Below, piece after piece: positions 1 through 43,940 of a DNA stretch of 43,940 nucleotides. The notes below the pieces were generated by a model. That model was not told the origin of the DNA, searched no databases, and saw only the letters and a list, made by a program, of their open reading frames with translations. The stretch is from contig JAJRYD010000016.1 of NCBI GenBank assembly GCA_024275955.1, positions 1 to 43,940 of the forward strand, read 5' to 3'. The position numbers and the translations under genes are program-made. Within the stretch, counting starts at the first letter, position 1. Each line of letters opens with the position of its first letter. The stretch is from Nitrospirota bacterium (GTDB taxonomy: Bacteria; Nitrospinota_A; UBA7883; JACRGQ01).

Positions 1-87
1 ATCCCTTTGCGATACTTTATAGGGGTCACAAAATGATAGTGAATTTGATATACATTATGTCTACTTCGCCGGAGCGTTCCCATCCAC

Positions 88-124
88 TCCTTATATAAGG
101 AATCTCACCCCGCAGCAAGCTGCG
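88..124. repeat. palindrome plus REP-like hairpin
   Basis: A perfect 14 bp palindrome (TCCTTATATAAGGA, 88-101) is followed by the hairpin CGCAGCAAGCTGCG (111-124). A sister hairpin lies at 43690-43703, where the A-T stem pair is replaced by G-C. Flanking bases are also shared (CCC before, AGG after). This looks like a short intergenic palindromic repeat rather than a terminator, because no T-tract follows. The rest of 1-263 shows no gene that I can support. Confidence 0.45.
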
Positions 125-263
125 AGGAATTACAAGTTAAATGGGGCTTTTAAAATTTCCAATAAATTTTGCTTGCCGCCTCAGAGAAACAAAACGGCAA
201 TGCGGGCTATTCGTAGCATCGGTTTGGGGTGAGCCTCTGATTTATGCTACATTGTTTCGCTAA

Positions 264-2525
264 ATGACAGCAAGACAACTAAAGCTAAAATCGCCCGAGA
301 ATATCGAGCCGGCAGACCTTAAGGGCGAACTTCGCAAACGGTTTCTCTGGTACGCTATCAGCACTATAGCTTCGCGCGCGTTGCCGGATGTGCGGGATGG
401 GCTAAAACCTGTCCACCGCAGAATCCTTTACGCCATGTACCGTATGCGTTTGAACCCTGATTCCAGATACCGCAAATCTGCCGCCGTAGTCGGCGATGTT
501 TTGGGTAAATACCACCCCCACGGAGATCAGGCCGCCTACGATACGATGGTACGGCTGGCGCAGGAGTTTTCGCTTCGCTACCCGCTTGTAGACGGGCAGG
601 GGAACTTTGGTTCGATAGACGGCGACTCTGCCGCCGCGATGCGTTATACCGAGGCACGGCTAACGCCGATGGCGATAGAGATCTTGGCAGAGATAGATCA
701 AGATACCGTACCGTTTAGGCCTAACTACGATTCGACGATAATAGAGCCTGTCTTTTTGCCGTCGAGAGTGCCGAATATTCTCATAAACGGTTCGTCCGGC
801 ATCGCCGTAGGCATGGCTACCAACATCCCTCCGCATAACCTTAATGAGGTTGTAGACGCGCTTGTCTCGATGATAGGCAACCCGAAGCAGTCTATAACGC
901 AGGTGACAAAACATATAAAAGGGCCGGACTTCCCTACAGGAGCGACGATTCTCATATCAAAGAAGGAAATTAGGGATATATACGAGTGCGGTAAAGGCTC
1001 TATAAAGCTTCGCGCCGAGTATACGGTAGAAACAAAGAAGAAAGGCAAAGAGCAGATAGTCGTTACGTCGCTTCCGTACACTGTCAACAAATCGAAGCTG
1101 ATAGAAAAGATAGCGCAGATAATCATAGGCAAAAAGCTTTCGTCACTAGATGACATACGAGACGAATCGGACGAAAATATACGGATAGTTATGGAACTAA
1201 AGGGGTCTGCCGACGTGAGTATGGTAATGGCCTACCTCTATAAATATACCGACCTCGAATACAACTTCGCGGTAAACATGACAGTGCTCGACCCTGCTAA
1301 CACGCCGAGGCGAATCTCTTTGCCGGAGATGCTGAAAATATTTCTCGACTTTCGGATAGAGACGACACGCAAAAGGCTTGAGTATGAACTAAGAAAGATA
1401 AAAGAAAGGCTTCATATACTGTGCGCTCTTGTTAAAGTTTTGAGCGATATCGACACGGCGATAAAAATAATCCGCAAAAGCAAATCGCGCGACGAGGCTA
1501 AGTCGGCTTTAAAGAAAAAGTTTAAGCTGGGCGATATTCAGCTGAATGCTGTTCTCGATCTACGTCTTTCCGCCCTCGTCGCGATGGAGGTAACCAAAGT
1601 AAAAAGGGAAGCAAGGGAGCTGGAGGAATCGCGCCGTGAGATAGAAGGAATACTCGGCTCTCCCAGAAAGGTAAAGACTCTCGTAAAAAACGAACTGCTC
1701 GATATCAAAAAAGAGTATGGCGACAGGCGCAGAACCAAAATAGAAGGCACGGTCGTGGAAGAGGAGGTCTATACCGAATCCGACTTTATTGCCCACGAGA
1801 AATGTTTTGTCATTATCAGCAGAAACGGATGGGTGAGGCGGATAAAAAAAGAGCCGAAAGCGGAACAGCTTCGGTTCAAAGATGGCGACTCACTGCTTAA
1901 AATAAAAGAGATGGATACGGCGGAGCATCTTGTGTTCTTTTCGTCTGCCGGCAAGGCTTATGTGATGACCGCTTATAATATACAGCAGACGACAGGCTTT
2001 GGAACCCCCTTACAGGGTATCTTTAAATTTAGCGACGGCGAAACGCTTATAGCTGTCGATTACCTGCCTCACCTTACATTGGATATGAAGGAAAAGAGCG
2101 AGTATCTGGTGGTGATGGAAAACGGTAACGGGTTCAGGTTTAACAAAGCAACGATCGATGAGACTACAAAAGCAGGGAAAAGATATGCCAACGCAAAAGA
2201 TAATAACGCGGTGCGCGACGTAATTCTGCTTGAAAAACCGTTTGTATATCTAGCGGCAAGCGGCGGTAAAGCGCTTTTGCTTAAAGTAAAAGAGGCTCCT
2301 GTTCTCTCCGGCCCGGGTGCCGGCGTGAGGCTTATAAAAATAAAACCAAATGAAAATATTATCGGCCTGCGCAACGTGGCGAAGAAAGATAAGGTGCGGC
2401 TCATCTTCGATAAGGGACGCGACTCGATATTTAAAATTTCCGAGCTGGAAGTAGGCTCAAGGGCGACTACGGGCCGTTCTTACGGCGGACTCAAGAAAAA
2501 ACTTATGGCGGTTGTCGCGGAGTAG
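264..2525 (+). CDS. parC: DNA topoisomerase IV subunit A (ParC)
   Basis: Type IIA topoisomerase breakage-reunion subunit, which acts with ParE to decatenate and relax DNA. The N-terminal winged-helix/tower region carries the catalytic Tyr at residue 128 in [10 protein letters not shown], and the GKYHPHGD and [16 protein letters not shown] motifs are intact. The C-terminal half has weak beta-pinwheel repeats and no gyrase-type QRRGGKG box, which supports ParC over GyrA. At 753 aa the length fits the family. A TAA codon lies directly before the ATG, so the start cannot be further upstream. No clear Shine-Dalgarno is visible. The quinolone-region position equivalent to GyrA Ser83 is Gln89, while the acidic residue (Asp93) is kept. 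One base separates it from parE. Confidence 0.93.
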
Positions 2526-2526
2526 T

Positions 2527-4416
2527 ATGAGCAAAAGCTATACGTCGGATGAAATTACGGTACTAGAAGGGCTGGAGCCTGTTCGGGCGCGCCCCGGCAT
2601 GTATATAGGGGGTACCGACGCAAACGGGCTTCACCATCTTGTGTGGGAGGCGGTTGATAACTCGGTGGACGAGGCGATAAACGGACACTGCAAAAAGATA
2701 GATATAACGATAGGGAAGAACGGGTGGATGACCGTACTCGATGATGGCAGGGGCATCCCCGTGGATAAACATAAAAAACATAAAAAACCTGCGCTGGAAC
2801 TTATTATGACCACACTGCATGCTGGAGCAAAGTTTCATAACAAGGCGTATTCGTCGTCAGGCGGTCTTCATGGCGTTGGTATATCTGTGGTGAACGCGCT
2901 CTCGGAAAAGCTTAATGTAAAAGTTTTCCGCGATGGGCATGAGTGGTCGATGTCGTTTTCGCGGGGCGATGTTAAGAGTAAGCTAAAGAAGGAAAAGAAA
3001 AGCCGCAAACATGGCACTCTCGTGTCGTTTTTACCTGATAGCAAAATATTTAAAAAAGTTAATTTCAACTTCAAAAATATCTGCGAGAGGTCGGAATCGA
3101 AAGCGTTCATCAATAGGGGCCTTAGGATTTCCGTTAGCGACGAGCGTACGGGTGAGAGACGAGAGTTCTTCTTTGAAAACGGTATCCTTGATTATATAAA
3201 CAAGGTTCTTGGAAGCGGTAAGGGAGTTCTTTTTGCTCCATTCTACGCGAGGTCAGACAACGGCATACATTGCGAGGTAGCCCTTCAATGGACGGAGAAG
3301 ACCGAATCTAAAATAGAATCGTACTGCAACTCGATAAACACGGTAGATGGCGGTACGCACGAAGCGGGGCTTAGGACCGCGCTTACCAAAACTATAAGAC
3401 AGGAGATGGAACGGCGCGCAGGTAAAGGCAAGATAACGCCGATAACGACGGAAGATGTAAAGGAAGGCTTAACGGCAATACTATCTATCTTCGTGGAAAA
3501 CCCTCAGTTTCAGGGGCAGACCAAAGAAAAGCTCAATAACCCAGAGGTATCTGCTTTAGTGGAAGGTGTGGTTCGTCCGGCGTTCGAGAAATTCTTGCTG
3601 GAAAACTGTTCCACAGCCGACCTCCTTATAGCGAGGGTAGAGCTTTCGGCTAAGGCTAGGCTTGCGTCGAGGGCCGCGCGCGAGGAGGTGCAACGAAAAG
3701 GGGCGATATCGCACAGGCTTACATTGCCGGGCAAGCTTTCCGACTGCTCGTCTACCAGCCCCACAGATTCGGAGCTGTTTATAGTAGAGGGCGATTCGGC
3801 CGGCGGCTCCAGCAAGCAGGCTAGAGATAGAAAAACTCAGGCGATACTTCCCTTAAGAGGAAAAATACTTAATGTAGAAAACGCTACCGGCGAAAAGCTC
3901 GCGAACAACGCCGAGCTAAAGGCACTGTCGCTTAGCATAGGCACCGGCATAGGGGCTGGTTTTGATTACAAAAGATTAAGGTACGATAAAATTATAATCA
4001 TGACCGATGCCGACGTGGACGGCGCGCATATATCGGCGCTCTTGCTTACCTTCTTTTTCCGCAACATGAAAGAGCTGGTGGAAAAAGGACATCTATATCT
4101 TTCGCAACCGCCACTTTATAAGGTGGTAATAGGCAAAGAGGTTTTCTACGCCGCCGACGACGAAGAAAAAGATAAAATTATGGGGAAATATAAAAACAGG
4201 AATATAGAGATATCACGCTTTAAGGGCTTGGGCGAGATGCCGGTGAACATTCTTAAAGATACAACTATGGATAAAGCGAAACGCAGTCTCCTTCGCGTGG
4301 AGCTTATAGATGAGCAAGAGACAGAAGAGGCTTTTAAAGATTTGATGGGGAAAGATTCTTCAGCGCGCTTCCGGTTTATACAGGAGAATGCCGCCAGTTT
4401 TGAATTAGATGTTTGA
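2527..4416 (+). CDS. parE: DNA topoisomerase IV subunit B (ParE)
   Basis: ATPase subunit of topoisomerase IV. The GHKL ATP-binding fold is seen in EAVDNSVDEA (Asn45), DDGRGIP and GGLHGVG. The TOPRIM domain is seen in FIVEGDSAGG and the metal-binding TDADVDGAH, and the C-terminal RFKGLGEM motif is present. The length of 629 aa is the compact ParE/GyrB form without the enterobacterial GyrB insertion. I chose the ATG at 2527 because GGAG sits 4 bases upstream and the protein begins MSKSYTSDEI. A TTG 15 bases further upstream is possible but less likely. It is cotranscribed and translationally coupled with parC, which supports topoisomerase IV over gyrase. Confidence 0.93.
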   Translation: MSKSYTSDEITVLEGLEPVRARPGMYIGGTDANGLHHLVWEAVDNSVDEAINGHCKKIDITIGKNGWMTVLDDGRGIPVDKHKKHKKPALELIMTTLHAGAKFHNKAYSSSGGLHGVGISVVNALSEKLNVKVFRDGHEWSMSFSRGDVKSKLKKEKKSRKHGTLVSFLPDSKIFKKVNFNFKNICERSESKAFINRGLRISVSDERTGERREFFFENGILDYINKVLGSGKGVLFAPFYARSDNGIHCEVALQWTEKTESKIESYCNSINTVDGGTHEAGLRTALTKTIRQEMERRAGKGKITPITTEDVKEGLTAILSIFVENPQFQGQTKEKLNNPEVSALVEGVVRPAFEKFLLENCSTADLLIARVELSAKARLASRAAREEVQRKGAISHRLTLPGKLSDCSSTSPTDSELFIVEGDSAGGSSKQARDRKTQAILPLRGKILNVENATGEKLANNAELKALSLSIGTGIGAGFDYKRLRYDKIIIMTDADVDGAHISALLLTFFFRNMKELVEKGHLYLSQPPLYKVVIGKEVFYAADDEEKDKIMGKYKNRNIEISRFKGLGEMPVNILKDTTMDKAKRSLLRVELIDEQETEEAFKDLMGKDSSARFRFIQENAASFELDV

Positions 4417-4630
4417 TATTGGTGGCACAGGCACTCAAGGACGGAAAATAAACTTTCCAGTATTGTAGACATTCTTGTATGCGAGTTCTAGTAAAGCGGG
4501 GAAGCATCATGCTCCGCATGACCCACAGGCGATAGCCGCCTGTTCTACCGCAAAGCGGGGTCTAATACCGCCGCCTTCGTTTTTCGCTCGGTCATGCAGA
4601 GGAACCTGCGCTCCCTCACACGCGTCCCGC

Positions 4631-4723
4631 CTACTTTATCAGGGACGAATAAATATTAGATAGAGGGGCAATTCCACCAAGGTTTGTAAGGGCTATAGCT
4701 ATATCATTTACCCAAGTAGCCAT
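4631..4723 (-). pseudogene. truncated 5' end of a winged-helix/restriction-associated-type gene
   Basis: A 30-codon reading frame starts with ATG behind AAGGA and encodes MATWVNDIAIALTNLGG followed by IAPLSNIY, then stops. This resembles the conserved N-terminus (W, ALxxLGG, LSxIY pattern) of a family of DNA-associated proteins that often accompany HNH or restriction-type endonucleases. Everything after residue 30 is missing and is replaced by hairpin-rich sequence. The family resemblance comes from memory of the motif and is not proven. Confidence 0.4.
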
Positions 4724-4887
4724 ATTTTCCTTTTCTACACATTATTCCGATATTTCCTATGTGATTCCATCTCACTGTTCCATTTCATCTTCACCAAATA
4801 GTTGCCAATAAGCGCATGTGGCACAATGCGACATTTCACATATAAAAGGCATTTCATTCGGCTCCACGAGAGAGGAGTATTTAAATA

Positions 4888-4920
4888 CCTCTTTTGGGTC
4901 TGTTACCAAAAGAGGTTTTT
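4888..4920 (+). terminator. rho-independent terminator
   Basis: Perfect 10 bp stem CCTCTTTTGG/CCAAAAGAGG with an 8-base loop, followed by TTTTT. It directly follows the 12 bp palindrome GTATTTAAATAC (4877-4888). It lies 470 bases past parE, so it may end a longer parCE transcript or serve the lost gene content of this region. Confidence 0.65.
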
Positions 4921-4947
4921 GAGCATTTTAAAGAAAAGCTCATTTTT
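4919..4947 (+). terminator. second hairpin with T-run
   Basis: TGAGC/GCTCA 5 bp stem around an A/T-rich loop, followed by ATTTTTT. It lies in tandem behind the stronger terminator at 4888-4920. It is weak on its own. Confidence 0.4.
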
Positions 4948-4951
4948 TAAT

Positions 4952-5025
4952 TTCTTGAAAAGAAAGGTTTTAGAGATAGGCGGTTTGTGGCAAAATCGAA
5001 TTTATGTCATTCGGCAACAGCCCCC
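4952..5025 (-). repeat. dispersed repeat copy 1 (inverted relative to copy at 43603)
   Basis: Read on the minus strand this begins GGGGGCTGTTGCCGAAT and continues A/T-rich. The first 17 bases match 43603-43619 exactly, and the next ~57 bases match about three quarters of positions. The outer edge is sharp and the interior decays, which resembles the end of an insertion sequence or a MITE-type element. Confidence 0.6.
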
Positions 5026-5171
5026 CTTTTATATAATTGTCCCATAATTCAAATATCTTTTCTGCATTCATAATTAACCTCCTCTTACTTTCGCAGGACA
5101 GGTATTTCTATGCTATGGCAAAGCGGTAGACCACTCATATCCGCATGCTACTACTCGCCCCACGGGCGTGG

Positions 5172-5678
5172 CTAAGAGTGTTTTTGGCCTTTTTTAGGTT
5201 TCGCGCTACGGCCTGTCCAGACATTTTTGGATTTAATCCATCCTTTATCACCTTCTGGGTCTTGCACTTTGTACCAGCCTTTTTGCTCCTTTAGCACCTT
5301 GAAGGTGTAGTTCTTCGGAGCTTGGAAAAGCGCCTGCGATTTGGAATCGGCCCGTTTGCTTACATCGGCTATTTTGACTGTAACTATAGCACCGACCTTT
5401 TCTGAAACGACGGAGTTGTGTATCCATCCTATGTCGCCTTCGTGGTCGCGGACTATGAACCACTTTTGGCCTTTAACATCCTTGAAATTAGCCATAATCT
5501 CGAACGGCGTGTACATTCTAGGTCTCCAGAGAATCTTGTAGGTAGTGGCAGGGCCGTTACGAACTTTTGCCTCTTTATGAGTAACCATTACCGACTTTTT
5601 GGAAGCGGCAAGAATAGTGGTAGCTGTTGAAAGAAGCCCAAAGACAAGAACCAGCGCAAAAACCGCAATTCTTTTCAT
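5172..5678 (-). CDS. exported protein with two bacterial SH3 domains
   Basis: 168 aa with an N-terminal signal peptide (basic MKR, hydrophobic core, cleavage near AAS at residue 25). Two bacterial SH3 (SH3_3-type) domains follow, at about residues 28-90 and 95-155. Each ends in the typical DxEGDxGWIxxxxV pattern. The C-terminus is short and basic. Such domains bind peptidoglycan or other envelope ligands, and no catalytic domain is present. The gene lies 86 bases downstream of metG on the same strand, behind an 8 bp inverted repeat. It may share the metG transcript or have its own control. The specific role is unknown. Confidence 0.8.
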   Translation of the reverse strand: MKRIAVFALVLVFGLLSTATTILAASKKSVMVTHKEAKVRNGPATTYKILWRPRMYTPFEIMANFKDVKGQKWFIVRDHEGDIGWIHNSVVSEKVGAIVTVKIADVSKRADSKSQALFQAPKNYTFKVLKEQKGWYKVQDPEGDKGWIKSKNVWTGRSAKPKKGQKHS

Positions 5679-5703
5679 AATACTTTTATTCCCCTATACA
5701 GAT

Positions 5704-5728
5704 TATCGCTAGGTACAAATTAGCGATA
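5704..5728. promoter_or_regulatory. inverted repeat upstream of SH3 gene
   Basis: TATCGCTA and TAGCGATA form an 8 bp perfect inverted repeat with a 9-base spacer, between metG and the SH3-domain gene. No T-tract follows on the minus strand. It could be an operator or an mRNA stability hairpin. I cannot distinguish these. Confidence 0.35.
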
Positions 5729-5764
5729 GTCTACCCCTATTACCGGCTACCATCAACACCCTTC

Positions 5765-7327
5765 TTAAACATCCGGCAGGACGGCCGCTTTCACCTTTTC
5801 CTTCATTTTGCCGTCTATACGGGGGAAAAGCGGTTCGCCGGCGCTTATTACGGCTCCCGGTTTCATCCCTCCCCAGCTGTCACTGCCGTAATTCCCTTTT
5901 TCCAGCCCTATCTGGAGAAGAAGCTTTTCCATAGAACCGGGCATTACAGGCAAAAGCATACGGCCTATATACCGGATAGACTCCACCACGCCGTAAAGCA
6001 CATCATCTAGTATTTCTGATTTCGATTCGTCTTTTGCAAGGTTCCACGGCTCGCTCTCGACAATAAAACCGTTTACAATGTCGCAAAACGATATCACCTC
6101 GTCGAGCGCCTTGTTTATCGCTGTCTGCTCCAGATGCTTCGTGTAGCTGTCAATCGCCTTTTCAGCCGCTTTTTGGAGGCTTGCGGCAGTATCTGTGCCG
6201 GACGGTTTCGGCAGTTTGCCGCCGCGGTATTTAGAAACCATTTTGAGCGAACGGGAAACGAGGTTGCCGAAATTATTGGAGAGATCTACATTTATTCTGG
6301 AGACAAGGCCGTCCACGCTGAAATCGCCGTCAGAACCAAACTGTATCTCCTTCATAAGAAAGTAGCGGAACTGATCCAGCCCAACAGCCTCTTTAACCCG
6401 CAAAGGCTCCACCACGTTGCCTAGCGACTTGCTCATTTTCTTCCCTTCTACCGTCCACCATCCATGCGCGAATATTCTTTTGGGCAGAGGCAGTCCGATA
6501 GCTTTTAGCATCGTTATCCAGTAGACGCAGTGGGTGGTGAGGATATCTTTGCCGATAAGGTGCAGGTCTGCCGGCCAGATGTTTTTAAACCTTTCGCCAT
6601 CGCCCCTAAAACCGGCCGCGGATATATAATTTTGCAAAGCATCGAACCAGACATATGTAACGTAGTCTTTATCGAACGGCAGTTCCACGCCCCACGACAT
6701 TCTCGACTTCGGGCGTGATATGCAAAGGTCGTCCAGCTCTCTATCGAGAAAACCTAGCACTTCGTTGCGTCTTGATTTCGGAGCGATGAAATCTTCGTTC
6801 GCCTTTATGTAGTCGATAAGCCACTGCTGGTGTCGGCCCATTTTAAAAAAATAGTTTTTCTCTTTTATTCTGTCTACTTTTCTTCCGCAGTCGGGGCAGT
6901 TGCCGTCTACTAGGTCTTTTTCCATCCAGAACCTTTCGTCCGGCACGCAGTACCAGCCTTCGTATGTATCGTCGTAAATCTCGCCTTTTTCGTAAAGTTT
7001 CTGCAATGTCTCCCGCACCACTTTTAGATGCCCCGCGTCTGTAGTTCTTACGAAGTGATCATGCGAGATGTTCATCTCTTTCCAAAGGTTTTTGAAAATT
7101 TCGCTATGAAAATCGACATGCTCTTTTACCGACTGACCTTTCTCTTTAGCCGCTTGGTCGGCTTTTTGCCCATGCTCGTCCGTGCCTGTAAGAAAGAATA
7201 CCTCTCTCCCTTCCATTCTGTTATAGCGGGCGAGAAAATCTGCCGCTACCGTGGTGTAGAGATGCCCTATGTGAGGTTTATCGTTCACATAGTAGATAGG
7301 CGTGGTTACATAAAACTTTTTTGCCAT
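5765..7327 (-). CDS. metG: methionyl-tRNA synthetase
   Basis: Class I aminoacyl-tRNA synthetase that charges tRNA-Met and initiator tRNA. The HIGH motif is PHIGH at residues 18-22 and KMSKS is at 297-301. A zinc-knuckle region (CPDC at 144-147, with an earlier Cys at 127) sits in the connective domain, followed by the alpha-helical anticodon-binding domain with W/N-rich helices. At 520 aa it lacks the C-terminal tRNA-binding/dimerisation extension found in longer MetRS, as in many bacteria. It begins 32 bases after the ricT-like gene on the same strand. The holB-ricT-metG order is a known conserved neighbourhood, best known from Firmicutes. Confidence 0.95.
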   Translation of the reverse strand: MAKKFYVTTPIYYVNDKPHIGHLYTTVAADFLARYNRMEGREVFFLTGTDEHGQKADQAAKEKGQSVKEHVDFHSEIFKNLWKEMNISHDHFVRTTDAGHLKVVRETLQKLYEKGEIYDDTYEGWYCVPDERFWMEKDLVDGNCPDCGRKVDRIKEKNYFFKMGRHQQWLIDYIKANEDFIAPKSRRNEVLGFLDRELDDLCISRPKSRMSWGVELPFDKDYVTYVWFDALQNYISAAGFRGDGERFKNIWPADLHLIGKDILTTHCVYWITMLKAIGLPLPKRIFAHGWWTVEGKKMSKSLGNVVEPLRVKEAVGLDQFRYFLMKEIQFGSDGDFSVDGLVSRINVDLSNNFGNLVSRSLKMVSKYRGGKLPKPSGTDTAASLQKAAEKAIDSYTKHLEQTAINKALDEVISFCDIVNGFIVESEPWNLAKDESKSEILDDVLYGVVESIRYIGRMLLPVMPGSMEKLLLQIGLEKGNYGSDSWGGMKPGAVISAGEPLFPRIDGKMKEKVKAAVLPDV

Positions 7328-7359
7328 TTTAACTATTTATGGAAGCTCTTTGGGTTTCA

Positions 7360-8418
7360 TTAATCGGAAGGAGCCGGCCTCTCTCCCTCTGGTTTAGGCT
7401 TGGAGGCTGGCGATGGTGTATCGCCTCTGCCTGAGGAGCTATTGGCATCCACCGCTGGCGGTCTGCCGCTTTTACTGGAAGCTCTGCCGTCTCTACTAGG
7501 CCTCGCCCCTTTGCCGGCACCTCTTTCACTGCTTTTCTGCTTGCCGCCTTTTCCTTTTTTGCCAGGCTTTCTCTGCTGTTGTTCATGTTTTATTGTTGAT
7601 ACGGATGAAGCCTCGAAGGTTTCCCTTTTGTCATCACCAAGATAAACAGTAACCTTTGACCGCAGGTAGTCGGCAACTATAACCTTTCCCCTGCCATCAG
7701 GCGTATCTACCGTTTTGCCGACGCGGGGAACCACTTTCTGCATCTCCTTGTAAAAGGAGTTTTCATAATTAAGGCAACACATAAGCCTTCCGCAAGCGCC
7801 GGAAATCTTTGATGGATTGAGGGAAAGCCCCTGATCCTTTGCCATCCGTATAGAGACCGGAGAAAAGTCCGTAAGAAAGGAAGAACAGCAAAGCTTCTGG
7901 CCGCAGACACCGGCTCCCCCCATCATCTTCGCCTCGTCTCTGGAGCCTACCTGACGCATCTCCACTCTAACATCGAGTTCCTTCGAAAGAGATTTCACCA
8001 TACTTCTAAAATCTATCCGGCCGTCTGAAGTGTAGGAGATAATCGCCCTTTTTTCATCGTAGGTAACTTCTACATAGCTTATTTTCATTTTCAGCTCGCT
8101 ATCGCTTACTTTACGCGAGGCTATCGAGTTAATCTCCCTCTCCTTTTCACCTATACGGTTATACGACTCCTCGTCATAGGATGTCGCTTTTCTTATTACG
8201 TTCCTCAGCCGTCCCGCCTTTTTATGGCAACAACTCTTGCCCCGAAACTTCATTTTTGCCCTAGCAACACTGCCTATAGCCGGCCCGCGCTCACTGTCGA
8301 CCACGCAAAGGTCGCCGACAGAAAGGTTTAGATGGTTGCATCTGTAATCTTCCGGCTTCGCGGAATGCCGAAAACTTACCGCGATTGTAAAATCTTCTTC
8401 AATAACGTCACTCTGCAA
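7360..8418 (-). CDS. ricT: PSP1-domain protein, RicT/YaaT-like
   Basis: 352 aa. The PSP1 domain spans about residues 30-265 and carries the Cys-rich motifs GVCGQKLCC and GACGRLMCCLNYE. In Bacillus RicT such cysteines bind an iron-sulfur cluster, and RicT acts in the Ric complex that aids RNase Y-dependent mRNA processing. RNase Y itself is encoded at 40878. The C-terminal ~85 residues are low-complexity, rich in Lys, Gly, Ser and Pro, and probably disordered and RNA-binding. I chose the TTG at 8418 because AGGGAG lies 6 bases upstream and it overlaps the holB stop by 11 bases. Reading further upstream gives non-conserved sequence that is the shadow of holB. Confidence 0.85.
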   Translation of the reverse strand: MQSDVIEEDFTIAVSFRHSAKPEDYRCNHLNLSVGDLCVVDSERGPAIGSVARAKMKFRGKSCCHKKAGRLRNVIRKATSYDEESYNRIGEKEREINSIASRKVSDSELKMKISYVEVTYDEKRAIISYTSDGRIDFRSMVKSLSKELDVRVEMRQVGSRDEAKMMGGAGVCGQKLCCSSFLTDFSPVSIRMAKDQGLSLNPSKISGACGRLMCCLNYENSFYKEMQKVVPRVGKTVDTPDGRGKVIVADYLRSKVTVYLGDDKRETFEASSVSTIKHEQQQRKPGKKGKGGKQKSSERGAGKGARPSRDGRASSKSGRPPAVDANSSSGRGDTPSPASKPKPEGERPAPSD

Positions 8419-9469
8419 GAGAAACTCCCTTCGTAAATATCGACTGCAAATTGAAAATTGTCGATTCCAAAAGCAGTTGTATGTTCGGATTAAATGCCAG
8501 TATAGGCACAAGCTCCATTAATTCGTAATAGCCATCCAGCAGTCGGTCCGGCGGCAGTTGCCCAAGCTGTTCCAACGCCAAAGCCATTGTACCAGAAGGA
8601 GGAACCGTATGCGGGCCGATTGATAGACGCAAAACCTCCATCATCCGCTGAAAAAGAAGCGGAATATCCTCTCTCTTCTCTCTCCAAGATTCGGCCCTCG
8701 CCACAACCTCTTCCGGCTTCATCTCCATAATGCGCGAAAGAATCTCCAGAGCCTCCTCGTCAACCTCTCTGACATGCTCCATTTCGTCCCCAAGAGCCGC
8801 CTCTGCCCTTCCTCCAGACAGTTCAGCCAGCTGGAGAGCCTCGCTTTCTGATAAGCCTTTAAATTCAACAAGTTTACCTGCCAACTTATACGGTTCCATA
8901 GGGGTAAACCGTACCTCCCTGCATCTTGAAACGATGGTCGGCAAAAGCGCCGCCCTGCTGTCGGTAAGCAGTATCAGCACGCTCTCTGGCGGAGGTTCTT
9001 CCAATGTTTTAAGAAAGGCGTTGGCAGTTTGGTTATTCATATGAGAGACTCCCTCCAGCACGCAAACCCTGCGCCCACCGAGATATGGTTTCATCGAAAA
9101 AGCTGTAATAAGCTCCTTTATCTGGTCAATTTTTATCATTCTTCCCTTTGGGCTGTTTCCTATATCTTTTGGCTTGCGAACCAGTTCTGCAAAGTTCGGG
9201 TTTTTCGATTTTGCCTCGGTAGGTATTACTCCCATAAAATCTGGATGATTGCCGGAAAGAAACAGCCTGCACGACTTGCAGCGGCAGTCAGGCTCGGCCG
9301 GCTTTTCGCATAGTAGTGCGCGGGCAAAAATCAGGGCCGTTTTGCACTTTCCCATCCCAGATGCTCCGGTAAAGAGATAGGCAGAGGCGACCATGTTTCC
9401 AGCGATATTCTTTGAGAGAAGCTCAACAGCCCGTCCCTGCCCCCATACCGCATCAAACAGTCTTTCCAT
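8408..9469 (-). CDS. holB: DNA polymerase III delta' subunit
   Basis: Clamp-loader subunit of the DnaX/HolB AAA+ family, 353 aa. A P-loop-like GASGMGKCKTA lies near residues 35-45, with Cys in the usual Thr/Ser position. A zinc module (Cys pairs in DCRCKSC) follows. EGVSHMNNQTANAFLKTLEEP and the TIVSRC sensor/arginine motif are intact. The altered P-loop fits delta', which often does not hydrolyse ATP. It sits directly upstream of and overlaps the PSP1 gene. A 54-base gap separates it from the yqaA-like gene upstream on the same strand. Confidence 0.88.
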   Translation of the reverse strand: MERLFDAVWGQGRAVELLSKNIAGNMVASAYLFTGASGMGKCKTALIFARALLCEKPAEPDCRCKSCRLFLSGNHPDFMGVIPTEAKSKNPNFAELVRKPKDIGNSPKGRMIKIDQIKELITAFSMKPYLGGRRVCVLEGVSHMNNQTANAFLKTLEEPPPESVLILLTDSRAALLPTIVSRCREVRFTPMEPYKLAGKLVEFKGLSESEALQLAELSGGRAEAALGDEMEHVREVDEEALEILSRIMEMKPEEVVARAESWREKREDIPLLFQRMMEVLRLSIGPHTVPPSGTMALALEQLGQLPPDRLLDGYYELMELVPILAFNPNIQLLLESTIFNLQSIFTKGVSLAE

Positions 9470-9523
9470 AACCGCCCATTCTAAACCGTCATAGGCAAAG
9501 TTTGGTAAACAAAAACTCAGGCT

Positions 9524-10114
9524 TTAGGAAAAATACTTTATAAGAAGAAAACCTCCAAAAAGAAGAGCGGCAAAAAAATAGCTGAGAAGCCCAAAATATT
9601 TGTCAATAAACGCCTTTATGGAAGGGCCGAATTTCCAGATAAGCAGGGCTATAAGGTAAAACCGTAAGCTTCTTGAAACTACCGACGCAATTACAAAGAC
9701 GGCAAAATTTATCTTAAAAGCTCCCGCCGCAATGGTGAAGACCTTGTACGGCAAAGGTGTAAAACCTGCGATAAAAACTACCCACGCATCGTAACTGTTA
9801 TACAGTTCGCCGACTGTGCCGTACTTATCCATCGCTCCGTAGAATTCCAATATCGGAAAACCTGCCGTCTCCATAAACAACAATCCGATGGCATAACCAA
9901 ACATCCCTCCCAGCACCGAAAAAGCGGAGCAAAAGAAAGCGAACCGAAAAGCATGCTCACGCTTGCTTATAGCTAAAGCGGCAAGAAGCGGGTCCGGCGG
10001 AATAGGGAAGAAAGACGACTCTATAAACGAGATAACGCTAAGTGCCGGAAGGCCGTAAGGTGTATGCGCCCAATGGAGCATCCAGTCGTAAAGTTTTCTC
10101 GGTAGTTTAAGCAC
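9524..10114 (-). CDS. YqaA-family (DedA-like) membrane protein
   Basis: 196 aa integral membrane protein with about five hydrophobic segments. It has SFIESSFFPIPPD in the first re-entrant region and GFTPLPYKVFTIAAG in the second, which are hallmarks of the YqaA branch of the DedA/SNARE-associated (VTT) family. DedA proteins are linked to lipid scrambling, undecaprenyl phosphate recycling and membrane potential. The YqaA branch itself is poorly characterised. It lies upstream of holB on the same strand and may be its first operon gene. Confidence 0.82.
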   Translation of the reverse strand: MLKLPRKLYDWMLHWAHTPYGLPALSVISFIESSFFPIPPDPLLAALAISKREHAFRFAFFCSAFSVLGGMFGYAIGLLFMETAGFPILEFYGAMDKYGTVGELYNSYDAWVVFIAGFTPLPYKVFTIAAGAFKINFAVFVIASVVSRSLRFYLIALLIWKFGPSIKAFIDKYFGLLSYFFAALLFGGFLLIKYFS

Positions 10115-10627
10115 TCGGCATTTATAACATATTTAAGAACCAAGCCGCCTCCTATGCGGAAGAAAAACCTGCCGTACCATTAAAACTCCCAAGAGCTTCG
10201 CACGCCGATGCCTTCACCTCAGTTATGCCAACGATATCCAAATTCTAAACAGAGGCTCCCAGTACTGCGTTTCCGTCTCACGGAGCCGATACCGGCTTAT
10301 CGGATATTCCTGAGCGTTTTGAAATTTTAGACGGTATTCCGGTATCGCCTATATACGGAATCAAGCCGCTTTACTATAGGGAACCTCTAAAAATCTATTT
10401 TTGAAGTTCTGATTTTTGATTGGTCGAATTATAGATGGGGATTTAGTACTATTGTCGAAACCGATGAAGGAAATCACTTATTTTTAGAGGAACCCTATAT
10501 CTATTAAGCTTTATTTAAAAAGATAGGGTAATATCTCTTTAATAATTCAATCAAGACTTTTGCCGGAACGGAGTCTATTGTACCATAGCGACATGAGCAG
10601 ACACCGGCCAGACAGCGGAATGACAGC
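10115..10627. other. intergenic region with MITE and possible gene remnant
   Basis: 513 bp between divergent genes. On the plus strand one frame stays open with a single internal stop over about 85 codons (roughly 10115-10373) up to the left end of the MITE-like element. It reads like protein in places (SDIPERFEILDGIPV), but I recognise no family. It also contains a 9 bp inverted repeat, CGATACCGG (10287) and CCGGTATCG (10339). The bases just before lptG probably hold its promoter, but no convincing consensus is visible. Confidence 0.45.
10374..10498. mobile_element. MITE-like element with 19 bp terminal inverted repeats
   Basis: The left end TATAGGGAACCTCTAAAAA and the right end, read inverted, TATAGGGTTCCTCTAAAAA match at 17 of 19 bases and bound a 125 bp non-coding core. 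The ends sit in TA-rich flanks (CTA / TAT), compatible with a short TA-type target duplication. Ends of the form GGGAACCTCTAAAAA are, as far as I recall, typical of IS5-superfamily elements. An IS5-type transposase remnant is present at 36369, but its ends cannot be compared because it is truncated. Confidence 0.65.
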
Positions 10628-11758
10628 ATGAAACTTATCGACAGGCTTTTGATCGGCAGTTTTCTAAAAATGTTTCTCGGCACGCTTATGGTGTTGCTTA
10701 CCCTTTTTGAACTGATTTCATTTTTCGACCTTATAGACGATTTTGTACAGCACAAAGCAGATGCCACCCTTGTAATATTCTATTTTATTCTTCGGCTTCC
10801 AGAAGCGGTGCTTAATATGGCTCCTATGGCGGTATTGATAGGGGCGATACTCACCTTTTCGTTAATATCCAGGTCTAGAGAAGTAATCATTATGATGGGG
10901 GCCGGCCTTTCGGTCTGGCGTATAGCGGCTCCGGTGCTTGGCGCGGCACTTGTTATATCAATGCTCAATTTTATGAACGGGGAGTACCTTTTGCCGCCAG
11001 CATGGAAAGAGGCTAGAAACATCTTCGATTATAAAATAAAGAAAAAGCAACAAAACAGGCTGACAAAACAAAACGGAATATGGATAAAAGCAGACAATGG
11101 AACGATATGGAATATCGGGTTTTTAAACACCAAAAACGAACAGCTTAGTGACGTTTTGATAGTCAGCTTTTCAGATAAAAGAAACCGTTTCGCCTCCATA
11201 ATCGGCGCGAAAACAGCTTACAGAAAAAACGACCAATGGATATTTGAAAATGGCTTCGAGAGAACATTCAGTGATGACGGCAATTTCACCGAAAAAAAAT
11301 TCAAAGCGAAAGATATAAGCTCCAGCATCGAGATAGATGAGCTAAAAGAGGCCGAAAAAGTACCGCAGGAGATGAACTTTAAGGAGATATACAAGTACGT
11401 TCAGGCAATACGGAAAGCAGGGTATGACGACACCCGCTACACGGTAGATATGTATATGAAAATTTTATTTCCGCTAGTCTGCCTTGTAATGGCATTCATT
11501 GCTATACCTTTTTCTATTAAAACCCACAGAGCGGCCGGAACCCTGCTCGGCGTTACCGTTGGTGTTTTTCTTGGTTTCATATTCTGGTTTTTCCAGTCTA
11601 TGGGTGTTTCGCTGGGGCAAAGCGGAAAGGTAGCTCCCCTAATGGCGACCATGATGCCGCATATCATTTTTACCTCGTACGCTATATACATGACTTCAAG
11701 AGAATACGGGACAATTCACTACAAGCTTTTAAGGCTCTTTAAAAAACTGCGCCGATAG
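10628..11758 (+). CDS. lptG: LPS export permease LptG (YjgP/YjgQ family)
   Basis: 376 aa. Three N-terminal membrane helices (about residues 12-34, 50-80 and 98-120), a periplasmic beta-jellyroll (about 135-265) and three C-terminal helices (about 275-360) give the standard LptF/LptG architecture. With LptB2 these permeases extract LPS from the inner membrane and pass it to the LptC-A-D/E bridge. The start MKLIDRLLIGSFLKMF fits LptG better than LptF, but the two are hard to separate from one sequence. Its TAG stop abuts the trpS stop on the opposite strand. lptE is encoded nearby at 13651. Confidence 0.82.
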   Translation: MKLIDRLLIGSFLKMFLGTLMVLLTLFELISFFDLIDDFVQHKADATLVIFYFILRLPEAVLNMAPMAVLIGAILTFSLISRSREVIIMMGAGLSVWRIAAPVLGAALVISMLNFMNGEYLLPPAWKEARNIFDYKIKKKQQNRLTKQNGIWIKADNGTIWNIGFLNTKNEQLSDVLIVSFSDKRNRFASIIGAKTAYRKNDQWIFENGFERTFSDDGNFTEKKFKAKDISSSIEIDELKEAEKVPQEMNFKEIYKYVQAIRKAGYDDTRYTVDMYMKILFPLVCLVMAFIAIPFSIKTHRAAGTLLGVTVGVFLGFIFWFFQSMGVSLGQSGKVAPLMATMMPHIIFTSYAIYMTSREYGTIHYKLLRLFKKLRR

Positions 11759-12754
11759 CTATCTGACAGATATATTAAGAGCGTTTTCCACTTCGCCAAG
11801 AGTTTTGGCCGCCACCTTCTCAGCCTTAGCCGAACCTTCGCGGAGTATCTCGTTCACTTCGTCCTTCCTTGCTTCAAAGTAGGCTCTCTTTTCATCAAAC
11901 GGCCCCATCCGCTCGGCAAGGTTTTTTGTCAGTTCTTTTTTGCAGTCAACACATCCTATAAAAGCGTCTCTGCAGGCGGAGTCTATCTCTTTTACTCTTT
12001 GAGCCGAGGTAAATATCTTATGAAAAGCGTAGACGTTGCAGACATCAGGGTTTCCTTTATCATCCCGCCTTACCCTTTGCGGGTCGGTTACTATGCTCAT
12101 TATCTTTTTATTTCTATCTTTCTTAGAGTCGGAAAGGAATATGGCGTTGTTGTAGCTCTTGCTCATTTTCCGTCCGTCGATACCGGGCAGTTTTTTTACC
12201 TTGGCCATTTTGGCCTTAGGCTCCACGAATACCTTCTTTTTATAAAGCTCGTGAAAGTGCCTTACCAAATCCCGGGTAAGCTCTAGGTGCTGAAGCTGGT
12301 CCTGCCCCACGGGAACAAGGTTTGCCTTGTAGAGCATAATGTCTGCCGCCTGCAAAACCGGATAGCCAAGAAAGCCATGCGTGTAAAGATTGCGGTCTTT
12401 TATATTTTCCATTTTTTCCTTATAGGAGACCATTCTCTCAAGCCACGGCAAGGGGGTAATCATTCCCAAAAGAACATAAAGAACCGCGTGCTGTGGAACG
12501 AGCGATTGAACAAAAAGCGTAGACTTTTCCGGGTTTAGCCCAGCCGCTAGCCAGTTAACCCCTATGTCGACCATGTTCTGGCGCAGTTCGGATGTGTCCT
12601 GATAATTAGTGCTTATTGCGTGCCAGTCGGCGACGAAATAAAAGCATTCGTAACTCTCCTGCATCGCGACCCAGTTCTCAAGCGCGCCAAGCAGGTTGCC
12701 GAGGTGCAACCTGCCGGAAGACTGCATTCCGCTAAGTACACGTTCTTTAATCAC
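11759..12754 (-). CDS. trpS: tryptophanyl-tRNA synthetase
   Basis: 331 aa class I synthetase that charges tRNA-Trp. The HIGH-equivalent is RLHLGN (residues 15-20) and GRKMSKS is at 194-200. The substrate-binding region with QAADIMLY and GQDQLQHLELTRD is intact. The start is GTG, within a 4 bp GTGA overlap with the upstream M50 protease gene, so translation is coupled. It converges with lptG, and the two stop codons touch to form TAGCTA. Confidence 0.95.
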   Translation of the reverse strand: MIKERVLSGMQSSGRLHLGNLLGALENWVAMQESYECFYFVADWHAISTNYQDTSELRQNMVDIGVNWLAAGLNPEKSTLFVQSLVPQHAVLYVLLGMITPLPWLERMVSYKEKMENIKDRNLYTHGFLGYPVLQAADIMLYKANLVPVGQDQLQHLELTRDLVRHFHELYKKKVFVEPKAKMAKVKKLPGIDGRKMSKSYNNAIFLSDSKKDRNKKIMSIVTDPQRVRRDDKGNPDVCNVYAFHKIFTSAQRVKEIDSACRDAFIGCVDCKKELTKNLAERMGPFDEKRAYFEARKDEVNEILREGSAKAEKVAAKTLGEVENALNISVR

Positions 12755-13455
12755 ATTAATAGATTAACCAGAGAAGTAATCAGCGGCCAGATAACCTTGT
12801 CTGTTATCCCAAGAGGGTTCATCACTATTATCACGACCAAAATCATAAGACCAAAAGGCTCTATCTTAGAATAAAGCTCGGCCTGCCTAGGCGGTAAAAG
12901 ACCGCTAACTATCCTGCCGCCATCTGCCGGCGGAACAGGAATCAGGTTTATAATGGCAAGCACCACATTAAGTACAATGGAAAAGTAGAGCATGCCGACA
13001 ACCGGAAAAAGCAGAGGAGAGGCGCCATCGGGAATCATCTGCTCGCTGATGAACGCCGCGTAGCTGTAAATCTCTGGAGAAAAGAAGCCCAGAACATGAA
13101 GAACAACAGCGCTTGCGATAGCTAAAATCACATTGGTCATAGGGCCGGCCGCCGCCACCAGCACCATATCTTCTCTCGGTCTTCGCAGGTTGTTATAGTT
13201 CACCGGAACCGGCTTGGCAAAGGCAAATAGTATCCCTGTGGCGTAGAAAAATACTATAGGAACCAGCACCGTGCCGAACGGGTCGATATGGGCTAACGGA
13301 TTGATGGTAAGACGTCCCATCTGCCTAGCGGTACTGTCTCCCTTTAGGTAGGCGACATAACCATGAGCCACCTCGTGCAGAACTATAGCCATAACGAGCG
13401 GCAGGGCCATTACAGCTATTATCTGTATCGTGGAAAATTCATTTACTATCGGCAT
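12751..13455 (-). CDS. M50-family site-2-type zinc metalloprotease
   Basis: 234 aa membrane protein of the short YwhC/RseP-like M50B branch without a PDZ domain. The HEVAHG zinc motif (His27, Glu28, His31) lies in the first helix. The third ligand motif NLIPVPPADGG (Asp178) lies in a late helix. There are about six hydrophobic segments. I chose the ATG at 13455 because the conserved protein begins there, although no strong Shine-Dalgarno is seen. A longer reading frame upstream is not conserved-looking. The gene is commonly found next to trpS in many bacteria. Its substrate is unknown. Confidence 0.85.
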   Translation of the reverse strand: MPIVNEFSTIQIIAVMALPLVMAIVLHEVAHGYVAYLKGDSTARQMGRLTINPLAHIDPFGTVLVPIVFFYATGILFAFAKPVPVNYNNLRRPREDMVLVAAAGPMTNVILAIASAVVLHVLGFFSPEIYSYAAFISEQMIPDGASPLLFPVVGMLYFSIVLNVVLAIINLIPVPPADGGRIVSGLLPPRQAELYSKIEPFGLMILVVIIVMNPLGITDKVIWPLITSLVNLLM

Positions 13456-13650
13456 CGCAAAAGAATAAATGATAATTGAGGCCTTGTCATTCAAAATACT
13501 CCAAAAGATTGAGCTTTCAGCCCCAAAACTACAACTTTTCCTATTACCAGCACCATCCCGAAGCAAATTTGGGCTACAATTCTAAAGTAATTGGAGATTA
13601 GGAATGGTGCCAACAATAAAGCCGTAAAATTGTGCTTGGAGAGTCTCGCA

Positions 13651-14166
13651 ATGAAGAAGACACTGTCGCTATTATTAGTAATAGCAATTTTGCCGTTACT
13701 GCCGTCGTGCGGATACACAATGTCGGGACAGGCGACAGGGCTGCCGGAAGAGATAAAAACTGTCGCGATTACAGTTTTCGAAAATAACTCATTGGAGCCT
13801 AATATAGAAGCAGGAATAACAAGAGCTATCATAGACCAGTTTACAAGCGACGGCCGGCTGAAGATAGTTCCCGAAAAAACAGCAGACTCCGTGATAAGCG
13901 GGGTTATAAACAGTTACAGCATAGAACCGCTGGCATACGATGCCAACTTCGACGTAACCGCGTACAGAAATTCGGTATCACTAAGCTTCGAGTTCAATGA
14001 CCAGCTAGGCCTCGGCATAAGTTATTCAAGCACCGTTAGCGCTCAGTCCGCGTATTCAGTTTCAACATCTATGGTAAGCACCGAATCGTCGCGCCTTTCG
14101 GCTTTAACAACAATCGGCTCTACCGTCGGACGCAGTATCGTCGGTATTCTATTGGAGAGTTTTTAG
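13651..14166 (+). CDS. lptE: LPS-assembly lipoprotein LptE
   Basis: 171 aa lipoprotein. It has a signal sequence with lipobox LPSC (Cys at residue 20) followed by GYTMSG, as in LptE/RlpB proteins. The body has alternating beta/alpha pattern (TVAITVFENNSLEP, TRAIIDQFTSDGRL) typical of the family. LptE plugs the LptD barrel and helps insert LPS in the outer leaflet. I chose the ATG at 13651 because GGAGAG lies upstream and the signal peptide begins there. The next gene, hflX, is in the same frame directly after the TAG stop. Confidence 0.82.
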   Translation: MKKTLSLLLVIAILPLLPSCGYTMSGQATGLPEEIKTVAITVFENNSLEPNIEAGITRAIIDQFTSDGRLKIVPEKTADSVISGVINSYSIEPLAYDANFDVTAYRNSVSLSFEFNDQLGLGISYSSTVSAQSAYSVSTSMVSTESSRLSALTTIGSTVGRSIVGILLESF

Positions 14167-15789
14167 ATAGCACATAATATTCACGGAAACAAAAGCGGGC
14201 TTAGAAATGCCGACTCCAAGAGCCTCCTTCGGCTCTACCACAGGAAAATAGCCCCCGGCAAACTTGTAACCGACGACATCCTCCTCTACATATCACGCCT
14301 TTCAAGAGAACTTGGAAAACAGATTGCGGTAATCGCCGATAGAGGAGGAAAAATAACCGACGTGATCATCGGCGACGACAGGCAGATAGTTATACCCGAG
14401 CTTACACGGTTTAGAAAAGGGAGCTCCCGCCTTACAGGTCTTCGGTGTATACATACGCACATCAAAGACGAAGCGATGACGCAAGACGATATCAACGATC
14501 TTCTTTTATTAAGGCTCGACGTTATGGTAGTCGTTAATGTACTGCCGGACGGCAGTGCGGGGAAAATTACCTTAGCGCATATATCAGCCGAGACTAAAGG
14601 CAAACGGTACCTTGTGCATGGGCCCGACAGCCTTGAAAAAATCGAGACGCTGTACAGCGGCCTTATATCGCAAATAGAAACCGAACTCGAAAGAAAGGCA
14701 ACCCCTACAGCCGTTAAAGGAAAGCAGAAGGTAATGCTTATCCATGTTTCCAGCGCCAGACAAGAGGAGATGCAGTCTTCACTTGATGAGCTTGAAGAGC
14801 TGGCAAGAACCGCGGGAATGTATGTGGCCGACTCTATAACGCAAAAAAGACCGCGCCCAGACCCTAAATATCTTATCGGTAAAGGCAAATTGAAAGATTT
14901 TATGATTCAGGCACTCTCGCACGACATAGACCTGCTTATCTTCGATACCGAGCTTACCCCGGCGCAGATAAAATCTATAGCAGACTTTGCCGATATAAAC
15001 GTTATCGACAGAACGCAGTTAATACTAGGCATCTTTGAAAAACGGGCTAACAGCAGAGATGGCAAGGTGCGTGTAAAACTTGCGCAGATGAAATATCTAC
15101 TGCCAAGACTTTCGGCAAAAGAAAGCGCACTCTCGCGCATAAGGGGCGGTATCGGCCTTAGAGGCCCGGGCGAAACTACGGCGCAGGTTCAAAAAAGAAT
15201 GCTCGAAACAAAAATCACAAAGCTTGAAAAGGAGCTTATAGAGTTTGAAAAACAAAGAGAGGTAAAACGGAGGGCGAGGATAAGATCCGGCGTTAAAATT
15301 ATTTCAATAATCGGCTATACAAACGCCGGCAAATCGACACTCCTTAACCGGCTTACCGGAAGCTCGCTATTCGTGGAAGACCTGCTGTTCGCAACGCTAG
15401 ACCCAGCGGCACGCAAACTGCGCCTGCCGGGCGGAACAAACGTGGTGGCAAGCGATACCGTAGGGCTTATACGCAACATGCCGGAAAGCGTGGCCGGCGC
15501 TTTCCGCGCGACGTTCGAAGAATTGGAAGAATCTGATTTGCTAATAAACCTTATAGACCTTTCCGACCATAGTTTCGAAAAGCATATAAAGACGACAGAA
15601 AAAACTCTGGAAGAGCTTGGCCTAAATAAAATCCGCCGGCTTACCGTCTTTAACAAAACCGAAAAGCTGGAGAAGGAAAATACCGAAAACATCTGCGAAC
15701 GCCACGATGCTATCGCTATATCGGCCAAAGAGGGCAAAGGGATAGGCAAACTTTTGATGAGAGCGGAGGAGATGCTGGGGGAAGGATAA
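14167..15789 (+). CDS. hflX: GTPase HflX with extended N-terminus
   Basis: Ribosome-associated GTPase that splits stalled 70S ribosomes. GYTNAGKST (G1, about residues 382-390), DTVGLI (G3) and NKTEK (G4) are all present, with the HflX-specific N-terminal domain containing RPDPKYLIGKGK. Conserved coding sequence continues upstream of the first standard start codon (GTG 14362). HGNKSGL, LYHRKIAPGKLV and ELGKQIAVIADRGG match the long form of HflX. In frame there is no ATG, GTG or TTG between the lptE stop and 14362. GGAGAG (14154-14159) sits 7 bases before an ATA at 14167, so an AUA start giving 540 aa is my best reading. An ATT at 14179 is the second choice. Confidence 0.78.
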   Translation: MAHNIHGNKSGLRNADSKSLLRLYHRKIAPGKLVTDDILLYISRLSRELGKQIAVIADRGGKITDVIIGDDRQIVIPELTRFRKGSSRLTGLRCIHTHIKDEAMTQDDINDLLLLRLDVMVVVNVLPDGSAGKITLAHISAETKGKRYLVHGPDSLEKIETLYSGLISQIETELERKATPTAVKGKQKVMLIHVSSARQEEMQSSLDELEELARTAGMYVADSITQKRPRPDPKYLIGKGKLKDFMIQALSHDIDLLIFDTELTPAQIKSIADFADINVIDRTQLILGIFEKRANSRDGKVRVKLAQMKYLLPRLSAKESALSRIRGGIGLRGPGETTAQVQKRMLETKITKLEKELIEFEKQREVKRRARIRSGVKIISIIGYTNAGKSTLLNRLTGSSLFVEDLLFATLDPAARKLRLPGGTNVVASDTVGLIRNMPESVAGAFRATFEELEESDLLINLIDLSDHSFEKHIKTTEKTLEELGLNKIRRLTVFNKTEKLEKENTENICERHDAIAISAKEGKGIGKLLMRAEEMLGEG

Positions 15790-15868
15790 AACCTTTTGCC
15801 ATTTGACTTAATTAGAAAAAAATTACAAAACCTGTATACCCCCCATGGAAGCAATACGCTCTCTGCGG

Positions 15869-17230
15869 TTAATCACCACCAAGCTTTTTAAACCACTCGG
15901 CCGCCCTCGCCTCGGGGTCTTTGGCAAGCGTGATGTCGCGCACTACAGATATAAAATCGGGCTTCCCCTGCATAACCTCATCGGCAAGGTCCAGCATTAT
16001 GCCGCCTATCGCCACAACGGGGCAATCAAAGAGACTCTGCCACAACTTCAGGTTCTCAATTCCTTGAGGAGCGAAATCCATAGCCTTTAACGCCGTATGA
16101 TAAAGAGGCCCAAAAGCGATATAGGAAGGGCGAAAGCCATGCGCTATAGCACCTTCATAGTAACAATGGCTACTAAGCCCAAGTCTTAAGCCAGCCTTTT
16201 CTATGGCACGCATATCGGCAGACAGAATATCGTCCTGCCCCAGATGCACACCGTATGCATCATGCTTTATCGCCAGTTCCCAAAAATCGTTTATAAAAAG
16301 TTTTGCGTTATGCCCCCTCGCGACAGATATCGACGTTTTGATTTCGTTTTCAAGTTCGGCACCTTGCAGATTTTTTATCCTTAGCTGAATGGTTTTCACT
16401 CCCGTGCCAAGCAGACGTTTAACCCATTGTGAGCTGTCGACTATAGGGTAAAGCTCTGGCGCGGAGCAGTCTGTTTTGGGAAATGCAAAAAGTAATCTGC
16501 CGTCAGACACATTTTTATTTATCCATGGGAAATCATCTGCCTTTAGCTCGATAGACGGTTTTGGCAAACTGTTTGCCGAATTGCGTGTTGTGTTTTGCAG
16601 AACTGCCTTTGAGAGTACAAGCGAATCGTAAATATCCAGCCCTATTGAGAGAGCCGACACCAAAGCCGAGCTAAGCAGACTCTTTTCACCTTTTATTCTT
16701 TCAGCTTCCAGACTGTTAGTAGTTATCCAAAAACTTTTCCCGTCTCTACCGCAAAAGTAATCCTGCGAGAGCGTCCCGCCGTCGGTACCTGTAACCAACA
16801 GAGACTTTGCGCCAACGCCAAGCAGTTTCCTAGCTATCGAAGCTATCTCATCATAGCTCTTTACCTCTTTGCCGAAAAGCTTTCCCAAAGTTTTAACGCC
16901 GATAAGCAACAGCTCGGCAACAGGAAAAACGGTTTCCGTTAAAATACCGAGAGATATATCAACATCATCATTGATGTCGCATACCAGAACATCTTTCCGG
17001 TTTAAGAACAGAGAACAGGTTTGCCTCAGCTCATCTTCATTTGCAGGTAGAGAGAACTTTATGAAAAGCTTTTCTTCGCCGGCAGCTTCAATTAGTGACG
17101 AAAGCTCCGAGACTAAAACCGTTTCGGCCTCTACCCCTAGAAAACTATCGGCAGAACCGCCGATAAAAACTGCTCTTTGCCTGCCGTCTACTCTCTTTAT
17201 ATTTGGATGGGACAAAAAAGAGCTGTTCAT
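15869..17230 (-). CDS. thiE: thiamine-phosphate synthase (ThiE) with degenerate ThiD-like N-terminal domain
   Basis: 453 aa. Residues ~255-445 form a ThiE barrel: YPIVDSS, KTIQLRIKN, LFINDFWELA, AYGVHLGQDDI, LGLSSHCYYEG and FGPLYHTALK. ThiE joins HMP-PP and thiazole phosphate to thiamine phosphate. Residues ~15-220 resemble HMP(-P) kinase ThiD (LLVTGTDGG, then a helix pair after residue 180). However, the GTGC active-site loop is replaced by KGEKSL, and the N-terminal substrate loop (GxDxSGGAG) is absent. The domain is therefore probably not a kinase, and a separate ThiD would be needed. It is the last gene of the thiGHS cluster, 111 bases after thiS, with a repeat in between. Confidence 0.85.
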   Translation of the reverse strand: MNSSFLSHPNIKRVDGRQRAVFIGGSADSFLGVEAETVLVSELSSLIEAAGEEKLFIKFSLPANEDELRQTCSLFLNRKDVLVCDINDDVDISLGILTETVFPVAELLLIGVKTLGKLFGKEVKSYDEIASIARKLLGVGAKSLLVTGTDGGTLSQDYFCGRDGKSFWITTNSLEAERIKGEKSLLSSALVSALSIGLDIYDSLVLSKAVLQNTTRNSANSLPKPSIELKADDFPWINKNVSDGRLLFAFPKTDCSAPELYPIVDSSQWVKRLLGTGVKTIQLRIKNLQGAELENEIKTSISVARGHNAKLFINDFWELAIKHDAYGVHLGQDDILSADMRAIEKAGLRLGLSSHCYYEGAIAHGFRPSYIAFGPLYHTALKAMDFAPQGIENLKLWQSLFDCPVVAIGGIMLDLADEVMQGKPDFISVVRDITLAKDPEARAAEWFKKLGGD

Positions 17231-17271
17231 AGAGCTATCATCATAAGCCAGACTAAAACAATATTAATCGC

Positions 17272-17337
17272 GGGAGAGATTGCCACCACCACGCTACGCT
17301 CGCGGCAGACTGTCGTCTATCGCTCCTCCGCAATGAG
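17272..17337 (-). repeat. CATTGCGGAGGAGC...GGCAATCTC-type intergenic repeat
   Basis: On the minus strand this segment begins CTCATTGCGGAGGAGCGATA and ends GGCAATCTCTCCCG, with a CGCGAGCGTAGCG segment between. It has the form of the widespread CATTGCGAGGAGCG...GGCAATCTC intergenic repeat seen in many bacterial genomes. It lies between thiS and thiE and may form an mRNA hairpin that tunes expression of the last gene. Confidence 0.5.
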
Positions 17338-17341
17338 ACTA

Positions 17342-17548
17342 TCACCCGCCTGCCATCATTCTTACTATTTCCAGATTGTCGCCGTCCTTTATGCGCTGGC
17401 TCTTATAATGCTCGCGTGCAAGCGGCTCGCGGTTGTATTCTATGAATACCGACTTTTCGTGAAGCCCAAGCTGTTCTATTAACTCCGATAGTGTGAACGC
17501 TTTTTCGAACTCTTGTTTCTCGCCGTTGATAGTGATTTTTAGGCTCAT
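17342..17548 (-). CDS. thiS: sulfur carrier protein ThiS
   Basis: 68 aa ubiquitin-like protein ending in the diagnostic Gly-Gly (MMAGG). The C-terminal glycine is adenylylated and thiocarboxylated to deliver sulfur to ThiG. Start MSLKITINGEKQEF is typical. It overlaps the thiH stop by 4 bp (ATGA). No thiF adenylyltransferase gene is in the window, so that step must be encoded elsewhere. Confidence 0.93.
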   Translation of the reverse strand: MSLKITINGEKQEFEKAFTLSELIEQLGLHEKSVFIEYNREPLAREHYKSQRIKDGDNLEIVRMMAGG

Positions 17549-18675
17549 AACCTGTTAAGCTCCATCTCCCAATCTTTAAAATAAACATCGTACCCGATGC
17601 CTTTGAGCGCCGCCGTCATCTCCAAAAGCGAACGGTTGTCGTGTATGTCGAACTGCGCAAGCGCCTCCCCGCTTTTATCTATATACCCGCCGGGGTGCGT
17701 TTTAGATTCTACGCTTAAATGCGTCGCGCAGATATTCGCCATGCCGTCCCTGAACTTTGGGGTTTCTCTGGTAGAAAGATTTATGCCGTTTTCAGGAAAC
17801 GCAAGCCGAAACGCCATAAGCATTTGCGCATACTGCCTATCATCAACCTTTTTAAAAGCACTCCCTACTCCGGCGGCAGATGTCATCCGAGGAAACGAAA
17901 CGGAAAACTCGACATCCCAATATTTTTGCTTTAAATAAGAAAGGTGGCTGTAAAGAGCGAGTGCTTCGAACATCGGGTCGCTATACAGCCCTACCAAAAA
18001 CCCAAGCGTAACCTGCTTAAACCGAGCCTTTATAGCCCTATCCGCGCCGCCAAGCCTTAAGCGGTAGCCGGCTTTCAAACCGCCGGCATGAGCCTTCTCG
18101 TATGTTTCTCTGTGGTAGGTCTCTTGATAAAGTACAAAGCTGTTCGCTCCGGCTTTTGCCAGCATTAATGCAGGTTGCTCGTCCAGCGCGCCAAGCTCTA
18201 CGGCGATCGAATGAAAACCGGCAGACCTAGCAGATGCCACCGCCTCGGCAAGGTAATCTATATTGGAAAAATTTTTCAGCTCTCCAGAGACAAGCAGTAT
18301 GTTGCTAAAACCTTTGGCCCGTATAGCTTTAAGCTCTTTTTTTATCTCGTCCATACTAAGCGTAACCCTTTTTGTTTTGTTCTCGATACTAAACCCGCAA
18401 TAGGAGCATGAGTTGTGGCAGGCGCTAGAGAGGTAGAGCGGAATGTATAGCCCTTTAACAAGCCCAAACCGTGCGCGGGTAGCTTCGCGCGCCTTAACCG
18501 CCAGCTTTTCATAAAAAAGATTGTCGTTTTTATCATGCTTTATCAAAGCGGCAAAGCCGGAGATGCCAAGCTGTTCCTTTTCAAGCGCGGCGTAAGCTCG
18601 TGAAGAGGTAAATGTACGGTCGAGCAGTTCGTTTATCTCTGCTTCGTTAAGGATAAAGCATTCGCTCTTTTTCAT
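17545..18675 (-). CDS. thiH: 2-iminoacetate synthase ThiH (radical SAM)
   Basis: 376 aa radical SAM enzyme that cleaves tyrosine to dehydroglycine (2-iminoacetate) and p-cresol. The cluster motif CHNSCSYC (CX3CX2C) lies near residue 85-92. The ThiH-type C-terminal region has NLSTRETPKFRDG and THPGGY. Choosing ThiH over the oxygen-dependent ThiO suits an anaerobic or microaerobic lifestyle. It starts 2 bases after thiG and overlaps thiS by 4 bp. Confidence 0.93.
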   Translation of the reverse strand: MKKSECFILNEAEINELLDRTFTSSRAYAALEKEQLGISGFAALIKHDKNDNLFYEKLAVKAREATRARFGLVKGLYIPLYLSSACHNSCSYCGFSIENKTKRVTLSMDEIKKELKAIRAKGFSNILLVSGELKNFSNIDYLAEAVASARSAGFHSIAVELGALDEQPALMLAKAGANSFVLYQETYHRETYEKAHAGGLKAGYRLRLGGADRAIKARFKQVTLGFLVGLYSDPMFEALALYSHLSYLKQKYWDVEFSVSFPRMTSAAGVGSAFKKVDDRQYAQMLMAFRLAFPENGINLSTRETPKFRDGMANICATHLSVESKTHPGGYIDKSGEALAQFDIHDNRSLLEMTAALKGIGYDVYFKDWEMELNRL

Positions 18676-18677
18676 TT

Positions 18678-19439
18678 TCAGCCGTCCAGAAAACCTGTAA
18701 GAGGGCTTGATGCCTCTCCTTTATCGCTCTGCTCGCCAAGGCCCGATTCAAAAGCTCTCCGTCCGGCTATAACCGCCAGCCTAAAAGCGTCTGCCATTTT
18801 TACAGGGTCGTCGGCGACCGCTATGGCACTGTTTACCAGAACGGCATCGGCGCCAAGCTCCATAGCATAGGCGGCATCGGATGGCTTGCCTATACCGGCA
18901 TCTACCACAACAGGGATTTTGCAAATGTCTATTATTATCTTTATCATCTCTACCGTCTTTAACCCTTTGTTGCTTCCTATCGGCGCGCCGAGGGGCATCA
19001 CCGTCGCACAGCCTGCATCTTCCAGCCGTTTGGCGAGCAGAGGGTCGGCGTTTATATACGGCAGTACTACGAAATCTTCTTTGACAAGCTGCTGGGCCGC
19101 CTGTAAGGTTTCTATCGGGTCTGGCAGAAGGTAGACAGGGTCCGGTATTACTTCCAGCTTTATCCAGTTGGTGCCTCCCGCCATTTTGCAGATGCGGGCT
19201 ATCCTTACCGCCTCATCCGCGTTGCGCGCTCCTGAGGTGTTGGGCAAAAGGTTTATCGTTTTGGGAATGTAACCGAGAATCCCTTTGGAACTTCCTTTTA
19301 GCTCCACGCGCCTTAACGCGACGGTGGCAAGATCGCTCTTTGACGAGATGATAGCGTCTCTCATCAGCTCGTATGAAGAGAATTTTCCACTGCCGATCAA
19401 GAGACGGCTCTTTAGTTTTTTACCCGCGATTTCCAGCAT
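18678..19439 (-). CDS. thiG: thiazole synthase ThiG
   Basis: 253 aa TIM-barrel enzyme that forms the thiazole phosphate ring from deoxyxylulose 5-phosphate, dehydroglycine and ThiS thiocarboxylate. [10 protein letters not shown], the Schiff-base lysine in [27 protein letters not shown] and [12 protein letters not shown] are all present. It is the first gene of the thiamine operon, under the TPP riboswitch immediately upstream. An AAGG ribosome-binding site lies about 6 bases before the ATG. Confidence 0.95.
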
Positions 19440-19481
19440 ATTAACTACCTTTATTTGCTACTGGCGAAAGGGGGGAATTTT

Positions 19482-19578
19482 CAACTCTCCTTCCGCCAGC
19501 ATTGCCTGGTTCAAGTTCAAAGAATTTTCCGGCTCACCGGAATCTCAGCCCCTTTAAGCAGAGGCACTCCTGTTGTGA
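19482..19578 (-). promoter_or_regulatory. TPP riboswitch (THI element)
   Basis: Read on the minus strand: ACAGGAGTGCC, then GGGGCTGAGATT, then TTTGAACTTGAACCAGG and AATGCTGGCGGAAGGAGAG. This is the conserved order of the thiamine pyrophosphate aptamer (GGGGTGC, CTGAGA, CCCTTTGAACCTGAxC, GGxTAATxCCxGCGxAGGGA). It precedes thiG. A downstream segment, CCTTTCGCCAG (19461-19471), is complementary in 10 of 11 positions to CTGGCGGAAGG of the aptamer 3' arm (19489-19499). Ligand binding would therefore compete with this hairpin. The hairpin lacks a T-tract and stops 21 bases before the start codon, so the exact output is unclear. Confidence 0.9.
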
Positions 19579-19658
19579 TACTACTAATAAACTCCATACT
19601 AGCCTAATAGTCAACGGGGAAAAGCTGGGGGCAGGGAAAGCTTAATCTATCTTCAATC

Positions 19659-20227
19659 TTAGTACTTTAGGAAATCCTGAGTTTCTTCGACGATACTCTT
19701 ATGCAAAAGAGATTTATTCTTATCCAAAACTTTCTCTAGCTGTTTCTTGCACATCAAATCCTTGGAAATTAAATATGCTCTTTTTAAGTAATCAACAGCC
19801 AAAAGTGGGTGTTCCTCAAACTGTTCGGCTGTAGTTTGATAATAAACAGCTTGCTTAAAAATGTAGCCAAATATTTATTGATTTTGGATTTAAATCCTCG
19901 GTTGTACGAGATATATTCTACCCTATCAAAATCGGATGGGATTTTTGCTTTTTCGGTTTTGACAATAAGCACTTCTTTCCCAAGTGCGTGGGATAAACCT
20001 ATCTCATAATAAATATTTAACAGAGTGCTTTACTCCAACTCCTCAGTAATTATTGCGGTACTCAAAGAAACAGAAGCAATATTCTCCCAAATTTTTAGAA
20101 GAAATCCCCTACCAGTAACCTCATGTTCAGCATCAACAACATAAATTTTCTTTTCTTTTAAATATGAGGTTAGAGTTCTACGAATATTTTTTACTTTGAC
20201 TGGAAGCGGTTTGCCAAGTTTAGTCAT
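19659..20227 (-). pseudogene. broken TIR/nucleoside-deoxyribosyltransferase-like protein
   Basis: A reading frame starting MTKLGKPLPVKVKNIRRTL runs 65 codons to a TAA, then resumes in the same frame with NIYYEIGLSHALGKEVLIVK. It shifts frame by one base in an A/T-run near 19855 and continues KQAVYYQTTAEQFEEHP to a stop at 19659. The N-x-Y-Y-E-x-G-x-x-H-A-L-G-K signature is that of small Rossmann-like proteins of the TIR/nucleoside 2-deoxyribosyltransferase superfamily, some of which act as NAD- or nucleotide-cleaving effectors. Two lesions indicate an inactive gene. A sequencing error could explain one of them. Confidence 0.6.
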
Positions 20228-20299
20228 TTAAAAAACAGGTTCTTGGCTTGTACTTTATCTTCTTGGAGTAGATAGTTCCATCAACTGGATTATGAAGAA

Positions 20300-20458
20300 T
20301 CATTTAGCGTTGCTTTTTCTGGCGATAGGAATTCCTTTGCATGGACCACTTGTAGATTTATGGCTAACAATCCTGCCTTCCGATCTATTAATCTTTACAT
20401 AGTGGCCTGACCGAGGATTTTCAACCTGTACCACACTTTTGCTGGCTCTTTTACTCAT
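20300..20458 (-). CDS. small basic protein of unknown function
   Basis: 52 aa, starting MSKRASKSVVQVENPRSG and ending in RKSNAK. AGGAGA lies 5 bases before the ATG, so this start is preferred over a longer frame upstream. It is rich in Lys, Arg and Ser with a central KINRSEGRIVSHK segment. I recall similar short proteins annotated only as hypothetical. It precedes the broken TIR/deoxyribosyltransferase-like gene by 72 bases on the same strand, so the two could be a module. The function is unknown. Confidence 0.65.
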   Translation of the reverse strand: MSKRASKSVVQVENPRSGHYVKINRSEGRIVSHKSTSGPCKGIPIARKSNAK

Positions 20459-20543
20459 TGCTTCTCCTTTCCTGAGAACATTACAGAACAATTGTGAATA
20501 AAAAAAACAAAACCTCAAACTATGAACTGTCATCTTTGATAAT

Positions 20544-20558
20544 TTCCCCCTGGGGGAA
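20544..20558. promoter_or_regulatory. GC-rich palindrome TTCCCCCTGGGGGAA
   Basis: A perfect 15 bp palindrome around a central T. It lies 39 bases past the stop of the beta-propeller gene and 86 bases before the small basic protein. There is no T-tract on the minus strand. It could be an operator for the small gene or an mRNA end structure. Confidence 0.35.
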
Positions 20559-20596
20559 TATCTCGTTAGAGCAATTTAGCTATTATTTTCAATGAG

Positions 20597-21451
20597 TTAA
20601 TAATCTAGCGTGAAGGCGCGGTTGCCGTTGAACGATGGTACTAGGATGAGCCGTTTTTTTCTATCGAGCGAGATGTCGGCCGGCGTAACGAGGCCTGTTA
20701 CAAGCTCGCTCAGCTTTCCACTGCTGGTTAGTTTATAAATTATTCCGTTTTTAAAGCTGGAAAAATATATATTCCCCTTCTCGTCGTAATCGACACCGTC
20801 GAGTGCCGTGAAGTTTTGCTTTATTATTTTTCTAAGCTTTCCGCTTGAAGATAGTCTAAACAGTTCTCCGCTATCCCATGTTGCCAGCAAAAATTTTCCT
20901 GTCTTTTTTTCAAAGGTAATGCCGTTAGGGGAGCCGAGCTTTTCGCTTTCCGCAAATATTACTGTTTTGCCGCCCTTTGACGGGTCTACCATAAAGATGC
21001 GGTTCGTACCCATATCGGTAACATAAAGCTTTCCTCTGCGGTCTACCGCGATGTCGTTCAAAAATTTTGGCAAAAACGAGGTGAGATCGAAATCGGCCAC
21101 AGCTTTGCCGGTTTTTTTGTCGAAACCTTTTATATGGTCGATATCTGAAACATACAAAACGTCTCCGGCTATAACAAGCCCTTTTGGCGCGTTAAGAGAC
21201 GAACCGTTACCGCTTTTTATAAACTTTAGTTCCGATATACTGCCATCGGGGTTAAGCCGTGTTATAAAACCTTTGCCGTTCTTTTCCGTCGGGCCGCCGT
21301 TTATATTCGATATATAATAAATGCCGGTGTCTTCATCCACGATAAAACTCTCCGGCACCAAAAGCCCGCTAACCTCAAATGAAAAAGCGGGAACGGCTGT
21401 AAGGAAAACAAACAGCAATCCCAAAATACTAAACGGAAAAATTTTTGTCAT
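20597..21451 (-). CDS. exported beta-propeller protein (SMP-30/NHL type)
   Basis: 284 aa with a signal peptide ending near AFSF (residue 25). The body is a repeated propeller pattern: LNAPKGLVIAGDVLYVSD, LNDIAVDRRGKLYVTD, SPNGITFEKKTGKFLLA, LDGVDYDEKGNIYFSS and PADISLDRKKRLILV, giving about six blades. This is the SMP-30/gluconolactonase/NHL-like fold, periplasmic here. Whether it has lactonase activity or acts as a scaffold cannot be told. It begins 2 bases after the GspC-like gene, so the two are cotranscribed. Confidence 0.8.
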   Translation of the reverse strand: MTKIFPFSILGLLFVFLTAVPAFSFEVSGLLVPESFIVDEDTGIYYISNINGGPTEKNGKGFITRLNPDGSISELKFIKSGNGSSLNAPKGLVIAGDVLYVSDIDHIKGFDKKTGKAVADFDLTSFLPKFLNDIAVDRRGKLYVTDMGTNRIFMVDPSKGGKTVIFAESEKLGSPNGITFEKKTGKFLLATWDSGELFRLSSSGKLRKIIKQNFTALDGVDYDEKGNIYFSSFKNGIIYKLTSSGKLSELVTGLVTPADISLDRKKRLILVPSFNGNRAFTLDY

Positions 21452-21453
21452 TA

Positions 21454-21939
21454 TCAGTCCTTTATATCAATCACTAAAAAATCGTTGCCTCTAATTAGGG
21501 TAACGCTTGAACTCCCCACACGGGAGAGCGTGTAGCCGTTTATAGTTTCGCCTTCCTTTACGATATCGGCAGTCTCAGACTGCCTATCCCTTATAAGCGC
21601 GGAGCTACTTCCGTTATTGTCGTAGAGAAGACCATCCAAAAGAAAACCGACCGAATCATCGGCTTTACCTGTTTCATCGGGCAAGTTTACGGTATCTGTT
21701 ACTTCATCTTCCGCGACAGAGGTAGCAGGAGGGAATATTTCGACTGTCATCTCATAAGGTTTTACAGCTGTCGCTTCTTTTGCCGGTTTTATACCGGCAT
21801 ACGCTTTTGGAGGAACCCCTACAGCTACTTCCAGTTGCGGAACAACCTCTAAAATTCTATTGTCAAAAGAGATGCCGATAAAAAATCCGGCTACCCCAGA
21901 TAAAAGAATCAAAAATAAAACCGCTCTCCCACCAAACAT
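21454..21939 (-). CDS. single-pass protein with GspC/PilP-like homology-region domain
   Basis: 161 aa. It has one N-terminal membrane helix (residues ~5-25) and a Pro/Ala/Glu-rich periplasmic linker (~40-95). The C-terminal domain (~97-160) reads LDGLLYDNNGSSSALIRD, then VKEGETINGYTLSRV and VTLIRGND. This matches the small beta domain of type II secretion GspC and the related PilP. No PDZ domain follows. It probably links an inner-membrane machine to an outer-membrane secretin, but no other secretion gene is nearby. It lies 189 bases after rpsS, where rplV would be expected. Confidence 0.55.
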   Translation of the reverse strand: MFGGRAVLFLILLSGVAGFFIGISFDNRILEVVPQLEVAVGVPPKAYAGIKPAKEATAVKPYEMTVEIFPPATSVAEDEVTDTVNLPDETGKADDSVGFLLDGLLYDNNGSSSALIRDRQSETADIVKEGETINGYTLSRVGSSSVTLIRGNDFLVIDIKD

Positions 21940-22128
21940 TAAGGCCCTCCAGCTACACGGGAGACATTATCCCACAGATGCCGGCAGGGGTATAGCAGGT
22001 TCGCCGATATTGAAACTTGCAGAAAAACAGCTCACTCCGGAGGCTGGTATAGTATATAAATTTCCGGCGATTACATTTACCGCCTATAAGGCAGGCTTAC
22101 CGGATTGCTCTCCCTATTATTTGGAGGG

Positions 22129-22395
22129 CTACTTCTTGCCGGATATGTGGGATCTGAAAGTTCTTGTAGGGGCAAACTCGCCAAGTTTGTGGCCTACCAT
22201 ATTTTCCGTCATGTAAATAGGAACGAACTTTCTGCCGTTATGAATCTGCATGGTAAGCCCTACGAAATCGGGAGTGATGGTACATCTTCTCGCCCATGTT
22301 TTGATAGGCTTTTTATTTTCGCCCTGAGTCATTTTAAGTACTTTTGCTTCTAGCTTATGGTCTATATACGGCCCTTTTCTAAGTGAACGAGACAC
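22129..22395 (-). CDS. rpsS: 30S ribosomal protein S19
   Basis: 88 aa with the classic start [15 protein letters not shown] and the core [21 protein letters not shown]. It binds 16S rRNA in the head of the 30S subunit with S13. It follows rplB directly in the S10 operon and is the last ribosomal gene of this block. The normal next genes (rplV, rpsC, rplP and others) are absent. Confidence 0.97.
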
Positions 22396-23220
22396 CTATT
22401 TTTTCCTCCTGCTCACGATATATTTATCAGAAAGTTTTGTCTTTTTCCTTGTCTTGTAGCCTTTTGTCGGCTGACCCCACGGAGTGCATGGGTGACGCCC
22501 GCCGGAGCTTTTTCCCTCGCCGCCGCCGTGCGGATGATCAACAGGGTTCATTACAACACCTCTGTTATGCGGCATTCTGCCAAGCCAGCGTTTCCTGCCG
22601 GCCTTGCCTAGGGTAACGCTGTTGTTCTCGAAATTGCTTACCGTACCTATACTCGCCCTGCATTCAACAGATATCCGCCGTACCTCGCCGGAGGTAAGCT
22701 TTACCTGAGCCATCGTTCCTTCCTTGGCAACAAGCTGTGCCGAAGCACCGGCAGTACGAACCATCTGCCCGCCTTTGCCGGGCCTTAACTCGATATTGTG
22801 AATAATCGTTCCAAGCGGTATTTTTCTTATAGGAAGAGTACAGCCAGGGTTTATGCCGGCGGAATCGCCGGACATTACGCTATCGCCGCTTTTCAGGCCG
22901 GCCGCCGCTAAAATGTAGCGCCTCTCGCCATCGGCGTAAACCAGCAGGGCTATATGCGCCGTTCTGTTTGGGTCGTACTCTATCGCCTCTACCTTTGCCG
23001 GAATATTGTCTTTATTCCTCTTAAAGTCTATCAGGCGGAACTTTCTCTTATGACCGCCGCCGCGAAAACGCACAGTTACCCTGCCGTTATTATTTCTGGC
23101 GCTTATCCTTTTCTTACCAGAGGTAAGGCTTTTTTCCGGTTTTTTGTCGTCTGTGACACGCTTCAGGTGAGTCTGGTGTCTTCTTCCCGGAGATGTCGGT
23201 TTACTTTTAGCAACAGCCAT
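22396..23220 (-). CDS. rplB: 50S ribosomal protein L2
   Basis: 274 aa. It contains [28 protein letters not shown] (split here as [20 protein letters not shown]), the GSAxN-like RAIGTVSN segment and the conserved C-terminal [15 protein letters not shown]2 is required for subunit association and peptidyl transfer and contacts 23S rRNA domain IV. Its first base overlaps the last base of the rplW stop codon. Confidence 0.97.
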
Positions 23221-23513
23221 TATTCCACCTTGTCAAAAATCTCGATTTTGTCACCTTCTTTTAAGGTAACTATAGCTTTACTGTAGCCTGTCCTCATCCC
23301 AGAAAATTTTCCAAGCTTTTTGGGCTTTCCGGGAACATTTATAGTCCTTACCTTTATAACTTTAACATTGAATATTTTTTCTACCGCTTCGGAAATTTGC
23401 CTCTTGTTCGCCCTGCGGTCTACTTTGAAGGCAACCTGATTAAGGTTCTCGCGCAGGTCGGTCGCTTTTTCCGTAAGCACAGGTCTGCGGATAATATCGA
23501 AATGATTACTCAT
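23220..23513 (-). CDS. rplW: 50S ribosomal protein L23
   Basis: 97 aa. [15 protein letters not shown] at the N-terminus and [19 protein letters not shown] in the middle are typical of L23. It lies at the exit tunnel and docks trigger factor and SRP. It overlaps rplD by 4 bp and rplB by 1 bp. Confidence 0.96.
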
Positions 23514-24136
23514 TTTGTAAACCTCTCTTCAATTTTACCTATAGCGTCGCTGGTACATACAACCACCTCCGCGTTAAGAAGGTCGTATACATTAAGCCCC
23601 GCGACCGGAATGGTCTTTAAAGCGGCAATATTTTTGGCGGCCCGTACGAAATTATCGCAACCATCGCTGTAAACAACCAGCGCCGGAGTACGCGCGTCTA
23701 TACCTTTCATAAGCTCTACAGCTTTTTTGGTCTTAACCTCATCCATAGCAAGCGCGTCAACAACAACAAACCGCCCCTCGGCAACAAGGCTTGAAAGCGC
23801 GGAGCTAAGTGCCGCGCTTCTCATCTTTTTTGGAACAGACTTGGTGTAGTCTCTCGGTTTTGGGCCGAAGGTAACACCGCCGCCGCGCCATAACGGAGAG
23901 CTGTTAGAGCCTGCCCTCGCGCGGCCGGTTCCTTTTTGGGCCCACGGCTTCCTACCGCCGCCTCTTACATCGCTACGCCCCTTTGTGCAGGCGTTACCGG
24001 CACGCCTTTTGGCAAGCTGGGCGACAACTACCTGATGAACTATCGGCTGATTTACAGTAGACGCGAAAACCTTATCGGAAAGCTCCAGACTGTTTACAAC
24101 CTTTTTAGAACTGTCGATTACGTCTACTTTAGGCAT
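23510..24136 (-). CDS. rplD: 50S ribosomal protein L4
   Basis: 208 aa. RGGGRKPWAQKGTGRARAGS in the extended tunnel loop is the L4 signature. L4 lines the exit-tunnel constriction and, in enterobacteria, represses its own operon. No autoregulatory leader is apparent here because the operon starts far upstream. The start overlaps the end of rplC by 8 bp. Confidence 0.96.
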   Translation of the reverse strand: MPKVDVIDSSKKVVNSLELSDKVFASTVNQPIVHQVVVAQLAKRRAGNACTKGRSDVRGGGRKPWAQKGTGRARAGSNSSPLWRGGGVTFGPKPRDYTKSVPKKMRSAALSSALSSLVAEGRFVVVDALAMDEVKTKKAVELMKGIDARTPALVVYSDGCDNFVRAAKNIAALKTIPVAGLNVYDLLNAEVVVCTSDAIGKIEERFTK

Positions 24137-24791
24137 TCTGCTTTTTCCCCGATGAATGTCTTCTGCTTTTTGCCACTTCCACTACCCCTCCGTTAGGGCC
24201 TGGAACCCCGCCGACTACAAGGAGAAGATTCTTATCCTTCATAACTTTATAAACCTTCTGGCTTATCTGGGATATTCTTTTGTTTCCCATATGGCCCGGC
24301 ATCTTGCGGCCTTTTACGACACGCGCAGGCTCGGTATGGTTGCCGATGGAACCGCCGTGACGGAACACTTCGTGGCTTCCCCTTGTCGCCGACTGTCCGC
24401 CAAAGTTATACCTTTTAAACACACCGGCAAAGCCACGCCCTTTTGAGGTGGCGCTGACCTGAACCTTTTCGCCGTCTTCAAAGATTTCTACCGTGATTTT
24501 TTTGCCCGGGTTAAAATCGGAAACATCGTCCATACGAAACTCCCGAAGCTGTTTCATCGGTTTTAAATCGGCCTTTTTGAAATGACCCATTCGGGCTTTC
24601 GTAACTTTTTTCTTATCTTTCTTGGTGACATCGTCAAATCCCAGCTGAATCGCGTCGTACCCATCTTTTTCTTTTGTCTTAACCTGAACGGTACGGCATT
24701 CACCCATCGCAAGAACGGTAACCGGAATACAGTTTCCACTCTCGTCGAAGACCTGCGTCATCCCAACTTTTCTTCCCAGAAGTCCTATCAT
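24129..24791 (-). CDS. rplC: 50S ribosomal protein L3
   Basis: 220 aa. It begins MIGLLGRKVGMTQVF. The GFAGVFKRYNFGG and GHMGNKRISQ segments form the extension reaching the peptidyl-transferase centre. L3 is an early 50S assembly protein. It lies 14 bases after rpsJ. The C-terminus is slightly extended and basic (SRRHSSGKKQNA). Confidence 0.97.
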   Translation of the reverse strand: MIGLLGRKVGMTQVFDESGNCIPVTVLAMGECRTVQVKTKEKDGYDAIQLGFDDVTKKDKKKVTKARMGHFKKADLKPMKQLREFRMDDVSDFNPGKKITVEIFEDGEKVQVSATSKGRGFAGVFKRYNFGGQSATRGSHEVFRHGGSIGNHTEPARVVKGRKMPGHMGNKRISQISQKVYKVMKDKNLLLVVGGVPGPNGGVVEVAKSRRHSSGKKQNA

Positions 24792-24805
24792 TGTTTTCTC
24801 TAGTC

Positions 24806-25123
24806 CTAAAGTTTTATCTCGATATCGACACCAGACGAAAGGTCGAGCTCCATAAGAGCGTCTACCGTCCCCGATGTCGGGTCAAGAATGTCTAAAATTC
24901 TTTTATGCGTCCTTATTTCAAACTGCTCACGAGATTTTTTATCTACATGAGGCGAGCGAAGGACAGTCCATTTATTTATCCTTGTCGGGATAGGTATCGG
25001 CCCAACCACTCTGGCACCTGTATCCCGCGCGGTGGTTACTATCTCTCTTACAGATTTGTCCAGTATGCTCGCGTCGTACGCCTTAAGCCTTATCCTTATC
25101 TTTTGTCCGTGTACTCTTGCCAT
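24806..25123 (-). CDS. rpsJ: 30S ribosomal protein S10
   Basis: 105 aa. [17 protein letters not shown] and [24 protein letters not shown] (read in two parts) identify S10. S10 is also NusE and joins the antitermination complex with NusB and NusG. It starts 3 bases after tuf, joining the str and S10 clusters into one transcription unit. Confidence 0.97.
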
Positions 25124-25126
25124 AAA

Positions 25127-26320
25127 TTACTCAACTATCTCCGTTACGACGCCGGCACCGATAGTGTGGCCGCCTTCACGGATAGCGAACCTTAGCTCCT
25201 TTTCGCAAGCGATAGGAACATGAAGCTCAACATCCATACTAATATTATCGCCAGGCATTACCATCTCGACACCTTCGGGCAGTATCACGGAGCCGGTAAC
25301 GTCGGTCGTTCTAAAATAAAACTGTGGGCGGTAGCCTTTAAAGAAAGGAGTATGACGGCCCCCCTCGTCCTTCGTAAGGATGTAAGCCTCCGCCTTGAAC
25401 TTTTTGTGAGCCTTAATGCTCCCCGGAAAAGCCATAACCTGCCCCCGCTCTATCTCTTCGCGTTTGGTGCCGCGAAGCAAAAGACCTACGTTGTCGCCGG
25501 CCCTGCCTTCGTCGAGAAGCTTTCTGAACATCTCGACGCCGGTTACGGTTGTCTTGTCGGTCTCGTCTTTCATGCCGACTATCTCGACATATTCGCCAAC
25601 CTTGATGATGCCGCGCTCAATACGGCCGGTAGCGACGGTGCCACGGCCGGAAATAGAAAACACATCCTCAACAGGCATAAGGAAAGGCTTGTCGATATCG
25701 CGCTTTGGCTCGGGGATGTAAGTGTCTATAGCTTCCATCAGATCCATGATGCATTTGTTCTTAGATTCATCATCAGGGTTGTTAAGCGCCTCCAAAGCAG
25801 AACCATGAACGATAGGAATATCGTCGCCCGGAAAATCGTACTTGCTTAAAAGCTCGCGTATCTCAAGCTCCACAAGCTCTACAAGCTCAGGGTCGTCGAC
25901 CATATCGGCCTTGTTCATAAAAACAACGATGTAAGGAACGCCGACCTGACGGGCAAGAAGGATATGCTCTCTCGTCTGGGGCATAGGGCCGTCAGCCGCG
26001 CTTACAACAAGAATCGCGCCGTCCATCTGCGCCGCGCCGGTTATCATGTTTTTAACGTAATCGGCATGACCGGGGCAATCGACATGGGCGTAATGCCTGT
26101 TTTCCGTATTGTACTCAACGTGAGAGGTAGCTATGGTAATGCCGCGCTCACGCTCTTCGGGAGCGTTGTCAATATTATCGAAAGGAACATAATCGGCCAA
26201 TCCCTTCTTCGACAACACTTCGGTTATAGCCGCGGTAAGAGTTGTCTTCCCGTGGTCAACATGACCGATAGTTCCCACGTTCACATGGGGCTTACTACGA
26301 TCGAACTTTTCTTTAGCCAT
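25127..26320 (-). CDS. tuf: elongation factor Tu
   Basis: 397 aa GTPase that delivers aminoacyl-tRNA to the ribosome. GHVDHGKTT (G1), DCPGHADYV (G3), NKADMVDD (G4) and GSALEAL (G5) are intact, followed by domains II and III. The catalytic His is in the PGH motif. It is the only tuf copy seen in the window. It lies 22 bases after fusA. Confidence 0.98.
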
Positions 26321-26342
26321 TACTTACAATCCCTCCAAACGC

Positions 26343-28454
26343 CTAGACGGCAACACTTTCCTTGTCGGTACCTGTATACTTTGTGATAATCTCTTCCGCG
26401 ATATTTTTCGGCACATCTTCATAATGTTTAAACTGCATCGTGTAATTGGCTCTGCCCTGAGTAAGCGACCTTACATCTGTCGCGTAGCCGAACATCGAAG
26501 CAAGTGGAACTTCCGCGCGAACCACTTTAGCTTTAGCTCTGTCGCTCATTTCCTGAATCTTCCCTCTGCGTGACGAAAGATCGCCGACTACATCGCCCAT
26601 ATACTGCTCGGGTGTTACAACCTCCACGTCCATTATCGGCTCAAGAATAACAGGCTTGGCCTTTTTAACGCCCTCTTTTATAGCCATTGAACCTGCTATT
26701 TTAAATGCCATTTCCGACGAATCGACATCGTGGAAAGAACCATCGTAAAGGGTTACTTTCAGGTCTATCACCGGATAGCCGGCGATAATACCGCTATCGA
26801 GCGCTTCTTGTATACCTCTATCTACAGGAGTTATAAACTCTCTGGGAACAGCGCCGCCGACAATTTTGTTTTCGAACTCGTAGCCTTCGCCGGCTTTCCT
26901 CGGCTCAATCTTTATCCAGACATGGCCGTACTGTCCACGTCCGCCGGACTGGCGCACGAACTTGCCTTCCTGATTGACAGTGTCGCGAATCGTCTCTCTG
27001 TAGGCAACCTGAGGCTGGGAGACATTCGCGTCAACCGAAAACTCGCGCCTCAGCCTATCTACGATAATGTCGAGATGCAATTCGCCCATACCAGAGATAA
27101 TGGTCTGACCTGTTTCTTGGTCTACCTTTACCTTAAAGGTAGGGTCTTCCTGCGCAAGCTTGCCAAGACCGCTACTTAGTTTTTCGTGTTCCGCCTTTGT
27201 TTTAGGCTCGACAGCTATAGATATTACAGGCTCTGGAAATACCATCCGCTCGAGAATGACCTTGCTGTTTTCCGCGCAAAGGGTATCGCCTGTAAGCGAG
27301 CTTTTAAGGCCGACTATCGCCGCTATATCTCCAGCTCGGATTTCCTTTATCTCTTCTCTTTTATTAGCATGCATCTGCAAAATGCGCCCTACCCGCTCTT
27401 TCTTGCCGCGGGTAGTGTTTATTATGTGAGAACCGGACTGAAGAACGCCGGAGTAAACTCTTGCAAACGTAAGATGTCCGACAAACGGGTCGGTTGCTAT
27501 TTTGAACGCCAATGCCGCGAAAGGCTCGTCATCGGAAGATTTGCGCTCTATTACTTTTTCTTCGTCTTCCGCGTCGACACCCTTAATAGCCGGAACATCT
27601 ATAGGTGCCGGAAGGTAGTCTACAACCGCGTCGAGAAGCGCCTGCACACCTTTATTTTTAAACGCCGAGCCGCATAGCACAGGAATAAACGCAATCTCGA
27701 GAACAGCTTTTCTTATAGCCTTTTTAAGCTCATCTTCGCTGAATCCGGTCTCGCCTTCTAGGTATCTTTCCATTATAGAGTCGTCCACTTCGGAAACCGC
27801 CTCAAGGAGCTTGTCTCTGCATTCGTCGGCCTGATCTTTATATTCGGCAGGAATATCTTCCAGTTTAAACGTCGAACCAAGCTTATCGTCGTCGGCATAG
27901 ACAACAGCCTGCATTTTTACCAAATCAATGATGCCCGAAAAGTTCTCCTCCGCGCCGATAGGTATCTGAAGCGGAACGGCGTTATGGCCAAGCCTTTCCT
28001 TTATTTCGCCTATCACATTAAGAAAGTCGGCTCCGGTGCGGTCCATCTTGTTTACAAAAGCTATCCGCGGGACATGATATTTGTCGGCCTGCCTCCATAC
28101 AGTCTCCGACTGCGGCTCTACGCCGCCGACCGCGCAAAAAACACCGACAGTGCCGTCAAGCACTCTCAAGGAACGCTCGACCTCTACCGTAAAATCTACA
28201 TGCCCCGGGGTATCGATAATATTTATATGATGGTCTCTCCAAAAGCATGTGGTCGCGGCGGAGGTAATGGTGATGCCCCTCTCCTGCTCCTGTTCCATCC
28301 AGTCCATCGTGGCGGCTCCGTCGTGTACTTCGCCTATTTTATGGGTAACGCCTGTGTAGAAGAGTATTCTTTCAGTCGTTGTTGTTTTGCCTGCGTCTAT
28401 ATGGGCAACGATGCCTATATTGCGCATCTTTTCAAGCTGAGTTTTTCTGGCCAT
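26343..28454 (-). CDS. fusA: elongation factor G
   Basis: 703 aa translocation GTPase. [15 protein letters not shown] (G1), DTPGHVDFT (G3) and [10 protein letters not shown] (G4) are present. The domain IV region with [10 protein letters not shown] and the C-terminal [14 protein letters not shown] are typical of canonical EF-G (type I) rather than the EF-G2 paralogue. It lies between rpsG and tuf, the standard str operon order. Confidence 0.98.
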
Positions 28455-28466
28455 TATCTCTTTTTC

Positions 28467-28937
28467 CTACCAGCGGTAATGAGAGAAGGCTTTGTTTGCC
28501 TCGGCCATTTTGTGCGTGTCGTCTTTTTTCTTTACCGCGGTACCCTGTTTATTGGCGGCATCCATTATCTCTCCGGCAAGTTTGAGCCTAAAATCTTTCT
28601 CGCCTCTTGCCCTAGATCCGCTTACTACCCATCTTATCGCAAGTGTTGTCTGCCTGTTGGGCCTCACTTCTATAGGTACCTGATATGTGGCACCGCCGAC
28701 ACGGCGGGACTTTACCTCAAGCATCGGCTTGACGTTGCTTATCGCTTTTTTGAGAACCGGAAGCGGATCTGTGTCCATCTTTTCCTTTACCTGATCCAAA
28801 GCGCCGTAAAGCACTCTTTCGGCAAGGCTCTTTTTTCCGTCAACCATTATCATATTAACGATCCTAGTTACCAGCGTGTCGCCGTAAACAGGATCGGGCA
28901 TAATCGGCCTTTTTACAGATTTTCTTCTTCTCGACAT
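28467..28937 (-). CDS. rpsG: 30S ribosomal protein S7
   Basis: 156 aa. [40 protein letters not shown] and the C-terminal [12 protein letters not shown] are diagnostic. S7 nucleates 30S head assembly at the 3' domain of 16S rRNA. It is 14 bases after rpsL and 12 before fusA. Confidence 0.97.
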
Positions 28938-28951
28938 AACTTAAATAAACC

Positions 28952-29329
28952 TTATTTCTTCTTGGGGCGTTTGGTTCCGTATTTCGAGCGTCTTTGGTTC
29001 CGGCCGTCAACCCCTTGCGTATCGAGGGTTCCACGAACCGTATGATAACGAACACCTGGTAAATCTTTAACGCGGCCTCCGCGTATAAGAACTATGGCGT
29101 GCTCCTGAAGGTTATGGCCAACCCCCGGAATATAGGAAGTAACTTCAAATCCGCTTGTAAGCCGAACACGGGCGACTTTCCTCATTGCCGAGTTCGGCTT
29201 TTTGGGCGTAACGGTGTAAACACGGGTGCAAACACCTCTTCTTTGAGGGCAACTGACAAGTGCTGGACTGCTTGTCTTGCTCTTAATCTTTTTTCGTCCA
29301 AAACGGACGAGCTGATTAACCGTAGGCAC
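28952..29329 (-). CDS. rpsL: 30S ribosomal protein S12
   Basis: 125 aa. [29 protein letters not shown] and [16 protein letters not shown] identify S12. The two lysine sites where streptomycin resistance usually arises are the ordinary residues. I chose GTG at 29329 because AGGAGGA lies 5 bases upstream and the protein then begins with the usual M-P-T. A TTG one codon upstream is too close to that site. It is the first gene of the str-S10 operon. No rpoB/rpoC lies upstream; batD diverges from here instead. Confidence 0.95.
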
Positions 29330-29399
29330 CAAAATCCTCCTAAAAACCGATATATACCGCTAAATACGGTACGGTGGCAATCTCAAAAGTAAAGGAGTG

Positions 29400-29428
29400 A
29401 TACTACTGATATAACCGTTACCTGTCAA
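29400..29428 (-). promoter_or_regulatory. sigma-70 promoter of the str-S10 operon
   Basis: On the minus strand, a perfect -35 TTGACA (29423-29428), a 17-base spacer and a -10 TAGTAT (29400-29405) lie about 70 bases before rpsL. Position, spacing and strength all fit the main promoter for the ten-gene ribosomal operon. Confidence 0.75.
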
Positions 29429-29504
29429 TTATTTTTTTGCTTTTTGAATGTAATAGGCAAATATCCGCCTTGCAAAATCTCTCCCGCCGTATTAATTAAG
29501 TATC

Positions 29505-31334
29505 ATGCAAGAGTTAAAACCGACTAGAGGGATGCTACAGATTACGGCTATCCTTTTAACCGCCTTTATATTGGGTACACCTGCATCGGCTTCCGGCGCT
29601 CCATTAGAGCTGTCGCTTAGCGCGGATAAAAGCGAAGTAGGCCTAGACGACTACCTAACCGTACAGCTAACCGTTTCCGGCGAATCACTCTCATCTTCCC
29701 CAGATGTTGCGGTAGAGGGGCTGGAGGAGTTCGAGATAAGAGGCAAAAGCAGTAGCACCCAAGTTTCTATCGTAAATATGGATTTTAAAAAGACAAATAC
29801 CACAACATACTCCCTCGTTCCCAAAAGCTCCGGCAAAACGGTAACTTTAAAAGCGTCAGCAACCTCTGGTGGAAAGATATTCTTCTCCAATGCTATAAAG
29901 GTGAAGCTTGTAAAATCGTCTGCCAAAAGCCGGTCTCCATCCCGCCAACAGGCAAGGAGGGGCGGCAGTCTCTTTGGCGGAATGTTTGACCACGACATCT
30001 TCCAAGGCCAGAGAGATTTTAGAAAAGACGACTTTATGCTTTTGGCAGATGTAAGCGCCACACAGGTTTATGTCGGGCAGGAGATAGGTTATACAATCGC
30101 CTTTTATCAGCGGTACCAGATACGGGACGGCGCAAACTTCAACTTCCCCGAAAGCAAAGGGTTCTGGAAAGAAGAGCTACCCGAAGATGCGAGAATAAAA
30201 ACAAAGGATGTAACAGTTTCCGACAAGCTTTACAGAATCTCGGAGATGTCACGTCTTCTATATCCGCTTACAGACGGAAAGTTCATGCTTGGAAAAGGTG
30301 ATGTCAGTTTTCAGGTAAACGCCTTTTCATCCGCCATGAGGCTGAAATCCAACGATATTGAGATAGAGGTGCTTGCGTTACCGGAAAAAGGGAAACCGGA
30401 AAACTTTTCGGGACTGGTGGGAGATTACTCCATCAAAGCCGAAATAAGCGACAGCGCTTCTAAAGCAGGAAAACCGATAACGCTAAAAATTATCGTAGCA
30501 GGTAACGGCAACATCCACGCGATTCCAAAACCGGACGAACCTGCCTTAAAACTTTTCGAAAAGTACGAGCCGGAAACCGCCGACAACTTCAGCAGAACCG
30601 CCGGCGGAAGCGTCGGAGCTAGAACCTTTAAATACATACTCGTACCAAAGAAAAAAGGGGATATCGAAATAGGAAGTTTTACTATTAACTTCTTTAACCC
30701 TGAGACAGGCCAATATTTAACAATCAAAACGAAGCCGATAATTATTAATACATACGGCGAGGCTGGCGAACATCGCTCCTATGGCAAAGCTACATCGGAA
30801 GGTAAACCACAAAAAAGAGTAGCCAAAAGCCTACGCCCGATAAAAACGGCAACCGGAAAACTAAAAGAGACCAGAGAGCCATACTACGAAAGAGGAATCT
30901 TCTGGGGATATATACTGCTTCTCGCATCGCTTCTTTTTGGAGCTTCTGCCTATATCCGCAAAAAAGAAGCAAAAAAACTTGCCGAAATGAACGGAGATAG
31001 CCTCACTCCTATCGACAAAGCAAAAAAGCGTCTTGCCGAAGCGAAAAGGCTTTTAATGAAAGGTGACGCCGACAGGTTTTATATGGAGCTCGACAAAGCT
31101 GTAAGACCGTATGCCGCCTTTAAACTAGGTATCGGCTCTGAGGGAAGAACCAGCCTTGAGGAGCTAAAATCGGAAATAAACGCCAACGGCGGCAAGTCGT
31201 TTACTTTCGTTTTGGAAATAATTGAAAAATGCGAAACGATACGGTTCGGGCCTGTGATGGCATCTAAAAAAGAGATGGAAGATGCTCTGGAAAAAGCAAA
31301 AAAGGCGTTAAGCGAAATGGAGAACGAATCTTGA
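29505..31334 (+). CDS. batD: BatD family protein (oxygen tolerance)
   Basis: 609 aa. A signal peptide (residues ~1-30, ending near ASASGAP) precedes periplasmic Ig-like beta domains: SLSADKSEVGLDDYLTVQL, later YVGQEIGYTIAFY and FKYILVPKKKGDIEIG. A membrane helix (~468-488) and a cytoplasmic helical C-terminus follow. This is the BatD/DUF11-like architecture. Bat proteins are tied to aerotolerance or envelope stress, usually with MoxR ATPase and BatA/BatB VWA proteins. Those partners are absent here. It overlaps batE by 4 bp. Confidence 0.85.
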   Translation: MQELKPTRGMLQITAILLTAFILGTPASASGAPLELSLSADKSEVGLDDYLTVQLTVSGESLSSSPDVAVEGLEEFEIRGKSSSTQVSIVNMDFKKTNTTTYSLVPKSSGKTVTLKASATSGGKIFFSNAIKVKLVKSSAKSRSPSRQQARRGGSLFGGMFDHDIFQGQRDFRKDDFMLLADVSATQVYVGQEIGYTIAFYQRYQIRDGANFNFPESKGFWKEELPEDARIKTKDVTVSDKLYRISEMSRLLYPLTDGKFMLGKGDVSFQVNAFSSAMRLKSNDIEIEVLALPEKGKPENFSGLVGDYSIKAEISDSASKAGKPITLKIIVAGNGNIHAIPKPDEPALKLFEKYEPETADNFSRTAGGSVGARTFKYILVPKKKGDIEIGSFTINFFNPETGQYLTIKTKPIIINTYGEAGEHRSYGKATSEGKPQKRVAKSLRPIKTATGKLKETREPYYERGIFWGYILLLASLLFGASAYIRKKEAKKLAEMNGDSLTPIDKAKKRLAEAKRLLMKGDADRFYMELDKAVRPYAAFKLGIGSEGRTSLEELKSEINANGGKSFTFVLEIIEKCETIRFGPVMASKKEMEDALEKAKKALSEMENES

Positions 31335-32101
31335 GAAAAATCGCAGTAGTCACAGCCCTACTTTTCGCAACACTGGCCGCGCCGGCTTCTTTTGCCCAAA
31401 GCTTTGCCGAAAAATATTTTAAAAACGGCAACAAGGCATACCTTGCCGGCGATTACAATACCGCGATAAAACTTTATAGGCTTGCCGAAGTAGAAAACGA
31501 GCACCTCTACTACAACTTGGCAAACGCCTATTTCAATAACGGAAAAATTGGAAAAGCTATTCTCTACTACAACCGCGCGCTAAAAATTTTACCAAGAGAC
31601 GAAGATATACGGTTTAATCTTAAAAAAGCGAGAGAGGCAAGAAAGGAAAAACTTGAACCGGAGAAAACCGGAATCATTTTCTCAACTATCTCGGCACCAT
31701 ACAGGCTTCTATCTATGAACGAACAGGCTGTCGTCAACGCCGTTCTTTTTTCCTTTTTTATTCTGCTTATCTTTATACGGATAAACCTAAAATATTTTAG
31801 CCGTAGCAAAAAAACCGCAAATATTATAAGAGCTGTATCAATACTGCTTGGTTCTCTTTTCATAATCCAGTCGACAACATCAATGGCAAAGTTTTACAAC
31901 GAAGAGATTAAAGCCGCCGCCGTGATAACAAAAGAGAGCGTTACAGTACGTTCCGGCCCATCTGCCGGCTCGAAAAAAGTTTTTTTGATACATGATGGTG
32001 CCGAGGTAACAGTTGGGGCAAATAAAAACGGATTCTCGGAAATAGCCCTCCCAACAGGCTGGGCAGGCTGGGTTCCTTCCGTCTCCATAGAGATAATTTA
32101 G
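31331..32101 (+). CDS. batE: BatE-like TPR and SH3 protein
   Basis: 256 aa. A signal peptide (to about residue 22, SFAQ) is followed by TPR repeats at ~30-105 (YLAGDYNTAIKLYRLA, LYYNLANAYFNNGKIGKA), two membrane helices (~133-152 and ~165-184), and a bacterial SH3 domain at ~195-256. This is the BatE arrangement with an added SH3 module. The start is TTG, within a TTGA overlap with the batD stop, so translation is coupled. It probably forms a membrane complex with BatD. Confidence 0.82.
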   Translation: MRKIAVVTALLFATLAAPASFAQSFAEKYFKNGNKAYLAGDYNTAIKLYRLAEVENEHLYYNLANAYFNNGKIGKAILYYNRALKILPRDEDIRFNLKKAREARKEKLEPEKTGIIFSTISAPYRLLSMNEQAVVNAVLFSFFILLIFIRINLKYFSRSKKTANIIRAVSILLGSLFIIQSTTSMAKFYNEEIKAAAVITKESVTVRSGPSAGSKKVFLIHDGAEVTVGANKNGFSEIALPTGWAGWVPSVSIEII

Positions 32102-32168
32102 CAAGCCGCATCATCTTCTTTTTTTGTAACTTTTTATTTCAGCCAAAATAAAATACTATTTTGTATCG

Positions 32169-32188
32169 GACACCTATGGTAAGGTGTC
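32169..32188. promoter_or_regulatory. hairpin before HDOD gene
   Basis: GACACCT/AGGTGTC 7 bp stem with a 6-base loop, then GTTACAAATTTTTC. It may be a weak terminator for batDE or a 5'-leader hairpin of the signalling operon. The T-run is too distant for a confident terminator. Confidence 0.35.
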
Positions 32189-32216
32189 GTTACAAATTTT
32201 TCAGGATTTTACATTT

Positions 32217-33086
32217 ATGGCTAGCGTCAAAGAAGATAGAGAACATCGCAGAATGGCGATTCAGGAGATAGAGGAGATTCCTACCATCTCTGCGATATTC
32301 AAAAAGCTTATAGACCTTCTGGAATCGGAAGATTGTTCGGCAAAGGAGCTTTCCGACCTTATATCGCAAGATCAATCAATAACATCACTTATTTTAAAGC
32401 TTGTAAATTCAGCATTTTACGGTCATATGAGGGAAATAACCTCACTGCACCAAGCTATTGTCATTCTGGGGCTTAACACGGTAAAAAGCATCGCTCTTGG
32501 GGCATCGCTTTTCAAGAGCGATTCAAAGAGGAAAGATAAATATACGCTCGACAAAAACCAGCTGTGGTTCCATTCGCTTGGCACTGCCACCACATGTAAA
32601 ATTATCGCCAAAAAGATAGGCTACAAAGATATCGAAGAGGCGTTTGCGGCGGGACTCCTGCACGATGTAGGAATGGTGGTATTTGATGCCTTTTTCCGCG
32701 AAGAGTTTAAAGAGGTGCTACTTATGGCGAGCGAGAAAAACCTTCACATTCTCAAAGCCGAGAAAGATATATTAAATATCTCCCACGACGAGGCTGGCCA
32801 AATTCTTTTGACCAAGTGGAAACTGCCGTTGGCTATAGCCAGTGCCATCGGCGGCCACCACGACATCAAAAAAGTGGAGAAAAAATACCAAAAGCTGACC
32901 TGCATAGTCCACCTTTCCAACATTATCGTAAAAAAACTCAAAATTGGCTCAAGCGGGGATAAAAGAATCCCCCAGCTCAACAGAAATTCCGCGAAGGTGA
33001 TAGGCCTTTCTCCAAAAGATGTAGAACAGGTAATGAGAGAGACCGCCGAGAACAAAGAAAAAATAGAGGCGTTTGAACTGATATGA
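32217..33086 (+). CDS. HDOD domain signalling protein
   Basis: 289 aa. A single HDOD domain covers most of the protein: EEIPTISAIFKKLIDLLES, then LVNSAFYG, ITSLHQAIVILGLNTVKSIA, AGLLHDVGMVVFD and IGGHHD. HDOD proteins are HD-GYP relatives that usually lack phosphodiesterase activity and act as protein-protein switches. An HD pair is retained in LLHDVG. I prefer the ATG at 32217, which has AGGA 10 bases upstream. A GTG at 32184 inside a hairpin is an alternative. It overlaps the kinase gene by 4 bp (ATGA), so it likely tunes that kinase. Confidence 0.85.
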   Translation: MASVKEDREHRRMAIQEIEEIPTISAIFKKLIDLLESEDCSAKELSDLISQDQSITSLILKLVNSAFYGHMREITSLHQAIVILGLNTVKSIALGASLFKSDSKRKDKYTLDKNQLWFHSLGTATTCKIIAKKIGYKDIEEAFAAGLLHDVGMVVFDAFFREEFKEVLLMASEKNLHILKAEKDILNISHDEAGQILLTKWKLPLAIASAIGGHHDIKKVEKKYQKLTCIVHLSNIIVKKLKIGSSGDKRIPQLNRNSAKVIGLSPKDVEQVMRETAENKEKIEAFELI

Positions 33087-34936
33087 GCAGAACAGCACCT
33101 TCAAAAAAAGAACTCGCTTTAAAAAAACAGCTAAACTCCACAAAAAAAGAAAAAAAGATTTTCGCAAAAGCTCTCTCCGAAGCAAACCATCGGTTCTCTC
33201 AACGGGTAAAAGAGCTGTCAATTCTAAGGCGGGTGGACGATTCTATCAGCTCGTCTCTCGACAAAAAAACCGTCTGCACAAATATCGTAGGAATACTTAT
33301 TTCAGAACTTACAGCCGAAAACTGCTCCGTAATGCTTCTTGCGCAAGACGGCAAGACGCTTTTGCTTAAGGCGGCAAGAGGACAAAAAGACAAAAAAACC
33401 CGCTACTACGACGATAGAGAAGCGAAAAAGCTAAAAACGATATCTGTCGGCAAAGGGATTGCCGGCAGAGTTGCCAAAACCGGAAAATCGATTCTTATTA
33501 AAGATATAAAAGAGAGTAAAAGGTTCATAAACCTAGAGGGAGGTCTCAAAGAAATTACATCACTTCTATGTATGCCGATAACAGGGGAAAACGGCACCAT
33601 AGGTGTACTAAACCTTAGTCACCCATATATCGGGAAGTTTTCAAAAGAAAACGAACGGTTTCTAAAGCTGATTCTCAGCCAAGCGGCTCTGGCGCTTGAA
33701 AATATCCGCCTCTTTGAGGAAACAAAAAAATTCAACACAAAACTTGAGAGCCTAGTTGCCGAGAGAACGGCAGAGCTTCGCGATTCGGAGCAAAAGTACA
33801 AAGGGTTTATGAAATACGGCTCCGATGCCGTAATCATCGCTTCGGCCAAAGACGGCCTAATTATAGAATGCAACGACAAGCTACACGAGCTTACCGGAAT
33901 AAAACCGGCGATATGGGAAGGCAGGCATCTAAAAGAACTTTTTTCAAAGAGCAGGCCTAAAAAGATACTCGCGCGCGTCAAAGATAAAAAGATAGATAAG
34001 AAAATCTACAGCGAGAACTCTTTTATAAAGAAAAGAAACCGGAAAACCAGCACCCCTGTCAACGTTACCTGCTCGAGCATAAACCTAGTGAGGGGTTCCG
34101 TCCTATACCTGACGATACGCGATATCACCGAGCAGGTATTATTGGAAAAAAAGCGGAGCAACTATTCCAAAAAACTTGAACACGATATAAGTGAAAGAAC
34201 CAAGGAATTAAAGCAGACTCAAAGCGAGCTTATTCAGGCGGCCAAGATGTCGTCTCTGGGCGAACTCGCTTCGGGAGTGGCGCACGAGATCAACAATCCT
34301 ATAGCTATAATCAAGGGATACGCGGAACACCTGCAGTACAGCATTAAGGATGGAGAGCCTATAAAAAAAGAGACGCTGAGAAAAACGCTTCGCCTTATAA
34401 CCGAATCGGCCGAAAGATGCTCAAATATTACCGACGGAATACTGAATTTTTCCCGTCCAAGGCAAAACCGTATCTCCACCTGCAGGATAAAAGAGGTATC
34501 CCTTATATGCCTGCAGATGGTCAGGCCCCATATGGGCAATCTTAACCATAAAATTTCCGTTACCGGCAACGGGCAGGACTCTGTAATCGAAACAGATCAA
34601 AGCCATCTGGAGCAGGTAATAATAAACCTTCTCAATAACTCAATAGATGCCTGCAAAGAGGGAGGAAAAATAGTTCTAAACATTGAGAAAAAGAAAGATC
34701 TTTTGAAGCTGAATATTATCGACAACGGCGAGGGCATCCCTACCGAGTACATAAATAAGATATACGACCCGTTTTTCACGACCAAAGAACCGGGCAAGGG
34801 AACGGGGCTGGGACTTGCCATATCCTACAGAATAGTCCAGCTCCTTGGGGGTCAAATATCTGTATCATCAAAACCGGGAAGAACTGTTTTTACAGTTTCA
34901 CTGCCGATTAAAAATCGAAAAAAAGAGGATATTTAA
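33083..34936 (+). CDS. GAF-PAS sensor histidine kinase
   Basis: 617 aa soluble kinase with no membrane helix. A coiled-coil N-terminus is followed by a GAF domain (~55-212), a coiled-coil linker, a PAS domain (~235-350), a second coiled coil and HisKA with phospho-acceptor His401 in [11 protein letters not shown]. The HATPase_c domain has NLLNNSIDA (N box), DNGEGIP (G1), [17 protein letters not shown] (F and G2). All catalytic boxes are intact, so it should phosphorylate. The partner is the adjacent regulator, with a 1-base overlap (TAATG). The GAF and PAS ligands are unknown. Confidence 0.92.
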
Positions 34937-36285
34937 TGTCAGCCAAAATAAGATTGTTAATTGTTGATGATGAAGAGATGTTTCAAAAACTGCTTATCGA
35001 GCGGTTTTCGAAGGATGAGTTTGAAGCTGTTGGATGTCTGTCTGGCGAAGATGCGCTGGAAAAGATTAAAGGAAACACGTTTGACGTTGGAATTATAGAC
35101 ATGCGGATGCCAGGCATAAATGGAATTGACCTTTTTAAAGCTATAAAAAAATCGTCTCCATACTTTGAAGCGATAATACTTACCGGAGCCGCTACGGTAG
35201 ACACCGCTATAGAAGCTATGAAACACGGTGTTTACGACTACCTGACCAAGCCTTGCAAGCTTTTTGAGCTAGAGCTGATAGTGAGAAAGGCTTACGAAAA
35301 ACGTCAGCTGGAGCTGGAAAACGACAGGCTGAAAAACTCTCTCGCCCTTCAAAACCAAGAGTACGGCCTAGACGGTAAAAGCGATCATATGACAGCTTTA
35401 AGAGAATCATTAAAGCTGGCATCCGGCTCATCCTCCCCTCTTCTTATAACCGGAGAGGCTGGCACCGGAAAACAGTATTTTGCCAAATGCGTCCACCATG
35501 AATCTCTTGGAAAAGAATCTCCCTTTATTACCGTTAGCTGTGGCATTTTCGCGCAAGGGATGCTGGAGAACCATCTTTTCGGCCATGAAAAAGATACCTT
35601 CGCGGGGATGCCAGGGTCAAGTGCCGGATGGCTTAGCCTTGCGAGCGGCGGCACTCTTTTCTTGCAAAATGTAGACGAACTGCCGATTTCAACACAGGTA
35701 AAGCTTGCCAGCTTTCTGGAAACAGGAACCTTCCAGAGGGCCGGAGGAAACGGAGAATACCGCTCAAGCGCGCGCGTTATCGCATCTACCAGAAAGAACC
35801 TCCACGAAATGGCGACAAAGAAATTATTCAGCGAAGATCTTTACTACAAGTTAAGCGTCATGATGGTAGATATCTCTTCACTTAGGGAACATAAGGAAGA
35901 TATTCCCAATCTTGTTGGAAAAATAATGCGGAGAAAGGCCGGCAGTAGCCATAGTAAAAAATTCTCCAACAAAACGATAAACGCGATGCTCAAGTACGAC
36001 TGGCCTGGCAATATAAGAGAACTTGTGAACGCCGTGGAGCATGCCGTAATCGCTTCTGGAAAGAAAACGGTGCAGGCAAAAGATATGCCGATTTTTGTAA
36101 GCAGTAAGCATGCAAAAAATAAGGACAGGCACCTTTTATCTCTTGAAGATGTAGAGAGAGACCATATCCTTTATGTACTGAGCGCCACAGGCGGCAACAT
36201 CTCCCGCGCCGCCAGATCGCTTGGAATAAGCAGGCCAAAGCTTTACAGAAAAATAAGCTATTACAAAACCGGAAGCAAGGAATAG
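34936..36285 (+). CDS. NtrC-family response regulator with degenerate AAA+ domain
   Basis: 449 aa. The REC domain (~1-120) has an intact acidic pocket (Asp11, Asp12), phospho-acceptor Asp55 and Lys105. An AAA+ domain (~143-385) keeps Walker A (GEAGTGKQ, 173-180). However, the sigma-54 contact loop GAFTGA is DTFAGM (220-225), the Walker B acids DE are Gln-Asn (244-245), and the sensor I region is STRKN instead of ATNRD. The Fis-type helix-turn-helix (~408-440, GNISRAARSLGISRPKLYRK) is normal. It is probably a DNA-binding regulator that does not open sigma-54 promoters. It forms an operon with the HDOD protein and the kinase. Confidence 0.9.
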   Translation: MSAKIRLLIVDDEEMFQKLLIERFSKDEFEAVGCLSGEDALEKIKGNTFDVGIIDMRMPGINGIDLFKAIKKSSPYFEAIILTGAATVDTAIEAMKHGVYDYLTKPCKLFELELIVRKAYEKRQLELENDRLKNSLALQNQEYGLDGKSDHMTALRESLKLASGSSSPLLITGEAGTGKQYFAKCVHHESLGKESPFITVSCGIFAQGMLENHLFGHEKDTFAGMPGSSAGWLSLASGGTLFLQNVDELPISTQVKLASFLETGTFQRAGGNGEYRSSARVIASTRKNLHEMATKKLFSEDLYYKLSVMMVDISSLREHKEDIPNLVGKIMRRKAGSSHSKKFSNKTINAMLKYDWPGNIRELVNAVEHAVIASGKKTVQAKDMPIFVSSKHAKNKDRHLLSLEDVERDHILYVLSATGGNISRAARSLGISRPKLYRKISYYKTGSKE

Positions 36286-36368
36286 GGCTAAAAATGCGGG
36301 TAAACGCTTCTTCTTGGGAGTGCTATAGAGAGTTGCGGAACAATGCAGGGAGTGGAGTAACCGCTCCG

Positions 36369-36756
36369 TTATTTGAACACGGTTCTGATAGTTTCCTCTA
36401 AAAGCTTCTCCAGTCTATCGCTCTTGATACGGTTGCGCCATTTCGTCATAATGCTCGGGTCAATCGGAACTTCATGCTCAAAATATTCGCATCCGCAAAA
36501 GTATTGCCAATAAGGGTTTTCCACCCATTGCAAAACGACCTCTTCATCGCTTAAATCAAAAGTATGTTTAAGGTAGTGCAAGCCAACCATCAGGCGGGTC
36601 GGTTTGGCTGGGCGACCCATCCCTACGGCATAAAGCTTGCCGAATGTTTCGTCGAAAGATGACCAGTCGATTGCATTAGAAAGGCGATACAAAGGAGAGT
36701 TGATTAAGACGAACTTTGAATAGGAGGCCTTGATTATCACGCTTTTTTGCCTGCAT
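36369..36756 (-). pseudogene. IS5-type transposase remnant (DUF772 domain)
   Basis: Two reading frames together give an IS5-superfamily transposase N-terminus. MQAKKRDNQGLLFKVRLNQL starts at 36756 in one frame. NSPLYRLSNAIDW, GRPAKPTRLMVGLHYLKH and QYFCGCEYFEHE follow in the next. A frameshift lies near 36695. The protein ends after LEKLLEETI and the DDE catalytic half is missing. No terminal repeats are identifiable, so the element cannot be mobile. No target duplication is visible. Confidence 0.75.
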
Positions 36757-36894
36757 AAAATCCCCAGCTTTTTAAGGTTAATCACTCATTCCTTGCAATT
36801 ATAACAGGCTGAATAAGTGCTTTCACTCAATATCTATAGGGGTAATAGAGTTTTTCAGGGACGACTAGATAGTCTGCCAGATGTTGATCAAAGC

Positions 36895-37089
36895 TCAAGC
36901 TACCTTTGTTTCGGAGCAGTCTTCGTACCACGCGCAGTTAGTCTCGGCGCAATCCCGCACTCTGCCAAAACAGTCACTGCTTCCCTCTGCAAGTTGAATG
37001 GTTCGTATAAGGTCTTCTTTATTATCGAACACCGAAACTGATTGAATATCCAAGGCACGGGCAAACTCGCGAATTTCATCCATAGTCAT
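36895..37089 (-). CDS. small SAP-like, cysteine-containing protein
   Basis: 64 aa. MDEIREFARALDI ... KEDLIRTIQLAEG is a SAP/Rho-N-like helix pair. A C-terminal CFGRVRDCAETNCAWYEDC follows, with four cysteines that could bind a metal. Such short proteins are recurrent in Gram-negative genomes and are annotated only as SAP-domain or hypothetical. I chose the ATG at 37089, which has a G-rich ribosome-binding stretch about 8 bases upstream. A second ATG two codons later is also possible. The function is unknown; DNA or RNA binding is likely. Confidence 0.65.
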   Translation of the reverse strand: MTMDEIREFARALDIQSVSVFDNKEDLIRTIQLAEGSSDCFGRVRDCAETNCAWYEDCSETKVA

Positions 37090-37224
37090 AAGCAACACCC
37101 CCGACTATAACGAATATTGAACAACAACTCGAGAGTTATTCTACCACACTAAGGATAAAAAAGAGCCGCCTTTATGAACCGTGCAACACTTTAGCCGTAA
37201 GACACGAAGGGAGAAAGGTTTATT

Positions 37225-38271
37225 TTAGCTGTTGCGCAATTTGCCCAACGATTCGGTAAACGGCTTTCGAGCCACGCCTTTTTCCGTAATAATCGCTTCC
37301 ACTAAATCGTTAGGGGTAATGTCGAACGCGGGGTTCATTATATTAACGCCTTCAGGTGTAACCCGTTTTCCTCCCATCACATAGAGAACCTCGTCTTTGT
37401 TTCTTTCTTCAATAGGTATGCCGTCGCCATTTGGCATATCGAAATCAATGGTCGACATAGGAGCGGCGACATAGAAAGGTATGTTGTGCCTTTTGGCAAG
37501 AACCGCCACGGAATAGGTTCCGATTTTATTTGCCACATCGCCGTTACCGGCAATCCTATCCGACCCGACGACGATTCTATCTATTTTGCCCATTTTCATA
37601 AAGTACCCCGCCATGCTGTCGGTAATCAGCGTAACGTCTATACCTTCCTTTACCATCTCCCACGCGGTAAGGTTTGCTCCCTGCAAGCGTGGTCTCGTTT
37701 CGTCGGCGAACACTTTTATATTTTTTCCGCTAATATGAGCCGCTTTTATAACGCCAAGCGCGGTGCCGTAATGCCCAGCGGTGGCAAGCGCGCCGGCATT
37801 ACAATGGGTAAGGATGGTATCTCCGTCCTTTATAAGCTCGGCTCCGTTAAAGCCCATTTTTTCGTTTATAACGATATCCTCTGCAAGAATTTTCCTCGCT
37901 TCCGCGTATACAGCCTGTTTAATATCATCCACGCTGGCAAATCTGTTTCCGTTTACAAGCTTTCTCATTCTTTCTATCGCCCAAAAAAGATTTACCGCGG
38001 TAGGACGCGTCGCGCCTAATAGTTCAAGAATAAGCTCGTACTCCCTTTTGAAAACATCAATGTCGGCAGTCTCTATAGCTCTTACGCCAAGCGCGATACC
38101 GCCAGCCGCGGTAACCCCGATAGCAGGCGCGCCTCTTACCACCATTTCCACAATCGCCTTGGCTACCTCTTTGTAATCCGAATATTCGTTTACAATCTCT
38201 TTGGTCGGCAGTTTTCTCTGGTCGATTAAAAGCACGTTTCCATTTTCGGCAAACTCTACAGTTTTTATCAT
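37225..38271 (-). CDS. mtnA: S-methyl-5-thioribose-1-phosphate isomerase
   Basis: 348 aa eIF2B-alpha-like isomerase of the methionine salvage pathway that converts methylthioribose-1-P to methylthioribulose-1-P. The catalytic Cys is in LTHCNAGALATAG and the catalytic Asp in VVGSDRIAGNGDVANKIGTY. MVVRGAPAIGVTAAGG is also typical. It overlaps the yggU gene by 4 bp. It is the last gene of the yggS operon. No other mtn gene is in the window. Confidence 0.95.
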   Translation of the reverse strand: MIKTVEFAENGNVLLIDQRKLPTKEIVNEYSDYKEVAKAIVEMVVRGAPAIGVTAAGGIALGVRAIETADIDVFKREYELILELLGATRPTAVNLFWAIERMRKLVNGNRFASVDDIKQAVYAEARKILAEDIVINEKMGFNGAELIKDGDTILTHCNAGALATAGHYGTALGVIKAAHISGKNIKVFADETRPRLQGANLTAWEMVKEGIDVTLITDSMAGYFMKMGKIDRIVVGSDRIAGNGDVANKIGTYSVAVLAKRHNIPFYVAAPMSTIDFDMPNGDGIPIEERNKDEVLYVMGGKRVTPEGVNIMNPAFDITPNDLVEAIITEKGVARKPFTESLGKLRNS

Positions 38272-38564
38272 TTAAAATCCTTTAGCATGTTTAAAGCCTT
38301 TTCGCTCGAAAGCCCTTTTAGTAAAATCTTTTTCCTTTTCCCAGTTTTACCTTTAACAATCGTAACCGATTTTTGGGGAACCTTAAAAAACCGGCTTAAA
38401 AACTGCGCAAGCCGTTTATTCGCCTCTCCATCGACCGGAGCCGGTGTTACCTTTATTTTGACGAACTCCTCAGTTACCTCCGCTATGCCGTCTCTGGAAG
38501 AAGACGGCAGTAAACGACAGTTAAGAAACAGTCCTTCACCGCTTGCGGTAACGGCGCGCTCCAT
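38268..38564 (-). CDS. yggU: YggU/DUF167 family protein
   Basis: 98 aa. The DUF167 core VTPAPVDGEANKRLAQFLS and VTIVKGKTGKRKKILLKGL is present. It is a small conserved alpha/beta protein of unknown biochemical role, almost always beside yggT, proC and yggS. It is 8 bases after yggT and overlaps mtnA by 4 bp. Confidence 0.9.
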   Translation of the reverse strand: MERAVTASGEGLFLNCRLLPSSSRDGIAEVTEEFVKIKVTPAPVDGEANKRLAQFLSRFFKVPQKSVTIVKGKTGKRKKILLKGLSSEKALNMLKDFK

Positions 38565-38572
38565 AGAAAGGT

Positions 38573-38875
38573 TTAACCCAAGCCTATGCTCATCGCAAGC
38601 CCTCTAAGGCTCCCGACAAGAAACGCCTGAAGAAAGATGATAGCAAAAAGCGCTACTATCGGCGAGATATCAAGGCCTCCCATCGGCGGAAGCCGCCTTT
38701 GGATGGGGCGCAAAATCGGCTCCGTCGCCCGATAGAGAAATATTACTATAGGGTTATTTGGGTCCGGCGATACCCACGAAAGCAAAGCCCTGATTATTAT
38801 AAGCCACATAGCAAGATTTAGAATAAGCCCCAAGACGGTAGCAACAGCGTTTATAAAATTACCAAGCACAAACAT
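38573..38875 (-). CDS. yggT: YggT family membrane protein
   Basis: 100 aa with two or three membrane helices. The family pattern ALLSWVSPDPNNPIVIFLYRATEPILRPIQRRLPP is visible across residues ~29-63 in shortened reading. YggT is linked to osmotic stress and membrane organisation near the divisome, but the molecular role is unknown. It overlaps the proC stop by 1 base (TGATG). Confidence 0.9.
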   Translation of the reverse strand: MFVLGNFINAVATVLGLILNLAMWLIIIRALLSWVSPDPNNPIVIFLYRATEPILRPIQRRLPPMGGLDISPIVALFAIIFLQAFLVGSLRGLAMSIGLG

Positions 38876-39678
38876 CAGCCAAGCTCCTTTGACCTTTTTA
38901 GCGCCGCCTCGACAGCGTCTAAAAAGGCTCCGCGTACGTTGTTTTTCTCTAGAACATGCAGTGCCGCCAAAGTAGTTCCCTTAGGAGAGGTAACTCTTTC
39001 CCTAAGCGATGCCGGATGTTCCCCCGTCTGTATGGCAAGCTCGGCAGAGCCTTTGACCGTCTGCAAAACAAGCATTCTGGAATCTTCAAACGAAAGCCCA
39101 CCCTCTACGCCTGCCTGTATCATACTCTCTATAACTACATAGATGTAGGCAGGCCCAGAGCCGGAAACAGCGGTTACCGCGTCCATCAACGATTCCCTTA
39201 AAGTTATCGTTCTTCCAACGGAGGAGAAAAACGAATCTACAAGCTTCGCGTCGTCCTCGCCGACAGCCGGGTTAAACGATATAGCTGTAACCGCTTCCCC
39301 TACTTCGGCACAGGTGTTGGGCATAGCCCTTACAATTTTTCCCGAAAAAGATTTAGCAATGCTGGAAATTTTCACCCCAGCGGCGATGCTTATCAATAAA
39401 AGGTTTTTAGACACGGAGCCTGCCACCTCATCTAGTACAGCAGGTATATCGTCAGGTTTTACAGCGAGAACCAAAATGTCCAAACTACCGGCCAGCTCCA
39501 CGTTGTCAGCACGCCTCCTTACCTTGTATGCCGCTTCAAGGTGGTCTAGTCTCTCTTTTCTAATATCGGTTACCGAGATATCGTCACTATCAGAACTTCC
39601 AGATGTAACAAGCCCTTTTATCAACGATTCGGCCATAAAACCGCCGCCGATAAAACCTATCTTTTTTCCTTTAAGCAT
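38875..39678 (-). CDS. proC: pyrroline-5-carboxylate reductase
   Basis: 267 aa enzyme of the last proline biosynthesis step, reducing pyrroline-5-carboxylate with NAD(P)H. The N-terminal Rossmann motif is GFIGGGFMAESLIKG, followed by ILVLAVKPDDI, VRAMPNTCAEVGEA and the C-terminal dimer motif VTSPKGTTLAAL. I chose the ATG at 39678 because GGAGGT is 4 bases upstream. The TTG 12 bases earlier overlaps that site. It overlaps the end of yggS by 8 bp. Confidence 0.95.
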   Translation of the reverse strand: MLKGKKIGFIGGGFMAESLIKGLVTSGSSDSDDISVTDIRKERLDHLEAAYKVRRRADNVELAGSLDILVLAVKPDDIPAVLDEVAGSVSKNLLLISIAAGVKISSIAKSFSGKIVRAMPNTCAEVGEAVTAISFNPAVGEDDAKLVDSFFSSVGRTITLRESLMDAVTAVSGSGPAYIYVVIESMIQAGVEGGLSFEDSRMLVLQTVKGSAELAIQTGEHPASLRERVTSPKGTTLAALHVLEKNNVRGAFLDAVEAALKRSKELG

Positions 39679-40390
39679 TTCTACCTCCAAAAATGGCTCT
39701 ACCTATCCTTATATGCGTGGCACCTTCCTCTATGGCGACTTCGTAATCGCCAGACATCCCAAAAGAAGCTATATCCATAGGGCAGTTGGCTAGATTCATA
39801 CCGCTGATTTTACTTTTAATCTCCATAATCTTCTTAAAAAACGGCCTGCTCTCTTCACTGTTGGCAACCTTTGGCGGAATAGCCATCAAACCTCTAACAC
39901 GCAGGTTTGGGAGGGCCGCTATTTCCCCCGCTTCCCCAGCCACCAAATCGGGATGAAACCCATGCTTAGTTTCCTCTATTCCGACATTTACCTGAAGAAG
40001 TATATCTATCACCATGCCTCTGCCCTTCGCTTTGCGGTCTATCTCTTTGGCAAGCTCTATAGAGTCGACAGAATGCACAAGTGTAAAAATATCAAAGAGA
40101 TATTTTACCTTATTTTTCTGGAGATGCCCTATAAAATGCCACTCGGCCTTATCACCTATCTGCTCGAACTTCTCTTTTGCCTCCTGAAGCCGGTTCTCGC
40201 CAAGCAGTTCCACTCCATGTAAAAGCGCCACAGAGATAGCCTCTACTCCAATTTTTTTGGTCACTGCAACCATAGTTATTTCTGCAGGGTCTCTTTTAGA
40301 GCGCTCTGCCGCCGCCTTTATATTTTTCCTTATAGCGGCAAGGTTTTCGGCTATCAGAGCGGCAAACGCAGTATTGTTATTTTCTGTCAT
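39671..40390 (-). CDS. yggS: YggS/PLPBP pyridoxal-phosphate homeostasis protein
   Basis: 239 aa TIM-barrel PLP-binding protein. The PLP lysine is Lys45 in MVAVTKK. GENRLQEAKEKF, WHFIGHLQKNK, HSVDS, LLQVNVGIEETKHGF and FGMSGDYEVAIEEGATHIRIG complete the family pattern. It buffers PLP and affects amino-acid metabolism, with no known enzyme activity. I chose the ATG at 40390 because conserved sequence begins just after it. A longer upstream frame has no homology-like sequence. It is the first gene of the yggS-proC-yggT-yggU-mtnA operon. Confidence 0.9.
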   Translation of the reverse strand: MTENNNTAFAALIAENLAAIRKNIKAAAERSKRDPAEITMVAVTKKIGVEAISVALLHGVELLGENRLQEAKEKFEQIGDKAEWHFIGHLQKNKVKYLFDIFTLVHSVDSIELAKEIDRKAKGRGMVIDILLQVNVGIEETKHGFHPDLVAGEAGEIAALPNLRVRGLMAIPPKVANSEESRPFFKKIMEIKSKISGMNLANCPMDIASFGMSGDYEVAIEEGATHIRIGRAIFGGRNA

Positions 40391-40665
40391 CCATCGGATT
40401 ATATATTCAGTCGGCTTTTCAAGATACAGGCAGTTCAGATAAGCCGATTTGACATGAGACCCGCCTTTGGATAACCTATTACGCAGTATAAAAGTTGTAG
40501 AACAAATTTTAACGTAAACTCCGGAAAGTTCGGATTTTACACCAATGGTTATTAATGTTCCAAGCAGGAGCACGAAAGAGATTTTGTTGTTAGTATTTTT
40601 AGGTTTGCGGTTACAGGCTGTTCAATTAGTCGGTTTATTATCCGGTAGATGCGGTTTTTTTATTC

Positions 40666-40765
40666 AGGAACTTTCCATTTCAAAAGGGGTGCTATTGGCA
40701 CCGCAGTTGTCTATGGCAGTTCCTATAAGTTTAGGTTCATATAAAGAAAAGAATCGAACCAACTT
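40666..40765 (+). ncRNA. candidate structured RNA before rny
   Basis: Stem-loop 1 is AGGAACT (40666-40672) with AGTTCCT (40718-40724), enclosing GGTGC/GCACC (40688-40702). Stem-loop 2 is AAGTT-GGTTC (40727-40738, with a 2-base bulge) with GAACC-AACTT (40756-40765). The two lie side by side. The strand is assumed. In several proteobacteria 6S RNA sits before rny, but I cannot find the 6S consensus here, so I leave the class open. Confidence 0.3.
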
Positions 40766-40802
40766 CCAGATAAAAACTACCGTCGCCCGCAAGCCCAAAA
40801 TC

Positions 40803-40811
40803 TGATAAAAT
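40803..40811 (+). promoter_or_regulatory. possible extended -10 promoter for rny
   Basis: TGATAAAAT fits an extended -10 (TGnTATAAT with one mismatch), 67 bases before the rny start. No good -35 is seen at 17 bases upstream. Confidence 0.35.
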
Positions 40812-40877
40812 CTCTTTTCATGCTCCGCACCGCTGATGAATGCTTGGTCTTATATTGAAAACAAGGGGGACTGAGGT

Positions 40878-42431
40878 ATGGAAGCTTCACTAATTCCGAT
40901 AGCTGTAGGCGTAGCGGCATTTGTAGGCGGTTTTGCCGTCAACTGGTTCATCGAATCACGCAAGGTAGTAAAAGCCCGCCACAAGGCAGAGCAGATTATC
41001 CACAATGCAGGCAAAGATGCGTCCAGCATAAAAAGGGATGCTATTCTAGAATCGAAGGAGGCTATTCTCAAGGTAAGAAACGAGTTCGAGCAGGAGATGC
41101 GCGAAGGAAAAAAGGAGCTGATGGCCCAAGAACGAAGGCTTCAGCAGAGGACCAACAGCCTAGACCGGAAGATGGACCAGATAGACAACCGCGAAAAAGA
41201 TTTCCAGAATAAGGAAAAAGAGCTTAAACGACAGCAAGACAAAACTCTCAGTAGCGAGAGAAGGTATCTGGAACTAATTAACGAACAGCTTAAAAAGCTT
41301 GAAACAATTTCATCTATGACAAGCGATGACGCGAAGGAAGAGTTGAAAACCAGCCTTTTACAGGATGCCAGAAACGAGTGCGCACTCCTTATGAAAAAAA
41401 TAGAAGACGAAGCTAGAAACGAAGCTAATAAAAAAGCGCAAAAAGTGATAGGACTCGCGATACAAAGATGCGCCGCCGATACCGTGGCCGAATCTACCGT
41501 ATCGGTAGTACAGCTTACCAGCGACGAGATGAAAGGCCGGATAATAGGCCGTGAGGGAAGAAACATTAAAGCGCTCGAAACAGCGACAGGAGTCGACCTT
41601 ATAATAGACGACACCCCAGAGGCTGTTATCCTTTCGTGCTACGACCCGATAAAGAGAGAAACAGCCAGAATAGCGCTTGAACGGCTGGTTACGGATGGGC
41701 GGATACACCCTGCGCGTATTGAAGATATGGTAAACAAAGTAAGAAAAGAGCTCGACCGCACCATACAGGAAGAAGGAGAAAAAGCGGCTCTGGAAGTTGG
41801 ATGCGATAACATCCATCCAGAAATCATAAAACTGCTCGGAAGGCTGAAGTTCCGCACCTCCTACTCTCAAAACGTCCTCATCCATTCCAAAGAGGTCGCC
41901 TTTCTTAGCGGTATGATGGCGGCAGAGCTTGGGCTAGACCAAAAAACGGCAAAACGGGCAGGACTACTGCACGATATAGGCAAAGCGACCACGCACGAAG
42001 TTGAAGGCGGACATGCCACGATAGGCGGAGACATTGCGAGACGCTACGGCGAGAAACCGATAATTATAAACTCGATAGCCTCGCACCACGAAGACGTGGA
42101 AGCCGAGACAGTTATAGCGACGCTCGTAGCGGCGGCAGACGCTCTAAGTGCTTCGCGCCCGGGAGCAAGAAGCGAGATGCTGGCGGCGTATGTAAAACGG
42201 CTCAAACAGCTGGAAGAGATAAGCAACTCTTTCCCCGGCGTAGAAAAAACATTCGCGATACAGGCCGGACGGGAAGTGCGAGTTTCCGTAATGCCGGACA
42301 GCGTGGACGACGGAAAGGCGCACCTGCTCGCGAAAGATATAGCCAAGAAAATTGAAAACGAAATGGCATACCCCGGCGAAATAAAAGTTACCGTCGTTCG
42401 TGAAACACGAGTGACGGAATTTGCGCGTTAG
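40878..42431 (+). CDS. rny: ribonuclease Y
   Basis: 517 aa membrane-anchored endoribonuclease that starts mRNA decay. One N-terminal membrane helix (residues ~5-25) is followed by a long coiled coil (~30-195), a KH domain with GREG loop ([15 protein letters not shown], ~220-235) and an HD domain with LLHDIGK (His365, Asp366) and a later SHHEDVE. GAGG/GGGGGA ribosome-binding sequences lie before the ATG. It is followed 5 bases later by ymdB, a known pair. A RicT-like protein that in Bacillus assists RNase Y is at 7360. Confidence 0.96.
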
Positions 42432-42436
42432 CCCAG

Positions 42437-43234
42437 ATGAAAGTCCTTATAATAGGCGACATAATAGGTCGCATAGGAAGAGAAGCTGTAAAAGCCAACC
42501 TTGCCAAGACGATAGACTATTACAAAATTGATTTTGTAATAGCAAACGGCGAAAACCTTGCCGGAGGCTTTGGCGTAACGAAGGAAACAGCGGAACAGAT
42601 GTACAGCATCGGGGTAGACTGTCTCACCTCGGGCAACCATATATGGGATAAAAAGGTCGCGCTAAAGCTTGTAAATGAAGACCCGAGGCTCCTGCGCCCG
42701 CAGAACTATCCTCCGCAATATGTGCCTGGCAAAGGCGCGATGGTTTACGAAAAAGGAAATCTTAAAATCGGCGTGCTGAATATAATCGGCAGGACATTTA
42801 TGAATTTTTACGACGACCCGTTTAGGTGCGCCGACGAGCAGATAGAAAAGATGAAGCACGAAACACCGCTTATATTTGTAGATTTTCATGCCGAAGCTAC
42901 ATCCGAAAAACAGGCGATGGGCTTTTACTTAGATGGAAGAGTAACCTCCGTCACAGGCACGCATACGCATGTACAAACAGCCGATGAAAGAGTGCTAAGT
43001 GGCGGTACCGCCTATATCACCGATGTAGGAATGGCCGGGCCGGTAGAATCTATAATAGGCTTGAATAAGGACGAAGCTCTAAAAAGATTCCATAGCCTTA
43101 TCCCCCATAGGTTTATGGAAGTACCAAAAGGAGAGGCGGTTATGTGCGGGGTTATAGTCGACGCGGATAACAGTACCGGAAAGGCGAAATCAATAACCCG
43201 CCTACAGCTAAAGCATACAGCAAAGTCGGCTTAG
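42437..43234 (+). CDS. ymdB: YmdB-family metallophosphoesterase
   Basis: 265 aa calcineurin-like phosphodiesterase (TIGR00282/YmdB). The di-metal ligands are in place: Asp8 (GDIIGR), Glu39-Asn40 (NGEN), Asn67-His68 (SGNHIWD), His151 (DFHAE) and His176/His178 (GTHTHVQT). In Bacillus YmdB hydrolyses 2',3'-cAMP and affects RNase Y activity and cell fate decisions. It is coupled to rny with a 5-base gap. Confidence 0.92.
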   Translation: MKVLIIGDIIGRIGREAVKANLAKTIDYYKIDFVIANGENLAGGFGVTKETAEQMYSIGVDCLTSGNHIWDKKVALKLVNEDPRLLRPQNYPPQYVPGKGAMVYEKGNLKIGVLNIIGRTFMNFYDDPFRCADEQIEKMKHETPLIFVDFHAEATSEKQAMGFYLDGRVTSVTGTHTHVQTADERVLSGGTAYITDVGMAGPVESIIGLNKDEALKRFHSLIPHRFMEVPKGEAVMCGVIVDADNSTGKAKSITRLQLKHTAKSA

Positions 43235-43259
43235 AAAAAGAGCGTTAGGGATGTATAAT
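43231..43259 (+). promoter_or_regulatory. promoter of tRNA-Cys
   Basis: A perfect -10 TATAAT (43254-43259) sits 20 bases before the tRNA, with a weak -35-like TTAGAA at 43231-43236 (17-base spacer) that overlaps the ymdB stop. Confidence 0.5.
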
Positions 43260-43278
43260 ACCTCCTTTAAAGATACGG

Positions 43279-43352
43279 GGCACCGTAGCCAAGTGGTAAG
43301 GCCGCGGACTGCAAATCCGCTATCCCCAGTTCGAGTCTGGGCGGTGCCTCCA
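43279..43352 (+). tRNA. tRNA-Cys (anticodon GCA)
   Basis: Full cloverleaf: acceptor GGCACCG/CGGTGCC, anticodon arm GCGGA-CTGCAAA-TCCGC with anticodon GCA, T arm CCCAG-TTCGAGT-CTGGG, discriminator T, and an encoded CCA at 43350-43352. The discriminator U73 is the normal identity base for tRNA-Cys. Length is 74 with CCA. Confidence 0.95.
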
Positions 43353-43393
43353 AATATTAACCCCAAACAGCTACATTCATAAGATGAAGGAGT

Positions 43394-43444
43394 AGACAAG
43401 GTCGGTAGCCATCTCTGCCGAACCTGCCGGCAAGAGCCTTGTCT
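43394..43444. repeat. inverted repeat with nested hairpin
   Basis: AGACAAGG (43394-43401) pairs with CCTTGTCT (43437-43444). Inside lies CGGTAG/CTGCCG (43403-43420, one G-T wobble) and the self-complementary TGCCGGCA. It could be a terminator-like end or a small structured RNA 41 bases past tRNA-Cys. Confidence 0.4.
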
Positions 43445-43602
43445 GCCCAGTTCTATTTGCCATAGGCATATACACAGCATATACGAGTCTTCTATACCAG
43501 ACTCCGACAAACGGTATACCTCCAGCCTAACCGATAAAAGTTTTTAGAAGGTGCGTATCCAACATTCGCTAAGCGGGGAAGAATTTGTGAAAAAACCTAA
43601 CA

Positions 43603-43676
43603 GGGGGCTGTTGCCGAATTAGATAAGTTTGATTTTTCTACAAATTACCAATCCTTAAAAACTCTATTTTAAAGAA
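43603..43676 (+). repeat. dispersed repeat copy 2
   Basis: Begins GGGGGCTGTTGCCGAAT and matches the minus strand of 4952-5025 over about 74 bases (17 identical, then about three quarters identical). The two copies are in opposite orientation, 38.6 kb apart. Confidence 0.6.
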
Positions 43677-43686
43677 GATGAAGACT

Positions 43687-43706
43687 CCCCGCGGCAAGCC
43701 GCGAGG
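43687..43706. repeat. REP-like hairpin copy 2
   Basis: CCCCGCGGCAAGCCGCGAGG matches 109-128 with a compensating change inside the stem (A-T there, G-C here). This keeps the hairpin and suggests selection on structure or recent spread of a repeat family. Confidence 0.45.
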
Positions 43707-43727
43707 TATCTACCGGTCAGGGCTTGA

Positions 43728-43940
43728 AAAGCCTCAATTGACCGGCTTGTAGACGATGTTTCTGGCACAACCACCAAAGCTTATTGCAAACGGATGTACG
43801 GCCTGTTTCACGATGCAGAATATATCCGCCTAAAAGATATTTCTGTTTCCCACATCTACAACCTGCGTGGCGGCAAAGTGTATCAACGAATCAGGAAGAA
43901 GTTCACCAAAACCGAAGGCGTGAAGATAAGTATAGGCAAA
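43728..43940 (+). pseudogene. fragment of an integrase-core transposase, open at window end
   Basis: 71 codons open from a TGA at 43725 to the window edge. KAYCKRMYGLFHD, YIRLKDISVSHIYNLRGGK and YQRIRKKFTKTEG match the region just before the catalytic core of a family of rve-type transposases (pattern RLAxISVxHLYNLRxxxxYxxxR, then IGxRRxP). The N-terminal helix-turn-helix part is missing, as a stop precedes it, so it is probably truncated. The catalytic domain may continue beyond the window. Confidence 0.6.

Follow-up and report, generated by a model that had tools for sequence, protein, structure and literature searches.

An apparent AUA start codon of long-form hflX and its counterparts AUA, AUU and AUC across many bacterial families

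The lptE–hflX junction

The window analysed here is a 43,940-nt stretch of DNA from a Nitrospirota bacterium (GenBank assembly GCA_024275955.1, contig JAJRYD010000016.1, positions 1 to 43,940), in which a gene for the lipoprotein LptE is followed directly by a gene for a long form of HflX. Throughout, AUH denotes AUA, AUU or AUC, and NUG denotes the canonical starts ATG, GTG and TTG. The junction comprises the following features.

13651..14166, plus strand: lptE, LPS-assembly lipoprotein (Pfam PF04390, E = 5.4e-13), with its stop codon TAG at 14164-14166
14154..14159, plus strand: Shine-Dalgarno-like GGAGAG within the 3' end of lptE, 7 nt before ATA
14167..14169, plus strand: AUA, the probable hflX start codon, with no in-frame NUG from the stop to 14362 and with AUH in relatives from the same phylum
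14167..15789, plus strand: hflX, long form, 540 aa (TIGR03156, PF13167, PF16360, PF01926)
14167..14724, plus strand: N-terminal domain of long-form HflX, about 185 aa, defined by alignment and without a Pfam, NCBIfam or PDB match
14362..14364, plus strand: GTG, the first canonical start codon, judged to be an internal Val codon and not a start, with 65 domain residues upstream
14728..15774, plus strand: HflX core, the GTPase region common to E. coli-type HflX (TIGR03156, residues 188-536)

The two genes share a reading frame, and ATA 14167 abuts the TAG of lptE with no gap; the hflX frame is open from this codon to the stop at 15789. Profile search placed the product in the HflX GTPase family, residues 188-536 matching TIGR03156 at 399.5 bits against a cut-off of 216.75. 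The original prediction had stated that hflX contains no in-frame ATG, GTG or TTG before GTG 14362 and that GGAGAG lies 7 bases ahead of ATA 14167, and direct reading of the sequence confirmed both points, which are the marks of an AUH start. Around the start site (14137-14196), no RNA structure beyond chance was predicted (z = 0.0).

The N-terminal domain encoded from ATA 14167 onwards was found in 88 of the 385 genomes surveyed. As the original prediction had proposed, a conserved HflX N-terminus lies ahead of GTG 14362: an alignment of 16 diverse HflX proteins revealed invariant residues in the domain (G7, G11, R26, S46, R59 and G61), invariant positions occur on both sides of the GTG codon, and the domain profile starts a few residues from AUA. 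Searches of Pfam, NCBIfam and PDB sequences with the domain yielded no model or relative, which would help to explain why start callers could go wrong at hflX. An AlphaFold prediction of HflX from a two-row alignment reached a pLDDT of 46.7, with values below 50 throughout residues 1-186. A conserved stretch of the domain reading HTHLxxEPLSxDDL (window 14452-14490, HflX residues 96-108) resembles, one residue short, the JAMM/MPN metal motif HxHx(7)SxxD; no profile matched it. In one genome of the same family, an open frame of 896 aa directly upstream of hflX (G002:C40, approximately 6332-8329, minus strand) contains four tandem copies of the N-terminal domain.

AUH codons at the same register in relatives

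To read the start in other genomes, hflX was anchored at the N-terminal motif G-N-x-x-G-L and every in-frame codon was read back to the preceding stop. The window's own phylum was taken as Nitrospinota, of which 22 genomes were read. The original prediction had proposed to check whether aligned relatives carry a normal start codon at the register of 14167; all 22 genomes have AUH (ATA in 13, ATT in 5 and ATC in 4) at codon -6 or -5, and a canonical start occupies this slot in none of them. In several, the stop touches the AUH codon or sits within a few codons of it, so that an upstream start is impossible there.

The pattern extends well beyond the phylum. With a phylum that we label cyanobacteria-like, a name given by inference, excluded from the main count, AUH was the only candidate in 100 of 132 genomes, representing 50 of 70 families. 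All three third bases are in use among these 100 genomes (ATC 42, ATA 29, ATT 29), and in 92 of them the codon lies at -5 or -6 relative to the GN motif. In 78 genomes of 43 families, the whole interval from the in-frame stop to the domain is free of NUG. Judged by the sequences compared, the AUH start of hflX is apparently a feature kept across many families and not a rarity of one strain. It is not obligatory, however, and the trait can be lost or gained, because 24 of the 132 genomes have a canonical start at the same slot.

A tree of 162 N-terminal domains, built with a fast model from roughly the first 100 residues and giving approximate change counts, implied at least 37 changes among ATA, ATT and ATC versus at least 12 between AUH and ATG, indicating that AUH is kept while its third base drifts. 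The codon is conserved as AUH and not merely as an Ile codon, since A, T and C interchange where no other start is available. Were the four bases used equally, ATG should have been reached more often than it was.

We then scored Shine-Dalgarno matches, defined as at least 4 bases at a usable distance. Such a match precedes 93 of the 100 AUH codons versus 16% of 3,600 in-frame control codons from the same genes. It was present at 113 of 131 AUH hflX genes versus 4 of 18 ATG hflX genes (Fisher P = 5e-8), a difference that may partly reflect lineages sparing in Shine-Dalgarno use. Three genomes of the own phylum (G002, G004 and G012) have no match of at least 4 bases at hflX. As a negative control we read der, another GTPase gene with a conserved N-terminus, alike in 30 of the same genomes: der has a canonical start in 29 of the 30, and hflX has AUH only in 25 of the same 30. 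In the 25 genomes that allowed both genes to be scored, the Shine-Dalgarno match was found at 22 hflX AUH codons versus 10 der starts (P = 0.0009).

The positive control was infC, the classic AUH gene, which carries AUH in most of the readable genomes of the same set. Two genomes (G113 and G201) have hflX with AUH, yet infC apparently starts at ATG and TTG, respectively. The infC gene of the window genome (G000:C18:69900-70390, L176, minus strand) shows no clear start; its codon aligned with the starts of relatives is ATC, without a Shine-Dalgarno sequence, and GAGGAGAG is located farther upstream.

The cyanobacteria-like genomes combine an infC with ATG and an hflX whose start is AUH or ambiguous. 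Two places before the conserved AUH of hflX, a few of these genomes have ATG or GTG and others have ACG, GCG, CTG or AAG, and translation could begin at AUH or at a near-cognate codon such as ACG. Just upstream of the hflX start, an inverted repeat such as GGCCAGTTAACTGGTC is conserved at seven loci (L203, L204, L208, L217, L221, L223 and L226), and codon -7 of these leaders varies among ACG, GCG, GTG, ATG, CTG and AAG. The hairpin predicted from this repeat was not stronger than in shuffled sequences.

A few genes depart from the pattern. Two long hflX genes (L068 in G342 and L077 in G080) lack NUG as well as AUH at this position, and may start at CTA or ACG behind a Shine-Dalgarno sequence. 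Most of the sampled short HflX genes, which lack the N-terminal domain, start canonically. One genome encoding a long HflX also has a short second one (L288, G047:C71) with an apparent ATA start behind AAGGAG, so that the AUH trait may not be confined to long HflX.

IF3-sensitive synthesis of HflX and alternative readings

AUA 14167 is almost certainly the start of hflX, as the original prediction had suggested: it is the best candidate in the window, and the relatives strongly support it with AUH at the matching register, nearly always behind a Shine-Dalgarno sequence. We consider it probable that this start, its Shine-Dalgarno sequence and selection for a poor codon together make HflX synthesis sensitive to IF3 in the manner of infC. 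In such a scheme, GGAGAG would place AUA 14167 on the 30S subunit, where the ordinary initiator tRNA would read it with a third-base mismatch. A good Shine-Dalgarno sequence followed by AUH would make initiation hinge on the strictness of IF3 proofreading. HflX would normally be low, and its output would rise when there is little free IF3 for the 30S subunits present. Selection would maintain the poor codon, through which the splitting factor HflX would be coupled to the supply of its partner IF3. In the window genome, ribosomes that finish lptE would stop right at AUA, and coupled re-initiation may add to this.

Several published observations bear on this model. IF3 represses non-canonical starts, by which infC sets its own IF3 level, and it also represses the GUC start of Streptomyces sigR (PMC5472188). 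AUA starts are used in vivo by infC and ccpN of S. aureus, the ccpN AUA giving approximately 10–30% of the output of AUG in reporters (PMC13009471). HflX splits 70S ribosomes, and its proposed site on the 30S subunit resembles that of IF3 (PMC4770234), the anti-association factor that keeps free 30S subunits apart in ribosome recycling (PMC9067457). The infC-like arrangement of Shine-Dalgarno and AUH, repression by IF3, and the roles and sites of HflX and IF3 together lead us to propose that HflX synthesis is tied to IF3 availability. By this analogy, control of AUH hflX genes by IF3 is rather likely. Points against the model are the canonical starts that some lineages have at the slot, the AUH codons of hflX and infC that do not always occur together, the three own-phylum genomes lacking a Shine-Dalgarno match, and the infC gene of the window genome, whose start is not clear. 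An ancient, widely conserved regulon of hflX and infC, in which scarce free IF3 raises both products and balances splitting against anti-association at initiation, is a more tentative extension that we hold to be possible.

The main rival accepts AUA as the start and holds that it sets only a low, constant level of HflX, with IF3 carrying no regulatory signal. The ATG lineages mostly lack a Shine-Dalgarno sequence, as if low output were sought by either route, and GTG or TTG make up 11 of the 29 canonical hflX starts (cyanobacteria-like genomes included), as this reading would have it. However, a weak Shine-Dalgarno sequence would suffice for low output, while that of AUH hflX is stronger than that of der and reproduces the architecture of infC. 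We regard a merely low, constant level as unlikely, though it is the most serious competitor of IF3-sensitive synthesis.

The other alternatives deny that AUA 14167 is the start, and each of them is far less probable. The in-frame AUU 14179 (Ile5) is also a permitted weak start codon, but it has no Shine-Dalgarno sequence at a usable distance in the window, and its column is generally hydrophobic in relatives (Val, Leu or Ile, with GTG in G003 and G004), while the column upstream of it holds AUH in every own-phylum genome. For want of a usable Shine-Dalgarno sequence and a conserved codon column, we rejected this very improbable start. A truncated product from GTG 14362, which the original prediction had kept as an alternative for its first canonical start codon, fared slightly worse: it would lose the first 65 residues of the conserved domain, a stretch with residues invariant across families, and the profile of that domain begins close to AUA. 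We rejected it on account of these upstream residues.

Readthrough of the lptE UAG into an LptE–HflX fusion, also raised in the original prediction, draws on the shared frame and on the stop that abuts AUH in the window, a layout repeated in G006 with TAA. It did not survive comparison with the relatives, where frame and adjacency are not conserved. In G005, G008, G009 and G010 the frame of the lptE-like end differs from that of hflX, and in other families the stop is TAA or TGA and gaps separate the genes, whereas AUH and the Shine-Dalgarno sequence are conserved whatever lies upstream; moreover, a GTPase that binds ribosomes would be exported or anchored if fused to a lipoprotein. We consider this reading scarcely credible. 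An error turning ATG into ATA, conceivable in a draft genome of 56 contigs, is just as implausible and is refuted as a general explanation by AUH at the same place in independent genomes, including the single-contig assemblies G283, G572, G516 and G552.

Comparison with known non-AUG starts

The searchable literature yielded no account of hflX starting at a non-AUG codon, and to our knowledge infC is almost alone in having a conserved AUH start, pcnB, ccpN and sigR (GUC) being isolated further cases. The kind of start is already known; the gene and the breadth of its distribution appear to be new. The AUH start of hflX suggests an old, apparently unreported link by which ribosome splitting would follow the state of the translation machinery. 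A second AUH gene, present in at least 43–50 families and coding for a protein that splits ribosomes, points to a general principle by which IF3 would control genes of ribosome recycling, testable in cultured species. For annotation, gene finders limited to ATG, GTG and TTG would in many genomes place the hflX start wrongly and drop a conserved domain undescribed in Pfam and NCBIfam.

The gene infC is the textbook example of an AUH start, with autoregulation by IF3. Like hflX, it has a strong Shine-Dalgarno sequence, an AUH codon with A, U or C as third base and a distribution over many families, and its product acts on ribosomal subunits. Its product is IF3 itself, however, whereas control of hflX by IF3 would operate in trans and would not be autoregulation. 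In E. coli, a chromosomal AUU start limits the expression of pcnB, according to Binns and Masters 2002 as cited in PMC13009471; pcnB encodes a different protein, and the AUH start of hflX occurs in dozens of families. The ccpN and cvfC1 genes of S. aureus (AUA and AUU) resemble hflX in having a conserved AUA or AUU with an extended Shine-Dalgarno sequence (PMC13009471), but their range is narrower, cvfC1 being conserved within Staphylococci and ccpN between S. aureus and B. subtilis, compared with at least 43–50 families for AUH hflX. Direct proof that IF3 represses a gene other than infC via its start codon comes from sigR of Streptomyces (PMC5472188), which differs from hflX in that its start is GUC, it belongs to one lineage and it encodes a sigma factor. 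The short HflX of the E. coli type shares the GTPase core (TIGR03156) and is without the 185-aa N-terminal domain. Judging from the distribution of its start codon, hflX is apparently a broadly conserved addition to the infC/pcnB/ccpN class of non-AUG starts.
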